Assembly (NCBI RefSeq): GCF_003610465.1
Contig: NZ_RAQI01000002.1
Location: 806,001-870,000 of the forward strand
From: Xenorhabdus ehlersii
GTDB lineage: Bacteria > Pseudomonadota > Gammaproteobacteria > Enterobacterales > Enterobacteriaceae
Length of the DNA stretch: 64,000 bases
Reading direction: 5' to 3'
Numbering within the stretch: the first letter of the stretch is position 1; each line of letters opens with the position of its first letter. Shown here one piece after another: positions 1 through 64,000 of this stretch. A model generated the notes under the pieces. The model saw nothing but the letters and a program-made list of their open reading frames with translations, made no database searches and was not told the origin of the DNA. The translations under genes were made by a program, and so were the position numbers.

Positions 1-572
1 ACTACTTTACAATGGGATTGCCATTGCCCACGCACTAGCGCCAAATAATCTTTCTGCATCTGTTTCAAGCGTAATTGTTCATGCAATGCCCGCAATGCAG
101 AACGTTTTTTCGCAATCAACAAAATACCCGATGTATCGCGGTCAAGCCGATGCACCAGTTCAAGAAAGCGTGCTTCAGGACGCAAAGCTCGTAACCCTTC
201 TATCACGCCAAAACTCAGGCCACTGCCCCCATGTACGGCAGTTCCTGATGGTTTGTTTATGACTAAAATATGGTCATCTTCATACAAGATACATTCCGCC
301 AGAGCAGCAACCTTATCCAGCTTGACAGAGATAGGTGTTTCTTGTTTTTCTGCGACTCTAATCGGCGGGATCCTGATGACATCACCTGCTGTCAATTTAT
401 ATTCAGGCTTGATTCTTCCTTTGTTGACCCGAACTTCACCTTTACGCAAGACCCGATAAATCAGGCTCTTAGGTACGCCTTTTAAACGGGCCAGCAAAAA
501 GTTATCAATTCGCTGACCGGCATATTCGTCATCAATCGTGACAAACTGTACAATTTGATTATCTGTTTTCAT
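1..572 (-). CDS. rluC: 23S rRNA pseudouridine synthase RluC (partial, 3' end outside window)
   Basis: Reverse translation from the ATG at 570-572 runs open to the window edge and gives the first 190 or so residues of an RluC-type enzyme, which makes pseudouridines 955, 2504 and 2580 of 23S rRNA. An N-terminal S4-like RNA-binding segment ([10 protein letters not shown], then [17 protein letters not shown]) is followed by the synthase core with the catalytic-loop motif HRLDRDTSG. The C-terminus lies to the left of position 1. It diverges from rne, the same arrangement as in E. coli. Family assignment is firm; RluC rather than RluD follows from the S4 sequence and the rne neighbour. Confidence 0.93.
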
Positions 573-1127
573 GGACGAGATTCTAATAATCCAACCAACA
601 GAGCGCCACTCATTTTTAACTATGTCTAAATAACAGCCATTTTTCCTACTTCATTGTTTTAGGTGACTTAGGATAAAGACTAAATATTAACAACTTATCA
701 CTATTTCCTAATAAAAAACCTGTAAAGCGATAAAGTCACCTTGCTATCACCCCAATAGCAATGGAATAATGCTTTCTGGCCACGGTTTACTAAACTATGA
801 ATGGCAAGATTGAAATTGTTTGTTATCTGTTTGATCGAGCAAAAACGCAGCAATGGCATAAGACGTAATGTTCGATCAAATAATTTATGGGCTGCGGGTG
901 GCAGCTTACTGGATTGGGCAAAATCTGTACCTATTTATTACAGTGCCCCAATAAAGAGTACTGTGTTCAAATGAAATTCAGACTCGCCGACAAATAGGCG
1001 CCTCTATACAAACGATAGCCGTGAGGCTGGCGGTTTTGTAAAAGACACGAGGCCATCGGTAACTAGTAGCTCGCCTCTTTTTTACTCGCAGCTCTATATT
1101 CATGTAAAAAATAATGAGTAAGTTAGA
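573..1127 (+). promoter_or_regulatory. Long rne 5' leader region, candidate RNase E autoregulatory UTR
   Basis: This 555-base gap between divergent rluC and rne has no convincing reading frame. In enterobacteria rne mRNA has a long 5' UTR whose stem-loops let RNase E control its own message. Consistent with that, the 180 bases before the start codon are rich in short G+C stems. The last one pairs GAGGC (1049-1053) with GCCTC (1073-1077) and is followed directly by six T (1078-1083), so it looks like an attenuator. Matching it to the known E. coli rne leader hairpins is inference. Confidence 0.5.
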
Positions 1128-4100
1128 ATGAAAAGAATGTTAATCAACGCAACCCAGCAGGAAGAGTTGCGTGTTGCCCTTGTTGATGGGCAACGTCTTT
1201 ATGATTTGGATATTGAAAGCCCTGGACACGAGCAGAAAAAGGCAAATATATATAAAGGTAAAATTACTCGAATTGAACCTAGCCTGGAAGCTGCTTTCGT
1301 TGATTACGGAGCGGAACGTCATGGTTTCCTACCCATAAAAGAAATTGCTCGCGAATATTTCCCAAGTAATTATCACTCTCATGGTCGACCTAATATTAAG
1401 GATATTCTTAAAGAAGGCCAAGAAGTCATCGTCCAGGTTGATAAAGAAGAACGAGGCAACAAAGGGGCCGCTTTAACAACCTTTATTAGTTTGGCTGGCA
1501 GCTATTTAGTCCTGATGCCAAATAACCCAAGGGCTGGCGGAATTTCTCGCCGCATTGAGGGTGATGATCGCATCGAATTAAAAGAAGCGCTTTCTTCTCT
1601 GGAAGTTCCAGAAGGCATGGGGCTTATTGTTCGTACCGCAGGTGTAGGCAAATCTGCTGAAGCTTTGCAGGGCGACTTGAACTTCCGTCTAAGACATTGG
1701 GAAGCAATCAAAAAAGCCGCAGACAGCCATTCCGCTCCCTTCCTGATCCACCAGGAAAGCAATGTTATCGTGCGCGCATTCCGTGACTATCTGCGCCCAG
1801 ACATTGGGGAAATCTTGATCGACAACCCTAAAGTCCTTGATTTGGCACGCCAACACATTACTGCCTTAGGACGCCCAGATTTTGCCAGTAAAATCAAACT
1901 GTACAGTGGTGAAGTTCCTCTGTTCAGCCATTATCAAATAGAATCGCAAATCGAATCGGCCTTCCAGCGTGAAGTTCGGTTACCTTCTGGTGGTTCTGTG
2001 GTCATTGATACTACTGAAGCTTTAACGGCTATCGATATCAACTCATCCCGTTCAACTCGTGGTGGTGATATTGAAGAAACGGCATTTAATACCAACTTGG
2101 AAGCTGCTGATGAAATTGCACGCCAGTTGCGTCTGCGTGACCTCGGTGGTCTTATTGTTATCGATTTCATTGATATGACTCCAGTGCGTCATCAACGCGA
2201 AGTTGAAAACCGGCTGCGTGATGCTGTGCGACAAGATCGTGCCCGCATTCAAATCGGCCGAATTTCCCGCTTTGGCTTACTTGAGATGTCGCGCCAACGT
2301 TTAAGCCCATCTCTGGGTGAATCCAGCCACCATGTCTGCCCGCGTTGTAGCGGCACCGGAACTATTCGTGATAACGAATCACTGTCCCTGTCAATTCTGC
2401 GTTTAATCGAAGAAGAAGCGCTGAAAGAAAACACACATCAGGTTCATGCAATTGTTCCTGTACAGATCGCTTCCTACTTACTGAATGAAAAACGTCAGGC
2501 TGTCAGCGCTATTGAACATCGTCAAGGTGATGTTGGAGTTGTCATTGTTCCGAATGATCAAATGCAAACTCCACATTTCTCAGTCTTACGTGTACGTAAA
2601 GGCGAAGAAATTTCAGCTTTGAGCTATCTGCTTCCACAACTACATGAAGCAGAAATGACCAATACTCTGGACGATGCTCAGCATGAACGTAAACGTCCAG
2701 AGCAACCTGCCATTTCAACTTTTGATCTGCCAGCAGAAGCAGCAGCTCCGGCAGCAACAAAAGTAAAAACAAAAGAGAAAAAAGTCGTCACCAATAACCA
2801 GAAACCGACAGAAAAACCAGGTTTGCTCAGCCGATTCTTGAGTGCCCTGAAAAAGATGTTCAGTGGTGAAGAAGAAAAGCAACCCCAAGAAAGGGGCAAA
2901 AAAACGTCTGGCAATGATAATCGTCGCTCATCAGAACGTCGTAACCCACGCCGTCAGAATCAGCGTCGCGAAAGTGAAACACGCAATAACCGTGAACGTG
3001 ATGAACAACGTAAGGGCCGTAATATCCAACAAAAAAATAATGTTCAGGATAGCACTGCTCTGGATAACGAAGCTCGTGAAGCACAGCAACAACAACGCCG
3101 TGAACAACGTGCTGAACGTCAACGTCGTCGTCAAGAAGAAAAGCGGCAGCAGCAACTGGAAGCTAAGGCTCAGCAGACAATCAATCAACCTGACATTGTC
3201 GAAGAAGAAATTGAAGAACGTCAGCCAGTCATGCCTCGCCGTCAACGCCGCCAGCTTGAGCAAAAGGTACGTATCACTGACGAACTGAGACAAGAAACTA
3301 ACATTATGGCCTTACCCGCTGTGATGCCTGAGCCTGTATCAGAAAACGTTCATAAAGAGACAAAAGCGTCTGTACCAGCCGTTATTGATACTTATGTTGA
3401 AGCAGCAGCTAACCAACCTGAAATACCACAAAATGCAGATTCACAAGACTCTGTATCACAAGCCGCAGTTTCACAACCTATTATTTCACAAAGCAATGAG
3501 CAGCAAGACAACATAATGCCGCGTCGTTCCCGCCGTTCCCCACGCCACTTGCGTGTCAGCGGTCAGCGTCGTCGTCGCTACCGTGATGAACGCAATCTGA
3601 CTCAATCGCCAGTACCATTGAACATGGCTGTCGTATCGCCAGAACTGGCATCAGGCAAAGTGTGGGTTCGTTATCCTGTTACTCCTGTGACCATTAATGA
3701 ACCTGAAATCACGGCTTCTGTTAATGCAATTAGCGAAACGGTTGAAGAAAAAACAATACCTGCACAACAGGAAAAAGTTATTCTGATGCCATCAATCACA
3801 GAATCAGTGCCAACTACAGCAGTACCTCACGTTGAAATAGCAGAACTGAAAGTAGCTGAGCCACAAGACAGCATTACTCATTATGACAATGAAAAACCTG
3901 TTGTTGATAGCATTTCCATCGTGACACCAGTAGAGCCGGAATTAGAAAGCTCTAAGGTTTCGAAACCAGCTAGCGTGGAAGTCATCATCAATCATGATGA
4001 AAAACATTGGTCAGAAATTTCAAGAAATGAAGAGTCACACATTCTAGTATCACTAGATTCTGAAAAAATGCGTCACACAGTGGCTCCCATCGTTATGACA

Positions 4101-4403
4101 TCGATTGTTGAACAGGAACATCATGAAGAACAGCCATCTGTCGCAACGGAAACATGTTCTAAGGCAGAGGATGTTAAAACGGAAGAGAAAAAAATTGTTG
4201 AGTCTTCGATTATCGTGGAAAAAAATCATCATGCTTATTCCCCAATGACGAAGGCACCAGCACCAGATATGATGACCAAGCCAGTGATTATCACTGAATG
4301 GCAACGCCCTGATTACCCATTCAAAGGCAAAGGTGGTGCAGGCGGACATTCTGCAACAAGTATTGCAACTTCTGCTATGTCTAAACCACAGCCATTTGAA
4401 TAA
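1128..4403 (+). CDS. rne: Ribonuclease E, degradosome scaffold
   Basis: A 1091-residue RNase E, the essential endonuclease for mRNA decay and rRNA/tRNA processing and scaffold of the degradosome. The N-terminal half has the S1 domain (about residues 35-125), the DNase I-like catalytic motifs AIDINSS and IVIDFIDM carrying the two metal-binding aspartates, and the zinc-link CPRC near residue 404. A basic amphipathic segment ([13 protein letters not shown], about 565-580) matches the membrane anchor. Beyond it the protein is disordered, with Arg/Gln-rich stretches (about 600-720) as in the RNA- and helicase-binding region. The tail ([12 protein letters not shown]) resembles the PNPase-binding end. 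Length is close to that of E. coli RNase E (1061), so the scaffold half is intact. Confidence 0.98.
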
Positions 4404-4426
4404 TTGGATACTGTGATTTGAATTAA

Positions 4427-4457
4427 ATGGCTCCCCTGAACTGGGAGCCATTTTTTT
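4427..4457 (+). terminator. rho-independent terminator of rne
   Basis: ATGGCTCCC pairs with GGGAGCCAT around an 8-base loop and is followed by a run of T, 24 bases after the rne stop codon. Confidence 0.9.
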
Positions 4458-4515
4458 ACCTTATTCATAACAAAAACACAACAAAAACGAATTACCATTT
4501 AAGATAGTTAATTTT

Positions 4516-5166
4516 ATGGAGAACTTCCCGTCTATGAAACCTTGGCTAATTTTTGGTGCTGGAAAAGGTGTTGGACACCATTTGGTCACTATTGCCCTAA
4601 AACAAAACCGCCCTGTCACAGCCCTAATTCGTAATACACAACAAGCTGCGGAACTCAGTGCAGCAGGAGTTAACGTAATACACGGCGACGCTTGTGACAG
4701 AGAAAGCATAGGAAAAGCGATTGCACAGGCAGGAAAAAATCCTGTTGTTTTCTCAACTATTGGAGGAGGCGATGCTGATCATCATGGGAATATGGCAATA
4801 ATAGATGCACTGGAACAAGCTCAAATTTCTCGTATGTTATTAGTAACATCCATTGGATGTGGTGAAAGTTGGAAAACATTATCAGCACGGGCTAAATCAT
4901 TATTTGGGCAATCTGTCAGATACAAGTCACTGGCTGAAAGTTACCTGCAAACCAGCACACTGGATTTTACAATCATTCGTCCTGGTGGTCTTACCGATCA
5001 ACCTGGCACTGGACATTGCAAACGTTATCAAGAGGAAGTTCATGGTATGGTTAGCCGAGAAGATGTAGCAAAACAATTGGCACAAATGGCCGAAGATGAA
5101 CAAACTTACTATCAAATTTATGCTTTAATTGATCCTGAACTCAAACCTCATTGGAACTCAAACTAA
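4516..5166 (+). CDS. NAD(P)-binding Rossmann (atypical SDR / NmrA-like) protein
   Basis: Protein of 216 residues with a Rossmann nucleotide-binding motif near the start (FGAGKGVG) and the atypical SDR layout of 'NAD(P)H-binding' proteins: a second strand with ALIRN, an acidic loop (HGDACDRES), and later TIIRPGGLTD. No substrate is apparent. The first ATG (4516) has a poor ribosome binding site. The ATG at 4534 has GGAG 12 bases upstream and begins MKPWLIFGAG, so the real product may be six residues shorter. It lies alone between two terminators. Function is not assigned beyond oxidoreductase or nucleotide-sugar epimerase fold. Confidence 0.75.
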   Translation: MENFPSMKPWLIFGAGKGVGHHLVTIALKQNRPVTALIRNTQQAAELSAAGVNVIHGDACDRESIGKAIAQAGKNPVVFSTIGGGDADHHGNMAIIDALEQAQISRMLLVTSIGCGESWKTLSARAKSLFGQSVRYKSLAESYLQTSTLDFTIIRPGGLTDQPGTGHCKRYQEEVHGMVSREDVAKQLAQMAEDEQTYYQIYALIDPELKPHWNSN

Positions 5167-5171
5167 AAAAC

Positions 5172-5199
5172 AACCACGCCATTAGGCGTGGTTAATACC
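5172..5199. terminator. Bidirectional terminator between the SDR gene and tmaR
   Basis: AACCACGCC pairs with GGCGTGGTT around ATTA. On the minus strand the stem is followed by GTTTTTT, ideal for tmaR; on the plus strand the T tract is weaker. Confidence 0.85.
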
Positions 5200-5217
5200 T
5201 TTTCAAACAACTAAAAC

Positions 5218-5538
5218 TTACTTAACTCCACCATCCATTGCCTTAAGTTTTTTGGATAACTCACGGCGTTCTTTAGATAGCTCGGCATTTTTGATGATAT
5301 ATTCATCAACACGCTCTTCATAATCACTGCGCATATGAGCAATAATTCCTTGAATATCTTCAATCGACATTCCTGGTTTTATGTAGTCACTCAGGTTATC
5401 AAGCAGAAGTACACGTTTTTGGTTATCTCGGATCTTTTTCTCATTGTCTACAATTTCGCGCTGTAATTTGTTTTTGCGACGAAATATACGCACAAACTCC
5501 AGTACATTTTGGAATGTTGGCTTATTTGTGTTGTCCAT
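5218..5538 (-). CDS. tmaR: PTS regulator / pole-localizer protein TmaR (YeeX, DUF496)
   Basis: A 106-residue, almost wholly helical, charged protein very close to E. coli YeeX/TmaR. It shares the blocks [38 protein letters not shown] and [20 protein letters not shown]. In E. coli TmaR clusters at one pole, is tyrosine-phosphorylated at Tyr72, and holds PTS Enzyme I there. The aligned tyrosine here is Tyr73, in SDYEER. It is transcribed alone from the gap before sbcB and ends at a strong terminator. Identity is very secure because the family is short and highly conserved. Confidence 0.96.
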
Positions 5539-5921
5539 TTTTTACACCTTTTTAATCAGACCGATAATTTCTTATGCTAACTACACAATACAATTTCAAG
5601 TGGCGCATAGACAAGTCAGTTTCAACAATTTATTGATACAAACTACCTTTCAGATACATTTCTTAATCAAATTTCTTTTCCCATCTATCTGGTGAACAAT
5701 AACCGTCACTGCCACGGTAAGTTTGAGTTTGGATAGCCATACGAACTGTTTCGCTCAAATCTTATTATGGTTTACCATGTATAACATGTAATTTAACGTC
5801 ATCGAGAATGAGCGTTTTTGGTGTGCAGCCTAGCGAAGAGTTAGATAAATGTGATACCAATGGAAATAATAATTCATTGATTAGTAGTAATTAAATTGGC
5901 GATAGTGGAGAATACACAACC
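5539..5921. other. Intergenic region between tmaR and sbcB
   Basis: 383 bases hold the divergent promoters of tmaR and sbcB, although no sigma-70 site stands out. On the minus strand around 5668-5840 a degraded reading frame with internal stops gives fragments such as SSLGCTPKTLILDDVKLHV and ETVRMAIQTQTYRG. These could be the remnant of a lost gene or transposase, but they are not enough to name one. Confidence 0.3.
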
Positions 5922-7352
5922 TTGAATACCAATAAAGAAAACCAAAGTTTCTACTTTCATGATTATGAAACTTTTGGTAAACATCCGGCCTTAGATCGCC
6001 CAGCACAATTTGCAGGAGTTCGCACTGACAGTGATTTCAATATTATTGAAGAACCTTTGGTAGTGTATTGTGCTCCCGCTGATGATTATCTTCCCGATCC
6101 TGAAGCTGTCATGATCACAGGCATTACTCCCCAGTTGGCATTGAAAAAAGGCGTTAATGAGGCCGAATTCGCCCGACAAATCCACGAAGCATTCAGCAAA
6201 CCCAATACATGTATTCTTGGGTATAACAACATTCGTTTTGATGACGAAGTCAGCCGTAATATCTTCTATCGTAACTTTTATGATCCTTATGCCTATAGCT
6301 GGCAAAAAGGCAACTCTCGCTGGGATTTACTCGACGTATTACGTGCCTGCTATGCCTTGCGTCCAGAAGGCATTGTCTGGCCGGACAATGAAGATGGATT
6401 ACCTAGCTTCAAACTAGAACATCTGACAAAAGCCAATGGTGTTGAGCATACTCATGCCCATGATGCCATGTCCGATGTTTATGCCACTATCGCAATGGCA
6501 AAACTGGTGAAAAAAGCTCAACCCAAATTGTTTGATTACTTTTTCCAGTTAAGAAATAAACAGAAAATCAGCAATCAAATTGATATCCCACAAATGAAAC
6601 CCCTGGTTCATGTATCTGGCATGTTTGGGGTTCTGCGCAGCAATATTAGTCTTGTTGCCCCTTTGGCGTGGCATCCGAGTAACCGTAATGCGGTTATCAT
6701 GTGCGATTTGGCTGGCGATATCACTCCACTGTTAGAACTCAGCGTAAATGAATTACGCGAGCGCTTGTATACCCGACGGGATGAATTACAGCCAGATCAA
6801 AGCCCAGTCCCCATTAAACTCGTACACATTAATAAATGTCCAATCATTGCGCCAGAAAATACCTTGCGACCAAAAGATGCAGAGCGAGTAGGATTAGATC
6901 GCAACCGATGTGAGCAAAATCTGGCTATCTTGCGCAATAATCCGCAAATCAGGGAGAAAGTTGTTGAACTGTTCTCCCATCCAGAAGCGTTCCCAGAATC
7001 TGATAATGTCGATACTAAGCTCTATAGCGGCTTTTTCAGCGATGCCGATAAAACTGCAATGGAAATTATCCGAGAAACGTCTTCCCAGAATTTGCCAGCC
7101 TTGGATTTAACATTCCAGGATGCACGCATTAAGCCACTGTTATTTCGCTATCGTGCGAGAAACTATCCAGCGACATTGGATTATGACGAGCAACAACGTT
7201 GGTTACGTCATCGGCAGGATACATTAACACAGGAAAACATCAGCCAATATCTTGCAGCTATTGAAGAACTTTTTATTGAATATCAATCTGATGAAGAAAA
7301 GTGTCGCCAGTTAAAAGCATTGGTTGATTATGCAATCCAAATAGCCGGGTAA
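5922..7352 (+). CDS. sbcB: Exodeoxyribonuclease I
   Basis: A 476-residue ExoI, the 3'-5' single-strand DNA exonuclease that works with SSB in recombination and mismatch repair. The DEDDh exonuclease motifs are present: DYETFG near residue 14 (the paired acidic metal ligands), GYNNIRFDDEV near 100, and HDAMSDVYAT near 181 with the histidine and last aspartate. SH3-like and helical C-terminal domains follow at normal length (E. coli 475). The start is TTG at 5922, with GGAG about 12 bases upstream; no in-frame ATG precedes the first conserved motif. Confidence 0.97.
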   Translation: MNTNKENQSFYFHDYETFGKHPALDRPAQFAGVRTDSDFNIIEEPLVVYCAPADDYLPDPEAVMITGITPQLALKKGVNEAEFARQIHEAFSKPNTCILGYNNIRFDDEVSRNIFYRNFYDPYAYSWQKGNSRWDLLDVLRACYALRPEGIVWPDNEDGLPSFKLEHLTKANGVEHTHAHDAMSDVYATIAMAKLVKKAQPKLFDYFFQLRNKQKISNQIDIPQMKPLVHVSGMFGVLRSNISLVAPLAWHPSNRNAVIMCDLAGDITPLLELSVNELRERLYTRRDELQPDQSPVPIKLVHINKCPIIAPENTLRPKDAERVGLDRNRCEQNLAILRNNPQIREKVVELFSHPEAFPESDNVDTKLYSGFFSDADKTAMEIIRETSSQNLPALDLTFQDARIKPLLFRYRARNYPATLDYDEQQRWLRHRQDTLTQENISQYLAAIEELFIEYQSDEEKCRQLKALVDYAIQIAG

Positions 7353-7382
7353 AGATTTTATACAGCTACCCAATAAATAAAG

Positions 7383-7415
7383 AAAAAGACAAACACCAAG
7401 GTTTTGTCTTTTTCT
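7383..7415. terminator. Bidirectional terminator between sbcB and dld
   Basis: AAAAAGACAAA pairs with TTTTGTCTTTTT around a short loop and is T-rich on either strand. It sits between the convergent ends of sbcB (7352) and dld (7441). Confidence 0.8.
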
Positions 7416-7440
7416 ATTTCTATTCCGTCATCAAAGTAAA

Positions 7441-9186
7441 CTAATCATGTGAATGCCCGGCAATTTGACAACCACACTCTCCGCCCCAATTTTTCAGCTT
7501 TGAGGTTTTCCCAATTCCAGGATTTAAGGTATTAGTTGGATCAATCGCTTGATAGAAATGCTTAAGCTGTGGTTTAGCTTTATACAAGTGACCAACGTTA
7601 TGTTCGGCAGGGTATTCAGCGCCGCGCTGATGCAAAATTTCCAGCATTTTTGTTTTCAATGCATGGATATCTGCCCCCTTTTTAACAATATAGTCCTGGT
7701 GGAATACATGGCACATAAAGTGCCCGTAATATAGCCGATGGACTAATGCTTTATTGATTGCGGCCGGCAAAGTTTCAAGCCATTCACGATCACTACGCCG
7801 CAAGGCAATATCCAATGCCAAAATATCTTCCACTTCATCGCTGTGAACAGCCTGGTAACGAATAGCGGCTCCTGCAGCTGCAAAACGATGTAAGAATGCC
7901 TTCGCCCCTTCTTCTGGAGTACAAGCAAAATACTCCCCATCAGCCTGCTTGAAGTAATTTTCCAGCCACTCACTCGCCTCTTTTATACCTTCACCTGACA
8001 TTTTCAGCATTAAGTGATGTTCAAAACGATTTCGGTATTCTTTCAGGCGAGTGGGTAAATGGGAAGGTAATAAACGACTCAATCCCTGCATGACACGATC
8101 TGTTAAATGTGCTGGTAAAAATGGCACCTTACCTAAAATAGTGTCCATTCGTCCTTTCAAATCAAAAAACATTGGCATTTTATCTGTGCCTAGTTTATCA
8201 ATCATAACAAAGGTGTCTTTTCCATATATTTCTGCGATATCAAATATATCCCGATGCATATACTCCCCAGCGACTGGCAAATGCTGAAAATTCGATAGAA
8301 TATGACGCCGCAATTCTGTCAGTACTTCGGGTTGATTCGTGCCGATATAAAAAACCTGTGACGATGGCTCTGCCGGAAAAGTATCAAGTCGAACAGCAAA
8401 AACAACCAATTTACCCGCACAGCCAGAGGCTTCAAACAGCCTGCGTTCATCAGCATTAAACCGTGATGGCGTGTCTGCCTCAACATCCCGTACACGCTGT
8501 GAATATTCATGATCAGAAGCAACTCTGTCACTATGCTGAATATCTTCGGTTCGATAACGTTGCTCTTCCAGACAAGTCAAGATATCTTCAGGTTGATCAC
8601 CCAACGATACTCCCAAATGGTTAATCAGTTCAGCTTCACCCTTCTCATTAACGCGGCCATATAGAGCCATTTCAGTATAAGCTGGCCCACGCTGAACCAA
8701 AGAACCCCCTGAGTTATTACAAATCCCCCCAATAACGGATGCACCAATACAGGACGAACCGATAACTGAGTGTGGTTCACGTCCCAATGGTTTTAATACT
8801 TTTTCTAAATGCCACAACGTACTACCAGGGAACGCAATAACTTGGTTCGTTGATTGAAGGACCTGAATTTTATCCATGCGTAAGGTACTAATAATGACAA
8901 TATCGCGGTCATAATCATTACCACTCGGTGTTGATCCTTCCGTTAATCCAGTATTAGCTGCCTGCATCAAAATAATTTTGTCAGCTTCAACACAGGCTTT
9001 AAATACTTTCCATTGTTCTAATAATGAGCCCGGAAATACCACTGCAAGAGCATCCCCTTGTCCAGAACGAAAACCTTTGCGATAACGTTCCGTTTTTCGA
9101 GGTTCAGTGAGAATATGAGAAGATCCAACAATATTCGTGAGAGTGGCGATTAATCGTTGATTTTGGGGATTTCTAGCATCATTCAT
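7441..9186 (-). CDS. dld: Quinone-dependent D-lactate dehydrogenase
   Basis: A 581-residue FAD enzyme that oxidises D-lactate to pyruvate and passes electrons to the quinone pool at the inner membrane. The N-terminal FAD-binding domain shows ILMQAANTGLTEGSTP, VIGSSCIGASVIGGICNNSGG and RGPAYTEM. The central region has the membrane-binding basic helices, and the C-terminal cap has AAGAAIRYQAVHSDEVEDILALDIALRR split across known conserved blocks, ending NPGIGKTSKLKNW. E. coli Dld is 571 residues. The gene is monocistronic, bounded by terminators on both sides. Confidence 0.97.
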   Translation of the reverse strand: MNDARNPQNQRLIATLTNIVGSSHILTEPRKTERYRKGFRSGQGDALAVVFPGSLLEQWKVFKACVEADKIILMQAANTGLTEGSTPSGNDYDRDIVIISTLRMDKIQVLQSTNQVIAFPGSTLWHLEKVLKPLGREPHSVIGSSCIGASVIGGICNNSGGSLVQRGPAYTEMALYGRVNEKGEAELINHLGVSLGDQPEDILTCLEEQRYRTEDIQHSDRVASDHEYSQRVRDVEADTPSRFNADERRLFEASGCAGKLVVFAVRLDTFPAEPSSQVFYIGTNQPEVLTELRRHILSNFQHLPVAGEYMHRDIFDIAEIYGKDTFVMIDKLGTDKMPMFFDLKGRMDTILGKVPFLPAHLTDRVMQGLSRLLPSHLPTRLKEYRNRFEHHLMLKMSGEGIKEASEWLENYFKQADGEYFACTPEEGAKAFLHRFAAAGAAIRYQAVHSDEVEDILALDIALRRSDREWLETLPAAINKALVHRLYYGHFMCHVFHQDYIVKKGADIHALKTKMLEILHQRGAEYPAEHNVGHLYKAKPQLKHFYQAIDPTNTLNPGIGKTSKLKNWGGECGCQIAGHSHD

Positions 9187-9315
9187 ATCGTTCTCTTACC
9201 TTACTCGGGCCAGACAAACAGGCTTTTAATGAAATCAGGCATGGCAAATCATCTTATTATATGATGCTTTTTGATAAATTTTGTATGATTTATGCCCTTT
9301 TTTGCCATTTCAAAT

Positions 9316-9348
9316 AAAAAACAGCACCCGAAAGTGCTGTTTTTTTTT
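9316..9348. terminator. Terminator downstream of the putrescine permease gene
   Basis: AACAGCAC pairs with GTGCTGTT. On the minus strand (the direction of puuP) the stem ends in TTTTTTATTTG, and on the plus strand a T9 follows, so it can work both ways. Confidence 0.85.
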
Positions 9349-9379
9349 AACAATAACAGAAGATTGGGGTACTTTCTGA

Positions 9380-10765
9380 TTATGATTCAGTAAACTGCGG
9401 CATCGGTTGACGGAAGCTACGAGTCAGGAAAAACATGTAAATGAGACCAATGCCTCCCCATATCAAGCCTAACTCCATCGAATTTGATTCTAAATTCATC
9501 CATAAAACACCCACAGTTGCAGCACCAAGAAGTGGCAAGATCAAGAAGTTCAAGGTGTCTTTCAAGGTATTATTACGACGTTCACGAATATAGAATTGAG
9601 AAATCACCGATAAATTAACGAACGTAAAGGCAACTAACGCCCCAAAATTGATTAATGCCGTCGCAGTCACCAGCTCCAACCAACATGCTGATAATGCGAT
9701 AATACCAACCAATATCACGTTAATGGCTGGAGTACGCCATTTAGGGTGAATATACGCAAATATTTTTTCAGGCAGTACGCCGTCACGTCCCATGACATAG
9801 AGCAAACGAGATACACCCGCATGTGCAGCCATACCAGAAGCCATTACCGTGACACTGGAGAATATGAGAATCACATATTGGAATAACGCACCAGCAACAT
9901 AAAGTATAATTTCTGGCTGAGAAGCATCTGGATTTTTAAACCGAGAAATATCCGGGAAATAGAGCTGTAAGAAATAAGATACTGCAATGAAGATCATACC
10001 ACCAATTAACGCAGTCAGGAAAATCGCTTTAGGAACAACCTTACCTGCATTTGGTGTTTCTTCCGACAAAGAACTAATGCCATCAAACCCAAGAAATGAA
10101 AAGCAAAGTATTGTCGCGCCAGTAATCATCGGAATTAATTGGGCTTCTTCTGATGTAAATGGCTGGATACTCAGTAACGTTCCTGCACCTTCTCCATTAT
10201 AAACACCACGGATCATTAACCCAACAAGTATTACCATAACAACAATCTGGACAATCACAACGATGCTATTGATATTAGCAACGACATTGATGCCACTCAG
10301 ATTGATGATTGTCATAAGTGCAGTCAACATGACTACAAAGATCCATGGTTCAATACCAGGGAACAAAGCCTGTAAGTAAATCTTTGCCAATAATACATTA
10401 ATCATCGGCATCAACATATAATCCAGTAAAGAAGACCAACCCACCATAAATCCAAGATGGGGGCTCATTGATTTTTGTACGTAAGTATAAGCAGAACCCG
10501 CCGATGGAAAACGCTTTATTAATTTTCCATAACTTAGCGCTGTAAATAAAATTGCAGTTAATGCAATAGCATAAGATGTCGCAACATGCCCACCGGTCAA
10601 ACCAGAAACAATTCCAAATGTATCAAAAATAGTCATTGGCTGCAGATAGGCAAGCCCCATCATGACTACTTGAAACAGAGTCAGTGTTCTTCTCAGCTGA
10701 ACGCGGTTGTCAGAACCAGCTTGGTTAATACCAAGTGCAGTAGGAGTGGTGGTATTATGCAACAT
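9380..10765 (-). CDS. puuP: APC-family permease, putrescine importer PuuP-like
   Basis: A 461-residue, 12-helix amino acid/polyamine permease. It follows E. coli PuuP almost throughout: [73 protein letters not shown] and [21 protein letters not shown] appear as blocks in the same order. Transport of putrescine is inferred from this family match; no puu catabolic genes are in the window. The start ATG has GGAGG seven bases upstream. A 70-codon upstream reading frame overlaps this start, suggesting translational control. Confidence 0.85.
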
Positions 10766-10967
10766 GAGCGAAACCTCCCATAACTTCGATCTGGGTACTG
10801 ATACAACTACTTAATCGATAGTTACTGGGCAGACTTCGCTTCTGTCTATAAACAGAAAAGAAAGAAGAATTGGTGAACGGTGAATTGACAGAGGGCAGTG
10901 CCCCATAGTCATCGTTGCAGCAACGAGCGCCGATTGGCACAAGTGCAAAAGAGAATAATTGCTCCAT
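10755..10967 (-). CDS. Candidate leader peptide (uORF) of the putrescine permease gene
   Basis: A 70-codon frame opens with ATG at 10967 behind a good GAGGAA site eight bases upstream. It runs through the permease ribosome binding site and stops TAA at 10755-10757, eight to ten bases inside the permease start, which lies at 10763-10765. A ribosome finishing the leader would therefore terminate on the permease start, a classic coupling geometry. The peptide (start [20 protein letters not shown]) has no recognised domain. Two hairpins precede it. Polyamine transport operons in enterics are known to use sensory leader peptides (speFL before speF-potE); applying that model here is inference. Confidence 0.45.
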
Positions 10968-10985
10968 ATTTGCATTCCTCAGTAC

Positions 10986-11116
10986 AGCAACCCCGTTTCA
11001 ATTATGGTTGCTTGTGGTCAATATCGATCCGGAACAGAATCCGGCCTCTTGGTGTTGTAAAAAATAATTCAAAGCAAAAAAAATAACTGATGCATATTTA
11101 CGCACCAGTTATTTTT
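10986..11116 (-). promoter_or_regulatory. Structured leader upstream of the uORF: two hairpins and an attenuator-like stem
   Basis: Read on the minus strand, an A/T-flanked 12-bp stem (11081-11112, one mismatch) ends in T8. It is followed by a CCGGA/TCCGG hairpin (11029-11044) and an AGCAACC/GGTTGCT hairpin (10986-11012) just before the uORF ribosome binding site. The first stem could end transcription from the left-flowing operon upstream or act as an attenuator; the sequence alone does not decide. Confidence 0.45.
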
Positions 11117-11325
11117 AGTGCACGCATTTTGCACTTCAAGTCCAGAAATAGCAAGTGCGATAACACTAAAAATTTACTATTTTTTACGACACTACAGAGC
11201 CTTATGGAGTAGGCTCTTACTGAGTTAGTGCTGAAACCAAATGCTACCAGATCCGTTGATTGGCCTTTGATAAGTTTTTAGCACAGAGGAAAACTATTTA
11301 CCATTTTATTACGATTTTCTGATAG

Positions 11326-11370
11326 CAAAAAAATCATCCCATCATGACAAAATTGATGACGGGATGATTC
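11326..11370. terminator. Terminator after the TonB-receptor remnant
   Basis: AATCATCCC pairs with GGGATGATT (with TCAT/ATGA extension) and is followed on the minus strand by TTTTTTTGC. It lies 60 bases after the stop of the receptor remnant. Confidence 0.8.
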
Positions 11371-11429
11371 TATATGATGTCCGAATGTTAAGTATAATGA
11401 CTAATATTTATAAGAAAGAAAAATATTAA

Positions 11430-11834
11430 TTAAAAATCATAATTAATGCCGATGTGGTAGCGACGGCCATCCAGAACTGCATCATGAGTTTCTTCAGTTA
11501 CTCGTTTGTCAAAAACATTGTAAACTCCACCTGACAAGCGTAGATTTTTATTCAAATTATAAGTTACCCCTAGATCGACAAAAGTATAAGAAGGAGCTCC
11601 ATCTCTCATACTAGAGCGATATTGATAATTCTTTGTTTTACTGCGGAAATTAATACGTGTCCATGTATCTAATTCAGATAACGGCTGCCAGGTTAAGGTT
11701 GCATTTGCCATATGTGTTGGCATTTTGTTTAATGGCTGACCTTTAAAATTACCACTTTTTTGCTCAGAATCGGTATAAGTATAGTTTGCTGCCAATGATA
11801 AACTTTCAACAATATTCCAAAAGGTAGAATAGAA
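11430..11834 (-). pseudogene. TonB-dependent siderophore receptor, C-terminal remnant
   Basis: About 134 codons remain, opening directly after an in-frame TAA with no proper start. They read as the last beta-strands of a CirA/FepA-type outer-membrane receptor: alternating strands, the hallmark GVYNVFDKRV, then DGRRYHIGINYDF with the terminal aromatic residue used for Bam assembly. A whole receptor needs about 650 residues; plug, TonB box and most of the barrel are missing and no homologous sequence lies between 11835 and 11960. It directly follows the siderophore ABC genes, so the operon once carried its own receptor. In E. coli cirA also neighbours lysP, which supports a CirA-like origin. 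Confidence 0.85.
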
Positions 11835-11960
11835 TTATTTAAACAATATGGATAACCGACACATACCCGCAATACAGGAATAATTAAATTATTCCTGTCA
11901 GTGCTATATTTATTAAATTTCACTTTAATTGTATTAAAATGAATTATGGTTTTTATTATT

Positions 11961-12749
11961 CTAACTTACGAATTCTGTCACCAAACCATCAATTAATACT
12001 TGCGGTATACCCTGAGAACAACGTTCAATTCGGCCTTTAATACCATAAACTTCCGCTAAACTGCTTGGTGTAATAACTTGCTCAGGTTTACCTTCAGAAA
12101 TTAACTTACCTTTTTTTAGCATTAATACATGGTCACCATGACGTAATGCTATATTAATGTCGTGAACAACAACAATCGTAATAATATTACGACGGCGCGT
12201 TTCATGTGCAACTAAATCCATTACATGGTATTGATAATTTAAATCCAGTGCACTTAATGGTTCATCTAATAATAATAACGTCGGACGACGGATTAACGAT
12301 TGAGCCAATCCAACTAACTGTTTTTGACCACCAGATAATTGATCCAAATAGCTGAGTGCTAAATGTTCAATACCAAGCTGGCGTAATAGCTCCATGACTT
12401 CTTGTTCACATTGGCTATTGCTCACACCACCTGATGCTCGTTGAGCAACAATCACCGATTCCAATACATGAAGATGTACACCTGCCGGTAATGTTTGGGG
12501 CAAATAAACGACGTTTTGGGCACGTTGGGCAAAATTCATCTTCATCAAATCCTGCCCATCCAACAGCAGTTCGCCACTGGCTTTATTCAATCCCGCCAGC
12601 GAACGCAGAAGCGTGGATTTACCACAACCATTCGGCCCCAACAATACCGTAATTTGACCACGAGGCAATGTGTTGACATCCAGATTTTCGATCACGGAAT
12701 GCTTTGGATATCCCGCCGTCAGGCAATTGATTTTTAATCCCTGGCTCAT
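11961..12749 (-). CDS. Iron-siderophore ABC transporter ATPase (FecE/FepC type)
   Basis: A 262-residue cytoplasmic ATPase powering ferric-siderophore or heme import. Walker A is GPNGCGKST, the signature is LSGGQKQL, Walker B is LLLLDEPLSAL and the H-loop is VVHDIN, all in FecE-like spacing. It overlaps the permease stop by four bases, implying coupled translation. It is the last transporter gene of the operon before the broken receptor. Confidence 0.92.
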   Translation of the reverse strand: MSQGLKINCLTAGYPKHSVIENLDVNTLPRGQITVLLGPNGCGKSTLLRSLAGLNKASGELLLDGQDLMKMNFAQRAQNVVYLPQTLPAGVHLHVLESVIVAQRASGGVSNSQCEQEVMELLRQLGIEHLALSYLDQLSGGQKQLVGLAQSLIRRPTLLLLDEPLSALDLNYQYHVMDLVAHETRRRNIITIVVVHDINIALRHGDHVLMLKKGKLISEGKPEQVITPSSLAEVYGIKGRIERCSQGIPQVLIDGLVTEFVS

Positions 12750-13831
12750 ACATTTCCCCTATGGCGTAAGATTATGCTAAGGAAGAAAGGTACACCAACC
12801 AACGATGTCACTATCCCAACTGGGATAATAATGCCCGGTATCAGATTCTTAGAAGCAATGGAAGCTATGGATAAAACTAATGCACCAATCAACGCACTCG
12901 CAGGCAAGAAGAAACGGTGATCTTCACCAAACATCATTCTGGCGATATGAGGAGCCACCAATCCAATAAAAGCAATAGGACCAACAAACGCAACTGCCAA
13001 TGCCGTCAGAATACTAATACGCAACAATGTTCCCAAACGAAGGCGGCTAATATTGATTCCAAAACTGATAGCTCGATCTTCTCCCAGACGCAGTGCGGTC
13101 AATTTCCAAGAATTGCTCAATGAGAGAGGCATAATGATAGAGAAAACTAATACCATAATACCCAGTTTTTCCCATGTCGCCCTGGCAAGGCTACCCATTG
13201 TCCAGAAAACCAGCCCCTGTAAGGTATCTTCCGTAGCGATAAATTGCATCATCGAAACTAACGCCTCGAAAGTAAACACCATCGCAATTCCGAACAATAC
13301 AACGCCTGAGGTTGCAACTCTTGTCCAACGGGTAATGCCATCAAGCATTAAAGCAGCCAAAAATGCAAAGAGAAAAGCGTTTACGGAAATAAACCACTGA
13401 TCCGGTATCCCTGGAATGCCAATACCAAGCACAATGGCTAATGCTGCGCCAAAAGAAGCTGCATTGGAAACCCCCAACGTAAATGGGCTGGCTAGTGGGT
13501 TATTCAGGATTGTTTGCATTTCAGCACCAGCCAGTCCCAGTGATAGGCCGATCACTACCGCCATCAAGGCATAGGGTAATCGAATATCCCAAACAATCAC
13601 CCGTGTTGCTGCATTAACACTTTCTGGTGAAAATAGTGTTTGCCAGAGGGTTTGCAGCGATAACCCTGATGGTCCCATTGTAAAATCCAGTACAACAGAA
13701 ATGCCAATCGCCAAGACGATGAATAATATCCATGCAATACGTCGGCGTAGGATATGACGATAATGTGCTTTTATCTCGCACTCACTCAATTGTTTTTTCA
13801 CCATTGGCATAGGCTCGGTAGTGACGCTCAT
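12746..13831 (-). CDS. Iron-siderophore ABC transporter permease (FecCD family)
   Basis: A 361-residue inner-membrane permease of the BtuC/FecCD family, with about ten transmembrane helices. Typical blocks are RLPYALMAVVIGLSLGLAGAEMQ, NNPLASPFTLGVSNAASFGAAL and FVGPIAFIGLVAPHIARMMFGEDHRF, the last being the coupling helix contact to the ATPase. The N-terminal 30 residues are an unusual hydrophilic extension. A single permease of this size works as a homodimer. It lies 19 bases after the binding-protein gene. Confidence 0.92.
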   Translation of the reverse strand: MSVTTEPMPMVKKQLSECEIKAHYRHILRRRIAWILFIVLAIGISVVLDFTMGPSGLSLQTLWQTLFSPESVNAATRVIVWDIRLPYALMAVVIGLSLGLAGAEMQTILNNPLASPFTLGVSNAASFGAALAIVLGIGIPGIPDQWFISVNAFLFAFLAALMLDGITRWTRVATSGVVLFGIAMVFTFEALVSMMQFIATEDTLQGLVFWTMGSLARATWEKLGIMVLVFSIIMPLSLSNSWKLTALRLGEDRAISFGINISRLRLGTLLRISILTALAVAFVGPIAFIGLVAPHIARMMFGEDHRFFLPASALIGALVLSIASIASKNLIPGIIIPVGIVTSLVGVPFFLSIILRHRGNV

Positions 13832-13850
13832 TTTTATTACCTGTTACTGC

Positions 13851-15002
13851 TTATTTCTCGCTGACCCAATATGTACCTACCGGTTCAATAGCCAAGAATT
13901 TATCGTGAAGTTCTTTCAATGTTTGTTGCGGATTTAAATCAGCGAATTTTTCAGGATAGAACCATTTAGCAAAAACTTGTGTAACAACAACATTATAAGG
14001 AGAGTTATAGTAGTGATGCCAAATAGCATAGCTACGCCCTTCTTTCACGGCAGTTAAGTTATTGATGCCTTTGCGTTCAGTGACTTCTTTCAAGCCAGCA
14101 CGGGCAGTATCGGCAGAAGTTTTGGCTCCCATTTTGATCCCTCCATCTTTGTCACCAGGATCTTGCGCACCGCTTGCGATGTAAATATAAGGGTCTTCAG
14201 CAATGACTTTTTCCAGATTCATTGTTCCCAAAGGAGAAGGCAGTACTTCTTTAGCGATGTTTTTGCCTCCAGCCAAGTCAATGAAGTTCCCCATATTGCC
14301 GTTACCTGCTGTACCACAGCAATCTTCACTAAAACCTGCTAGAAGCTCAATAAATACAGAAGGCTTCTCCGTGTTTGGTATACGATCCGTAATATCGGTT
14401 ACCAATTTAAGATTTTTTTCATAAAAATTAGCGTAAGCATTAGCTTGCTCTTCACGATGCAAAATTTTGCCCAGCATACGGATGCTAGGTAATGTATTTT
14501 TCAAGGGATCATTGCGGAAATCGACAAAAACAACAGGTACACCCGCTTTTTCCAACTGTTTCACCAATTCACTGTTTTTTCCTGGACCATGTCCAGACAG
14601 ACCAAAAATGGCAACGTCAGGATTGAGTGTAAGCACTTTCTCGGAGCTGACACTATCAGCGCTAGTGTTACCAATCAGAGGGATATTATCAATTTCAGGA
14701 AATTTAGCTTTATAAATAGCGTAAGTTTGCGGGTCCAGTTTACGGAAATCACCTTGCCAACCAGCGATACGAGCCAGAGGTTTATCTCCTTCCAATATAG
14801 CAACAGAATGGAATAGACGACCTTCACCCAACAAGATACGATTGACTTCCTCTGGCACCTCAACAGTACGTCCAGCAACATCAGTGACTGTTTCAGCCCA
14901 AGATGCAAAACTTGCCATCATGGCAGAACCCGCCATTAGACTGATACTCATACTTTTCACGACTGCTCGAAATACAAACTTCACTTTAATTAGCCTCTTC
15001 AT
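13851..15002 (-). CDS. Periplasmic iron-siderophore binding protein (PF01497 type)
   Basis: A 383-residue protein with a long signal peptide (hydrophobic core SISLMAGSAMMASFASWA, cleavage likely after ASWA) and a helical-backbone binding fold: VTDVAGRTVEVPEEVNRILL, LNPDVAIFG, and a C-terminal WHHYYNSPYN region. It has no lipobox, so it is soluble periplasmic. Two adjacent cysteines (ELLAGFSEDCC) are unusual for the family. It heads the operon binding protein - permease - ATPase - receptor remnant, with a Fur-like site upstream. The ligand is unknown and, without its own receptor, must be delivered by another TonB-dependent protein. Confidence 0.88.
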   Translation of the reverse strand: MKRLIKVKFVFRAVVKSMSISLMAGSAMMASFASWAETVTDVAGRTVEVPEEVNRILLGEGRLFHSVAILEGDKPLARIAGWQGDFRKLDPQTYAIYKAKFPEIDNIPLIGNTSADSVSSEKVLTLNPDVAIFGLSGHGPGKNSELVKQLEKAGVPVVFVDFRNDPLKNTLPSIRMLGKILHREEQANAYANFYEKNLKLVTDITDRIPNTEKPSVFIELLAGFSEDCCGTAGNGNMGNFIDLAGGKNIAKEVLPSPLGTMNLEKVIAEDPYIYIASGAQDPGDKDGGIKMGAKTSADTARAGLKEVTERKGINNLTAVKEGRSYAIWHHYYNSPYNVVVTQVFAKWFYPEKFADLNPQQTLKELHDKFLAIEPVGTYWVSEK

Positions 15003-15030
15003 ACAACAATTGTGCTGCTAACAATAAAGC

Positions 15031-15049
15031 AAATAAGAATACTTATCAA
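15031..15049 (-). promoter_or_regulatory. Candidate Fur box before the siderophore transport operon
   Basis: Reading minus, TTGATAAGTATTCTTATTT is a near-palindrome that matches much of the Fur consensus (inverted TGATAAT-type heptamers) about 30 bases before the first gene. Iron repression is the expected control of such an operon. Confidence 0.55.
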
Positions 15050-15112
15050 TGCGATTGGAATGGTATAACCGAAATTTACCATCGATATTCTTTCCCTGAT
15101 TCCCTGAAAAAT

Positions 15113-15150
15113 AAAAACTGCCAATTCCATCACAGAATAGGCAGTTTTTT
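15113..15150. terminator. Terminator of lysP
   Basis: AAAACTGCC pairs with GGCAGTTTT around an interior of about 17 bases. On the minus strand a T-rich tail follows; the plus-strand tail is TTTTTT. Confidence 0.75.
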
Positions 15151-15213
15151 GTAAAACAAAATCAATAACACTTCAATTAATAATTATCAGATTATTGATA
15201 ATTAGTTAACAAA

Positions 15214-16701
15214 TCATTCTTTATCGGTATATTTGAATGCTGGAAATTCCATCTCACTGTATTTAACAAAGCGAGTTTTCTTTTTCAGCTTGTAACTAAG
15301 CCAAATCAGCAGAAATAACGGAATGCCAATGTAGGTCGCGGTCACTCCGTACCAGTCGATCTTATCTTGCAAAAATGCCTGATAATTTTGGCCCAACGTA
15401 ATAACTAAACATAAGATAAAGGCAAAAATCGGCCCAATCGGGAAGAAACCTGAGCGATATGGCAGATCATTGATATCCAAACCTTGGGCGACATAGCCTT
15501 TGCGAAAACGGTAATGGCTGATTGCAATTCCGAGCCATGCAATAAATCCAGTCATACCTGAGGTATTCAATAACCACAAATAAACTGTTTGGTTACCAAA
15601 CATGGAGCTAAGAAAACACAATCCTGCAACCACGGTCGTAACATAAAGTGCATTACGCGGAACACCACCTTTAGACAGATGACTAAAAATTTTCGGTGCT
15701 TTACCTTCTTTTGCCAGTGTGTATAGCATACGGGTAGAAGCATACATCCCTGAATTTCCCGCTGACAAAACAGCAGTTAATATCACCGCATTCATTATTG
15801 CAGCCGCTGATAATAAGCCAGCATTTTCAAATACCAGCGTAAATGGACTAACACTGATATCTTTCACGCCATTGTGCAACAAATTGGGATCAGTATAAGG
15901 GATGATCAGGCTGATGATTAAAATCGCAAACACATAGAACAATAAGATACGCCAAAATACTTTGCGCACAGCACGAGGGATATTTTTTGCTGGATCTTTC
16001 GACTCCCCCGCGGTAATACCTATCAGCTCTGTCCCTTGAAAAGAAAAACCGACAATCATTGCCACCCCGATCATGGCTGCAAAACCACCCGCAAAAGGAG
16101 CATCACCAACTCCCCAATTATGCCAACCTGCACCTTCAGCGCCTTTCATGATGCCGGCAATCATTAAAATGCCAACGGTAATGAACACAATAACCGTGGA
16201 AACTTTGATCAAAGAGAACCAATATTCTGCTTCACCAAATCCTTTGACGGAAATGAAGTTCAACAAAAAAATCAGGGCAAGAAACAACGCACTCCATACC
16301 CAACCAGGAACATCATTAAACCAGTACCCCATTACCAGTTGCGCAGCGACAAGGTCAACCGCAATCGTCACCGCCCAGTTGTACCAGTAGTTCCATCCCA
16401 AAGCGAAGCCAAAACCCTCATCAACATATTTGGAACCATAAGTTGAAAACGATCCTGAAACTGGCATGTACGCTGCCAATTCGCCTAAGCTGGTCATCAA
16501 GAAGTAGACCATTAGGCCAATTAATGCATAGGAAAGTAAAGCCCCACCAGGGCCAGCCTGAGAAATTGTTGCGCCAGAAGCAACAAATAATCCCGTGCCA
16601 ATTGATCCACCTATGGCAATCATTGCCATATGTCGTGCTTTTAATTCACGGCGCAGGGTTGTCGGAGCCTGATCCCGTGGCATACTTTCTTCGCGAGACA
16701 T
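15214..16701 (-). CDS. lysP: Lysine-specific permease LysP
   Basis: A 495-residue, 12-helix APC-superfamily symporter importing L-lysine; in E. coli it also restrains the acid-stress regulator CadC. It is nearly colinear with E. coli LysP: RRELKARHMAMIAIGGSIGTG, GFALGWNYWYNWAVTIAVDLVAA, FSFQGTELIGITAGES, AVLSAGNSGMYASTRMLY, and the closing KYSEMEFPAFKY. The first residues (MSREESMPRDQ) differ from E. coli, as is usual for this tail. It keeps the E. coli neighbours yeiE and yeiH. Confidence 0.97.
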   Translation of the reverse strand: MSREESMPRDQAPTTLRRELKARHMAMIAIGGSIGTGLFVASGATISQAGPGGALLSYALIGLMVYFLMTSLGELAAYMPVSGSFSTYGSKYVDEGFGFALGWNYWYNWAVTIAVDLVAAQLVMGYWFNDVPGWVWSALFLALIFLLNFISVKGFGEAEYWFSLIKVSTVIVFITVGILMIAGIMKGAEGAGWHNWGVGDAPFAGGFAAMIGVAMIVGFSFQGTELIGITAGESKDPAKNIPRAVRKVFWRILLFYVFAILIISLIIPYTDPNLLHNGVKDISVSPFTLVFENAGLLSAAAIMNAVILTAVLSAGNSGMYASTRMLYTLAKEGKAPKIFSHLSKGGVPRNALYVTTVVAGLCFLSSMFGNQTVYLWLLNTSGMTGFIAWLGIAISHYRFRKGYVAQGLDINDLPYRSGFFPIGPIFAFILCLVITLGQNYQAFLQDKIDWYGVTATYIGIPLFLLIWLSYKLKKKTRFVKYSEMEFPAFKYTDKE

Positions 16702-16839
16702 TCTATTCCTATATCATTTAAAATAAATTTAATGCGGAATTGTAACAAATCCTCGTCTCCAGAATAGCAACGATTCGTGGTTATAAGATACCTTCATAAT
16801 CCACAACCAATTATTAGCTACACGATTATATTCTCAATA

Positions 16840-17703
16840 TTAGTTACAATAACTCAGTAACTTCCGTAACGCATTGGATATATGTTTTTGACGATGGTAA
16901 ATCAGGTACAAGGTGCGATTGAGGCTACGTCCAGGAATAACAAGTTCAGATAATGTGCCATTTTTCAATTGTTCCTGGACAACTCGCCGTGAAAGACAAC
17001 TGATTCCCATTCCATATTGAACAGCATGTTTGATGGCTTCTGAATTACCCAGCTCCATCGCAATATTGAATCTCGGCATTTGTGAGAACAAAAGATGATC
17101 CAAGATTTCTCTTGTTCCTGAACCTTTTTCTCTCAATATCCAAGGCGCTTTGATCAAATCTTCCAAGCTCAGCTCACCTTGCAACAGCGGGCTTTCTGGA
17201 GAGGAAAAAACGATCAACTCATCTTTCATCCATGGTTGTGTGATCAACTCAGGATTGTGACACAATCCTTCAATCAATCCCAAATCAACACGAAACTCAG
17301 CAACTGCCTTAATTACATCTCCAGTATTACTGATATTCAATTCCAATGGTGTCTCAGGGTAATCCTGACGGTATCTCGCCAGCATTTCAGGCAACATATA
17401 ATTGCCAATCGTGCTGCTGGCCGCTAACCGCAATGCGCCCAATTCAAGTTTGAAAAGCTGTTCCACTTCACCAGCCTGTTCAAGTAATGCCAATGCCTTA
17501 GGATAGAGCAAACGCCCATGTTCATTAGTGACCAGACGTTTTCCGACTCTATCAAACAGTTGTACTCCCAACTGTCCTTCAAGATCTGTCAGTGAAGCAC
17601 TCACCGCAGATTGTGATAACGCTAATTGCTGAGAAGCCTGTGTCGTTGAACCACTTTTCAGAACTTCTGCAAAAATCTCCAGTTGTCTCAGAGTGATACG
17701 CAT
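16840..17703 (-). CDS. yeiE: LysR-type regulator YeiE
   Basis: A 287-residue LTTR. The N-terminal winged helix reads [38 protein letters not shown] in conserved blocks, and the effector domain begins near residue 90 ([13 protein letters not shown]). It matches E. coli YeiE throughout, including [13 protein letters not shown] and [25 protein letters not shown]. Published work links YeiE with sulfite sensing and, in E. coli, with iron-related regulation. It diverges from yeiH across a 189-base gap where its operators should lie. Confidence 0.94.
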
Positions 17704-17892
17704 ATGGCCTCACGGGAAGTGAAATAAAAGGAAAAGATAGTCTTGATTTTAGACAGTATTACGCAACTTAACAAAAGTCACCCTTATTTAATCTATTTTA
17801 GTGTTTATATGTATAAATATTATCAATTTTATTAATTTATAAATCTTCCATATGCTTATTCCTAAAACGCATAAGCTAATAGAGTCGCCACT

Positions 17893-18975
17893 ATGTCTGA
17901 AAATCAAGTAGAGGAATTTACCAAAGTCCACCAGAATACCGCATTAAAATTAATTCCCGGTATCCTATTAGCCGCAGTCCTGACGGCAATCGTCATCTAT
18001 ATCGGGACTATTCCTTGGCTTATAAATATGGGATTGGGTGTCCTGACACTTGCCATCTTATTGGGGATCATTATCGGCAATACTCTGTATCCTCTCTTAA
18101 AATCCACCTGTGATAGCGGTATCCATTTTTCCAAACACTACCTACTGCGAGCAGGTATCATTCTTTATGGATTTCGCCTGACTTTCCAACAAATCACAGA
18201 TGTTGGCGCAACTGGAGTATTGATCGATATCATCATGCTTTCATCAACATTTTTTATGGCATTATGGATTGGGCGTACTTTTTTGCAACTGGATAGCCAA
18301 ACCGTGGTCCTAATTGGTGCAGGAAGCAGTATTTGTGGTGCCGCTGCGGTTATGGCAACAGAACCCGTTGTCAAAGCCCCTGCCAGCAAAGTTACTGTCG
18401 CCGTCTCTACAGTCGTTATTTTTGGTACACTGGCAATCTTTATTTATCCGTGGATTTATCAACTCAATACCCACTACCAGTGGTTTAATTTTACTCAGGA
18501 AACATTTGGTATTTTTTCGGGTTCAACTGTTCATGAAGTAGCCCAGGTTGTTGCTATTGGGCATGCGTTAGGAAACGATGCCGAAAATGCAGCGGTTATC
18601 AGTAAAATGATCCGCGTTATGCTATTGGCACCTTTTCTATTATTGCTTTCCGGCTACTTCAGCCGCGTGGAAAGTAAAAATTGTAATGCCCATCCCCAAA
18701 AATCCCCAATCACTATTCCGTGGTTTGCTGTATTCTTTATTGCCACTGCGGGTTTCAATTCTTTTCATCTATTACCTGAATCCCTTGTTGATCATATCGT
18801 TGCTGCTGATACCATCATGCTGGCAATGGCCATGGTTGCTTTAGGGTTAACCACCCATATCAGTGCTATTCGCCAGGCTGGGGTTAAGCCTATCTTGTTG
18901 GCCCTTATTTTGTTTATCTGGCTAGTCGTGGGAGGATTAATCGTCAATCAGGGCATCCATCATTTATTGCGCTAA
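17893..18975 (+). CDS. yeiH: YeiH family (UPF0324) putative sulfate exporter / membrane protein
   Basis: A 360-residue membrane protein of about ten helices, colinear with E. coli YeiH. Conserved blocks include LGIIIGNTLYP, KHYLLRAGIILYGFRLTFQQI, LIGAGSSICGAAAVMATEPVVKA and GSTVHEVAQVVAIGHALG. The family is annotated as a putative sulfate exporter on weak evidence. Pairing with a sulfite-responsive LysR regulator on the opposite strand supports a role in sulfur oxyanion efflux, which remains inference. Confidence 0.9.
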   Translation: MSENQVEEFTKVHQNTALKLIPGILLAAVLTAIVIYIGTIPWLINMGLGVLTLAILLGIIIGNTLYPLLKSTCDSGIHFSKHYLLRAGIILYGFRLTFQQITDVGATGVLIDIIMLSSTFFMALWIGRTFLQLDSQTVVLIGAGSSICGAAAVMATEPVVKAPASKVTVAVSTVVIFGTLAIFIYPWIYQLNTHYQWFNFTQETFGIFSGSTVHEVAQVVAIGHALGNDAENAAVISKMIRVMLLAPFLLLLSGYFSRVESKNCNAHPQKSPITIPWFAVFFIATAGFNSFHLLPESLVDHIVAADTIMLAMAMVALGLTTHISAIRQAGVKPILLALILFIWLVVGGLIVNQGIHHLLR

Positions 18976-19070
18976 TTTAGAATGAAGGAATATTAAATTG
19001 ACTTTTGCTGCCAAAATTTTATCAATCAGGTGAACAATGCCATAATGACGAAAACACAGGAGAAAATAAG

Positions 19071-19913
19071 ATGAAATTTGTTGGAGCCCATGTAAGCGCT
19101 TCGGGCGGTGTTGATCAGGCAGTGATCCGTGCTCATGAATTAAATGCAACGGCATTTGCCTTGTTCACGAAAAACCAGCGCCAATGGTATGCCCCTCCGC
19201 TATCGACAGATGTCATTGATCAATTCAAAGCGAACTGTGAACGTTACGGTTATGGTAACCGACAAATTCTTCCCCATGACAGCTACCTAATTAACCTTGG
19301 CCATCCTGAAGCAGACGGTCTGGAAAAATCCCGTGCAGCGTTCCTTGATGAAATGCAGCGCTGTGAACAGTTAGGCATTGACCTGCTGAATTTCCATCCG
19401 GGCAGCCATCTCAACAAAGTTGACATCGATAAATGTCTCACCCGTATTACGGAATCCATTAATATTACGTTGAATAAAACACAAGGTGTCACTGCCGTTA
19501 TCGAAAATACCGCCGGACAAGGCACCAATCTTGGTTTTAGATTCGAACAACTGGCGGCAATTATTGACGGTGTCGAAGACAAAACCCGAATTGGAGTCTG
19601 TATTGACACCTGCCACGCTTTTGCGGCTGGTTACGATTTACGCACTGAAAAAGATTGCGATGCGACTTTCAAGGCATTCGATGAAATCGTTGGATTAAAA
19701 TATCTTAAGGCCATGCATCTAAATGATGCTAAAAGTGAATTTTCCAGCCGTGTTGACCGACATCACAGCCTTGGTGAAGGCAATATCGGTAAAACACCTT
19801 TCAGCTATATCATGAAAGATGACCGTTTCAATGGTATTCCCCTGATTCTTGAAACGATCAATCCAGATATTTGGGCTGAAGAAATTGCCTGGCTAAAATC
19901 CCAGCAAAGTTAA
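19071..19913 (+). CDS. nfo: Endonuclease IV
   Basis: An AP endonuclease of 280 residues cutting 5' to abasic sites in base-excision repair. The TIM-barrel zinc-site motifs are all present: [45 protein letters not shown] and LILETIN. I start it at ATG 19071 ([13 protein letters not shown]), with AGGAG eight bases upstream. A longer in-frame extension from 19005 begins with TTG, lacks homology and would overlap the likely promoter. Its stop codon abuts the stop codon of fruK on the other strand with no base between. Confidence 0.97.
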
Positions 19914-20852
19914 TTACCTGACTGAAATTAACTCGATCTTTGCCATCATTGATGCAAGTTCAGTGCGGCTTTTAATCCCGACATTCGGCTGGCTAACCGT
20001 GAGTGCAGAAACTGCGGTCGCCAGACGCAATGTGTGTTCGCTGGATTCTCTCATCAGCAAACCATAGACCAATCCTCCGACCATAGAGTCCCCTGCCCCA
20101 ACGGTGCTGACTACTTCACAATGTGGTGGTTTTGCCAACCATGAACCAGAGGCATTGACCCATAATGCTCCCTGCTCTCCCAGTGAAATAACAACGTGGG
20201 CGATCCCTCTATTACGCAATTCATGAGCTGCATCAATAACGCTATCCAAATCCGGCAATGGCTTACCTGCCCAAATCTCCAATTCATGACGATTAGGTTT
20301 TACCAGCCAAGGTAATGCTTTTAGGCCAGCAACAAGAGCTTCACGGCTGCTGTCGAAAATAACGCAGGGACAAGACTGTCGTAATTGCATCATCCAATCC
20401 GCAAATGATTCTGCTTTGATCCCTTCGGGCAAACTACCACTGACAACAACCATATCGAACTGCCCCAGCCATGTCAGAGAATCACTGACAAACCGATTCC
20501 ATTCTTCTTCTGTCACATGGAAACCAGAAAAATTGAAATCTGTCACTTCACCTTGTTTTTCAGTCAGCTTGACATTAATACGCGTTCGTCCAGAGACTAG
20601 ATGAAAACGATTTACCATCTTGTTTTCGCTAAAAAACTGCTGAAACCCGTCCTGATTCTCTCGTCCCAGAAAACCACTGACAGTAACATCAATGCCTAAG
20701 TCACGCAGTACCTTCGCGACATTGTTTCCTTTGCCAGCAGCGTGAAGCCCTGCCGTCTGTACACGGTTAACATTTCCCTTAACAATATCTGGGCATAAGC
20801 CAACTAAATCATAAGCTGGATTTAAGGTAATTGTGGCAACTCGACGGCTCAT
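19914..20852 (-). CDS. fruK: 1-phosphofructokinase (solitary, no fruB or fruA neighbour)
   Basis: A 312-residue PfkB-family kinase converting fructose 1-phosphate to fructose 1,6-bisphosphate. It shows the substrate loop LHAAGKGNNVAKVLRDLG, VVSGSLPEG, KPNRHELEIWAGKPLPD, and the catalytic VGAGDSMVGG motif. In E. coli it sits inside fruBKA, the fructose PTS. Here upstream DNA has no fruB and downstream comes nfo, so any fructose PTS would have to be elsewhere or lost. LacC/PfkB paralogues are an alternative, but the sequence follows FruK closely. Confidence 0.88.
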   Translation of the reverse strand: MSRRVATITLNPAYDLVGLCPDIVKGNVNRVQTAGLHAAGKGNNVAKVLRDLGIDVTVSGFLGRENQDGFQQFFSENKMVNRFHLVSGRTRINVKLTEKQGEVTDFNFSGFHVTEEEWNRFVSDSLTWLGQFDMVVVSGSLPEGIKAESFADWMMQLRQSCPCVIFDSSREALVAGLKALPWLVKPNRHELEIWAGKPLPDLDSVIDAAHELRNRGIAHVVISLGEQGALWVNASGSWLAKPPHCEVVSTVGAGDSMVGGLVYGLLMRESSEHTLRLATAVSALTVSQPNVGIKSRTELASMMAKIELISVR

Positions 20853-21263
20853 CTTGCCCGGTATCTCCTGAATAAACAGTCATAAGTAACATTAAATTTT
20901 ATCTGTTATTTATAACATCAAAATTGAATCGTTTCAGTTAAAATTACAACCCGATCGATCATTGTGTTAACGCAACCTAAAAGTAAGAATATGCAACGGA
21001 ATAATTTCTTATTAGATGACTAAAATCAATCTGAACCAAAGTAAGTAGTTACTAGCCGGAGGAATATATCAGTGTCAGTCGTTGTCGGAGTGGGTGTCAT
21101 CAACTCCCTACAGGCAGGTTTTCTCAGATAACCTGCTCTACCTTTATATGCAAAATGCGACAAAAGAAATTTAATTATTTTTCTTAATTATTTGTTTACA
21201 CATATAATTTATTTATGTATCGTTGCGCTAGTACAAAGTAACACCATTCATCAGGGAGTCTAT
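20853..21263. other. Intergenic region between fruK and mtr, with tandem hairpins
   Basis: About 410 bases without a gene. At 21091-21112 GGAGT and AACTCC form one stem and at 21113-21140 GCAGGTT and AACCTGC form another, giving back-to-back hairpins like a small structured RNA or a leader. The second lacks a strong T run. No recognised RNA family could be assigned by eye. Confidence 0.35.
21214..21240 (+). promoter_or_regulatory. Candidate TrpR/TyrR control region of mtr
   Basis: GCGCTAGTACAAAGTAAC contains a CTAGTAC half-site typical of TrpR operators. It lies 24 bases before mtr, where E. coli mtr is repressed by TrpR and activated by TyrR. Only half of the palindrome is convincing. Confidence 0.3.
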
Positions 21264-22508
21264 ATGACCATTGAGGTAACGCAAAATTTGAAACGCCCCT
21301 CTATATTTGGTGGCGCTATGATCATTGCCGGTACTGCTGTCGGCGCAGGTATGTTTTCCATTCCGATTGTCACATCAGGTGTCTGGTTTACAGGATCAAT
21401 CATTTTGCTGTTGTATACCTGTACATGCATGTATTTCTCTGGTCTGATGATTCTGGAAGCCAATATGAATTACCCTACTGGTTCCAGTTTCCATACTGTT
21501 ACCAAGGATTTACTAGGCAAAGGCTGGTGTTCTCTCAATGACTTATCCATTGCCTTCGTTCTGTATATATTAACCTATGCTTATATTTCAGCAGGTGGTT
21601 CAATACTTTCTCACAATATCGAGAGCATTATTCCGCTACCTCAATCAATAGCTGGATTATGTTTTGCCTTTATTGTTGCCTTTATTGTTTGGGTATCGAC
21701 TAAGGCAGTAGATCGCTTAAGCACTATCTTGATAGGTGGCATGGTGATTACCTTTATTATGTCTGTCGGCGGTATGTTTACCGAAGTTAAGCCAGCTATC
21801 TTATTTGATCAAGCCAATACCAATTCAGACTATTTACCCTATGCTTTAATCTCCTTGCCTTATTTGCTAGCCTCATTCGGCTATCACGGTAACGTTCCGG
21901 GGCTAGTTAAGTATTACCATAAAGACAGTAAAGCCGTCACACACAGCTTGCTATACGGGACATTAATAACGTTAGCGATTTACATATTATGGCAGTACGT
22001 CATTCAGGGAAATATTCCACGTGAAGTCTTTAAGCAAATCATTGCTGATGGGGGTAATATTGGTAACCTATTGCAGCAGATGGATAATACTTCTGATAAT
22101 ACGACAATAACCCAATTCTTAAATGCCTTCTCATATATGGCTTTAGCGAGTTCATTCTTAGGCGTATCATTAGGATTGTTTGATTATCTGGCAGACTGCT
22201 TTAAATTTGACGATACTCGCAATGGTCGTTTTAAAACAGCACTGATTACATTCGTTCCTCCGACTATATTGTCACTCATTTTTCCAAACGGTTTCCTATA
22301 CGCAATCGGTTTTGCTGGACTGGCAGCAACCATTTGGGCAGTTATTGTTCCGGCTTTAATGGCCCGAGCAAGCCGTAAACGCTTTCCAACATCCAGCTAT
22401 CGGGCTCCAGGCGGTAATTTTTTGATTGTCTTTGTTATCCTATTCGGTTTGATAAATGTGCTAGCACACATTCTCTCTTTGTTTGATTTGTTGCCAGTTT
22501 ATCGTTAA
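21264..22508 (+). CDS. mtr: Tryptophan-specific transporter Mtr
   Basis: A 414-residue, 11-helix aromatic amino acid permease, the same length as E. coli Mtr and colinear with it: GTAVGAGMFSIP, HSGLMILEANMNYP-like block, LLGKGW, SIAFVLYILTYAYISAGGSIL, PYLLASFGYHGNVPGL and PNGFLYAIGFAGLAATIWAVIVPALMARASRKRF. Mtr rather than TyrP is favoured by these blocks. I use ATG 21264, preceded by GGGAG. An upstream extension from 21192 is hydrophobic, unmatched and would cover the promoter. Confidence 0.93.
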   Translation: MTIEVTQNLKRPSIFGGAMIIAGTAVGAGMFSIPIVTSGVWFTGSIILLLYTCTCMYFSGLMILEANMNYPTGSSFHTVTKDLLGKGWCSLNDLSIAFVLYILTYAYISAGGSILSHNIESIIPLPQSIAGLCFAFIVAFIVWVSTKAVDRLSTILIGGMVITFIMSVGGMFTEVKPAILFDQANTNSDYLPYALISLPYLLASFGYHGNVPGLVKYYHKDSKAVTHSLLYGTLITLAIYILWQYVIQGNIPREVFKQIIADGGNIGNLLQQMDNTSDNTTITQFLNAFSYMALASSFLGVSLGLFDYLADCFKFDDTRNGRFKTALITFVPPTILSLIFPNGFLYAIGFAGLAATIWAVIVPALMARASRKRFPTSSYRAPGGNFLIVFVILFGLINVLAHILSLFDLLPVYR

Positions 22509-22521
22509 TGTTTTCCTTCCA

Positions 22522-22541
22522 CCCCAGTATTTTTACTGGGG
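22522..22541 (+). terminator. Terminator of mtr
   Basis: CCCCAGTA pairs perfectly with TACTGGGG across a T4 loop, 13 bases after the stop. The tail CATTCATTC is only moderately T-rich. Confidence 0.65.
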
Positions 22542-22638
22542 CATTCATTCACCTCTTGCCTAATAGGCCAACTGCGAGTAATTTTGTCGCCATTTAAATA
22601 TTCATTCCACTATTTCCTTGTTTCTACGGAAGGTATCT

Positions 22639-23211
22639 ATGGCTAAAGCCAATGAAATTAAGCGCGGCGCTGCAATCAACTACAATGGAAAGCTATTATT
22701 AGTTAAAGACATCGATATTCAATCACCCAGCGCACGCGGCGCCAGCACGCTATATAAGATGCGTTTTACTGACATTCGTACCGGTCAGAAAGTGGAAGAA
22801 CGTTTCAAAGGTGATGACATTCTTGAAACCATCACATTGACCCGCCGTAGCGTAAGTTTTTCCTATATTGATGGTGATGAATATATCTTTATGGATGACG
22901 AAGATTTCACCCCTTATCACTTCAAAAAAGATCAAATCGAAGAAGAACTGCTATTTATTCCCGAAAAAGGTTTACCAGGAATGCAGGTCCTGACAATGGA
23001 TGGGCAATTGTTAGCGCTTGAATTGCCTCAGACTGTTGATATGGTCATTGAAGAAACATCACCAGGTATTAAGGGTGCATCAGCGAGTGCTCGCACTAAA
23101 CCGGCTAAAATGAGTACAGGATTGACTATTCAAGTTCCTGAATACTTGAGTTCTGGTGAAAAAATCCGCATTCATATTGCAGAGCGTCGCTATATGGGAC
23201 GTTGTGACTAA
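22639..23211 (+). CDS. efpL: Elongation factor P-like protein EfpL (YeiP)
   Basis: A 190-residue EF-P paralogue, the same length as E. coli YeiP, which helps ribosomes past stalling motifs. The N-terminal KOW-like domain carries the arginine-tipped loop SPSARGAS in place of the modified lysine of EF-P, the signature of EfpL. Two OB domains follow, with the conserved closing [15 protein letters not shown]. Start ATG 22639 has AAGGT eight bases upstream. The longer frame from 22618 adds seven unmatched residues. Confidence 0.95.
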
Positions 23212-23227
23212 TTCTTTATCCTTAAAT

Positions 23228-23277
23228 ATGAGTTGCTCTTTTGACGAGAATAACACTCGATGCAAAGAGCAACTCAT
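23228..23277. terminator. Long bidirectional hairpin between efpL and the mini-pilin gene
   Basis: ATGAGTTGCTCTTT pairs with AAAGAGCAACTCAT, with an inner CGAG/CTCG stem. No strong T run follows, so termination is inferred from its position between convergent stops. Confidence 0.6.
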
Positions 23278-23288
23278 CATCTTTGAAG

Positions 23289-23600
23289 TTAGAAGTAATC
23301 CACATTAACAATTGCCACACGTTTCTGATTATCAGTCCACTTCACTCTGGAAACACCTATGTTACCAGGAAGCATAACATCGCCTTTCGTTTTGTGAATT
23401 GAAATGATGTGTTTAACAGTGAGATTTTTACCTAATCGATAGCAAGAGATGTTAGCTTGAGTGTTCGATATAACAACTTGACATCCTGGATCAACAATCG
23501 CACCTGAAAACCGAATGATTCCTCCTTTAGATTCGGCATATCCATAAGAAAGCCATGAAACCAATAAACAACTCATTAACAGCTTAAGATAATTTTTCAT
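23289..23600 (-). CDS. Small secreted mini-pilin-like protein
   Basis: A 103-residue protein with a signal peptide (MKNYLKLLMSCLLVSWLSYGYA, cleavage after YA). The mature 80 residues open like a chaperone-usher pilin, GGIIRFSGAIVDPGCQV, with a second cysteine (ISCYR) for the pilin disulphide, and end VAIVNVDYF with the penultimate tyrosine typical of subunits. A normal pilin is about twice as long, so the middle strands are missing. No usher or chaperone is nearby. The gene to its right (23888-24223) is a diverged paralogue in the same orientation. Function unknown. Confidence 0.75.
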   Translation of the reverse strand: MKNYLKLLMSCLLVSWLSYGYAESKGGIIRFSGAIVDPGCQVVISNTQANISCYRLGKNLTVKHIISIHKTKGDVMLPGNIGVSRVKWTDNQKRVAIVNVDYF

Positions 23601-23887
23601 GGTTACCTCACTTTCGTTTTTCCATTAACTAAAACTCAGCTACCTTTTATTCCTTCATCTCCATAATAACTATTTCACGTAAGAAAAATACGACATTGAG
23701 AACTTTTATTGATAAATATCAAAAGTAATTTTTTAATTAAAAAATAGGCACACTATTTTTATTGATTAATTAACAAAACTGTTATTAATAATCATTATTA
23801 GAACTAAATCACAGATAAGTTTATTGATTTTATTTTATATTATATTATTTAGCTAAAATAAATAATTATTATACTTTTATGTAACAT
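23601..23887. other. AT-rich spacer between the two mini-pilin genes
   Basis: 287 bases, strongly AT-rich, with no reading frame. It should hold the promoter of the 23289 gene; nothing more specific is visible. Confidence 0.4.
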
Positions 23888-24223
23888 TTAATGATAAGTT
23901 ATAGTAACAATACCCAATTTCTTATTTTTTCCGACCCATTTTATTTCTTCTGTTCCAATATGTTTTTCAATAGATAATGGAGTCTTTCTATCCTTTTGAT
24001 ATTCTATGTTTTTTTCTTTAATTAACTGTTTACCATTATACCAGCAGACCATTTCAGTATGCTCTTTATCCCAATTAAGTTGGCATGGAGACTCAACGAT
24101 AGCACCATGGAAGTAAATAGTTCCAGAACTGGAGGATGATGAAGAATTCGCCATTACAGGATAATAAGATAAAGACATGAACAAAAAAGTCGTCATTTTT
24201 CGTAACATTCGCAACATAAGCAT
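23888..24223 (-). CDS. Second mini-pilin-like secreted protein, paralogue of the 23289 gene
   Basis: A 111-residue protein with an N-terminal signal peptide (core TTFLFMSLSYYPVMA), a run of seven serines, then GTIYFHGAIVESPCQL, which is the same pilin entry motif as its neighbour. A second cysteine follows (MVCWYNGK), and the closing IVTITYH is again pilin-like. ATG at 24223 is only four bases after GGAGG; ATG at 24217 is better spaced. The two genes are separated by 287 very AT-rich bases and presumably arose by duplication. No pilus assembly genes are in the window. Confidence 0.7.
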   Translation of the reverse strand: MLMLRMLRKMTTFLFMSLSYYPVMANSSSSSSSGTIYFHGAIVESPCQLNWDKEHTEMVCWYNGKQLIKEKNIEYQKDRKTPLSIEKHIGTEEIKWVGKNKKLGIVTITYH

Positions 24224-24689
24224 TCAACCTCCACGACAAGTGTTATTATCTTTTTTTCAACTTTAGCCCCGCGCTAATTTGAAAACCAGATAATGGTGTA
24301 ACGCTCTGCCATATAACGATATAACGTCAAATGAAACTTTTTCTTTATACTTTTTGTTAACTCGAACCACAATTCGATATAATATTCTGATAAGTTAGAA
24401 TATGATAAAATCAATTGATAGTTATTTAATAATAGTCAGGCGCTGACATTGCATCAAATATATATTATCGGTACTGCCGTGGGGTTTTAGCTATTTTTCC
24501 GATATCATAAAACTATTTACATATTTGACAACAATAAAGTTTAGCGATGAACTATACAAATATACTGATATAACCACACCTTAACCACGGCATCTGATGG
24601 TGATTACGCTTTCTCATAAATTTTGTTATAGTCCCTTCCCAAGTTAATTTGTCTACCAAACTCCACTTTACGTGTTAAATAGGTATCTC
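24224..24689. other. AT-rich spacer between the mini-pilin gene and lpxT
   Basis: 466 bases of divergent promoter region without a credible reading frame. TTGACA occurs at about 24530, but no well-spaced -10 box follows it. Confidence 0.35.
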
Positions 24690-25394
24690 ATGACTCGCAG
24701 TCACCCGTTTGCTATATTTATTCTCAATATCCTTGGTATTGCTCTGTTTCTCTCATGGTATTTGCCTGAGAATCACGGCTTTTGGTTCCATCTTGATTCC
24801 GCTATTTTTTATTTTTTTAATGAAAAATTATTACCAGATTCGAAATTTTCCCTATTTGTCGCTATCGCGAATGTTAGGGCATTCGATGTCATATCACTTT
24901 TATGCATGGGCTTACTTTATTACAGCGCATTTCGCAAACAGGATCACGTCGGCAAGCGCCGACTTTTCATGATTGGTTTAGTCATGCTTATCTCTGCCGT
25001 TATCATTAATCAAATAGGCCATCAAATTCCCGTCAGCCGACCAAGCCCAACGCTGACATTTGAAAATGTTAATCGCATAAACGAAATGACCAGTTGGCAT
25101 ACAAAAGATTCCTCCAAAGACAGTTTCCCTGGTGATCACGGTTTAATGCTCTTAATTTTCAGCAGCTTCATTCTGCGTTATATCTCCCGCAGTGCATTCT
25201 GCATTGCTCTACTGATTATGGTCGCTTTTGCTCTTCCCCGTATTATGGCAGGTGCTCACTGGTTTACAGATATTGCAGTAGGTTCTTTATCTTTAACATT
25301 GATCGGCATGAGCTGGATATTACTAACCCCATTAAGTGATATTATGGCAGCATGGCTAGACAAAAAATTACCGCATATTAAACGCGATAATTAA
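24690..25394 (+). CDS. lpxT: Lipid A 1-diphosphate synthase LpxT (PAP2 family)
   Basis: A 234-residue inner-membrane PAP2-family phosphotransferase that adds phosphate from undecaprenyl pyrophosphate to the 1-position of lipid A. The catalytic motifs are PVSRPSPTLTF (C1), DSFPGDHGLMLL (C2) and RIMAGAHWFTDIAVG (C3), with about six membrane helices. It matches E. coli LpxT (YeiU) in length. I prefer ATG 24690 to the GTG at 24672. In E. coli lpxT likewise lies between the yeiP and spr genes. Confidence 0.92.
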   Translation: MTRSHPFAIFILNILGIALFLSWYLPENHGFWFHLDSAIFYFFNEKLLPDSKFSLFVAIANVRAFDVISLLCMGLLYYSAFRKQDHVGKRRLFMIGLVMLISAVIINQIGHQIPVSRPSPTLTFENVNRINEMTSWHTKDSSKDSFPGDHGLMLLIFSSFILRYISRSAFCIALLIMVAFALPRIMAGAHWFTDIAVGSLSLTLIGMSWILLTPLSDIMAAWLDKKLPHIKRDN

Positions 25395-25402
25395 GCTCAT
25401 AA

Positions 25403-25433
25403 TATTGAGGAGATGCCTGTTATCTCCTCAATA
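25403..25433 (+). terminator. Hairpin downstream of lpxT
   Basis: TATTGAGGAGA pairs with TCTCCTCAATA eight bases after the lpxT stop. It lacks a clear T tract, so termination is probable rather than certain. Confidence 0.5.
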
Positions 25434-25738
25434 CCATCTCATATTTACCAAAACAGTATAAAATAGTAACAAATCATTCTAACCTATTAGTTCTTAATCT
25501 AATTTTTTGTAAAGAACTCTTTTTGTCTCTCGCTTTTTACTAATGATTTCAGTAATCTTTCCTGCGTCCTGTTTATTAAAATAATATGTTTTGTAAAGAT
25601 AATAATAAAACGTGTTGCTTAGCACACTTTATGGACAGAAAATTTGTTAATTCACCCTACTCTGACTAGGCTTTAGAACATTTAGTGTTTTCATGGTGGT
25701 GATAAATCACGTCAAGGACTGCAAGGAAAAATCAATAA
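25434..25738 (+). other. Intergenic region before mepS
   Basis: 305 bases of AT-rich DNA with no reading frame. It should contain the mepS promoter and 5' UTR; no specific site could be picked with confidence. Confidence 0.35.
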
Positions 25739-26326
25739 ATGGTTAAATCTAAACCAACACTGAGATACATCTTGCGGCTGATCCCCGCAATTATAGCCGC
25801 AGTAGCACTGACCGCATGTAGTTCGCCAGATTCTAACCTACGCAATAAACAAACTGAGACGCCTGCAGTAAACACGGGAAAGCATTATTTACTGCAAGCA
25901 TCTCAGGATGAATTTGAAACTCTGGTCAACAAGTTAGATATTAAGTCTAAAATACTCAATCAATACGCTGACTGGAAAGGTGTAGCCTATCGGCTTGGTG
26001 GAAATACCAAACGCGGTATCGATTGTTCTGCTTTTGTGCAACGTACTTTTCATGATCAATTTGGTATGGAGTTACCACGTTCCACATTAGAACAACAAAA
26101 TATAGGACAAACCATTAGTCGCTCTAAATTGCGGGCGGGTGACTTGGTACTGTTTAAGACAGGGGTTCGCAGGCGCCATGTCGGTATCTACATCGGCAAT
26201 AATCAGTTTGTCCATGCTTCAACCAGTAATGGGGTTATCGTTTCCAAATTGACCGATACTTACTGGAGTAAACGCTACTATGGTGCAAGGCGGGTGTTAT
26301 CAGATAACATAGAAGCCTCGATTTGA
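25739..26326 (+). CDS. mepS: Murein DD-endopeptidase MepS (Spr), NlpC/P60 lipoprotein
   Basis: A 195-residue lipoprotein hydrolase that cuts D-Ala-mDAP crosslinks to open the peptidoglycan mesh for growth. The lipobox is LTAC with Cys27. The NlpC/P60 catalytic triad is Cys96 (GIDCSAF), His147 (RRRHVGIY) and His159 (FVHAST), with the same spacings as E. coli Spr. Its level in E. coli is set by NlpI-Prc proteolysis. The start ATG follows an AAGGAAAAATC site. Confidence 0.96.
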
Positions 26327-26372
26327 CCGACACCTAACGTGTTTTATGACTGAATTTTCCCTTGCAGGCATT

Positions 26373-26403
26373 AAAAAACGCTTCTATTTAAGAAGCGTTT
26401 TTT
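26373..26403. terminator. Terminator between mepS and yejG
   Basis: AAAAAACGCTTC pairs with GAAGCGTTTTTT around TATTTA. It is symmetrical and serves the convergent mepS and yejG. Confidence 0.9.
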
Positions 26404-26417
26404 ATCAATGGGTAAAA

Positions 26418-26762
26418 TCATAGTGGATACAGCGCAGTTATATTTTCTGCAATTGCAGCGCCTAACGTCTTTAAACGACATATCACTGCACTCTCATCTT
26501 CCTTAGCAAAGAACAAACAGGGTTCTCCTTCCCATTCAATCACAGCACTCGGTATCTGCATATCAGCAATAGACTGATTTATAACATGCAAAATTTCCCG
26601 TGCTTCTTCGCCTTCATGGCTTAATAATTTCAGCCCCATTAGGCTATTTCCTAAATCTGTATCTTCTGCTGGCAAAATCTCAACTTTTGTACCAACGAAG
26701 CCAGTTGACCACCGATAACTTTGCGGCAGTCTGTGTACTACCGAAAGTTGGATATTATTCAC
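26418..26762 (-). CDS. yejG: YejG family protein
   Basis: A 114-residue cytoplasmic protein matching E. coli YejG in length and blocks: QLSVVHRLPQSYRWSTGF, LKLLSHEGEEA, EWEGEPCLFF and CRLKTLGAAIAE. The biochemical role is not established. In E. coli it sits beside bcr, as it nearly does here. It contains no signal peptide or membrane segment. Confidence 0.9.
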   Translation of the reverse strand: MNNIQLSVVHRLPQSYRWSTGFVGTKVEILPAEDTDLGNSLMGLKLLSHEGEEAREILHVINQSIADMQIPSAVIEWEGEPCLFFAKEDESAVICRLKTLGAAIAENITALYPL

Positions 26763-27423
26763 GTATCATTCCTATCAGAAACAACATTAATACATCTAAC
26801 CACCAGCTGTAGATTATCGATTCGTCAAAACCGAATAACCACCCAACAAAAAAGTAAATAAAAGGTTAAAATAAAAATCGTGTTACTGCACTTACTTCAC
26901 TTCCTACTTCAAAAAAAGTGCGACCCAGCTCGCATTTTATATATATTTATACTGTTTAGGTAAAAAATTCAACTTATTTTTATGCAAAACAGCAACCTTT
27001 AATTCAAGATTTATTTACATATTTGTTTCTTTCAAACGTCATCGCGTGCCAATAAAACCACAATCTTTTTATTTACAATAGGTTAAATAATGATAACCCT
27101 ATAACCTTTCATAGTCATAAAATCATTATGTAAAATTAACAAAAAAGCAACATTCCAGCACTAACTGGATATGATAGTATTAAAAATTTCCTACATTTTT
27201 TGATGATTACTCGATATTTCCTGTTTATCAGGTTAATCAATAACCCTCTAAAGGCTCAGAGCACTTTAGGAAAAACACTTAAATAAATATTTTTTTATTC
27301 GCTACCAGAAAAAAGAACATCCGATAATAAACAAAAGGCCATCCCCCTATCGGCAGATGGCCTCTAAAAATATTTTATGCCTGAGCTTGATTACTCTCAG
27401 AGCATGACTATTTATGATGCTGA
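26763..27423. other. Large AT-rich intergenic region between yejG and bcr
   Basis: 661 bases with no plausible gene on either strand. Near the right end (27332-27370) AGGCCATC pairs with GATGGCCT and, on the minus strand, is followed by TTTTG, serving as terminator for bcr. The remaining 570 bases hold the yejG promoter and nothing else recognisable; a small RNA could be hidden here. Confidence 0.45.
27332..27370 (-). terminator. Terminator of bcr
   Basis: Minus-strand AGGCCATC...GATGGCCT stem with a T-rich tail, about 55 bases after the bcr stop. Confidence 0.7.
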
Positions 27424-28614
27424 TTATTTATACGACTTACTGTGTGCATAGATAATAAGCATCATTGCTAATGTCACGCATAATGCCATTGAGCCTACCA
27501 TCGGCCAAGCATTCTCCTCAGGCAATAGAGACAAAATAGCGCCCACCGATGCAGCAATACTAAAACGGATAGTTCCTGCTAGTGAAGAAACGGTTCCGGC
27601 CATGTGGGGATAATCGTCCAACACAACAGCCATAGTGTTAGACGTAATCATGGAAATTCCGCTGATATAAATGGCAACCCCCATAACCAGAGAAATAAAT
27701 CCCAGATCAAACAGGGTACTAAACAGTAGCCATAAGCCCACGACAAATTGAACAAACAGACCAATATGCAACATTTTTAATGGGCCATATTTACGTACAC
27801 ACTGGCTATTGATAGTTGCCATGATGAACAGAAAAATAATATTCAGCCCAAAATAGTAACCAAAATGCTGCGCAGGTACACCGTTCAGTTTGATGTACAC
27901 AAATGCACCAACACTGAGAAAAGAGAACATTCCAGCAAAGGAGAAACCACTAGCTAAGATGTAGCATAGTACCTGGCGTTGCCGAAACAGCATAACGAAC
28001 TGTCTTACAGTAGTTTTTAAGTTAAATTTCTGCCTTTTCTCTTTAGGTAATGTCTCTTCTATGAAGAGAGCCACCAGGGCAACAGTAATGACTGCAACCA
28101 GAGCAATCGACCAGAAAATAGCATGCCAGTTAAACCATACCATCAACATCCCACCCAACATAGGAGCCAATAAAGGTGCGATGATCATCACCAATGTCAC
28201 AAAAGACATACTGCGGGAAAATTCCTCTTTTGTGAACCTATCACGCATCAGAGCGTTGATAACAACACCGGCAGCCGCAGCAGAAAATCCATGTAAGAAA
28301 CGCATGGAAATAAAGGTATCAATATCTTGTGCCAAAGCACATGCAGAAGAAGAGATAGCAAAAACAATGACACCTCCCAAAATGACTGGCTTGCGTCCTA
28401 AGCTATCCGACATTGGCCCATAAATCATTTGACCAATAGCAAAGCCCAAAATATAGCTACTCAGCGTCATTTGTACCAGACCATCACTGACACCAAAACT
28501 CTCAGCGATCGTTGGCATACTCGGCAAATACATATCAATTGCCAATGGCATTAACATAGAAAGCAAACCAAGGATCAATACTAATCCCAAATAAGACGAA
28601 CGCTGTTGTTGCAC
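27424..28614 (-). CDS. bcr: Bcr/CflA-type multidrug efflux MFS transporter
   Basis: A 396-residue, 12-helix major facilitator of the DHA1 family. In E. coli Bcr exports bicyclomycin, sulfonamides and some dipeptides or cysteine. Matching blocks are LSMLMPLAIDMYLPSMP, ILGFAIGQMIYGPMSDSLGRKPV (motif A), VVINALMRDRFTKEEFSR, YILASGFSFAGMFSFLSVGAFVYI and PHMAGTVSSLAGTIRF. It lies 33 bases upstream of rsuA's stop in the same direction as in E. coli, so it is probably cotranscribed with rsuA. Confidence 0.93.
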   Translation of the reverse strand: MQQQRSSYLGLVLILGLLSMLMPLAIDMYLPSMPTIAESFGVSDGLVQMTLSSYILGFAIGQMIYGPMSDSLGRKPVILGGVIVFAISSSACALAQDIDTFISMRFLHGFSAAAAGVVINALMRDRFTKEEFSRSMSFVTLVMIIAPLLAPMLGGMLMVWFNWHAIFWSIALVAVITVALVALFIEETLPKEKRQKFNLKTTVRQFVMLFRQRQVLCYILASGFSFAGMFSFLSVGAFVYIKLNGVPAQHFGYYFGLNIIFLFIMATINSQCVRKYGPLKMLHIGLFVQFVVGLWLLFSTLFDLGFISLVMGVAIYISGISMITSNTMAVVLDDYPHMAGTVSSLAGTIRFSIAASVGAILSLLPEENAWPMVGSMALCVTLAMMLIIYAHSKSYK

Positions 28615-28647
28615 GCAGTTACTCCTGAATCAATTGAAGGATAAAAA

Positions 28648-29355
28648 TTAAGGGGTTGGCATTTGTATGCTGTTGATCTCATTATCAGTCAGCGCCCGAT
28701 ATTCTCCTGGCTCCAATACAGGATCGAGATAAATTTCGCCGATTCGCTCCCGATGAAGCGCAACAACATGATTCCCTACTGCGGCAAACATCCGTTTTAC
28801 TTGGTGATAACGTCCTTCGCTAATAGTCAAACGAACAAGTTGAGGCTCGATAATTTCCAGTTGGGCGGGTTTTGTCAGTGTTTTTTCCCCATTTAACTGC
28901 ACCCCTGCCAGAAATTTTTGCTCGGCATCTTCAGAGACTGGGTGTTCCAATGTCACAAGATAAGTTTTTTCGCAGTGATGCTTGGGGGATGTAATACGGT
29001 GTGACCATTGACCATCATCAGTCAACAAAACCAACCCTGTAGTGTCGATATCCAAACGCCCTGCTGAATGTAATTTATGAACCACAGGCTCATCGATAAA
29101 ATACAAAATTGTTGGGTTTGACGGATCATCGGTTGAACATACATATCCCTGGGGTTTATTCAGCATGAAATAACGAAGGCCATTGAGTTGTTGCAATATC
29201 GTGCCATCATAGGCAACTTGTTGATCGGGCCTCAATTTATAGGCTCCTGTTTTGATGATCTCATCATCGACAGTAACTAGCCCTGCCCGCAACTCGCGCC
29301 CTACATCGTTGCGGCTAATACCTAATTGTTGTGATAAAAATTTATCCAATCGCAT
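28648..29355 (-). CDS. rsuA: 16S rRNA pseudouridine(516) synthase RsuA
   Basis: A 235-residue enzyme modifying U516 of 16S rRNA. The S4 domain ([15 protein letters not shown]) leads into the catalytic core, with [12 protein letters not shown] and the aspartate motif [14 protein letters not shown], then [14 protein letters not shown] begin at ATG 29355. The 13-codon extension to 29394 is unmatched, and E. coli RsuA (231) starts at this methionine. Confidence 0.95.
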
Positions 29356-29625
29356 GAATAGATGTACCTGACAAAAATAAACACATATGAACATGTCCTT
29401 GATATTATGAACAACTTCAAGGCCACTATTGGGATAAAAGAATAAACAGATAATTCATAGAAAAATCATCACATCAGTAACTATATCAACAATAAGTTAC
29501 ACGTTATAGCCCACCTGATCCTAGAAAAATAATGACGAATTATTTCTCGACGGCAGGCTTCAATGAAAAATGTTATTCTCTACCGTAATTATCTTTTACC
29601 TGATATTTGTGACAGTAACATAAAA

Positions 29626-31383
29626 ATGGCTTTTACTTTACGTCCTTATCAACGAGAAGCGGTAGACGCAACCATTCGCTATTTTCGTCAGCACAGAGAT
29701 CCCGCCGTTATTGTTTTGCCAACAGGGGCAGGTAAAAGCCTTGTCATCGCTGAATTGGCAAAGCTGGCTCATGGCCGTGTTTTGGTACTGGCACATGTCA
29801 AAGAACTTGTTGCGCAGAACCACAGCAAATATTGTGCTTATGGATTAGATGCAGACATTTTTTCCGCAGGGCTAAATCAAAAACAAAGTGCAGGAAAAGT
29901 GGTTTTTGGCAGTATTCAGTCCATTGCCCGCAACCTGGATTACTTTGACCACCATTTTTCTCTGCTAATCATCGATGAATGCCACCGCATCAGCGATGAC
30001 GAAAACAGCCAATACCAACAAATCATCCAGCAACTTCGAAAAAAAAATCCTCAAATCCGCATATTGGGTTTAACCGCAACACCTTATCGCCTCAGTGCTG
30101 GCTGGATATATCAATATCATTATCATGGCATGATCCGTGGTGACGAACGCAGTTTTTTTCGCGATTGTATTTATGATCTTCCATTGCGTTATATGATTAA
30201 GCATCATTTTCTGGTTTCTCCAGAAAGATTGGACATGCCTGTAATGCAATATGATTTCAGTCAAGTACGAACCAGCCAACAAGGGATATTCAATGAAGCA
30301 GAATTAAATCGGGAGCTTAAACGCCAAAAGCGTATAACTCCTCATATCATTAGACAGATCGTTGAATATGCACAAAATCGAAAAGGTGTGATGATTTTCG
30401 CCGCGACAGTCGAACATGCCAAAGAAATCTTCCAATTACTGCCTACAGGACAAGCCGCACTAGTCAGCGCAGATACCCCATCATCTGAACGAGATCACTT
30501 AATTACGGCATTCAAGGAACAGCAACTCCACTATATGGTCAATGTTGCTGTACTCACAACAGGATTCGATGCTCCCCATGTTGATTTAATCGCCATATTA
30601 CGTCCTACAGAATCTGTCAGCCTTTATCAGCAGATCATCGGGCGCGGCTTACGTTTATTTCCTGACAAAAAAGATTGCCTGATTTTGGACTATGCTGGCA
30701 ATCCCCACAATCTTTACACTCCTGAAATCGGTAACAGTAAACCCAACTCACAAAGCCAGCCCGTTCAGGTATTTTGCCCTATCTGCCAATTTGCCAATAC
30801 TTTCTGGGGGATATGCACGACAGATGGAGAAATCGTTGAGCATTTTGGGCGACGCTGCCAAGGTTGGGAAGAAGACGAAAAGGGGAAACGTCAACAATGT
30901 GATTTTCGTTTCCGTTTTAAATCATGCCCCCATTGTGGTGCAGAAAACGATATCGCGGCCCGGCGCTGCCATCGTTGTGAAGAAGTACTCGTCGATCCCG
31001 ATGATATGCTGAAAGCAGCCTTAAAACTAAAAGATGCACTGGTGCTACGTTGTGGTGGCATGCAACTAACACCAGGTCACGATAATAAAGGAGAATGTCT
31101 CAAAATCACCTATTACGACGAAGATGGTGCGAACGTATCCGAATTATTCCGTTTATCTACCCCAGCCCAAAAGAAAGTATTTGAACTGCAATTTCTTCGC
31201 CAACATCAGCGTGCACCAGGAACCGTTTTTCGCTGGAGAACAGCAGAAGACGTTGCTAATCAATTTCCTTTATTGCGTCATCCTGATTTTGTTGTCGCGC
31301 GTAAAAAAGGGCAATTTTGGCAAATCAGAGAAAAGGTTTTTGACTATCAAGGGCGATTTAGAAGGGCTGATGACTTGTACTAA
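29626..31383 (+). CDS. radD: DNA repair ATPase/helicase-like RadD (YejH)
   Basis: A 585-residue superfamily 2 protein; E. coli RadD (586) helps process crossover and double-strand-break intermediates and stimulates RecA. Motif I is LPTGAGKS (Lys37), motif II IDECHR, motif [11 protein letters not shown], motif [10 protein letters not shown]. Cysteine pairs of a zinc-finger region follow ([20 protein letters not shown]). Colinearity with E. coli is complete. The first ATG (29563) would add 21 unmatched residues; ATG 29626 begins MAFTLRPYQ as in relatives. Confidence 0.95.
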
Positions 31384-31431
31384 ATATGCCAAACAGACTA
31401 TCCATTAACCAACCGGAAAGCATATTTATAT

Positions 31432-31460
31432 TTGCTGTCATATCGGTTTTTCGCTAGAAT
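31432..31460 (+). promoter_or_regulatory. Sigma-70 promoter of rplY
   Basis: TTGCTG (31432-31437) and TAGAAT (31455-31460) are 17 bases apart and followed by the G+C-rich discriminator GCCGCCCGC, typical of stringently controlled ribosomal promoters. Confidence 0.8.
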
Positions 31461-31504
31461 GCCGCCCGCTTAGCATAATAACTTATGTTAAGCCAAGTAT
31501 CGAA

Positions 31505-31530
31505 CCTGCTGCTGGGTCGCCTGTAGCAGG
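31505..31530 (+). promoter_or_regulatory. Hairpin in the rplY leader, candidate L25 autoregulatory element
   Basis: CCTGCT pairs with AGCAGG around GCTGGGTCGCCTGT, 30 bases before the start codon. A ribosomal-protein leader that mimics the 5S rRNA site of L25 is known in gammaproteobacteria; equating this hairpin with it is inference. Confidence 0.4.
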
Positions 31531-31561
31531 ATTTATTTTCTTCTTTTACAGAGAAAAAATA

Positions 31562-31843
31562 ATGTTAACTATTAATGCAGAAGTACGTAAAGAGCAGGGC
31601 AAAGGTGCGAGCCGCCGCCTGCGTAGAGCTAACAAGTTTCCAGCGATCATCTATGGTGGTAACCAAGAACCACTTTCTATCGAACTGGATCACGATGCAG
31701 TTATCAACCACGAAAGTAAGCCAGAATTTTACGAAGTTCTGACCCTGGTTGTTGATGGTAAAGAAACTAAAGTTAAAGTGCAGGCAGTACAGCGTCATCC
31801 GTTTAAACCTAAACTGACGCACATTGATTTCCTGCGTGCTTAA
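31562..31843 (+). CDS. rplY: 50S ribosomal protein L25
   Basis: A 93-residue short-form L25 that binds loop E of 5S rRNA. It matches E. coli RplY (94): [32 protein letters not shown] in blocks, and the end [15 protein letters not shown]. It is monocistronic, with its own strong promoter and a G+C-rich terminator. Confidence 0.98.
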
Positions 31844-31878
31844 TTAGCCACAGTCGAGCTTTTATCGGGACGCCGAGT

Positions 31879-31912
31879 AAATAACGCCGCAATTGCGGCG
31901 TTATTTATTTTT
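31879..31912 (+). terminator. Terminator of rplY
   Basis: AAATAACGCCGC pairs perfectly with GCGGCGTTATTT around AATT and is followed by ATTTTTA. Confidence 0.92.
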
Positions 31913-31938
31913 ACAACTTGTTTTTTCACAGTAGCCAA

Positions 31939-32946
31939 CTAGCGATTGCCACCACCATGACGTTGCAATTGATCGCGCAAATTCGGTGGCGTTCCCTTAA
32001 TCGTCAACGTATCTGTTACTGGGTCCCAAAAAATTCGTTCTCCCATCAACATGGCATCAAAGTTAATGGTTAATCCTCCACCACTGCCTGCAAATTTTGT
32101 TAATTGGCGCAACGTGCCGCGATCAGCAGGAAAGCTCTCTTCCAATTCATAGCCTTTTTCCTGCGAAAATTGCTGAAAGTTTTGCTCACCCAACGCGGGT
32201 AACTCTTGGGATAGCGCTTGTAACTTAATTTCCTCACCCGCCTGTAACTGTTCATTACAATAACCATAAACTTGCTGACGATAGGCCTGGCGTTCATTTT
32301 TATCCAACTGTGCCGACTCACAATAATCATCCAAAGCCTGCAACAAACCTTTATTTTGAACTTTGGCATTCATGCCTTCACTGGCGGCAAGGAAATCCAT
32401 AAAAAAGTCTGAAACCTTGCGCCCTACCCGCCCTTTTAAGAACGTCAGGTAACGGCTAGATTCAGGATTGGTTTCCCACTCAGTTAGATCGATTCGTGCA
32501 ATAATATCAGCATGAGGAATATCAAGATATTGCGTCGTATTTACATCGAGTTCATCATTGACGGATGTGCTGTTACAGCTATTAAGAACTGCAATCAGTA
32601 AATATTCCACAGCAAGATAACGATATTGACAAAACAGCACCGTTCCCCCTTCTGCGAACGGATACTTTGCCAACTCATCTTTCAAGCGAACAGTTGCAGC
32701 CCGACTAAATCCGAGAAAATCGTCATCTCCTTTACGTAGATGACGGAGTGATCCCGCCAGCTCACTTTCTTCATTGAACAAACCATAAGCTTTACTTTTC
32801 GCGCTATATACACGATGCAGCTCTGCCATCAACTCTTCAACCACTTGGTTGGTATCCAGCAAAGCATCACGCAAAATCACTTCCAACGTCTGTTCATCAC
32901 GTTTAATCAACCGATGTATCGCGATCTGGGTAATTTCCAGACTCAT
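31939..32946 (-). CDS. yejK: Nucleoid-associated protein YejK (NdpA)
   Basis: A 335-residue protein matching E. coli YejK, a nucleoid-associated protein that binds topoisomerase IV and gyrase. Conserved segments include [60 protein letters not shown] and the closing [12 protein letters not shown]. It diverges from yejL across 275 bases, as in E. coli. Confidence 0.94.
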
Positions 32947-33221
32947 TATTTATACTCCTTTTGCAACGTTGGCCATATGGGCCGTGCGGTTAGCGACGTA
33001 TTCAAACATCGTTATCTTTCTGCTGCAACCAAAAACCCAATTGACAAAAATACTCGCCATTTAATTGTCAACATCCTACATATCAAAGACTAAAATGATG
33101 CAGCATCTTCAATATTGGCAACAACTCCGGCAGCAGAGAGTTAATTTGTCATAAAAAAAGCAGAAAATCCCCCCTCTATACGGTAAGATATGGGGCTTTG
33201 TACATTCAGGATTTTTGATTT

Positions 33222-33449
33222 ATGCCACAGTCATCTCGCTATAGCGATGAAAAAGTTGAACATTTATTAACTGAATTAGTAAATGTTTTCGAGAAAGACC
33301 ATACTCCAACTGACCTGACCTTGATGGTTTTAGGTAATATGGTAACAAATTTGATCAATACGAGTATTGCTCCTGCACAACGCAGACATATCGCAGACTC
33401 GTTTGCACACGCGTTGCAGTCTTCAATCAACGAAGATAAAGCGCATTAA
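33222..33449 (+). CDS. yejL: YejL family protein (UPF0352)
   Basis: A 75-residue helical protein matching E. coli YejL ([20 protein letters not shown], then [16 protein letters not shown] and [16 protein letters not shown]). Its molecular role is unknown. It lies 30 bases before lapC and is probably cotranscribed with it. Confidence 0.93.
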
Positions 33450-33479
33450 TCTTTATTAAAACGTTGACGTAAAGAAAAT

Positions 33480-35219
33480 ATGGTGACTAGCTGTCGGCAT
33501 TACCGCGAAAAAGTTTCTCAGATGATCAGTTGGGGACACTGGTTCGCGCTGTTCAACATAATGTTCAGTCTTGTGCTGGGCAGTCGCTATTTATTTGCAT
33601 CTGACTGGCCGGGTTCACTGTTTGGTCGCATCTACGCGCTGGTCAGTTGGCTTGGCCATTTCAGTTTCATTGTCTTTGCCATCTATTTACTTATTTTATT
33701 TCCGCTGACATTTATCGTTATGTCTCAGCGGCTAATGAGGTTTCTTTCGGCCACGTTGGCAACAGCAGGTTTAACACTACTGATATTTGATTCCTCCATC
33801 TATGTTCGCTTTCATCTGCATTTAACTCCATTGGTTTGGGATTTAGTCACCAACCCAGAACAAGGTGAATTAGCCAGAGAATGGCAACTGATGTTCATCT
33901 GTATTCCTTTGATTTTTCTAATACAGATGCTTTTTGGCACATGGAGTTGGCAAAAGTTACGTAGCCTGAGCCGTCAACGATTTGGTAAGCCACTGGCAGC
34001 AGTATTCATTACTGCTTTTGTCGCTTCACATCTCATGTACATCTGGGCAGATGCCAATTTCTACCGTCCGATTACCATGCAGCGCTCAAACTTACCAATT
34101 TCTTATCCAATGACCGCCCGCAAATTCCTTGAAAAACATGGTCTATTGGATCAGCAAGAATTTCAACGCCGCATTAACCAACAAGGCAATCCCACAGCCT
34201 TGAGTGTCAATTATCCACTGAATAATTTATCTTATCAGGATACTGGGCGCGGTTATAACTTACTTCTGCTTGTCGTGGATGGGCTGGATCATCAAGACAT
34301 CACCCATGATATGCCAACTCTGGAACATTTCGCGAAGAACAATATCCAGTTCACTCAACATTTCAGTGCAGGCATTCAAGATGACACTGCATTGTTTGGT
34401 TTATTCTATGGCATATCATCAGGCTATCTGGACGGTATTCTTAACGCCAGAAAATCCTCAGCACTTATTGATGCCCTGACACATCAAGGGTATCAATTTG
34501 GCCTCTTTTCTTCAGATGGATTCCAGACACCACTTTATCGCCAGGCCATACTGACCGACTATTCATTGCCAGAAGCTAAAAAGCAAAATGATAACTTAAC
34601 AGTGACGCAATGGAGCCAATGGTTAGATCTACGCAATGGTTCCACACCATGGTTCTCATTTCTGGATATTAATGGCGTTGTACCTTCATCCGGTAAATTT
34701 GATAAGAAAGCGCTGGATACTGAAATCAGCCATGTTTTAGAAGTCCTGAAAACTAAAGGCGCCTTAGATAAAACAATCATTGTGATTACAGCTAAACAGA
34801 GTAAAGAAACAGCAGATAACAGAGCAAAATGGTTTACGGGTGACAAATTCAATCGTGAACAGCTCCATGTTCCCCTGATAATTCAGTGGCCTGGTACCCC
34901 AGCACAAACTATCGATAAACTGACTAGCCATCAAGATATCATGACAACCTTAATGCGCCGTTTATTGCATGTTACTAATTCTCCTGAAGATTATTCCCAG
35001 GGTGAAGATCTCTTTAATGCCCAAAGAGAAAATCCATGGCTTATTACGGGTGATAATGGTTCATTAATTGTTACGATGGCCCAAAATACTGTTTATCTTT
35101 CCAAGGATGGAGAATATCATCTGTATGATTTAGATGGTGATGAAATTCAGGATGCCAAACCAAACCTTGCCCAGTTATTACAAATATTAACGGAAGTGAA
35201 ACGATTTTTAGCAAATTAA
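33480..35219 (+). CDS. lapC: LPS biosynthesis regulator LapC / PbgA / YejM
   Basis: A 579-residue inner-membrane protein with five N-terminal helices (to about residue 190) and a periplasmic alkaline-phosphatase-fold domain. In E. coli it senses LPS at the outer leaflet and restrains LapB-FtsH, protecting LpxC from proteolysis. It is colinear with E. coli YejM: YREKVSQMISWGHWFALFN, YIWADANFYRPITMQRSNLP, FGLFYGISSGYLDGIL, LFSSDGFQTPLYRQA and HVPLIIQWPGTPAQ. The hydrolase domain lacks a full metal site, as in relatives. Combined with lpxT this gives the window two lipid A genes. Confidence 0.95.
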   Translation: MVTSCRHYREKVSQMISWGHWFALFNIMFSLVLGSRYLFASDWPGSLFGRIYALVSWLGHFSFIVFAIYLLILFPLTFIVMSQRLMRFLSATLATAGLTLLIFDSSIYVRFHLHLTPLVWDLVTNPEQGELAREWQLMFICIPLIFLIQMLFGTWSWQKLRSLSRQRFGKPLAAVFITAFVASHLMYIWADANFYRPITMQRSNLPISYPMTARKFLEKHGLLDQQEFQRRINQQGNPTALSVNYPLNNLSYQDTGRGYNLLLLVVDGLDHQDITHDMPTLEHFAKNNIQFTQHFSAGIQDDTALFGLFYGISSGYLDGILNARKSSALIDALTHQGYQFGLFSSDGFQTPLYRQAILTDYSLPEAKKQNDNLTVTQWSQWLDLRNGSTPWFSFLDINGVVPSSGKFDKKALDTEISHVLEVLKTKGALDKTIIVITAKQSKETADNRAKWFTGDKFNREQLHVPLIIQWPGTPAQTIDKLTSHQDIMTTLMRRLLHVTNSPEDYSQGEDLFNAQRENPWLITGDNGSLIVTMAQNTVYLSKDGEYHLYDLDGDEIQDAKPNLAQLLQILTEVKRFLAN

Positions 35220-35294
35220 TTGTTTGAAAATCAAGCACTCACTAAATTAGGGGCTTGCTTTGCAAATAAAAAACGGTAATATAAGAGAAGTCAT

Positions 35295-35371
35295 CGGCAT
35301 GTAGCGCAGCTTGGTAGCGCACCGTCATGGGGTGTCGGGGGTCGTAGGTTCAAATCCTATCATGCCGACCA
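35295..35371 (+). tRNA. proL: tRNA-Pro (anticodon GGG)
   Basis: 77 bases including the encoded CCA. The acceptor stem CGGCATG/CATGCCG, D arm GCGC...GCGC, anticodon loop with GGG, and T arm GTAGGTTCAAATCCTAT are all present. It follows lapC as in E. coli proL, from which it differs at only a few paired positions. Its 3' end is the left boundary of the prophage. Confidence 0.97.
35350..35371 (+). other. Probable prophage attachment core (3' end of tRNA-Pro)
   Basis: Host gene order stops exactly at the tRNA 3' end and phage sequence begins beyond it, which is the usual geometry of tyrosine-integrase sites in tRNA genes. The matching right-hand core copy and the integrase must lie outside the window, so the core boundaries are not proven. 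Confidence 0.6.
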
Positions 35372-35385
35372 AATTTCCCTAGAAA

Positions 35386-35412
35386 AACCAACCTGTTACG
35401 GTTGGTTTTTTT
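35386..35412 (+). terminator. Terminator after tRNA-Pro
   Basis: AACCAACC pairs with GGTTGGTT around TGTTAC, followed by T7 overlap, 15 bases after the tRNA. Confidence 0.88.
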
Positions 35413-35429
35413 ATGGCTAAAATTTGCTT

Positions 35430-35461
35430 GGGGTAAAATGGGGGTAAAATGGGGGTAAAAT
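35430..35461 (+). repeat. Three tandem copies of GGGGGTAAAAT beside the attachment site
   Basis: Units at 35430-35439 (one G fewer), 35440-35450 and 35451-35461 repeat head to tail 60 bases inside the prophage end. Their position fits integrase arm-type or accessory-factor binding sites, which is inference. Confidence 0.6.
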
Positions 35462-35669
35462 AGCCGACGAAAAATGGCAAAAGCGCGCTAACTTTGGAAT
35501 GGATTTTGTTGTTGGCTAAAGGGGAATGAAATGCCTTTTTTCTTGCTGTTTTTTTCAATAGTTCTGATTGATATTCATTAGAAAAAATATTCATTGACAT
35601 CTTTTCTATACACATTGAAAAAAGATGAAGTTGCAAACATTCGTGACAATGACATATGCATGGACTACA

Positions 35670-35699
35670 CCTGTTGGCATGAACCCCTGTTGGCATGAA
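35670..35699 (+). repeat. Direct repeat of CCTGTTGGCATGAA
   Basis: Two perfect 14-base copies (35670-35683 and 35686-35699) are separated by two bases, in the non-coding left arm of the prophage. Purpose unknown. Confidence 0.6.
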
Positions 35700-35845
35700 T
35701 CAATGCCAAAGAAGAAGTTTCTTGGATATTAATTCTGATTTTGTAATCAACAGAAATTGAACTGGTGACCTATTGATTACAAGTCAGTAGTTTTAATTTT
35801 AAATCAATCAGATACCGCATGAAATCACGCTTTCACATCTAATGA

Positions 35846-36034
35846 TTAAAAATCTATCGCGTCCCAAATCCGTCCCACCCCCTGCCCCAAATTCCACACC
35901 GAATTTTCCGGAGTTTGGGTGATTTCACTCAAAACTACCCAATACCCCTCCAAATCCTCATTTTGCTCGTTTATTGAACTAATAATTTGTTTAATTTCAG
36001 CATATTCAACAGCCAGATACCCGTTTTTACTCAC
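35846..36034 (-). CDS. Small hypothetical protein at the prophage left end
   Basis: A 62-residue acidic frame beginning at GTG 36034 (MSKNGYLAVEYAEIKQ), ending VGRIWDAIDF. It is not recognised, has no clear ribosome binding site and overlaps a transposase remnant on the other strand by a few bases. It may be a relic or a real cargo gene. The rest of the 35372-36300 stretch holds only the repeats, the terminator and the transposase fragment described separately. Confidence 0.3.
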   Translation of the reverse strand: MSKNGYLAVEYAEIKQIISSINEQNEDLEGYWVVLSEITQTPENSVWNLGQGVGRIWDAIDF

Positions 36035-36209
36035 CCTGAGTATCCCAGAACTGCGTAAGCTGTTGTCAAAATTGATGGAAAAAACGGGAGAGGCAGTCGA
36101 ACAGATTTTACATTGGTCAGACTGGCGGCGGCGACACCAATACTATGCACAACAATGTCATTACCGTCGTCGGAATAACCCTATGGTGACAGAGCTATTA
36201 CGGCTGTAG
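36030..36209 (+). pseudogene. Transposase C-terminal remnant
   Basis: The frame LSIPELRKLLSKLM ... HWSDWRRRHQYYAQQCHYRRR has the tryptophan- and arginine-rich tail common at the C-terminus of DDE-type IS transposases. No start, catalytic residues or terminal inverted repeats are present, so it is a scrap of a past insertion near the attachment site. The exact IS family is not resolved. Confidence 0.45.
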
Positions 36210-36300
36210 TACTAAGTGCAATCGTGTACTTGATGCACATTTGCATAAAGCATAATTCACATAAGCGCACCACAGATATTCGTAATAGATTACAACATGT

Positions 36301-37362
36301 TTATCTACTGTAATTTTTAATTACTTGCGCCCATAATTTCCATTTCATTACCATTTTTAGCTGATTCAATTTATCAGATTTTTTCTTTCGTAGGAATGGG
36401 CTTTCAACTAAGTGCCATGATAATGCGGCCAGAATAATTGTCATTATAAAGCTAAGAATCATACTTCCATAAAACCCTAGCCCCATCATATTAATACTAA
36501 CTTGCTGAACAGGAAAAGCATAAATATAAATGCCATATGAATAATCAAATTTTCCAGAAATAACTTTATCTTCAAATGAAACCCCAATAAAAATGGCAAG
36601 CAAACTAAAGAAGATGTAACCTACAATTTTATGATCTATTAATGGAGTAGTTGTCATCATATAAGCTGAAAGTATAATTAAAGTGAATATTTTTATTTCT
36701 TTTTTGTTCCACGCATCCACTGAAATCGCCAGTGATGCACCAAGAAAAAAGCACATACCGCGAGTTATAAGCATATCGACAGGAACATTAAAAAAGAAGT
36801 CGTTGTAACCCGTTTTGAGAACATAAAGTGCGGCAACAAGAAATATTGCAAATATGAGTGGATATACAGATGTGGAACGAGTAATGCTTATAGCACAACC
36901 AAGAATGAGATAACATGCGAATTCAACCGGCAGTGACCAGAGGCTTCCCATCATGCTTGGTTTAAATATAAAGTTGCTGGCTAAATAGCTTGTATCAACA
37001 TTTTGAAGTGTTACTGTTTTCAGTATATTAACAAAAATAGGAGATGACAGGTATTCTGTAATATTTCCATAATTTATAATGCAGCCAATTATGACAAATA
37101 CAAATATGGAGCATGGTATAAGGGCTGGAAATATTCTTCTACACCTTTTGGCCATGAACCCAGAAAATCCTTCAGACCTCATTCCTGACATACAAATAAG
37201 ATATCCTGAAATGGAGAAAAAAACTATAACAGAAATTCCACCCAAGCTTTCCATATTTGCAATAGTTGGTTCAGGCATTCCAGATAATGCAAAATGATGC
37301 GAAAAAAGAACCATCAAAGCAGCAAGTAACCTAATGACATCAAAGCAATTATTTCTTCTCAT
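36301..37362 (-). CDS. Membrane acyltransferase (acyltransferase 3 family), probable phage O-antigen modification enzyme
   Basis: A 353-residue protein with about ten membrane helices. The family signature is near the start: FDVIRLLAALMVLFSHHF, with the catalytic histidine pair, followed by GGISVIVFFSISGYLI and RRIFPALIPC; GSLWSLPVEFACYL and a LVESPFLRK end complete it. Such enzymes O-acetylate surface sugars. It lies between tailspike and attachment site, exactly where P22-like phages carry serotype-converting genes, so it probably alters the host O-antigen recognised by the tailspike. The DNA is AT-rich relative to the virion genes, suggesting separate acquisition. Confidence 0.85.
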   Translation of the reverse strand: MRRNNCFDVIRLLAALMVLFSHHFALSGMPEPTIANMESLGGISVIVFFSISGYLICMSGMRSEGFSGFMAKRCRRIFPALIPCSIFVFVIIGCIINYGNITEYLSSPIFVNILKTVTLQNVDTSYLASNFIFKPSMMGSLWSLPVEFACYLILGCAISITRSTSVYPLIFAIFLVAALYVLKTGYNDFFFNVPVDMLITRGMCFFLGASLAISVDAWNKKEIKIFTLIILSAYMMTTTPLIDHKIVGYIFFSLLAIFIGVSFEDKVISGKFDYSYGIYIYAFPVQQVSINMMGLGFYGSMILSFIMTIILAALSWHLVESPFLRKKKSDKLNQLKMVMKWKLWAQVIKNYSR

Positions 37363-37542
37363 AAACGATCCAGATCAAAATGGCATGATAATTTGGCGCC
37401 AAAATATCATATCGTCATGTTATTGCAAGTATATTATATTGCGTTAATAATTTACGATTTTATGATGACGGCGGCTAGAACCACACAAGGCAAAATGATC
37501 TAGAAATAGTTTAATAGTGGCTGAATGATAAGTTCAAACCTT

Positions 37543-39414
37543 TTATAGAATACGAATCTCACCCTTGACATCAGTAATGATTCCCGTCACAAGATTATTA
37601 GCTCCTTCAATCTGAACATAAGGCGGATTGTCAGAGTTAAGAGCTAGGTTTAGAGTGAACTTCACTCCTGTAGATGTGAACTCATACAACTTACCTGCAA
37701 CAAATAACCCTGATACCGCCTTCGTTCCGCCCACATACTCTACTGAGATGTTTACATACAGCATTTCAGTCAGGCTACGAACCGCCCTGGTTCGCAGTAA
37801 CAACGTGGTGCTTGATGTATTTATCCATTCAAAACCATTGCTACTTTGCAAACCATCGCTATACTGACCAGCATAATTACCTGTAATTCTATGGTTTATA
37901 ACATTACCAACTATTTGACCAAAAATCTTTTCCTGACGCCAGCCAATATGTATACCAATATGTGTGTTATCTAACAGGAAATCGTTGATGCTGGATGCTA
38001 GATCTGTTGGCCTATCAACAGTAAAACCAGCTCCGTAGGTATTATCAAGACCACTAACTATATTCGATATCGAAGGCATATCCTGAAATCTAACCGACCG
38101 ATCAATGTAAAACTGATTGGCGGGTGATGGGGTGTAAACCACTAGTCGCATATTTGTATCATTCTGGAAGTTAACATAGCTATTGTAAATTGCAGAGCTA
38201 TGCACATAGCCAGCAAACACTATGGCTGCATTTGATATGTTTTCAATATAAGCACCATCAATATATAGATCATAAACAGTAGCTTTAAATTGCACCCCCA
38301 CGGATTGACCTTCAAATGACACCTGACTCATTTGCAAAGCGGTTACTGGGCCGTCAAATCTATAGCCAGTCACTGCATTTGTAGCAATAAGTCGATTCAT
38401 TTTGTTAAGGTTATGAAACCCCTCAAAAACAAATCTGTCTCCAACTTTTTCGACAGGATATTCACCAGTCAGGCTATCAAATAGTGTGAAATAATTGTTG
38501 TTAGACTTGAGTAAAGTTGCTGAGCAATTACATGAAATATCTCTGATTTTGCTGTCGTGATGCCAATCTTGTATCCGCATGGTGGGCGCAGTGAGATTCC
38601 CGACTTTGCTGACAATACTAAATCCATGCAAATCAATATATTTACTGTAATGAGAGTCAAGTATCGTTCCATAGTTGGACTTCAGCACGCCGTTATCATA
38701 GTAACCAGACTCAAACAGGGTTACATCTGTCAGCATGTTAAAAACACAGCCCTGCCCGTCAATCTCTTGCCGCTGCGCTTTTACGAATGTGCTGTCAAAG
38801 TTCTGTGGGATCAATATCGTTGAAGAAATGCCATATTTTTTTCCTGAAACGCCGCAAACTTTTCTGCCGGCAGCAAATCCACGCTCTATAGCAATCTGGA
38901 TGTACGCAGAGCAATCTATTGTTTCGGTATTTCCCTTAACGCTATCTGGAATAAAGTCGTCAAATGTAAATAACTGACTGGCTTTGTATTCCAAATTAGA
39001 TGGCATTGCATCTGCAGAATCCTGAATGAACCCAACCTTACTTGACCCATCCGGTTCTGACAATTGGATCTGAAACTGATCAGGATCATATTTCAATACA
39101 TTAGGGATATAATGCTGCTGCGCTCCATAGCTATCATAAACAGCCATAGAATGCCCCTCAACGGTCACGAACTTGGCAATCTGCCCAGCATAAACAGGAT
39201 AACCAGCGGCATTGATAATGATAGGCTGGGAAGTAGGTATATGCGCTCCGTTCTCACGCTCAAGATAAACCTGAATTTGGTTATCTGATATGGTGGGATC
39301 TGTATCTATCTTGCCAATGTATATCCTACCGTTCGAACACGCCTTGAATGAACGCGCCATAGTAAATAACTGTGATGGCATTGAGACGACAACATTAGGT
39401 ATTATTTCTGACAT
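37543..39414 (-). CDS. Tailspike protein (P22 gp9-type head-binding domain, novel receptor domain)
   Basis: A 623-residue trimeric tailspike. The first 110 residues are unmistakably the P22 gp9 head-binding domain: NVVVSMPSQLFTMARSFKA, GRIYIGKIDTDPT, PIIINAAGYPVYAGQIAKFVTVEGHSMAVYD and NVLKYDPDQ. After this, a linker leads to a repetitive polar region (about 160-500) with the spacing of a right-handed beta-helix; it does not resemble the P22 endorhamnosidase and should bind or cut a different surface glycan. It is the last late gene before the acyltransferase. Catalytic residues cannot be assigned. Confidence 0.9.
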   Translation of the reverse strand: MSEIIPNVVVSMPSQLFTMARSFKACSNGRIYIGKIDTDPTISDNQIQVYLERENGAHIPTSQPIIINAAGYPVYAGQIAKFVTVEGHSMAVYDSYGAQQHYIPNVLKYDPDQFQIQLSEPDGSSKVGFIQDSADAMPSNLEYKASQLFTFDDFIPDSVKGNTETIDCSAYIQIAIERGFAAGRKVCGVSGKKYGISSTILIPQNFDSTFVKAQRQEIDGQGCVFNMLTDVTLFESGYYDNGVLKSNYGTILDSHYSKYIDLHGFSIVSKVGNLTAPTMRIQDWHHDSKIRDISCNCSATLLKSNNNYFTLFDSLTGEYPVEKVGDRFVFEGFHNLNKMNRLIATNAVTGYRFDGPVTALQMSQVSFEGQSVGVQFKATVYDLYIDGAYIENISNAAIVFAGYVHSSAIYNSYVNFQNDTNMRLVVYTPSPANQFYIDRSVRFQDMPSISNIVSGLDNTYGAGFTVDRPTDLASSINDFLLDNTHIGIHIGWRQEKIFGQIVGNVINHRITGNYAGQYSDGLQSSNGFEWINTSSTTLLLRTRAVRSLTEMLYVNISVEYVGGTKAVSGLFVAGKLYEFTSTGVKFTLNLALNSDNPPYVQIEGANNLVTGIITDVKGEIRIL

Positions 39415-39574
39415 TTATGTCACTCCAGGCGTGCGGAATCCCAGCAGGGGATACTGTATTGGTTGAAATTTGGATGTAAAAAAACCGCAGTTAAGCGGCG
39501 TTAGGTGGTTTGTTGAATCTGAGAAAAACAGATACTATTCGAAGCTTTAGTTAAACTGTATGAAAGGATAAAAA

Positions 39575-39769
39575 ATGAATAACTGGAACAATAACCAATC
39601 ATCACCCGAACAACTAAAGAAAGAGATAATAAGGCTCCAAAAACTGGTTTTCCTCATTTATTCCAAGCTGCCACAGGAAGAAAGGCAAGCTATCTTTGAC
39701 CAGCTATCAAATTCATTTGACCCAGAAGATAAAGACATTTCTATGCTTATAAATAGTTACCGGATCTAA
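39575..39769 (+). CDS. Small plus-strand hypothetical protein between gp16 and tailspike
   Basis: A 64-residue coiled-coil-like protein (SPEQLKKEIIRLQKLVFLIYSKLPQEERQAIFDQL as a helical block, not recognised). ATG has AGGA nine bases upstream. It is one of very few plus-strand genes in the prophage and converges on the 39747 gene with 23 bases of 3' overlap. P22 carries its immI regulators (mnt, arc, ant) and sieA in this position, so an immunity or exclusion role is possible but unproven. Confidence 0.55.
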   Translation: MNNWNNNQSSPEQLKKEIIRLQKLVFLIYSKLPQEERQAIFDQLSNSFDPEDKDISMLINSYRI

Positions 39770-39929
39770 TCACGGCAAGATGGTTATCACGCGACTGCTT
39801 GAGGATTTCAAGGCGCTTTGTAGTTTTCTCAATCTCAGCGTTACATTCTTCAAGCTCTTGATTGGCCATCTTCATAGACATAATTTTGACCGCTGATTCT
39901 AGGCGATCTAAGCGTTCTTCAATCGACAT
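39747..39929 (-). CDS. Small coiled-coil phage protein
   Basis: A 60-residue protein starting at ATG 39929 with AGGAG eight bases upstream (MSIEERLDRLESAVKIMSMKM). The body is a continuous amphipathic helix (heptads through about residue 45), typical of a dimeric coiled coil. A longer extension to 40001 is unmatched. It overlaps the end of the plus-strand gene at 39575. Function unknown; it lies at the P22 immI position. Confidence 0.55.
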   Translation of the reverse strand: MSIEERLDRLESAVKIMSMKMANQELEECNAEIEKTTKRLEILKQSRDNHLAVIRSGNYL

Positions 39930-40061
39930 GTTCAATCTCCTTTGATTGGGGTAATATAACAAAAAATAAACAGTGAGGTGATGGTATAAAAAAATTATCA
40001 ACCTTCAAATGGAAGCACTGGTAAATCCATTTATAGATGAAGAAGTTCCAATTTTTTTAAG

Positions 40062-42359
40062 TTACATTCGTGAAGCTGGATTAGATGATTGAGTCTGATT
40101 ATCATCCTGTTGATTAATCCAGCCAATTATCCCAATACGGGCAATCGTTCGTTTGTCTATATCGGACAATGTGTCATAGAACTCTCTCCATTGCTTAGAG
40201 GTTCTGAGTTTGGCTTCATCAAAGTCTTTACGATATTTGCTCTTTCCTCTTGCGGGAGGAACTTCAATGCCTTTAGTCGCTTGCTGAAACTCAGATGATA
40301 AAATTAATTTTTCCGCTGCCTCAGAAGATCCTGCACCGCCAGCCATGCGAGCACGTGCAGCTAATTTTTCCCCTAATGCGCCACCTGCAACAGCACCTAA
40401 TGGCCCTAACTTTGTCCCTGCCATTGTGCCGACTCTGCCTGCATATTTAGCCATTAACTCATGAGGTGCGGTCACTGCATCAAAGCGTTTTGTAAAATCA
40501 TTCAAACGCCCTGTAGTGATTTCGAATGACTTTGCTCGCCGGATAGCATTGGCCACGACATAAGTATCATGTAGTCCAGACATAAACTCACGAGGCATAT
40601 ATTGCGCCAGAATACGAAGATTGCCGGATTTTCTGAGATTCTGATACCAGTCAGCAAAACCAGCAGGGTTGAAATCAGCGCCGCGCTTGCCTGCTGATAG
40701 CATATCCCTGATAGCAGTTCCGGCGACCTCTTGGCGCATTTGTCTGCTGGGAATGTTTTTCATTAACTCAGAGAATTGTTTCGAATTCCCCCGCGCAAGA
40801 GAGGCAACCGCCAATGTGCTACGATTCGCGATATCTCCTGTCAGGTTCTTGCCGCGCAACTGCACCATCTGATCTTCCAGCCCTTTACGCATTTGAACCA
40901 AGCGCTGAGCTACTTCAAAGTCCCTGCCAGCTCCCACGTCACCTAATACAGTCCGCTGATCTTTAGATAACTGAGAGTAGAGATATCGCAATGCTCCCTC
41001 ATCAGCATCTTTATATGGACCGCGATTTTTAAATAATGCCTGACCAACTAAACGGCGCTGCTTATTCAGGTTGGCATAAGTGAGAATACCATCCTGACTG
41101 GGATTAACGGCCTTGAATACAGCCTTCTCGATCGTGTCCAGATTTTCCCAGCCCCCTAATTCATCAGCCTTTCTCTCAAGTGCTGCGGCTGTATTATTAG
41201 CCTCAACACGGGTTGCGGGCAGCATGGCATTATCAATCTGTTTATAAAGCTGATCACTACGATGCTCAAGTGCTGCCATCCTGCTGTCAACCTGTCCAAT
41301 AATTTTCTGATTCAATGATAGTGTATCAGGGGCTTTAGCAACGTCATCAATGAGTTTTCCGGCACTCTCAGAAAGTTTCAGGATAGCCACATCTTCTTGC
41401 TGCTTTAGTGCAGAACCAGCACGGGATTTAATGGCCTGTTCAACGGCTTGATATTGTTGGTTGCCTGATAAATGGGAAGGGAGAAGATCCTCAGTTACTC
41501 CAAGTCTATCAGCGGCGGCTTTTACATCAGGCTGCACTTTGACATCAAGACCTTGAAGGGAAGAAGCTAAGTCGGGGTTCTTCTGGGCTGCCATTTGGCG
41601 AAGTGTTTCTTCTGGCGTTAGTTGTTTCTGAGGGGGAGGTTGCGGTGCACCTTGTCCGGCTCCACCTGCTCCACGAAATAGCTTATTCAGCCCTGTCTTT
41701 TCACCAACGACATTCAACGCCTTACCCAGAACCGGAGTGACAACCCTAGCCACCCCGCTAGCCGCAGTACCAATACCGAGATCAGTCGCCAGCCCACCCG
41801 CATTATCTTTTGAGCTGTTCTGAGCCAATGCGCCTATAGTATTTTCAGCCACCATATCAGCCAGTTTAGTTGCCCCTCTCTCCAGTTTACCCGCATTGGC
41901 AACGGAGCCAAGGGCTACTGCGGCTTTCTCTGTGCCAACACCCGGTATTAAGTACGGCGCGACTTCTGCGCCGATTTGAGCGTAAGAATCTTGGGGCTTA
42001 AGACTGTTTGGTAACTCAAATCGTTGTGCGGGTGTGTATGTTCCATCACCTAATCCAGCCTTTTCACCCGCCCAAGCGCCAGCACTAACCACCGCATCAC
42101 CAATGCTGGGAATAATATTAGCCACGTTTACGCCAGCTTGAAGAAAGCCTTTTCCAGCTTCTGCGATTGGGTTACCTGCTTGTTGCTGTTGTGGTAATGG
42201 ATAGGCTGCATAGAATTGTTGTCGTGCGGCTTCGACCTTATCACCGGCTTTAGGTACAACTATTTCATTGAAATATTGTTCCTGCGCCGCTGCCTGCTGT
42301 TGTAGGTTTAGCGATTGGTATTGTGGGGACGCAACAACGTCCCGCCACGGTTTAGCCAT
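40062..42359 (-). CDS. DNA ejection protein, P22 gp16-like (enlarged)
   Basis: A 765-residue protein in the gp16 slot of the P22 ejection set (gp7, gp20, gp16), which leaves the virion to form a channel for DNA. The N-terminus KPWRDVVASPQYQSLNLQQQAAAQEQYFNEIVVP resembles gp16. Long Ala/Gly-rich amphipathic stretches follow (about residues 75-230), as expected for membrane-inserting ejection proteins. P22 gp16 has 609 residues, so this form is about 150 longer. It overlaps the gp20 stop by one base. Confidence 0.85.
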   Translation of the reverse strand: MAKPWRDVVASPQYQSLNLQQQAAAQEQYFNEIVVPKAGDKVEAARQQFYAAYPLPQQQQAGNPIAEAGKGFLQAGVNVANIIPSIGDAVVSAGAWAGEKAGLGDGTYTPAQRFELPNSLKPQDSYAQIGAEVAPYLIPGVGTEKAAVALGSVANAGKLERGATKLADMVAENTIGALAQNSSKDNAGGLATDLGIGTAASGVARVVTPVLGKALNVVGEKTGLNKLFRGAGGAGQGAPQPPPQKQLTPEETLRQMAAQKNPDLASSLQGLDVKVQPDVKAAADRLGVTEDLLPSHLSGNQQYQAVEQAIKSRAGSALKQQEDVAILKLSESAGKLIDDVAKAPDTLSLNQKIIGQVDSRMAALEHRSDQLYKQIDNAMLPATRVEANNTAAALERKADELGGWENLDTIEKAVFKAVNPSQDGILTYANLNKQRRLVGQALFKNRGPYKDADEGALRYLYSQLSKDQRTVLGDVGAGRDFEVAQRLVQMRKGLEDQMVQLRGKNLTGDIANRSTLAVASLARGNSKQFSELMKNIPSRQMRQEVAGTAIRDMLSAGKRGADFNPAGFADWYQNLRKSGNLRILAQYMPREFMSGLHDTYVVANAIRRAKSFEITTGRLNDFTKRFDAVTAPHELMAKYAGRVGTMAGTKLGPLGAVAGGALGEKLAARARMAGGAGSSEAAEKLILSSEFQQATKGIEVPPARGKSKYRKDFDEAKLRTSKQWREFYDTLSDIDKRTIARIGIIGWINQQDDNQTQSSNPASRM

Positions 42360-43627
42360 TAGTCACCCCATAAACTTGAATATTCACTTTGATTACTGGA
42401 TGGAGCCGCTTGCTCTTTTCTATATTTCTCCGCCTCCGTACTGAATTTATTATCCAGTCTCTGCTTTCCCTTATTGGTGACGGAAATGATTGTCTTAATC
42501 GTTTCTTTGGCCGCTTTTTCTGATATGGAGGGAGAAAGCTTACCTATAGCATCTGTCACCCTCTGTCCTTCCGCATTAGATAATGCCCCCAGCCCCTTCA
42601 TTAACTGAACGTTTGCTAGAAATGTCTGTGATTTCAGTGTGTCAACCAAGGCCTCAGTATTGGCGGCATCAGTACCTGGAAGATATCTGTTACCAAAGGG
42701 ATTTATATTAATCCCGAAATATCCATTAAATCCCGGGCTATCTAATATCCGGTTTGCCGTACCGATGGTTTGATCAATAGCATTGATCTGACTGAGATAG
42801 GTATCATATTTATCAGTTTTAGCTTGCTCGCCTTTCCGTTTGAACTCTTGTTGTTTCAGAAGCAAGTCATCGCGTTTGATTTGATTTGTTTCCGTTTTTA
42901 ATTGACGATCAATAGCATTTTGGGCGAACTCGGCCTTTTTGATCTCCCTGTTGAGGCGGGCATTTTCAGCCCCGATATCTTGTCCGCGCATCTGGATATC
43001 TTGCCCCCTACGCGCCGTAGTTGCTGATATATCCTGACCTCTCGCCTGTAGCGACTCAGAAGCCTGATTACTGCGGATGCTCTCAGACAATTTTCCGCGA
43101 TCAATTTCCCGGCCTTCTTTCTTGTCCAGCACTGCAAGCTGGTCTTTCGCGCTCAATGTCCCCAGCTTAACGGTAAAAAGAACCTCATTGAATTGCTCAG
43201 GATTGTTCGCGTACATAGTCATTAACTGTTGAGGCGAAACACCTTTAGACTGAATAACCTCAGCATTCTGCACCAATGCCGCCGCTACATTACGCGGATC
43301 ACCTGTCGATATCGCTAATTGCAATTGATTTACCGTACTATCTAATGCTGCAACATCTTGCGCGCTCCTGAATCCCAACTGAGCCTGAATATTTTGTAGC
43401 TGAGAGGGGTATTGAACTGCCAGTTCTCGCAGCTTTTGCGGATCATTGATTGCACCGGATAACGTCTGTTTAAATGCTTGCTGTTCGCTCATCTGTTGCT
43501 GCATTTGTTGGTTTTGCAGGTTTAGCCCCGTCAATTGAGATTGACCGAGCCTATTTTGTGTCTCCTTTAGTGCCTGACCTGCCAAATCAGGCATGAGAGA
43601 TTCATAATAGTTAATTGGCTGAACCAT
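42359..43627 (-). CDS. DNA transfer/ejection protein, P22 gp20-like
   Basis: A 422-residue protein rich in Gln, Ala and Ser (LNLQNQQMQQQMSEQQAFKQTLSGAI), with short near-repeats RGQDISATTARRGQDIQMRGQDIGAEN around residue 200. It corresponds by order and composition to gp20, the second ejection protein. It is flanked by one-base overlaps with gp7-like and gp16-like genes, so the three are translated together. Confidence 0.85.
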   Translation of the reverse strand: MVQPINYYESLMPDLAGQALKETQNRLGQSQLTGLNLQNQQMQQQMSEQQAFKQTLSGAINDPQKLRELAVQYPSQLQNIQAQLGFRSAQDVAALDSTVNQLQLAISTGDPRNVAAALVQNAEVIQSKGVSPQQLMTMYANNPEQFNEVLFTVKLGTLSAKDQLAVLDKKEGREIDRGKLSESIRSNQASESLQARGQDISATTARRGQDIQMRGQDIGAENARLNREIKKAEFAQNAIDRQLKTETNQIKRDDLLLKQQEFKRKGEQAKTDKYDTYLSQINAIDQTIGTANRILDSPGFNGYFGININPFGNRYLPGTDAANTEALVDTLKSQTFLANVQLMKGLGALSNAEGQRVTDAIGKLSPSISEKAAKETIKTIISVTNKGKQRLDNKFSTEAEKYRKEQAAPSSNQSEYSSLWGD

Positions 43628-44301
43628 CAGAACATGCCCCCCATCATCCCGCCAAACATTTTGCTGGCCATACCGCCGAACTGATTAATGTCCTGCGATG
43701 CACCATTATTGATGCTGTTGCTGGCACCCGCTGCAATCTGCCATGGAAGCGCTTTCCTCCCTGCATTTATTGCCCCTTGTTGGCTGTACAACGAACCGAG
43801 AGCATTCGCATTGTTAGCCGCTGCCGCAGACTGAGCGCCCGCACCCGACAGACCAACGTTAACCAACCCCAGCAACTGGTTATACATGTCTTGTTGCTCG
43901 GCCGTTTTCATGTTCAGATAGTTTTGTCCCAGTTGCGGCGCAATACTGACTAACTGATTACCTGTTGCCGTAGAACCTAATCCACCTGTTGCCTCAGCAC
44001 CCGCCAACGCTTGATATCGTGCCTGATCTGCTAATTGTGCGTACTCTGGACTATTGAAGTACTGACCAAGTAAGGCATTTCGGTCTATCGGTTTACCCGC
44101 CAAGCCCTGTAAACCAGATAATCCAGATTGTCCAGCTTCACGGAACGGTGATAACCACTGGCCTTGCTGCTCAAACATCTGTGTCTGAGCATCAATGGCT
44201 CTGTCGTTTGACCGGGACTGCTCTTTAGCGCCTTTACTCGCCCCGATACCACCGATTATTCCGCCTACAGCGCTACCGATACCGCTAACTATTCCACCCA
44301 T
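43627..44301 (-). CDS. DNA ejection protein, P22 gp7-like
   Basis: A 224-residue Gly/Ala-rich protein opening with a hydrophobic glycine-zipper-like segment (SGIGSAVGGIIGGIGASKGA) and closing with methionine/glycine repeats (FGGMASKMFGGMMGGMF). Length matches P22 gp7 (229), which is processed at its N-terminus and ejected with DNA. The remainder aligns in pattern with gp7 (FREAGQSGLSGLQGLAG, FNSPEYAQL). Position after gp14 supports the call. Confidence 0.88.
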   Translation of the reverse strand: MGGIVSGIGSAVGGIIGGIGASKGAKEQSRSNDRAIDAQTQMFEQQGQWLSPFREAGQSGLSGLQGLAGKPIDRNALLGQYFNSPEYAQLADQARYQALAGAEATGGLGSTATGNQLVSIAPQLGQNYLNMKTAEQQDMYNQLLGLVNVGLSGAGAQSAAAANNANALGSLYSQQGAINAGRKALPWQIAAGASNSINNGASQDINQFGGMASKMFGGMMGGMF

Positions 44302-44303
44302 AA

Positions 44304-44666
44304 TTAACTCCTAACCATTAAAAATAATTGTTCTCTGCGCCCATCAATAAGTTCAACGACATCATCTGATTGCAGGTGAAAGCCAAATTTCCGCGCCAAA
44401 TTACAGACGTGCTTCGATGCTGAAAGGATCGGCGCATGGATAACCCTATTGCCAATCAGTGAAAGAATGTCGCTGGCTGCATCACTGGAGCGGTGTCTTT
44501 CGCCTTTCTTCATCGCCATGTGCAATTCAACATGTTCGCCTCGTTCAATCACCACAAATACACCGCAGCCCTGCCAGAGATAGTAATCAGCCGGATAATC
44601 CACCCATGACGGAACGCCCCACAACCGCATAAGTTGTGAACCAGTGATAGTGTCTATTTTTGTCAT
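44304..44666 (-). CDS. Head assembly protein, P22 gp14-like (DUF2824)
   Basis: A 120-residue protein between tail needle and gp7, the P22 gene 14 position. The central RHRSSDAASDILSLIGN and NLARKFGFHLQ give it a GNAT-like flavour, as seen in this family. P22 gp14 is longer (172), so the match is by family and order rather than length. It shares one base with the stop of the tail-needle gene. Confidence 0.75.
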   Translation of the reverse strand: MTKIDTITGSQLMRLWGVPSWVDYPADYYLWQGCGVFVVIERGEHVELHMAMKKGERHRSSDAASDILSLIGNRVIHAPILSASKHVCNLARKFGFHLQSDDVVELIDGRREQLFLMVRS

Positions 44667-45343
44667 TAGTCGATGAGTCCGTGAGCTCGAAGTGCGTCTT
44701 CATACGCTTTGCATCTTTTCGCTAGCGATGTGACTGCATTCATTAGAGATTGGGTGACAGATTGATCGTAAGTTTGGCCTGCGTTCCATGACTGATTGGC
44801 ATCAATTGCCCCTTTACTAGCATCACCAGTCATTACGGTAAAACCAGTGACCCTTTGACCCACAACATTGACGCCATTTATTAGGTAGTTGTTTTTTACA
44901 TCGATGGGTGATGAGATAACTTGAGTTGCTGTTGCTTTCTTGGATACATAGTCAACTTTTATTTCAGATATCTGACCATCTATGTTTTGTATCTTTATCT
45001 TAAGACCATCAACATCATGCTCGATATTCAAAACCCTAACTTCAAGTTTTGCTAAGTCTTCCTCTGCTTTGGTGATTCTGACTTCGTGGTCTTCTAGCGT
45101 TTCTTCTGCCCGAGTTATTCTTTTTCCATGATCATCAAGGATAATATCTTGCTCATCGTTTTTAACCTGAGCATCATAGGCTCCATCACCTGCCTGATTA
45201 GCCTTGTTTGCCACATTGCCTAAATCAGCTCCCTGTTGAACGACATACAGAAAATAGGGTTGGGAGAAATTACTGGGGAGCAGCGTTGCATCTATTCGAG
45301 TCGCCTGTATTTCTACAGGGTTTTTGAGACTATTATCAGCCAT
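44666..45343 (-). CDS. Tail needle protein, P22 gp26
   Basis: A 225-residue trimeric fibre that plugs the portal and pierces the outer membrane. The N-terminus (ADNSLKNPVEIQATRIDATLLP, GNVANKANQAGDGAYDAQVKNDEQD) is that of P22 gp26. A long heptad coiled coil spans about residues 65-140 with repeated DHEVRITKAEEDL units. The tip keeps the GQRVTGF and ALRAHGLID blocks. Confidence 0.95.
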   Translation of the reverse strand: MADNSLKNPVEIQATRIDATLLPSNFSQPYFLYVVQQGADLGNVANKANQAGDGAYDAQVKNDEQDIILDDHGKRITRAEETLEDHEVRITKAEEDLAKLEVRVLNIEHDVDGLKIKIQNIDGQISEIKVDYVSKKATATQVISSPIDVKNNYLINGVNVVGQRVTGFTVMTGDASKGAIDANQSWNAGQTYDQSVTQSLMNAVTSLAKRCKAYEDALRAHGLID

Positions 45344-45345
45344 AA

Positions 45346-46764
45346 TTATTCCAACCTGATTTGGCAGCCGGAGAGGGTGACAGGGGATCTGGTGATTACT
45401 CGCACTTTAAATCCGATGTTTTTACGGATACGACCAACACGTCGCCACAATACCCGTTTGTCATAGATAAATGGTGCGTTCTGTTCGATCATCTGCTCGC
45501 GCCCGTAATTGATACCATCAGCCGTTGCAGAGAGAAATAACCTGTCAGCGTATTGAGATACACCAGTAGAGGCTTCCAGCTCGAAATCGAATACCCGTGC
45601 GTTGTCGGCTTTGAACATTGGCGTATACAGCAAATGCTCCTGCTGCTGCCCGTACTGGTCAGATGCAGAGAAATTAAGCTGTCCGGTCATAGGCTCGCGT
45701 TTATCACCAACCGTTATCTGATTACCCTCGAACATGAAATCGATACCGCGATAGACATCATCAAACAGGCCAGTTTTCAGGATGCACCACTGCACACCAC
45801 TCTGACTGGCTGAGGCGTCGTAGCACAAAACATGACGCGGCAGATGAATAATCAATAATTCGTGTGCATCGAACCGCACCGTTTCCATTACACCAGCAGC
45901 CAGTTCATCCGCTGTGTAGTCTCTCAGCATCTTCTCTATTGATGCTGTGGCTATCGGGGCTACTTGTCCCTGACGAATGACATAGACCGATGGCGCACCA
46001 GTGGCCTGATGGCTAATAATGGCGTGGGAGTCACCGAACACTGTTTTGCAATGCGTGCCGGCAATCCCTTTTTGCACCATGAGTGAGGGCTGGGCGATAT
46101 AAATTGCTGCCCGCGTATCAGTGGCACCCGTCAGTGAGAAATATTCAATGGTTGACGAACCGAAACAGACCACGAAATCACGCCATGTATCGATCCCGAT
46201 AATACCATCCGGTTGGGATTCGGCACGGTATAGCGCACGATAACGGTCGGGATGGGACTCATCCTCCAAGTCAGTGACACCAAAAGTATCCGTTCCGTCT
46301 TTTACCCAGATATAACGGCCACGGGAACGGCAGATATCACGCACTGAACCGATAGCATATTGTTGATACCCAGACGAAGCAGGCCAGTTTTCCAGCCGCT
46401 TAACCGTACCGTCATAACGATAGATTGACAGCGCACTATTAGCTGCAACAGCCTGACTGTTATAGCTGTGCGCCATACTGACACGACCAGAACCAGAGAC
46501 ATCCCCAATGGTATTTGTACCTTTATATAGCTTGCTGCCCAGAACGCGATAAACCGCGGACTCTTTGGTGTTGAATTCGGCACCGCGCGATATTCCGGCA
46601 ACATCAGCATGCTGAGTGATACCGGGGAAAGAGCGCAGATATCCCGGTGTCCCTAATATCTCTTTCGGTGTGGCCAACATATTGACCGGAAGCAGATCCA
46701 CATAATCAGCATCGTGGAAGTTTTTACCATTCCCCTTCATCAGCGGGAGTTGTTGTATTGGCAT
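45346..46764 (-). CDS. Packaged-DNA stabilisation protein, P22 gp10
   Basis: A 472-residue head-to-tail adaptor of exactly P22 gp10 length (472), placed between gp4 and gp26. It has recognisable blocks at the start (PIQQLPLMKGNGKNFHDADYVDLLPVNMLATPKE) and VRDICRSRGRYIWVKDGTDTF. With gp4 and gp26 it seals the portal after packaging. Confidence 0.93.
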   Translation of the reverse strand: MPIQQLPLMKGNGKNFHDADYVDLLPVNMLATPKEILGTPGYLRSFPGITQHADVAGISRGAEFNTKESAVYRVLGSKLYKGTNTIGDVSGSGRVSMAHSYNSQAVAANSALSIYRYDGTVKRLENWPASSGYQQYAIGSVRDICRSRGRYIWVKDGTDTFGVTDLEDESHPDRYRALYRAESQPDGIIGIDTWRDFVVCFGSSTIEYFSLTGATDTRAAIYIAQPSLMVQKGIAGTHCKTVFGDSHAIISHQATGAPSVYVIRQGQVAPIATASIEKMLRDYTADELAAGVMETVRFDAHELLIIHLPRHVLCYDASASQSGVQWCILKTGLFDDVYRGIDFMFEGNQITVGDKREPMTGQLNFSASDQYGQQQEHLLYTPMFKADNARVFDFELEASTGVSQYADRLFLSATADGINYGREQMIEQNAPFIYDKRVLWRRVGRIRKNIGFKVRVITRSPVTLSGCQIRLE

Positions 46765-46771
46765 AACTCAC

Positions 46772-47233
46772 CTATATAACAGGGTTATTTTTTTCGATAT
46801 AAAAACGATCCCATGAGAAAGCCTTTCGATTACCTGAGCCTGTCGGCATGTCATTTCGCCTTTCCAATGATGGAACGGTAGTCAGAGCGATACATATGGC
46901 TTGATAAGCTGAATCTGCCGCTGTTAACAACGCATCCGATGGCTGAATAACGTTATCCATGCACATTTGCACCGCTAACTTTAAAGAAACGCCATCATTG
47001 GCCCATGCAGGAATACCTGAATCATCATCCGGCATGGGTTGAACGCCATTGGCAGAGTCAGCAAACAGATATCCAAGTCCAATACCTTTCACTTGCCATT
47101 GTGCCATCATATCTTCTAGATCGCCGATTGAATCCTCGATAGACTGTGGATCAGCATCAGTCAGTGTCGCATCTGAATATAGACCAGCCTTTCGCAATGC
47201 CTTAAGAACTAAATCACCCTTGGTCTTCGCCAT
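46772..47233 (-). CDS. Tail accessory factor, P22 gp4
   Basis: A 153-residue protein that docks under the portal; P22 gp4 (166) also has muramidase activity. The N-terminus TKGDLVLKALRKAGLYSDATLTDADPQSIEDSIGDLEDMMAQW matches gp4 in blocks, and the end has MPTGSGN. Its start overlaps the preceding small gene by 20 bases. Confidence 0.93.
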   Translation of the reverse strand: MAKTKGDLVLKALRKAGLYSDATLTDADPQSIEDSIGDLEDMMAQWQVKGIGLGYLFADSANGVQPMPDDDSGIPAWANDGVSLKLAVQMCMDNVIQPSDALLTAADSAYQAICIALTTVPSLERRNDMPTGSGNRKAFSWDRFYIEKNNPVI

Positions 47234-47399
47234 CTTTTACTGCCTCATTACGCTTGGGTTTTTCTGCGGTTTCGTTTGGATGCTTTACCCACCCCTGTTT
47301 CAAACTGTCTTCAATCTCTTCACTGATCACAACAATGTAATCCAGTGAATAAGAACCGCAGGTGATCATTGTGCCCTGTTTATACAGCATGGTTTTCAT
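47214..47399 (-). CDS. Small phage protein between coat and gp4
   Basis: A 61-residue protein (MLYKQGTMITCGSYSLDYIVV...) of a type often found between coat and gp4 genes of P22-like phages. It has a compact beta-rich start and a charged, Lys/Glu-rich tail. ATG 47399 follows GGGGTGA. Role unknown; probably a virion or assembly factor because of its fixed position. Confidence 0.7.
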   Translation of the reverse strand: MKTMLYKQGTMITCGSYSLDYIVVISEEIEDSLKQGWVKHPNETAEKPKRNEAVKDGEDQG

Positions 47400-47402
47400 G
47401 TA

Positions 47403-47666
47403 TCACCCCAAGATAACCCAATCATTAGCTAAGAGATCTGTTTGACTAGCAAGCCATCCCACCACTAACTTGTTATCAGCAGTTTTCATGCAGATGGAAT
47501 CAACAAAGGATGGTTCGCCAACATATTCCCCATAACCATACTTAAGTCCCCTTTGTAATTCCGTTCCTTTAATTAAGTACAGGAACATCCCCTTTCCATT
47601 CCAACCATTACGGGCGATAGGTTTACCTTGTTTCAGGGCGTCTAATGCTGCACTAAATGTCATCAT
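47403..47666 (-). CDS. DUF2829 protein, Tad2-like anti-Thoeris sponge candidate
   Basis: An 87-residue protein with the full DUF2829 pattern: TFSAALDALKQGKPIARNGWNGKGMFLYLI, then an internal loop, then MKTADNKLVVGWLASQTDLLANDWVI. DUF2829 includes Tad2, a phage protein that tetramerises and sequesters the cyclic ADP-ribose messenger of Thoeris TIR defence. I start at ATG 47666, which has GGAG eight bases upstream; the longer frame to 47696 swallows that site. It sits between coat and the small gp4-proximal gene, an odd place for an anti-defence gene, and would be expressed late unless a local promoter exists. Activity is inferred from the family. Confidence 0.85.
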   Translation of the reverse strand: MMTFSAALDALKQGKPIARNGWNGKGMFLYLIKGTELQRGLKYGYGEYVGEPSFVDSICMKTADNKLVVGWLASQTDLLANDWVILG

Positions 47667-47708
47667 TGTCATTTCTCCAAAATTAGAAAGGGGCATAAGC
47701 CCCTCAGA

Positions 47709-48962
47709 TTACTGTCCTGCAATCACTAACCCGACATACTCAGGAACCAGTACAGAACAACCATACAGCGTGGTAAAGCGGGTTGTCGTTACGCCTTTGA
47801 TATGGTCAAAGAAGTAAGACATGATCAATGTTGCGCCTTGTTCAGTGGTGGCTGTCATCACCTGTGGGCCTTGTCCGGTAGGGAATGCCAATTTCCCGTA
47901 CATCAATTCGACGGAACCATCAGCCCAGAATAAGTTTGTAGGCGCTGCATTCTTATTAAGAAGAGTGATTGCCGCGCCGTTTGCCGCATTAGTGTTAACG
48001 TTGGCATAAGGCTGGCTGGCAACATCAGCATTATCAGGCGGTAAAATCTGCGGAGAAATAGTCGCCGTAGAGCCACTGATAGCCAGAACGCGGAAAACCT
48101 GTAGCTGATCGGTGGTGTCTTTCGTGATTTGATGCACGGAATACACATCAGCAATCGTGAATGCGTCACCCACCTGCAATCCGGCACCAGATAATGTGAT
48201 CGTACCCTGACGGTTATCAACCGGCATATCGTTAGCATCTTTTGCCACAACCTTGTGTGCTGGAGCCGCTGCCAGAGTTAACGCCTCAGCCGTACCTTTG
48301 GGGACACGCCCTGAGATATCTGTTTTGTAACTGTCAAAGCTGGCAACGGGTGGGATTTGCGCTTTTTCATAAGCCGTCAGCGTTGTGCCCTGCGCATAGG
48401 CACGCATACCCAATTCACCGGCCAGATCTTTGTAGTTGAACGGGTTCCAGAAAGAACGGCGATTGATACCCTGCGGAACACCAATCGCTGTCATGGTGGC
48501 GTCAATGCCTGCCGCACAGTTCCATAAATCACGCCCCTGTCCGCCAGAGGTATTATTCGCCATCGCAATCACATTGGTTGCACGCTGAGTAGCCATCTGG
48601 ATCAGGTCAGAATCAATCTGCGCGGCAAGGCGTTGACCTGCTGCCCTGCCTGCTTCTGTTTTGTGTTCTGGATCACGCATTTCTCGTGCATCCAGCGTGT
48701 ACAGGATGTTCTTGGGTTCTTTGAACACGGAGGGAACGAGGCGCTGAACCAGTGCTGTGGGTTCTTTGCCAGACAGATCTAGCCCCTCCTCCACGTTCAT
48801 ATGATAGTGCTGAGGGCGGTAAATGACATCGCCTGCACGCTGCATAGCGGTATCGCCGGGGCGGAATTTCTTCGCATTACGGGAGACTACGCCAGCGGCT
48901 TCAAAGCCGTCCACGTAGTTTTCAAACATGATTTCTAAGTCTTTTGCTAATTGATTAGCCAT
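47709..48962 (-). CDS. Major capsid (coat) protein, P22 gp5 family
   Basis: A 417-residue HK97-fold coat protein, compared with 430 in P22. Early blocks are MANQLAKDLEIMFENYVDGF and RNAKKFRPGDTAMQRAGDVIYRPQHY. A beta-rich insertion between about residues 225 and 345 corresponds to the I-domain peculiar to P22-like coats (VDNRQGTITLSGAGLQVGDAFTI). The C-terminus ends YGCSVLVPEYVGLVIAGQ. It follows the scaffold gene as in all members. Confidence 0.95.
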   Translation of the reverse strand: MANQLAKDLEIMFENYVDGFEAAGVVSRNAKKFRPGDTAMQRAGDVIYRPQHYHMNVEEGLDLSGKEPTALVQRLVPSVFKEPKNILYTLDAREMRDPEHKTEAGRAAGQRLAAQIDSDLIQMATQRATNVIAMANNTSGGQGRDLWNCAAGIDATMTAIGVPQGINRRSFWNPFNYKDLAGELGMRAYAQGTTLTAYEKAQIPPVASFDSYKTDISGRVPKGTAEALTLAAAPAHKVVAKDANDMPVDNRQGTITLSGAGLQVGDAFTIADVYSVHQITKDTTDQLQVFRVLAISGSTATISPQILPPDNADVASQPYANVNTNAANGAAITLLNKNAAPTNLFWADGSVELMYGKLAFPTGQGPQVMTATTEQGATLIMSYFFDHIKGVTTTRFTTLYGCSVLVPEYVGLVIAGQ

Positions 48963-48982
48963 ATTTCATCTGCTCCGATGGA

Positions 48983-49877
48983 TTATTTCCTGGCTCTTTT
49001 GGCGGCGAAGTATTTATCCCAGTTGCCGCTTTCGAGTGCTTCTGATTTCAGTTTTTTCTAAATTATTCAGGGCAGCACCATTCCCGCCTTTAACTTCCGG
49101 CGTAGTGGCTGCGTTATTTTTGGGTTTTGGCATAATTCTCGCTTTTGACTCAATGGAACCAATCAAGCGACCAATTGCCACGGGGTCAGTGGCATTTGCC
49201 ATTTGCTGGCGCAGTTCTGCATTGCGTCCCAACGCTAAGACGACCATTTCCGGCTTCTCAGCAAAATGTAGGATCATGGCCTGAATCACTTCCGGCACAT
49301 CATCAATCACTGCCTGTTCAGCTTGTTGATAGCTGGGCACTTTCAGCGATTTCACTCGCTCCTGATAAGTCGCCATTTTCTGCTGATGCGCTTGCTGCAA
49401 TACCTGCTGTTGCCGGTCTCGTTCTGCCTTTTGATTAAGATACTGGCTGTTTTTATCGGCCCATTCGGTAATCCTGGTTTGATAAATATCCTCATCCCAA
49501 TCAATGCCTTCATCAGACAATTGCGGCATACGTGGCGGCTGGATAACTGGCTGTTGAAACTCCGGCTGCTGGGGCGGTTGCTGCTGGCGACGAAACGCTT
49601 TCAGCTCTTTATCTTTTTCCCTGATGGTGCTGCGCAGATGTTTAACTAACCCCTGCTCCTTTTCTTCATCACTGGACGGCGAACCCAGCTCTTCTTCACC
49701 AAAATAAAATGCCTGTTCTGAATCAATATCGTTAGTTTCAACGCTGGTATCGACAGTGTTATTGTCATTAGCGTTGTTACTATCAGTATCATTCAGTGCG
49801 TCACCGCCCGGAATTTGCTCAGGCGCTATGTTATTCAGATCATTTTCTGGTGGTGTGTTTTCTGCCGTATCAAACAT
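48983..49877 (-). pseudogene. Scaffolding protein, P22 gp8 type, frameshifted near the C-terminus
   Basis: As read, the frame gives 287 residues ending RSTRKRQLG at 49014. Just before this the coding strand has six A (49052-49057). Skipping one A lets the next frame continue LKSEALESGNWDKYFAAKRARK to a stop at 48983, giving 297 residues, near P22 gp8 (303). The final basic helix of gp8 is the coat-binding element, and only the alternative frame restores a basic, helical end. The acidic, Asp/Asn-rich start (PGGDALNDTDSNN) and Gln-rich middle are scaffold-like. Cause may be a real +1 insertion, slippage at A6, or a sequencing error. Confidence 0.8.
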
Positions 49878-49965
49878 AAATACCCCTTATTTACTCGATA
49901 TAAGCCCATCGGAAGGCAATAGCATGCCCGGCCTCATCAAGACGGCCTGAGCGTGATTAAGTTGG

Positions 49966-52071
49966 TTATTGGTTATCTTCTTGCTGTTGCTGGAACTGAG
50001 AAAGCAGTTTGAGCGCTTCACGGATATCGGATTTTTGTTGACTATCTGCTGAGGCGAGGATCTTAACAACATTTGCCGCCGCAACCTGAGCATCAGCCTG
50101 CGCCTTGAATGCTTTAACCTGTATCTCAGCCTGTTCATTCATGGCCTTCTGCATTTCTGCTTGAGCCAGCTTATCCTGGGCCATCGCTGCAACCATTGCC
50201 GGGTCAGGCTGTGATTGCTGTTGTTGAGCCTGAGCAACCCTTTGCTCTTCTTCTGGGTTTCTTGCCTTAACTACCCCAGACAGAAGAAGCTGTTTACGGT
50301 TGTACTCTTTTAAGTCGCCTAGGCCTTCACCGTCCATGTTATCCAGCACAATGGAAGAAAGCAGATCATGCTTTGGCGTTCCCGGTGGCACAAGTGCCAG
50401 CATATCAAGCAGACTTTTAACTGTAGAATCCCGTCGATTAGCAAATGATTGCCCCACATCCACGGTGACCTCATATTTGCCCTGAGAGAGGTCATTAAGC
50501 GCAACAGCCTCACCGGTTTGGCGGTCAATCACCTCACCACTCATCAGGGCGACATCATCCGTGCCATCTTCATTAACCACCCGCATTGGCGTATCACTAC
50601 CATAGACCTCACGTGCCATTGAAAACCAGATAACACCTGCTCTACGCAATGACTTAGCCATATTATCCATATAGATATAGCTCTGCGTATCCATCCGGTT
50701 AAAGATGCTATCAACGGTATCGGTGGCAATGTTGCTTGGCATATTCTCAAGCTGGCTTGCGCCGGTGATTTGCTGGATAGCGGTGCCGGTGTATTGCAGA
50801 AGTCCGGCAAGCGCGGGCGGCATTTGGGTGGGTGGCGTATAGCTACTCACCTGCGCCTGCGCGGTAATCTCTCCTGATTTGTTTTTTAAACTCACCATTG
50901 GCAGGTAAGCAGGGCGTTTTTTATTACGCTCTGCCCAATGACTGGCAAGTGGACCCGGTATCATATCCACGTCAACAACCGGAATACCGTCTCCGCCTGC
51001 CTGAGTCGCGTTATCGGCAATCATGGACACCATCAGGTTCTCAAGGCGCTGGGCATCCATGGCTTTGGCTGCATGGCCTTCAATGCGCTCCTGATTATCC
51101 ACAAATGAGCGCCTACCGTAGACCGGCACCAGAGGGATATGTTCGCCGGGAATTCGCTTTGGTTCTTCTAACCAGTCAGAGCCGGACAACAACCCACAGT
51201 AAACACGGCGTTTCTTAACCTGTCGCTCACCCAACTTTTCAAAGTCACCCTCTGCCAGCTCATCAATGATGTCTTTGATTTGTTCTGAATCGTAAACCGC
51301 CGTCGCACCCGTGATGGGATTACGCCATGCGCTAATCTGGGTTTTCTCTATGCGAACCTCATAATAACGGGCTACATAGATGGCATCTGGCGTTGACCAG
51401 TCATACCGTGTGCCGGTGTCACCCCGGTTAAGACTAGCCATATTTGATGTAGGATATTCAGCTTTAAATGCCTCTGGCGTCATAGAAAACATTTCCAAAG
51501 CCCACATGGCATCACTTCGGTCATACTGCTTGCTATCTTGGTCGAAGAAAACACAGGTGGCCGGATCGTAAATGGGCACTAAACTGATCCGGCGCTGCTC
51601 ATTGCTGGGGTCCATTTCGTCTTCATAGTCAGCACACAGACGAAAACAACCAAAGCCGCCGACGACAGCATCATCGAACGCGTTATCACACGCCTCACCG
51701 CCTGACGTTTCCTGATAATCGGCACGGAACTTACCATTCATCTTTTCGGCTAACGATTCAGAGGCCTGATTGTCTTTCGGCCTGAATTTCACGCTGATAC
51801 GGTTCTGTCGGTATTCACCAATGATACGATCACATTCACGGGCAATTTTATTTAACTCGAAGCGGGGATAACGCTCAAAGCGGCCTTCCTCAAACGAGTA
51901 GCCCGCATTGGTACTGCCTTCCCATTGAGCACCCGCCACACGCACAAAACGCTGAGCCTCAACCACCTGCTCGCGCATACTCTGGCTTCCGGTATACGCT
52001 TTATCAAAATTACGCAAGACCTTCTGATGCCAGTCTGCTAATTTATTTGTTGTTTTATTTTCGTCTTCCAT
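49966..52071 (-). CDS. Portal protein, P22/Sf6 type
   Basis: A 701-residue portal (P22 gp1 725, Sf6 about 708). Conserved blocks are WHQKVLRNFDKAYTGSQSMREQVVEAQRFVRVAGAQWEG, NRISVKFRPKDNQASE and EHIPLVPVYGRRSFVDNQERIEGH. The C-terminal 100 residues are a Gln/Ala-rich helix (MAQDKLAQAEMQKAMNEQAEI), the barrel region that reaches into the capsid in P22. It lies two bases after the large terminase. Confidence 0.95.
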   Translation of the reverse strand: MEDENKTTNKLADWHQKVLRNFDKAYTGSQSMREQVVEAQRFVRVAGAQWEGSTNAGYSFEEGRFERYPRFELNKIARECDRIIGEYRQNRISVKFRPKDNQASESLAEKMNGKFRADYQETSGGEACDNAFDDAVVGGFGCFRLCADYEDEMDPSNEQRRISLVPIYDPATCVFFDQDSKQYDRSDAMWALEMFSMTPEAFKAEYPTSNMASLNRGDTGTRYDWSTPDAIYVARYYEVRIEKTQISAWRNPITGATAVYDSEQIKDIIDELAEGDFEKLGERQVKKRRVYCGLLSGSDWLEEPKRIPGEHIPLVPVYGRRSFVDNQERIEGHAAKAMDAQRLENLMVSMIADNATQAGGDGIPVVDVDMIPGPLASHWAERNKKRPAYLPMVSLKNKSGEITAQAQVSSYTPPTQMPPALAGLLQYTGTAIQQITGASQLENMPSNIATDTVDSIFNRMDTQSYIYMDNMAKSLRRAGVIWFSMAREVYGSDTPMRVVNEDGTDDVALMSGEVIDRQTGEAVALNDLSQGKYEVTVDVGQSFANRRDSTVKSLLDMLALVPPGTPKHDLLSSIVLDNMDGEGLGDLKEYNRKQLLLSGVVKARNPEEEQRVAQAQQQQSQPDPAMVAAMAQDKLAQAEMQKAMNEQAEIQVKAFKAQADAQVAAANVVKILASADSQQKSDIREALKLLSQFQQQQEDNQ

Positions 52072-52072
52072 A

Positions 52073-53488
52073 TCAACCTACACCACAAGGGACTTTGTAA
52101 TGGGAATAGTCAGGCGTTGCTGCTACTGGCGGACAATGCATACACATCATCAGAGAATCAGCTAAGTTGGGTGATGGGATACCGAGTTTCTGTTTCATTT
52201 CAACTTTCGTCATTAGCTCCAGCTTACCATTGCCATTAAACTTGCGCTGAATCTGCGTCAGTTCTGCAAACAGCTTTTCAAGCATCTGTTCTCCGATTGC
52301 CGCTTTATCAAAGCTCAACATGTCATCAGAAGCCGCATATTCACCATGAACAATGGCGCGATAGGTCAGATAGAGGCGGTCAGCCAGCATATAATAGAAT
52401 TGCGCCCGTTTATTGCGAAATACATCTCCGATGGTGCGTATATTGTCACCATCAACAACTTCATCGAACCATGCGCCAGCCTGATAAGGATCATCTTCGT
52501 TAAAGGGGGATTCACTCCCTTTAAACAGGGTTACAGCAACCTTCTTTCCGGTAAAAGCATCAGTGACCTGGCGACGCAAAGCAGCACCTAATCCATCACC
52601 ATCAAACAGGAAGTGATCAGCGCCATCATGAATGGCCTGTCCAGTAGCCCAGTCAGCACCATCATTAACATCCATTAGTAACCCTTCGGCGATGCGTTTC
52701 ACGACTGAGCCATGTCGCATGGCATAACCTTTCGCATCAGGTCCAGTATCAGACGGATCATGAGAAGCAATAACCGCCCCTTTCGCTTTCCAGCCAAGCA
52801 CTTTATGTGCATCGGTAGCGGCTTCAAGCCATTCGCGTTTAATGATAGCCATATCGCTTGCGCTGACGGGTTCGCCCAACCAAATATGACGGTAAAGCGT
52901 GGGATTACGCCGTTTGCACTCTTCCATTTCCAATCGGAGGACTTCGGGAAAGTGCGGGTTATCACTGTAGTTGGCAGTCAACAAGCAGATATCATCAGGT
53001 GGATTCACCACAAATCGCTGATAGGTATCATCCAGGATGTTCTTCGGGTTGAAGCTCACCCAGATTTCAGAGTTAGGCTTTCGGATAGTGGGGATCAAAA
53101 TATCCCATGACTCTTTCGTTACCGCCTCAGCTTCTTCCACCCAGCAGATATCAATACCTTCAAGGGATTTAATCTTTGTGGGGTTATTTTTAATGCCGTA
53201 GAACATGAACTCAGCGTTAGTGCCAAGGTGCTTAATCATGGAGCGCTGAATTTCGAACTCTGATGAATACTCCTCTCGTTCGATGGTATCTTCAAGCAAG
53301 CGGATCACTGAATCACTGATACTGTTCTGTAGCTCACGGGCACATAGGATGCGCACCGGTTGCCGCCTTGCCGCCTCAATGAGCAATCGGGCTATCGCCC
53401 ATGACTTACCGCTACCCCTGCCGCCTTTGGCGACTTTATAGCGGTGCGCCTCAATGAACGGCATAAAGATAGGGTTTATTTGTGTCAT
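52073..53488 (-). CDS. Terminase large subunit, Sf6 gp2 type
   Basis: A 471-residue packaging motor almost colinear with Sf6 gp2 (470). Walker A is KGGRGSGKS near residue 22-30, Walker B IDICWVEEAEA, and the coupling region VSFNPKN. The nuclease domain opens with the metal-binding HDPSDTGPDAKGY near 244 and keeps DGDGLGAALRR. It cuts and packages DNA headful from a pac site, usually inside the small subunit gene. Confidence 0.97.
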   Translation of the reverse strand: MTQINPIFMPFIEAHRYKVAKGGRGSGKSWAIARLLIEAARRQPVRILCARELQNSISDSVIRLLEDTIEREEYSSEFEIQRSMIKHLGTNAEFMFYGIKNNPTKIKSLEGIDICWVEEAEAVTKESWDILIPTIRKPNSEIWVSFNPKNILDDTYQRFVVNPPDDICLLTANYSDNPHFPEVLRLEMEECKRRNPTLYRHIWLGEPVSASDMAIIKREWLEAATDAHKVLGWKAKGAVIASHDPSDTGPDAKGYAMRHGSVVKRIAEGLLMDVNDGADWATGQAIHDGADHFLFDGDGLGAALRRQVTDAFTGKKVAVTLFKGSESPFNEDDPYQAGAWFDEVVDGDNIRTIGDVFRNKRAQFYYMLADRLYLTYRAIVHGEYAASDDMLSFDKAAIGEQMLEKLFAELTQIQRKFNGNGKLELMTKVEMKQKLGIPSPNLADSLMMCMHCPPVAATPDYSHYKVPCGVG

Positions 53489-53492
53489 GCTT

Positions 53493-53918
53493 TCATTGCT
53501 TGCCGAATAGTGTACTCATAGGAGAGGTTTCAATTTTCACTGGCCCACCATTAGCGCCTGTAATTTCCTGAGTGACCTTATCACCGTATTTCTTAGGAGA
53601 CATGCGAGCCAATGACCATTTTCTGGTATCAATACGCAGCTTTGCTTTTGCCACCTCTGCTGCATCTGGCATGACATCATCGGCAATCTCCAGCATTTCC
53701 TCGAATAAAGCGTCAGCCCTTTGCTCTGCTGCCTTCGCGTATTGGTCGCGAAACACTTGATTTTCAGCCAACCAGCGAAATACCGTGGACTTATTAGGCA
53801 TGCTGGGTCGCTCACATACCTTGCGAAGACTCTCGCCTTCTGCCAGCTTTGCACAGATATCCGCGGCAGTTTCTGGCATGTAATCAGAGGGACGACCGCC
53901 TTTGTTTTTGGTTTCCAT
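53493..53918 (-). CDS. Terminase small subunit, Sf6 gp1 type
   Basis: A 141-residue DNA-recognition subunit close to Sf6 gp1 (140). It opens GRPSDYMPETAADICAKLAEGESLRKVCERPSMPNKSTVFRWL, a helix-turn-helix, followed by the oligomerisation helices (DAAEVAKAKLRIDTRKWSLARMSPKKYGDKV) and the closing ETSPMSTLFGK. The headful pac site probably lies within this gene. The large subunit starts four bases later. Confidence 0.97.
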   Translation of the reverse strand: METKNKGGRPSDYMPETAADICAKLAEGESLRKVCERPSMPNKSTVFRWLAENQVFRDQYAKAAEQRADALFEEMLEIADDVMPDAAEVAKAKLRIDTRKWSLARMSPKKYGDKVTQEITGANGGPVKIETSPMSTLFGKQ

Positions 53919-53976
53919 GCTTATATCCTCCTTAACTCATTATCCAGCCCACTCTATGAATAGGCTGTGTGATGAA

Positions 53977-54201
53977 CTAATTGAACAGGCTCAATGCTTC
54001 TTGTGCATTACGAACGGCTTTATCTGCTCTGGCCACAACGCCAGATTCGGTTTGTACCAATTTGTATTGCTCCTTAAATAGCTCAAACTTCAACGTGTTA
54101 TCACCAATGAACTCAATGGCTTTCTGGGCGGCTGCGGTATCGTTCATGACGAGACGTAAGACATCCAGCCGCATTTGCTGGGATAAGGTGAGTTCTGTCA
54201 T
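53977..54201 (-). CDS. Small helical phage protein upstream of terminase
   Basis: A 74-residue protein predicted to be all helix (SQQMRLDVLRLVMNDTAAAQKAIEFI, then AVRNAQEALSLF). It is not assigned to a named family. It sits between the lysis/accessory zone and terminase, with a ribosome binding site (AAGGAT) before ATG 54201. Role unknown. Confidence 0.6.
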   Translation of the reverse strand: MTELTLSQQMRLDVLRLVMNDTAAAQKAIEFIGDNTLKFELFKEQYKLVQTESGVVARADKAVRNAQEALSLFN

Positions 54202-54300
54202 TTATGGGATCCTTAAAAAGAAAAAGCCACCACGGATGTGATGGCTTGGGTTATTTGGTGGAATTACACCAGATTAAAAATTACGGTGCGAGACACTGCG

Positions 54301-54347
54301 TCCTGACATATTCCTGCCACCCCAGTATCATTTGCTCTGGGGTGGCT
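54301..54347 (-). repeat. Gene-boundary repeat, copy 1
   Basis: Minus-strand sequence encodes a mini-frame MILGWQEYVRTQCLAP ahead of the 53977 gene, with a perfect 10-base stem (GCCACCCCAG, 54316-54325, with CTGGGGTGGC, 54337-54346). The same text recurs at 54639-54682 and, in its coding part, at 54978-55003. Confidence 0.6.
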
Positions 54348-54352
54348 GGTTA

Positions 54353-54619
54353 TTATTTGCCATCTGATTGTTGCCGATACATCATAATAACTAAACTACC
54401 TTTTGTAGCGACACGTACAGTTTGATTATCCTGTAGCTGGTCGAGTTTAAATGCGTCGTACAGCTCGTTAACAGCTTTTTGCCTTCGCTCTTCCTTGCGG
54501 CGATTGTAATAGGCACTGACCAGTAGGCCGCCCAACCAGTTCATCGCCTTAACCAAAATATACAGGTAACCCATTGCCATGAGACCGCCTGTCATATAGC
54601 CAATAATCATCTCACCCAT
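54353..54619 (-). CDS. Small phage membrane protein
   Basis: An 88-residue protein with a hydrophobic N-terminal half (about residues 4-36, one or two helices including ILVKAMNWLGGLLVSAYY) and a charged C-terminal half (RRKEERRQKAV). ATG 54619 has GAGGAAAT upstream, and its start overlaps the stop of a small remnant frame. Function unknown. It lies between lysis genes and terminase but does not look like a spanin or holin. Confidence 0.6.
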   Translation of the reverse strand: MGEMIIGYMTGGLMAMGYLYILVKAMNWLGGLLVSAYYNRRKEERRQKAVNELYDAFKLDQLQDNQTVRVATKGSLVIMMYRQQSDGK

Positions 54620-54638
54620 TATTTCCTCTGCATTCAGT

Positions 54639-54682
54639 ATTTACATAATCCTGCCACCCATTATCATTTGCCCTGAGGTGGC
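54639..54682 (-). repeat. Gene-boundary repeat, copy 2
   Basis: Minus strand reads NGWQDYVNTECRGNNG and stops inside the next gene's start at 54619 (shared ATGGGTGA). The DNA resembles copy 1, including an imperfect GCCACCCA/TGAGGTGGC stem. A further partial copy (CACCCCAGGGCA) lies at 54697-54714. Confidence 0.6.
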
Positions 54683-54773
54683 GTGTAGGTCGTTTAGGCT
54701 ATATCTGCCCTGGGGTGGTAATCAGTCAGAATGTGGTTGGTTTAGCCACGGCACGAACCCAGCACATGATCCC

Positions 54774-54962
54774 TCAGTCCGAGGAGTTGGGCTTCGAGTT
54801 ATTCCACGCAATTTCGGCGTTCTCTGCGGTATTTTCCTCTGGCCCACTTGCTCCACAGCCGGTACATTGCACATAAAACCACGTGTCATCTGAATATGAG
54901 CTCATTTCTATCCTTCTACTGTTACAAAACGGACAGGAATTAAGTTCGTCTATTTCAGTCAT
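54774..54962 (-). CDS. Lar-family restriction alleviation protein
   Basis: A 62-residue zinc-ribbon-like protein: NSCPFCNS, later VQCTGCGASGPEENTAENAEIAWN, the pattern of the Lar family. The founder Lar of the Rac prophage alleviates type I (EcoKI) restriction, probably by stimulating host methylation. ATG 54962 has GGGAG eight bases upstream and overlaps the TGA of the preceding remnant frame, implying coupling. A GTG five codons earlier would swallow that ribosome site. It is expressed from the late operon, an unusual time for anti-restriction unless carried for the next cycle. Confidence 0.8.
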   Translation of the reverse strand: MTEIDELNSCPFCNSRRIEMSSYSDDTWFYVQCTGCGASGPEENTAENAEIAWNNSKPNSSD

Positions 54963-55143
54963 TGTTTTTTCTCCCACATTCAGTATTTACATATTCCTGC
55001 AAATATCTCAGTTTTGCCCGGTCGTTAATGATGCCTTCTCGGATATCGAGAACAGTAGATCCAGTTTCTCCAGAGAGTTCGACGGTGGTTGCATCGCCCA
55101 CGCCGCCGGAGGTAACGGTTTCAGTAAAAATAATAAAGGCCGC
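54955..55143 (-). pseudogene. Remnant frame homologous to the C-terminus of the 55178 gene
   Basis: A frame opens after TAG at 55144-55146 without ATG and reads VLDIREGIINDRAKLRYLQEYVNTECGRKNND to a stop at 54955. This matches the end of the adjacent 234-residue protein (LLDAREGIMTDRVKIKYLQEYIEMQ). It is thus a C-terminal fragment of a gene whose front half is missing, or a short gene starting at an unusual codon (ATT or GTG). The last part is the third copy of the boundary repeat, and its stop overlaps the Lar start. Confidence 0.55.
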
Positions 55144-55153
55144 CTAAGCGACC
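55122..55153 (-). terminator. Terminator of the 55178 gene
   Basis: Minus-strand GGTCGC pairs with GCGGCC (one G-T pair) around TTAG and is followed by TTTATTATTTTT. Related stems occur at 57341 and 57543. Confidence 0.7.
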
Positions 55154-55177
55154 ACTATATTATTCAGCGACATTTTG

Positions 55178-55882
55178 TTAATCTGCTTCAAGCTTATTCC
55201 TGCTTTTACTTTGCATTTCAATATATTCTTGTAAATATTTTATTTTTACTCTATCGGTCATAATACCCTCACGAGCATCAAGAAGAGTTAAGGCAGCCAC
55301 TTTAGTAAGAGCAATATCAGTTTCCCCATTTACACAATAAGAATAAGGAGAGATGTGTTTCTCTACTTTTTCTTCAGAATTCAAGTTTGGCAATTCAAGC
55401 GCAGATATCGAAAATACTTGATCTAACTTTTCCAGTGAGTTTGAAGGAGGTTGCAGTGCCCATGCTGCTGGAGGAGGGAAAAGAGCCTTTACTTGTTTTT
55501 CATTTGATTTATATTCTGTAATTACCTCAGATAATTGATTACCAGAAACAGACAATGCACCTAAAAATCCTATTGCAGGAAACCATAATATTACAAAAAA
55601 TATATTAGAATATTTCGTTGATGATACTTCTCTACGCACCTCTAAAAAATCAGACTTTATTATATGAAATGCAATAACCAAAAGCCCCATTAAAGAAACA
55701 ATACTCAAAGAGTATAATACCATCCATAAAACACTTACTTTTTTTGCTCCAATGAGCATCTCACCCATAAGATATGAGCCAGTGACCAAAACACACATCG
55801 AGGCTAACAGAGAAATTACATCTTTAATTTTCTTATTTATTATCTTTATATCATTATTTTCTAAAGCTTTATTTGAAAGCAT
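55178..55882 (-). CDS. Unknown membrane cargo protein of the prophage
   Basis: A 234-residue protein with about three to four hydrophobic helices in the first 120 residues (LLASMCVLVTGSYLMGEML, VLWMVLYSLSIVSLMGLLVIAF, IFFVILWFPAIGFLGALSV). A soluble tail of about 115 residues contains PPPAAWALQPP and ends with the DAREGIMTDRVKIKYLQEYIEM module shared with the neighbouring remnant. Codon use is much more AT-rich than surrounding phage genes. ATG has AGGTGGG upstream, and a dedicated terminator follows. It separates Rz1 from Lar, an accessory position. An exclusion or cargo role is possible; no family recognised. Confidence 0.7.
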   Translation of the reverse strand: MLSNKALENNDIKIINKKIKDVISLLASMCVLVTGSYLMGEMLIGAKKVSVLWMVLYSLSIVSLMGLLVIAFHIIKSDFLEVRREVSSTKYSNIFFVILWFPAIGFLGALSVSGNQLSEVITEYKSNEKQVKALFPPPAAWALQPPSNSLEKLDQVFSISALELPNLNSEEKVEKHISPYSYCVNGETDIALTKVAALTLLDAREGIMTDRVKIKYLQEYIEMQSKSRNKLEAD

Positions 55883-55945
55883 ACACCCACCTCTATAAGA
55901 TAAGATTTTTATACACTAATTTTATTAGGAGCCTTATCAATATTC

Positions 55946-56224
55946 TCACATATTCAGGGATGACCTGCCATTCTCTTCTATTTCCCGTATCGCCTGCTTA
56001 TCCAGATTGCACTGCTCAATCACCGTCAGTAGCTGCTCATTCAGTATGAGACTGTCACTCCATGTCATTGTGTCCGGTATCACCGGAGGCAAACAGTCAG
56101 CGAGCAAATGTGCTGGAATGGGTACCGGTGGCACCGGAACGTATTCGGTTCGTGTGTTGCTGCAACCGGATAACAGCCCCATCAGGCACAGTGCGATTGG
56201 CACAATCATGATTGACCACCGCAT
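55946..56224 (-). CDS. Rz1: Outer-membrane spanin Rz1
   Basis: A 92-residue lipoprotein starting at ATG 56224: signal [21 protein letters not shown] with the lipobox LLSGC, then the proline-rich linker [15 protein letters not shown] of Rz1 proteins. Its first 128 bases lie out of frame inside Rz, the classic embedded arrangement. With Rz it fuses the inner and outer membranes at lysis. A longer in-frame extension upstream (to 56302) is not needed. At 92 residues it is longer than lambda Rz1 (60). Confidence 0.88.
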
Positions 56225-56489
56225 CTTTGATGGCCGCTTTAGTCTGCTCAGAATCCACGGCTGACCGGTTCCGGCTTTCGCTATTAATGCGTGAGATATC
56301 ATTGAATATCCTGACAGTCTGAAAGGTATTGGCGGTCATGACTTGTTGATGCTGATACTTCGTGTCCAGCTCGTTATAATCCTTGTCCTTTTGGTGATAC
56401 TTGCTGTAGTAGAACCACAGCAGGCCACCGAGCAGACAAAACACGGTTATCAGCGTACCGATAATGAACATGCGCAGCCTGAACGTCAT
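56097..56489 (-). CDS. Rz: Inner-membrane spanin Rz
   Basis: A 130-residue type II membrane protein: one N-terminal helix ([21 protein letters not shown]), then a periplasmic helical domain ([20 protein letters not shown]). This is the i-spanin layout, and its 3' part overlaps Rz1. It overlaps the endolysin stop by four bases (ATGA). Confidence 0.88.
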
Positions 56490-56887
56490 AGACGCTCAAA
56501 CGCATTTTCAAACGTCGCCTCTGAATACGGTTGTTGGCCGTTCTCGTGCCGGATAATGGACTTAGCCAGCGCAATCAGCGTGGGTTTATTCATGTCGAGA
56601 ACTTGATGCGGATCCACACTCAGCGCCTTAGCTACCCCGTTGATATAAGCCGACGTGTTGTTTTCATTGGTTGGGGCCCAGCGATTGATAATCTTAGATA
56701 CGCTGTTGTACCCGCCCTTATGATAATTACACAACAGTTTCATCAGTGCCCGAATACCATACTCGGGTGATTCAAACCGGCAGAACCGTTTTTCAATGTT
56801 CGGGTCATGCTTCAACTGACCTTGCCATTGATTAGCTAAGTTATGATCAATGTTGCCCGGATTGTTATTGCGAATGCCTCTGGTCAC
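56486..56887 (-). CDS. Endolysin (lysozyme-like, RNNNPGNI family)
   Basis: A 133-residue protein beginning TRGIRNNNPGNIDHN, with FCRFESPEYGIRALMKLL and INRWAPTNENNTSAYI. The family is often labelled 'structural protein P5-like' and has a lysozyme-like fold. Here it lies between holin and Rz with four-base overlaps on both sides, so it must be the phage endolysin. It has no signal peptide or SAR segment and thus needs the holin for release. Confidence 0.82.
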   Translation of the reverse strand: MTRGIRNNNPGNIDHNLANQWQGQLKHDPNIEKRFCRFESPEYGIRALMKLLCNYHKGGYNSVSKIINRWAPTNENNTSAYINGVAKALSVDPHQVLDMNKPTLIALAKSIIRHENGQQPYSEATFENAFERL

Positions 56888-57207
56888 TGTTTATCCCCCA
56901 AACGTTTATTAATGGCACGAACAGCAAACTCGCGTAGCTTCTCAACACCAATAAACCCAATGGCACCCCCGATAGCCGGTGCAAAACTGGCAGGGATGCC
57001 GAACATTTCCAGACCACTGGACACACTCCATGACAGCGCACCACACAGCAGAGCTTCAACCCAGCGGTTCTTTCGTTCCACGCCGTCATAAATCAGGCGA
57101 CCGTAGCAAATCAAGGCAGCCAAAACAGAGCCGGATATTTGCGGCCACGAGTTTTTTAGGCCGTTTAATAGGTCGGCCCATAAGTCAGGATTTTCTTTCA
57201 TCTTCAT
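56884..57207 (-). CDS. Holin (lambda-family class, TIGR01594-like)
   Basis: A 107-residue protein with three hydrophobic segments: QISGSVLAALICYGRLIYDG, EALLCGALSWSVSSGLEMFG and SFAPAIGGAIGFIGVEKLREF, the last being the family signature. I start at ATG 57207 (MKMKENPDLWADLL), with GGGGTGG upstream; a start at 57219 adds four residues and, as in lambda S, a dual start could yield an antiholin. First gene of the holin-endolysin-Rz-Rz1 cassette. Confidence 0.88.
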   Translation of the reverse strand: MKMKENPDLWADLLNGLKNSWPQISGSVLAALICYGRLIYDGVERKNRWVEALLCGALSWSVSSGLEMFGIPASFAPAIGGAIGFIGVEKLREFAVRAINKRLGDKQ

Positions 57208-57340
57208 ATTCCACCCCATCTGAACAATGGGCGTCCGTGGGGTGAACGATGGTTACCCCTGTGAGTAGGTTAATAGGAGGTCGTTATGGGAATTCCCATA
57301 TCGATCGAATGAATATCAAATAGTTAGGATTGCAGATACG

Positions 57341-57361
57341 AAAAAGGCCGCATTTGCGACC
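57341..57361 (-). terminator. Terminator-like stem before the lysis cassette
   Basis: Minus strand: GGTCGC AAAT GCGGCC then TTTTT. It lies about 130 bases upstream of the holin gene in the late operon, so Q-modified polymerase would have to read through it. Confidence 0.65.
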
Positions 57362-57542
57362 TCGTTAAGAGTGTGCCCTCAGAATCGAGGGCGGTAGATA
57401 CGCAGCGCGTACTGATAACAGGCTGTGCCTGCATGATTTCAGATGCTAAATTGTGGTCCTGCCAATATGAGCGTTTGCGGTCGGCTGGAACATGTAACTC
57501 CGCTACGCACCCAACACTTTCTCGGTAGTTGGCGACCAAAAC
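57362..57542 (-). other. Non-coding or short-ORF segment between two terminators
   Basis: Some 180 bases bounded by two similar minus-strand terminators. A 71-codon frame (57324-57539, start at TTG, RSYWQDHNLASEIMQAQ) crosses the left terminator and is probably not a protein. A small transcript ending at 57341 is possible. From 57208 to 57340 nothing else is seen. Confidence 0.35.
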
Positions 57543-57565
57543 AAAAAAGGCCGCATTAAGCAGCC
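57543..57565 (-). terminator. Terminator of the 57585 cargo gene
   Basis: Minus-strand GGCTGC pairs with GCGGCC-type partner around TTAAT (one mismatch), then T6, 20 bases after the stop. Confidence 0.75.
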
Positions 57566-57584
57566 TTGAATTAAATATGTAGAT

Positions 57585-58088
57585 TTATTTCCAGTTGAAG
57601 CAGAAATGCAGTGTATTATTTATATTTTCTTTCAACAGAAAGCCTAAATTTCTTATGTCGTCATTATCAGATGTCCACCAGCCATTATACGAACCGACGA
57701 ATTCGTATTGTTGTTTGCCTTGGAAATAAATATCATCCGCACTACGACCAAGATTATAATTTGTATCATTAACAGTTATAATAAGATCTTTGTTAAATAA
57801 TTCTACCATCTTCTGATAACCTGCTTGATTGTTATCGGAAGAGACTCTAATACTAATTGACATCCTATCACCATCCCATGAAAAATAAGAAAATTGAGTA
57901 ATATCTGTTTCATTCTGGAAGTTAGTTAGTGTACCAAAAGGCCATGCATCCGGTAACAATTCCCTATCAGCAAGATATCCAAACAAATGGATTTTAGCCG
58001 GCATTTCAGGACCTATATATGGAGGTGTAGCTCCTATATTAAGATCAAATAACAGCATGCAATTCTTTAGCTTATTAACGTCAGACAT
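57585..58088 (-). CDS. Unknown 167-aa cargo (moron) protein in the stx-like position
   Basis: ATG 58088 has GAGG with a five-base spacer; two further codons upstream are probably untranslated. The protein is soluble, aromatic- and Asn/Asp-rich (MLLFDLNIGATPPYIGP, FSYFSWDGDRMSISIRV, GSYNGWWTSDNDDIRNLGF), likely beta-structured, without signal peptide or recognised family. The DNA is AT-rich compared with neighbours. It has its own promoter (58150-58178) and terminator (57543-57565), the definition of a moron, and lies between Q and holin where lambdoid phages carry toxin genes. An effector, exclusion or immunity role is guesswork. Confidence 0.75.
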   Translation of the reverse strand: MSDVNKLKNCMLLFDLNIGATPPYIGPEMPAKIHLFGYLADRELLPDAWPFGTLTNFQNETDITQFSYFSWDGDRMSISIRVSSDNNQAGYQKMVELFNKDLIITVNDTNYNLGRSADDIYFQGKQQYEFVGSYNGWWTSDNDDIRNLGFLLKENINNTLHFCFNWK

Positions 58089-58149
58089 AAACACCTCACT
58101 TTATTATTCGTTAAAGGTCATTTCATCCTACTGCTAACTAGCCAGTTAA

Positions 58150-58178
58150 TATTAATTAAGTCAGGTTTTTATCTCAAT
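58150..58178 (-). promoter_or_regulatory. Sigma-70 promoter of the 57585 cargo gene
   Basis: Minus strand TTGAGA (58173-58178) and TAATAT (58150-58155) are spaced exactly 17 bases, about 60 bases before the start codon. Upstream an 8-base inverted repeat AATACGCC (58200-58207) / GGCGTATT (58221-58228) may be an operator or weak terminator. Confidence 0.65.
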
Positions 58179-58275
58179 TGAATAGCCTATAACAGAATCA
58201 ATACGCCTTAAAATAAGGGTGGCGTATTATAAAGTTTATCAGTTAGTCGAGTACGTGATTCAGTGAGGTATAAAC

Positions 58276-58931
58276 TCAAACTTTACTACTGGCAGAAAGT
58301 ATTTCGTTTATTTCCCGCTCAGTCTGCTTAAACCGCTCTTCTTCCAGCTCAACGCCCAAAACCCGGCGATTGAGTTTCAACGCTGCTTTCCAGTGGCCTT
58401 GTGAATGTCTTTTGCCGTGACACCTAACGTTTTCCGGGCCTCACGGAAATAATCGATTAGTGGTTTAAATACCGACTGTTTCAGTTCGCGGCATTGCTTG
58501 AAATAGCCATCACCTTTCGGATGATAAGGCCCTTGATAATGTTCGGCAAAAATGATGCGTTCAGTGGCCGGAAAATACATCCGCAGGCTTTCTTTGTTCT
58601 GCCTGCGCCACGGGCCAGACGGTTTCGCCCAGATAATATGGTTCAACACATTAAACCGTTCCCGTACCAGCAGTTCTGTATCAGAGGCCAGACGCGAACC
58701 ACAGAACATATACAGGCTACCGTTGGGTTTCAGTACCCGCCAGAATTCAGCCAGTAGTTCATCCAGCCACGCAAGGTAAGCCGTCACATCGTTCCACTGA
58801 TTATCCCAGCTGCAGTCTTTAACCCGAAAATAAGGCGGGTCAGTCGCGATAAGGTCGATACAGTTATCCGGCAAGGTTTTGATAAATTTCAGAGAGTCGT
58901 CGTTAATTAATGTGATACCACTTAAATTCAC
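58276..58931 (-). pseudogene. DNA adenine/cytosine-N4 methyltransferase, inactivated by internal deletion
   Basis: From ATG 58931, 184 residues carry the amino-methyltransferase start with catalytic motif IV TDPPYF, LAEFWRVLKPNGSLYMF and HIIWAKPSG, then abruptly stop (KATGKQR). In another frame the next bases read LKLNRRVLGVELEEERFKQTEREI to a stop at 58276-58278, which is the conserved C-terminal end of the same enzyme class. The part between, which should contain the AdoMet-binding FxGxG motif I in this motif order, is gone. An internal deletion joined residue ATG|K to the tail out of frame. The product cannot methylate DNA. Confidence 0.85.
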
Positions 58932-59038
58932 AATATTTTTCCATAAATCGACGCTGGCTTATTCTCTGGAATAACCACAAGGTAAGCGGCTGGCGTTCTC
59001 AAATCCCCCAGCTGCTTACCTCTTAAGAAACTATCCCA

Positions 59039-59239
59039 TCAAGGGTAACGTTTAAAAAACGTGTCGTTGTCCCGGCTTTCCATCAAACCAGCCAGGCAAA
59101 ATTGAGTTAACAGTAATTGGCAACGCGGCACGGATAGCCCCGTCAGGGTGGAAATATCGGCAACAGACGCCCAATCATACAGAGGTACTGTTTCCAGAAC
59201 ACAAGCGGCTGTTGTTGTCATATCTTCATGTTTTAGCAT
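59039..59239 (-). CDS. Small winged-helix-like phage protein
   Basis: A 66-residue protein (from MLKHEDMTTTAA) with the sequence feel of a winged helix: VPLYDWASVADISTLTGLSVPRCQLLLTQFCLAGLMESRDNDTF, with helix, helix, recognition helix and wing. ATG 59239 has a weak AAGG site; ATG 59221 is an alternative. It is the first gene after the late promoter/terminator. Probably a DNA-binding regulator, unverified. Confidence 0.6.
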   Translation of the reverse strand: MLKHEDMTTTAACVLETVPLYDWASVADISTLTGLSVPRCQLLLTQFCLAGLMESRDNDTFFKRYP

Positions 59240-59330
59240 GATAATTTTAACCTTTTGGTCAGTTAGTCGGCGTGAACACACATGTAACTCTGACCAAGCA
59301 CAACAGCAAGTCTTATGTTTATTTAGGCGT

Positions 59331-59354
59331 AAAAAAACCTGCTCTGGGCAGGTT
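59331..59354 (-). terminator. Candidate tR' terminator just after the late promoter
   Basis: Minus strand AACCTGC pairs with GCAGGTT around CCAGA and ends in T7, about 60 bases after the predicted late start site. This is where lambdoid late operons are stopped until Q acts. Confidence 0.75.
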
Positions 59355-59412
59355 CTTCTTTAATTTGGCCTTTCGCTTCTTGCGGATAAAACATCGCGAA
59401 GCTTATATGAAG

Positions 59413-59440
59413 ATATTAACTCGATTGCTCAAAAAGTCAA
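59413..59440 (-). promoter_or_regulatory. Candidate phage late promoter pR'
   Basis: Minus strand TTGACT (59435-59440) and TAATAT (59413-59418) with 16-base spacing begin at the stop codon of the Q-like gene. It should transcribe about 22 kb of lysis and virion genes. Confidence 0.75.
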
Positions 59441-59997
59441 ACTTTTTTAATCGACATAACCTCTTGTCTTTCTAATTCATCACACATAGGCCGATATAAC
59501 ATAAATTCCGCTACTCTTAACCAGTTTTCAACACGGCGGCGACAGGTTGACAGTGACGTATCAGGATGGCGCTCGTACATTTCAGAGGCAATGCCATAAT
59601 AAGATTTCTTGTATATATAATGCTCTTTCAAAATATTCAACAAACCGGGATCATGTTCCATTACACGGCCAATCACAGTATCCATTTTTAACCCTTCCGC
59701 ATCGGTACAGAACCATAATCTACTAATTGCTTTTTTATCTTTTATCTGACCAAAAATCTGCAATAACTCTTCTTTTGTCAGACCCGCCTGCTTCATTCTC
59801 TTCATAGCCATATGTAAGGCTTTTTTACTTATCACCGGCTCTGACAGTAAGCGGGAAAAAATACCTGCTGTCTGCGGTACTTTACGAATAGCAGACCAGT
59901 TTCCCCATACACTTAACTGCCCTCGTATCCATACACTTTCAAGGGTACGCAGCCTCAAATGTTCTTCACCTTTTCCACATGTTGCCGGATAAATCAT
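59437..59997 (-). CDS. DUF1133-family protein, probable late antiterminator (Q equivalent)
   Basis: A 186-residue protein with the DUF1133 opening IYPATCGKGEEHLRLRTLESVWIRGQLSVWGNW and a helical second half containing a likely helix-turn-helix (YYGIASEMYERHPDTSLSTCRRRVENWLRVAEFML). It lies last in the early operon, its stop codon overlapping the -35 of the late promoter, precisely where lambda Q and P22 gp23 sit. Family function is not experimentally settled here; the antiterminator role rests on position. Confidence 0.78.
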   Translation of the reverse strand: MIYPATCGKGEEHLRLRTLESVWIRGQLSVWGNWSAIRKVPQTAGIFSRLLSEPVISKKALHMAMKRMKQAGLTKEELLQIFGQIKDKKAISRLWFCTDAEGLKMDTVIGRVMEHDPGLLNILKEHYIYKKSYYGIASEMYERHPDTSLSTCRRRVENWLRVAEFMLYRPMCDELERQEVMSIKKV

Positions 59998-60031
59998 TTT
60001 GCGCCCCTTATTTTGATATTAACTGAAACCT

Positions 60032-60331
60032 TTACACCCGACATAACTGTACCTCTTTCACTTCCGTTTTAACCTGTTCTAATAACTCAATTTCTGTCCC
60101 GTGGAACGCCTGCCATGTTTTCGGTGCAGCATGAAATCCGGTTGGGTAACACGCCCGATGATGGCGAGGACATAACGGCATAACGGAGAAATGATCGGCA
60201 CGTTGTGCCATTCCCTGCCCGGTTCGTACATGATGAATTTCCGCAGGTGATGCACCCAGTCCCAGATTTCGGCAGACAATACAGCCGAGTGAGGCGACAT
60301 CTGACAGCCACTGTTTTTCACTGTTGGTCAT
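60032..60331 (-). CDS. Ref-family recombination enhancement nuclease (HNH-like)
   Basis: A 99-residue protein starting at ATG 60331 (MTNSEKQWLSDVASLGCIVC). It has the zinc/HNH arrangement GCIVCRNLG, EIHHVRTGQG and MPLCPRHHRACYP of the P1 Ref family, RecA-dependent endonucleases that enhance recombination. Phages use such nucleases with their recombination genes. The start has the repeated GAGGCAAGACCA leader. The 16-codon extension to 60379 overlaps the previous gene and is unmatched. Confidence 0.82.
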   Translation of the reverse strand: MTNSEKQWLSDVASLGCIVCRNLGLGASPAEIHHVRTGQGMAQRADHFSVMPLCPRHHRACYPTGFHAAPKTWQAFHGTEIELLEQVKTEVKEVQLCRV

Positions 60332-60343
60332 TGGTCTTGCCTC
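60332..60343 (-). repeat. GAGGCAAGACCA translation-leader repeat, copy 1
   Basis: GAGGCAAGACCA stands one base before the Ref start codon. Identical copies lie at 62423-62434 (before the 59-aa gene) and 63891-63902 (before the 63458 gene), each within one or two bases of an ATG. The GAGG acts as the ribosome binding site; the remaining conserved bases are unexplained. Confidence 0.65.
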
Positions 60344-60347
60344 TCCC

Positions 60348-60941
60348 TTACGCAAAATCAAACAACTGAGCCGCCGCATTTTCAGCAGCGCCTCTGGTAG
60401 GGAAATTGCGATACAAGATGAAGTTCCACAGCACGTTCAGTGTGGATTGATAGAGTGCCTGAAATTCCAGCTCGTCCATTTTGGCGAAGCTAACTGAGCG
60501 GGGTTCTCGATACGCGCTGCCATCTGGCATTTCATAGGTGTCATAGTGACCGGATTCCACCGTCACCCAGCGCCTGAAAGCATCAAAGGATTTAGTGGCC
60601 GTAATATTGTGAGCACGATTTTTGGATAAGCCAGCAAGGTATTCATCAGCCGCAGATTGTAAGGCACCTTCACTGCCAGCGAAGTGAGCCAGAAATTGTA
60701 CGTAACCGCGTACAATGGCTTTTTCTTCGGGGGAAATCGTGCCGCCGGTGGGTTCCCAGTATTCAAAACCGAGATTCAGCAGGGCAAAGTATTTGCGGTG
60801 GAAACGGGGATTACGGGCTTTCTTAAAATCAGCCTGCAGCACATCGCCGCATTTGATTTTCGAATGCAGGTATTCTCTGGCGGCCGGAGTAGCCGGTCTC
60901 AGAGTGTCGTCGGAAATTTTGATAAAACTATGCTGCGCCAT
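60348..60941 (-). CDS. DUF1367 family phage protein
   Basis: A 197-residue protein starting MAQHSFIKISDDTLRPATPAAREYL, with NPRFHRKYFALLNLGFEYWEP and RAHNITATKSFDAFRRWVTVE, the blocks of DUF1367, common in lambdoid nin-type regions. Function unknown, associated with recombination genes. ATG 60941 is favoured over the extension to 60974 because it matches the family start; AAGG lies upstream. Confidence 0.8.
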   Translation of the reverse strand: MAQHSFIKISDDTLRPATPAAREYLHSKIKCGDVLQADFKKARNPRFHRKYFALLNLGFEYWEPTGGTISPEEKAIVRGYVQFLAHFAGSEGALQSAADEYLAGLSKNRAHNITATKSFDAFRRWVTVESGHYDTYEMPDGSAYREPRSVSFAKMDELEFQALYQSTLNVLWNFILYRNFPTRGAAENAAAQLFDFA

Positions 60942-61030
60942 TCTTGATCCCTTAAGGTAATGGCACAGCAGCATATGTTTAGGTTCGGATGTTCAGACCG
61001 ATGGAGATGATTTTAGCGGGTTATAATCCG

Positions 61031-61318
61031 TTATGCTACCGACAATTTCTGTAAGCGGGAAGTATCCAGACTTTGCTTGATATGCCAGATATCATAGGCA
61101 TTCTGCATGCCCAGCCACACATGCGGCGCACTGCCGATCACCATTGAAAGGCGTACTGCCATTTCAGGAGAAACATCGGACTGACAGCTAATTAGCCGTT
61201 GTACCGTAGACGGCGCAACATCCAGTGCTTTCGCCAACGCTCTGGCGCTGAGATTCAAGGTTTCCATCGTTTCCTTTATCAGCTCGCCCGGATGGGGCGG
61301 ATTGTACATTGTGCTCAT
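61031..61318 (-). CDS. higA: HigA-family antitoxin
   Basis: A 95-residue HTH antitoxin: NPPHPGELIKETMETLNLSARALAKALDVAPSTVQRLI is the VapI/HigA XRE domain, then SPEMAVRLSMVIGSAPHVWLGMQNAYDIW. It starts at the final bases of higB, so toxin and antitoxin are coupled. It neutralises HigB and represses the operon at the inverted operator upstream. Confidence 0.93.
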   Translation of the reverse strand: MSTMYNPPHPGELIKETMETLNLSARALAKALDVAPSTVQRLISCQSDVSPEMAVRLSMVIGSAPHVWLGMQNAYDIWHIKQSLDTSRLQKLSVA

Positions 61319-61596
61319 CAGTGATAATCCTCATAGTTGACGACATACACATCACCCTCAATGAATTCAAAGGTGATGCGCCAGTTCCCGGTTACCGTGA
61401 TTGACCACAGCCCTTTTTTATCCCCGGTCAATGGATGTAAAAAGAAACCGGGGACATCGATATCTTTTACTTCTTTTGCTAAGTCGAGAACACTTAAACG
61501 CAAACTGATCTTCTTTACCTGTTTAGCATCAATACCTGCCGTAGAGCCAGTCTCAAAGAATTTCTTTAACCCTTTATGCTTAAAACTTTTTATCAT
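61318..61596 (-). CDS. higB: HigB-family toxin
   Basis: A 92-residue RelE-superfamily ribosome-dependent mRNA interferase: KSFKHKGLKKFFETGSTAGI, FLHPLTGDKKGLWSITVTGNWRITFEF, and a C-terminal VNYEDYH. Toxin-first order is the HigBA hallmark. It probably stabilises the prophage or contributes to phage defence; length is normal. Confidence 0.93.
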   Translation of the reverse strand: MIKSFKHKGLKKFFETGSTAGIDAKQVKKISLRLSVLDLAKEVKDIDVPGFFLHPLTGDKKGLWSITVTGNWRITFEFIEGDVYVVNYEDYH

Positions 61597-61618
61597 GTCA
61601 TCTTATGCCTTTAGGGTG

Positions 61619-61659
61619 TTGCGCACTACGCATTATATAATATGCCGCGTAATACGCAA
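61619..61659 (-). promoter_or_regulatory. higBA promoter with paired HigA operator sites
   Basis: Minus strand TTGCGT (61654-61659) and TATAAT (61632-61637) are spaced 16 bases. Two inverted copies of TTGCGYAYTACGC (61619-61631 plus strand; 61647-61659 minus strand) flank and cover the -10, ideal for autorepression. Confidence 0.75.
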
Positions 61660-61666
61660 CACTGCT

Positions 61667-62005
61667 TTATAACGTTAATTTCAGTTCATGCCAGCCCCAT
61701 GTATTCCAGCAGGCCGCTTCACCTGAAAAACAGCATTCCGTCACGGGTAGCGATTCACCGCACTTTTCACAACATTGATGCTGTAGTTTGGCAAGCTGCT
61801 TTTTTAATGAACGGTCATCCATTCGGATTAACATCGTCAGATATTCGTTCACATCGTAAGGGTCTCTGCCCGGTCGCCGGATGGCGCAATTTTGCTTCAG
61901 CATTGCCAGCTCCTGATTATCCAGCAACAATTCGATCTTAGTGACGCCAGCACTCTGCTGGCGCTGACGTTGGGCGGCTTTCCGTTCTGCGGGAGATTTA
62001 GCCAT
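61667..62005 (-). CDS. Small phage protein with zinc-ribbon-like end
   Basis: A 112-residue protein starting MAKSPAERKAAQRQRQQSAGVTKIELLLDNQELAML, basic at the front, with a C-terminal cysteine cluster (HQCCEKCGESL, ECCFSGEACW-like). Similar proteins occur near lambdoid replication genes; role unknown. The longer frame to 62173 is covered by the 61998 gene and unmatched. It overlaps that gene by eight bases. Confidence 0.65.
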   Translation of the reverse strand: MAKSPAERKAAQRQRQQSAGVTKIELLLDNQELAMLKQNCAIRRPGRDPYDVNEYLTMLIRMDDRSLKKQLAKLQHQCCEKCGESLPVTECCFSGEAACWNTWGWHELKLTL

Positions 62006-62240
62006 TGTTAGGCGTCCTGAGTTTATACACCGAGTTGCGGGTGCGGATAAAACCATCGGCATTGAAGGTATGAATATTTTCGACCGGTGATGTAATGATT
62101 TCAGCACCATCAAACCAGCGCTGATGGACATCATGGTAAATACGCCCACTTGCCCGAAAATCACAGTTGCCATAGAGAATAAACCCGGTTAGTTCCAATT
62201 CAGCCGTGTATGCTTTATTTTCCATATTTTGCGTTTTCAT
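61998..62240 (-). CDS. Small phage hypothetical protein
   Basis: An 80-residue protein, mixed alpha/beta (YTAELELTGFILYGNCDFRASGRIYHD, then FDGAEIITSPVENIHTF). ATG 62240 has GGGGAAAT upstream, two bases after the stop of the small membrane gene. Not assigned to a known family. Part of the compact early operon. Confidence 0.6.
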   Translation of the reverse strand: MKTQNMENKAYTAELELTGFILYGNCDFRASGRIYHDVHQRWFDGAEIITSPVENIHTFNADGFIRTRNSVYKLRTPNNG

Positions 62241-62242
62241 GC

Positions 62243-62422
62243 TTATTTCCCCAACCGATCATGAACAAACCGAACCAGTGCCAATACAGGCAATGAAATT
62301 GGAAATGTCAGCAGCAGAAACAAAGCAAGCATATGGAGCCGGAACTCTTCATCGGTGAAAATCTGCCAGTAACCAATCACTTCTTGTTTCAGGTAGTGTA
62401 AAAAGCGGTTTGATTGTTTCAT
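62243..62422 (-). CDS. Short membrane protein (59 aa) in the early operon
   Basis: ATG 62422 to TAA 62243 encodes 59 residues: a polar, aromatic front (MKQSNRFLHYLKQEVIGYWQ) and one strong membrane helix (LALFLLLTFPISLPVLALV) followed by a basic tail. The start lies behind the repeated GAGGCAAGACCA element, and the next gene starts two bases after the stop, so it is well embedded in the operon. Function unknown; an exclusion or inhibitor role is imaginable but unsupported. Confidence 0.6.
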   Translation of the reverse strand: MKQSNRFLHYLKQEVIGYWQIFTDEEFRLHMLALFLLLTFPISLPVLALVRFVHDRLGK

Positions 62423-62434
62423 TGGTCTTGCCTC
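62423..62434 (-). repeat. GAGGCAAGACCA translation-leader repeat, copy 2
   Basis: Identical 12-mer directly before the ATG of the 59-aa membrane protein; see copies at 60332 and 63891. Confidence 0.65.
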
Positions 62435-62436
62435 TC

Positions 62437-63204
62437 TCAGTTAGCCTGATTTCTCAGTGCCCACAGTCGTTGTAATTGGGTTAATCCCTTGCCCGTAATC
62501 AGTGACGTCACACATTCCTGAATGCCGCGTTCTGGATGTTCCCAGCTGCCTAATTTCACATCCATCAGTCCCGACTGTATTTTCTCCTGATACGGTTCAT
62601 TGCGGCGGGTGATCCAGCCGATTTGTCTCAGAAACGCGAACAGCCGGGTTCTGCCCGTACCCAAAATCTTAGCAGTCTGCGCCATACTGAGCGCACCGTG
62701 TAAAGCTGATACTTGGTCATGAAACTCGACCTTCGGCGCATCCTCAAAAATCTGGTGCTCTAACTGATTCACAGCCAGTGAAAGGCGCTCTTTTTCTTCT
62801 TCGGCCTGAATGACCATCAACGCCAGTTGTTTGGTATTGGGTAAAGCGGATTGCGGTATCGCCAGTCTGCCAGAACGGTAGTCGATAAAGGTCTGGTTAA
62901 CCTGCAATTGAAATGTCGGGCTTATCCAACCGGCATAGGAAACAGCCAGCAGTTCATGGGCGAAAGTACCTTGCATCTCTCCGCCCTTTATCGCATTAAC
63001 AGGCGATGTGCATTTCTGCATATCGATTAATCCCTGTGCCAGTTCTTTAGCCGAACGGGTTCTCAGCCATTGTGCAGGTGCTTTATTGGCGCCAGCGCCA
63101 CTTGCCTTATGCAACGCATTCAGATTGAAGCGCCCTTCCGCATCGGTGGTAATTTCAATGCCTGCGATAACAGGCAGATTCTTTTGGTTTATGGCATTTA
63201 ACAT
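62437..63204 (-). CDS. KilA-N / KilAC phage antirepressor
   Basis: A 255-residue two-domain protein. The N-terminal KilA-N domain has FNLNALHKASGAGANKAPAQWLRT and LLAVSYAGWISPTFQLQVNQTF. The C-terminal KilAC-type domain (LSMAQTAKILGTGRTRLFAFLRQIGWI) is a winged-helix antirepressor fold. Such proteins inactivate repressors during induction or control middle genes. ATG 63204 follows AAGGA. It lies at the head of the visible early operon. Confidence 0.85.
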   Translation of the reverse strand: MLNAINQKNLPVIAGIEITTDAEGRFNLNALHKASGAGANKAPAQWLRTRSAKELAQGLIDMQKCTSPVNAIKGGEMQGTFAHELLAVSYAGWISPTFQLQVNQTFIDYRSGRLAIPQSALPNTKQLALMVIQAEEEKERLSLAVNQLEHQIFEDAPKVEFHDQVSALHGALSMAQTAKILGTGRTRLFAFLRQIGWITRRNEPYQEKIQSGLMDVKLGSWEHPERGIQECVTSLITGKGLTQLQRLWALRNQAN

Positions 63205-63206
63205 CG

Positions 63207-63455
63207 TTATTCCTTTGTTTGGAGTCTCATTACGCCACGCCAGTAATTCAGGCGTGTTTTAAAAAATTCTTGATATTTCTCAGCGGCCTGTTCGATTTCT
63301 CTGAAAATAACTACCCTGTCGATCTTCCGCCGTTTGAGCTGTTTGATTAACCGGCTGGCCTTGAGATCCAGATTTTCCAGTTCACGTTGTTCTTGTGTCC
63401 ACAATCCGCGATTGTGTGGCAGTCCAGCAGGTAAATAGTTCGATTGCTGGCGCAT
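63207..63455 (-). CDS. Small basic helical phage protein
   Basis: An 82-residue protein, rich in Lys, Arg and Glu (LDLKASRLIKQLKRRKIDRVVIFREIEQAAEKYQEFFKTRLNYW), predicted coiled-coil. Its ATG overlaps or abuts the stop of the 63458 gene. Function unknown. Confidence 0.6.
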   Translation of the reverse strand: MRQQSNYLPAGLPHNRGLWTQEQRELENLDLKASRLIKQLKRRKIDRVVIFREIEQAAEKYQEFFKTRLNYWRGVMRLQTKE

Positions 63456-63457
63456 GG

Positions 63458-63889
63458 CTATTCCTTCGATTCCGCTGAAAGTCGTTTGATAACTTCTTTT
63501 TCAATCGGCTTAGGCGCTGCCATCACCTGTTTGTAGACTGCCTTTTGAACTGGCGTATTACGTAATAACACCCGCTGGACATCGCCCAACGGCATACGGA
63601 GCAACATGGCGATGTACTCTGCCGTTCTGCCAAGCTGGGTGAGTTCATACATCCCCCGGACAATATTCCGTCCATAGTTAAATCGCTTCCCAATGTTGAT
63701 GCAGGGTTCAGCGATAGTTGCAGGTTTTGCTATCGGAATAAGTTTTGGCTTAGGTTGGTAAGGCTGGCGACTACGTGCCCGTGCTGCTTGATTTAAATCA
63801 TAAAGAATACGGTCAGTATGATCACAGCCATCATCGACATGATGACGGTTATCCAGGATCAGCTTGTTGACATCGTTTTCGTTGTCCAT
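63458..63889 (-). CDS. Phage hypothetical protein with helix-turn-helix-like centre
   Basis: A 143-residue protein with a disordered, proline-rich front (QPYQPKPKLIPIAKPATIAEP) and a helical part (MYELTQLGRTAEYIAMLLRMPLGDVQRVLLR) that resembles an HTH. Start ATG 63889 has the GAGGCAAGACCA leader immediately upstream. Family unknown. Confidence 0.6.
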   Translation of the reverse strand: MDNENDVNKLILDNRHHVDDGCDHTDRILYDLNQAARARSRQPYQPKPKLIPIAKPATIAEPCINIGKRFNYGRNIVRGMYELTQLGRTAEYIAMLLRMPLGDVQRVLLRNTPVQKAVYKQVMAAPKPIEKEVIKRLSAESKE

Positions 63890-63890
63890 G

Positions 63891-63902
63891 TGGTCTTGCC
63901 TC
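63891..63902 (-). repeat. GAGGCAAGACCA translation-leader repeat, copy 3
   Basis: Identical 12-mer one base before the ATG of the 63458 gene. Confidence 0.65.
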
Positions 63903-63940
63903 GTTTTTGGTTTTCCGCTTTTGGTCAGAAAGCATTTTTG

Positions 63941-64000
63941 CTATTGGCCAGAGTGCTGCTCTTTCGCCGCTTGTTCTGCGGCCTGTTTCCAGATCCCCCG
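63941..64000 (-). CDS. C-terminal fragment of an early phage gene (cut by window edge)
   Basis: One minus-strand frame reads GIWKQAAEQAAKEQHSGQ then stops TAG at 63941-63943. Other frames are open too, so the choice rests on the clean stop before the next gene's leader. Replication proteins usually lie here. Confidence 0.3.
   Translation of the reverse strand, partial: RGIWKQAAEQAAKEQHSGQ

Follow-up and report, generated by a model that had tools for sequence, protein, structure and literature searches.

What is a gene of the Tad2 family doing directly behind the coat gene of a P22-like prophage? Members of this family studied so far sequester the signalling molecule of Thoeris, a bacterial anti-phage system. 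The gene in question lies in Xenorhabdus ehlersii, in a 64,000-nucleotide stretch of DNA, termed the window herein. By eye, the open reading frames (ORFs) of the window look like ordinary bacterial chromosome up to about 36 kb, and the sequence beyond this point holds a P22-like prophage. The gene and its surroundings, in the direction of transcription, are as follows:

47709..48962, minus strand: P22-type coat protein gene, the upstream neighbour (PF11651, 243.4 bits; phrog_283, major head protein).
47688..47705, minus strand: terminator-like hairpin between the coat stop codon and the Tad2 gene (53-nt piece, -14.1 kcal/mol, z -2.0).
47675..47678, minus strand: Shine-Dalgarno-like GGAG, 8 nt 5' of the start codon (read in the sequence and in the alignment).
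47403..47666, minus strand: Tad2-like cargo gene of 87 codons, product MMTFSAALDALK... (ORF with a PF11195 match).
47214..47399, minus strand: small ORF of 61 residues, the downstream neighbour (phrog_1175), which begins 3 nt past the Tad2 stop.
46772..47233, minus strand: gp4, tail accessory factor or head-tail adaptor (PF11650, 147.1 bits; phrog_637), overlapping the small ORF by 20 nt.

A first-pass annotation, made from the letters alone, had placed the gene between the coat gene and the small ORF before gp4 and had read the whole DUF2829/Tad2 pattern in its product. The neighbours' matches to PF11651, phrog_1175, and PF11650 agree with the first of these statements and a profile search with the second, as PF11195 (Tad2-like) matched residues 2-86 over profile positions 1-73 of 73 with 87.7 bits (E 7.7e-25; curated cut-off, 25 bits). 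This score is far above chance and establishes full-length membership in the Tad2-like family. The start at 47666 follows the GGAG in the window sequence; the longest reading of the ORF, from 47696, was rejected, its start codon falling within the hairpin. G+C content was 42% in the Tad2 gene, 44% in the small ORF, and 51% in the coat gene.

Among characterised proteins, the closest relative was the Tad2 of phage SPO1, at about 50% identity. In a tree of 57 rows and 87 columns, in which 23 of the 51 inner branches were open and the bootstrap had not fully settled, the window Tad2 fell in a 13-row group containing SPO1 Tad2 (support 99/97), with MoTad2, HgmTad2, and SptTad2 placed outside it. 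The internal loop, GLKYGYGEYVGEPSF, had at first been taken as unusual and as a possible cause of a shifted ligand preference. That suggestion did not hold, since the loop aligned gap-free with FGFGFGEYINEPVF of SPO1 Tad2 and, being SPO1-like, gives no hint of a new ligand. Structure prediction, which the first-pass annotation had proposed as a check, returned a monomer model with a pLDDT of 91.5 (mean of 75 at residues 41-50, where confidence was lower) that matched Tad2 structures, and the predicted fold is that of Tad2. Tad2 of the gcADPR-binding type is expected to form homotetramers whose two ligand pockets lie at protomer interfaces.

A review (PMC12043709) names the pocket segments of Tad2 as the beta1-beta2 loop, beta3-beta4 loop, beta4, beta4-alpha3 loop, and alpha3, and ties an insertion between beta2 and beta5 to cyclic dinucleotide binding. 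Across three pocket stretches mapped by eye on the model, 17 of 22 residues were the same as in SPO1 Tad2, and the beta2-beta5 insertion was missing from the window Tad2, which has a 17-column gap against HgmTad2 in the alignment. Judged by its sequence, the window protein is an SPO1-type Tad2 and probably a gcADPR sponge. Kinship with SPO1 Tad2, the partly conserved pocket segments, and the missing insertion together point to gcADPR, most likely 1''-3' gcADPR, as the likeliest ligand; we infer ligand binding and anti-Thoeris activity from the family.

The same observations bear on whether the protein might instead be a sponge for another messenger (the type II Thoeris signal His-ADPR or a CBASS cyclic dinucleotide), a reading that we consider unlikely. 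The insertion tied to cyclic-dinucleotide binding is absent, the nearest characterised relative, SPO1 Tad2, does not bind 3'3'-cGAMP according to PMC11722364, and MoTad2 is without Q75 and is placed by the tree beyond the SPO1 group; yet the family has each kind of sponge, and the structure matches included MoTad2 with His-ADPR (9eib) as well as AcrIIA7/HgmTad2 and SptTad2 with cGG (8kbk, 8wjd). In its favour, too, the marker search of the host genus covered type I Thoeris (PF08937, PF18185) only.

That search found the type I markers ThsB (PF08937) and STALD/ThsA (PF18185) in 2 of 30 Xenorhabdus genomes, so that looking for Thoeris in related Xenorhabdus, as had been proposed from the sequence, yielded a plausible target. 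In one of these genomes (G015) two Thoeris genes overlap, the first of which PADLOC called as ThsA (674.5 bits) and the second about equally as PDC-M50B (196.1) and ThsB (194.8). The other (G033) has the same gene pair, and each carries a further ThsB_TIR match elsewhere; a complete type I gene pair from a Xenorhabdus genome spans L361 1468-3527. Type I Thoeris genes were not found in G002 or G006, the genomes whose prophage carries a slot Tad2, which we take as neutral because a phage needs an inhibitor in the hosts still to be entered. Type I Thoeris is the likely target of the window Tad2.

Tad2-like matches over the cut-off were also seen in 28 of 30 Xenorhabdus genomes (G002-G034), many of them in ORFs of about 230-300 residues and some in tandem arrays (e.g., L323 182-931, L330 1417-2265, L342 2149-2898, and L354 1844-2530). 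In all four of the long ORFs scanned, the Tad2-like domain was followed by DUF7823 (PF25136), and we assign these ORFs to a putative host paralogue family. A different architecture was found in two-domain Tad2 proteins of phrog_872 (L097 5776-6297, L100 4776-5267, L024 1612-2100), in which the N-terminal 75 or so residues had no Pfam match.

Position could suggest another role altogether, namely that the Tad2-like fold here belongs to a virion part, used for decoration or in the neck, and is encoded beside the coat because the protein binds capsids; we hold this to be quite improbable.

Our survey of the coat-to-gp4 interval covered 224 rows, all of them with coat and gp4 on the plus strand. 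They represent 151 distinct operons as defined by the sequence of the coat end, the slot, and the gp4 start. No extra gene was present in 134 of the 151 and an extra gene in 17, the sample being weighted towards the best 80 of 195 matches in one scan and the best 80 of 176 in another. Most of the relatives sampled lack such a gene, in line with the first-pass annotation. Filled and empty sites could be aligned, and relative to its relatives the window operon carries an insertion, as expected of a moron. In the P22-like phage 720R6, whose coat is 90% identical to that of the window, the slot is empty, with 41 nt between the coat gene and the small ORF. The GGAG also precedes the Tad2 of a second operon (L020) and is absent from empty sites in the alignment, which in the empty L183, L184, and L237 goes from the hairpin directly into the small ORF.

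Once we had gone through the ORFs in the longer intervals, motif strings served to sort the occupants. Tad2 filled the slot in 4 of the 17 operons, and besides it we found four other kinds of insert, two of which sit between coat and small ORF as Tad2 does. A family of 65-70 residues occupied this position in six type-B operons (L221 4827-5039, L205 4835-5032, and relatives); it occurs in two forms, 44% identical to each other, and gave no Pfam match and no clear match in the profile scan. A phrog_419-like protein of 87-91 residues was found in three, all type-B (L240 4837-5112 and L187 4823-5086, scanned; L212, by motif), the L187 protein showing a weak, below-cut-off similarity to PGDYG. Three others had a WDGH domain (PF25311; phrog_3769) fused into the small ORF (L274 2951-3520 and L196 4846-5421, scanned; L198, by motif), and one had a phrog_796 protein positioned after the small ORF rather than before it. 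The single Tad2 insertion that the first-pass annotation described stands, but several different inserts use the same site in related phages. The coat-gp4 interval is probably a reusable slot for accessory genes in the head operons of P22-type phages, and would be a second cargo place within their assembly genes. In type-B phages (L212, L218, L232, L238), the small ORF contains a run of Glu-Pro dipeptides that differs greatly in length.

The slot's content changes among close relatives. Genome searches added two operons to the survey, one with a different Tad2 (L328) and one empty (L376), the latter counted as L237 on account of identical contig coordinates and small ORF. Among Xenorhabdus-type operons (L003 by name, L328 and L376 from Xenorhabdus genomes, the others assigned by coat identity), with copies counted once, Tad2 was present in five of eight (the window, identical to L017; L018; L019, taken as L003; L020; and L328) and absent from the slot in L183, L184, and L237. 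The nearest named relative found was Xenorhabdus thuongxuanensis (L003), with a coat 97% and a Tad2 90% identical to those of the window. The L020 Tad2 is 83% identical to the window Tad2 and lies at the same site, in an operon of which the coat (26%), small ORF (34%), and gp4 (40%) are far less alike. Synonymous distance between these two Tad2 genes was 0.71, close to the 0.81 between the coats of the window and L018, which dates the sharing of the cargo to long after the two head modules diverged.

The coats of the empty L183, L184, and L237 are 97-99% identical to that of L020, so that Tad2 is present in one and absent from others of near-identical operons. A Xenorhabdus P22-like prophage with a coat 98% identical to the L020 coat carries in its coat-gp4 slot a Tad2-like gene (L328 1492-1737, minus strand) that is 39% identical to the window Tad2; the cargo was replaced or came separately. 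Starred branches of the tree keep the L328 Tad2, itself on a long branch, away from the other slot Tad2 genes. A topology uniting the five slot Tad2 genes in one clade was not rejected (p-AU 0.10), and the tree by itself does not prove separate origins.

Selective constraint acts on these genes. Of the five Tad2 pairs compared, four gave a dN/dS of 0.09-0.14, and the closest, which has few changes, gave 0.27; coat pairs gave 0.03-0.04. The Tad2 gene is maintained as a working protein, under constraint somewhat weaker than that on the coat. That the gene is a neutral hitchhiker, a small gene at a tolerant site with no role in late infection, is hardly credible, although the interval accepts several unrelated small genes and changes in small-ORF length. 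Against it stand the low dN/dS of those four pairs, the open frame of every slot Tad2 gene examined (in the window, L018, L019, L020, and L328), and the presence in near-identical operons of two Tad2 genes that differ greatly from each other.

We return to the reading that we think likely, in which the gene would encode an SPO1-type Tad2 sponge of the type I Thoeris signal, carried as late-operon cargo in an accessory slot. No promoter-like site was found between coat and Tad2 with the sigma-70 consensus, and 2.6 kb of sequence held three such sites against a shuffle mean of 4.1, the two on the minus strand lying inside the coat gene. Gene order, together with a number of promoter-like sites no higher than chance, suggests that Tad2 would be made late, with the capsids. 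Each operon folded had a hairpin on the coat side, though not all of these hairpins clearly outdid shuffled sequences (z -0.65 in the filled type-B L020, -3.06 in the empty type-B L184, and -1.17 in the empty type-A 720R6, L001); like hairpins in filled and empty sites indicate that it belongs to the operon rather than to the cargo. It may reduce Tad2 expression, leaving the dose below that of the coat. Read-through of this hairpin would place Tad2 on the transcript of the late head operon; the protein would assemble as a tetramer and bind the cyclic ADP-ribose (1''-3' gcADPR most likely) produced by a type I Thoeris TIR protein, such that ThsA would stay off and the burst be completed. Over longer times, small units of a ribosome-binding site plus an ORF would enter and leave the slot, with the flanking assembly genes staying intact.

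The place behind the coat may have a reason of its own. According to Roberts et al. 2025 (PMC12578639), ThsB1 is bound in Staphylococcus by the major head protein, which also recruits ThsB2 for the synthesis of 1''-3' gcADPR, and a Streptococcus Thoeris system senses capsid proteins too. Where capsid protein is the trigger of Thoeris, a sponge on the same transcript as the coat would match it in time. Tentatively, the slot might be where P22-type phages keep their answer to coat-sensing defence, with sponge and trigger on one message; different Tad2 genes would therefore have been selected in, and some other slot genes would perhaps be inhibitors of coat-sensing defences as well. A general rule is not indicated. 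In a wider sample of Tad2 genes, the upstream neighbour matched a major head family in 4 of 59, which equals the number of P22-type coats put in deliberately, so that a location next to the capsid gene is no habit of the Tad2 family as a whole. Phages SpaA1 and Kapi1 carry their Tad2 elsewhere than behind the coat, and in a Chromobacterium plasmid prophage four genes separate a 73% identical relative from the capsid gene downstream of it.

The 2008 epsilon34 genome paper (PMC2629481) describes the assembly genes of P22-like phages as without inserts except before the tailspike gene, and reports that gene 6 homologues vary in length and that gene 6 is not essential in P22. The interval described here would be a second cargo slot where that paper saw only the one before the tailspike, and no description of it, or of a Tad2 behind a coat gene, was found in the open-licence literature searched. 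The small genes that share the interval form a short list of anti-defence candidates, and an inhibitor directly behind the capsid gene, taken with the capsid-sensing staphylococcal and streptococcal Thoeris systems of PMC12578639, means that trigger-matched expression can be put to the test.

As a protein, the window Tad2 is a further member of a known family, and its location is more informative. It resembles SPO1 Tad2 (gp34.65; PDB 8sme, 8smf, 8smg, 8wje) in identity, residues 2-86 aligning with a one-residue gap, and in loop type, tree group, and largely kept pocket segments; SPO1, however, is a phage of another host phylum, and the window gene instead stands directly behind the coat in a P22-type head operon. 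HgmTad2/AcrIIA7 and SptTad2 (8kbi, 8kbj, 8kbk, 9kzr, 8wjd) share family and fold, with GWLASQTD identical in both, but have the beta2-beta5 insertion that the window Tad2 lacks. MoTad2/ModTad2 (8v3e, 9eib), a type II Thoeris inhibitor, shares fold and core motif but is 38% identical, has V in place of Q at position 75, and lies outside the SPO1 group. Among genomic arrangements, the ant moron of P22-like phages (PMC2629481) is likewise variable cargo in the late operon; it precedes the tailspike gene, whereas the window slot lies between coat and gp4, with no promoter-like site found before Tad2. In the Escherichia coli P22-like phages Kapi1 and IME10, the Lederbergvirus late region also encodes a Tad2-like domain, but in Kapi1 it belongs to a 173-aa two-domain protein encoded between the spanin and terminase genes, and in IME10 it is an unannotated match at the place parallel to that in Kapi1.
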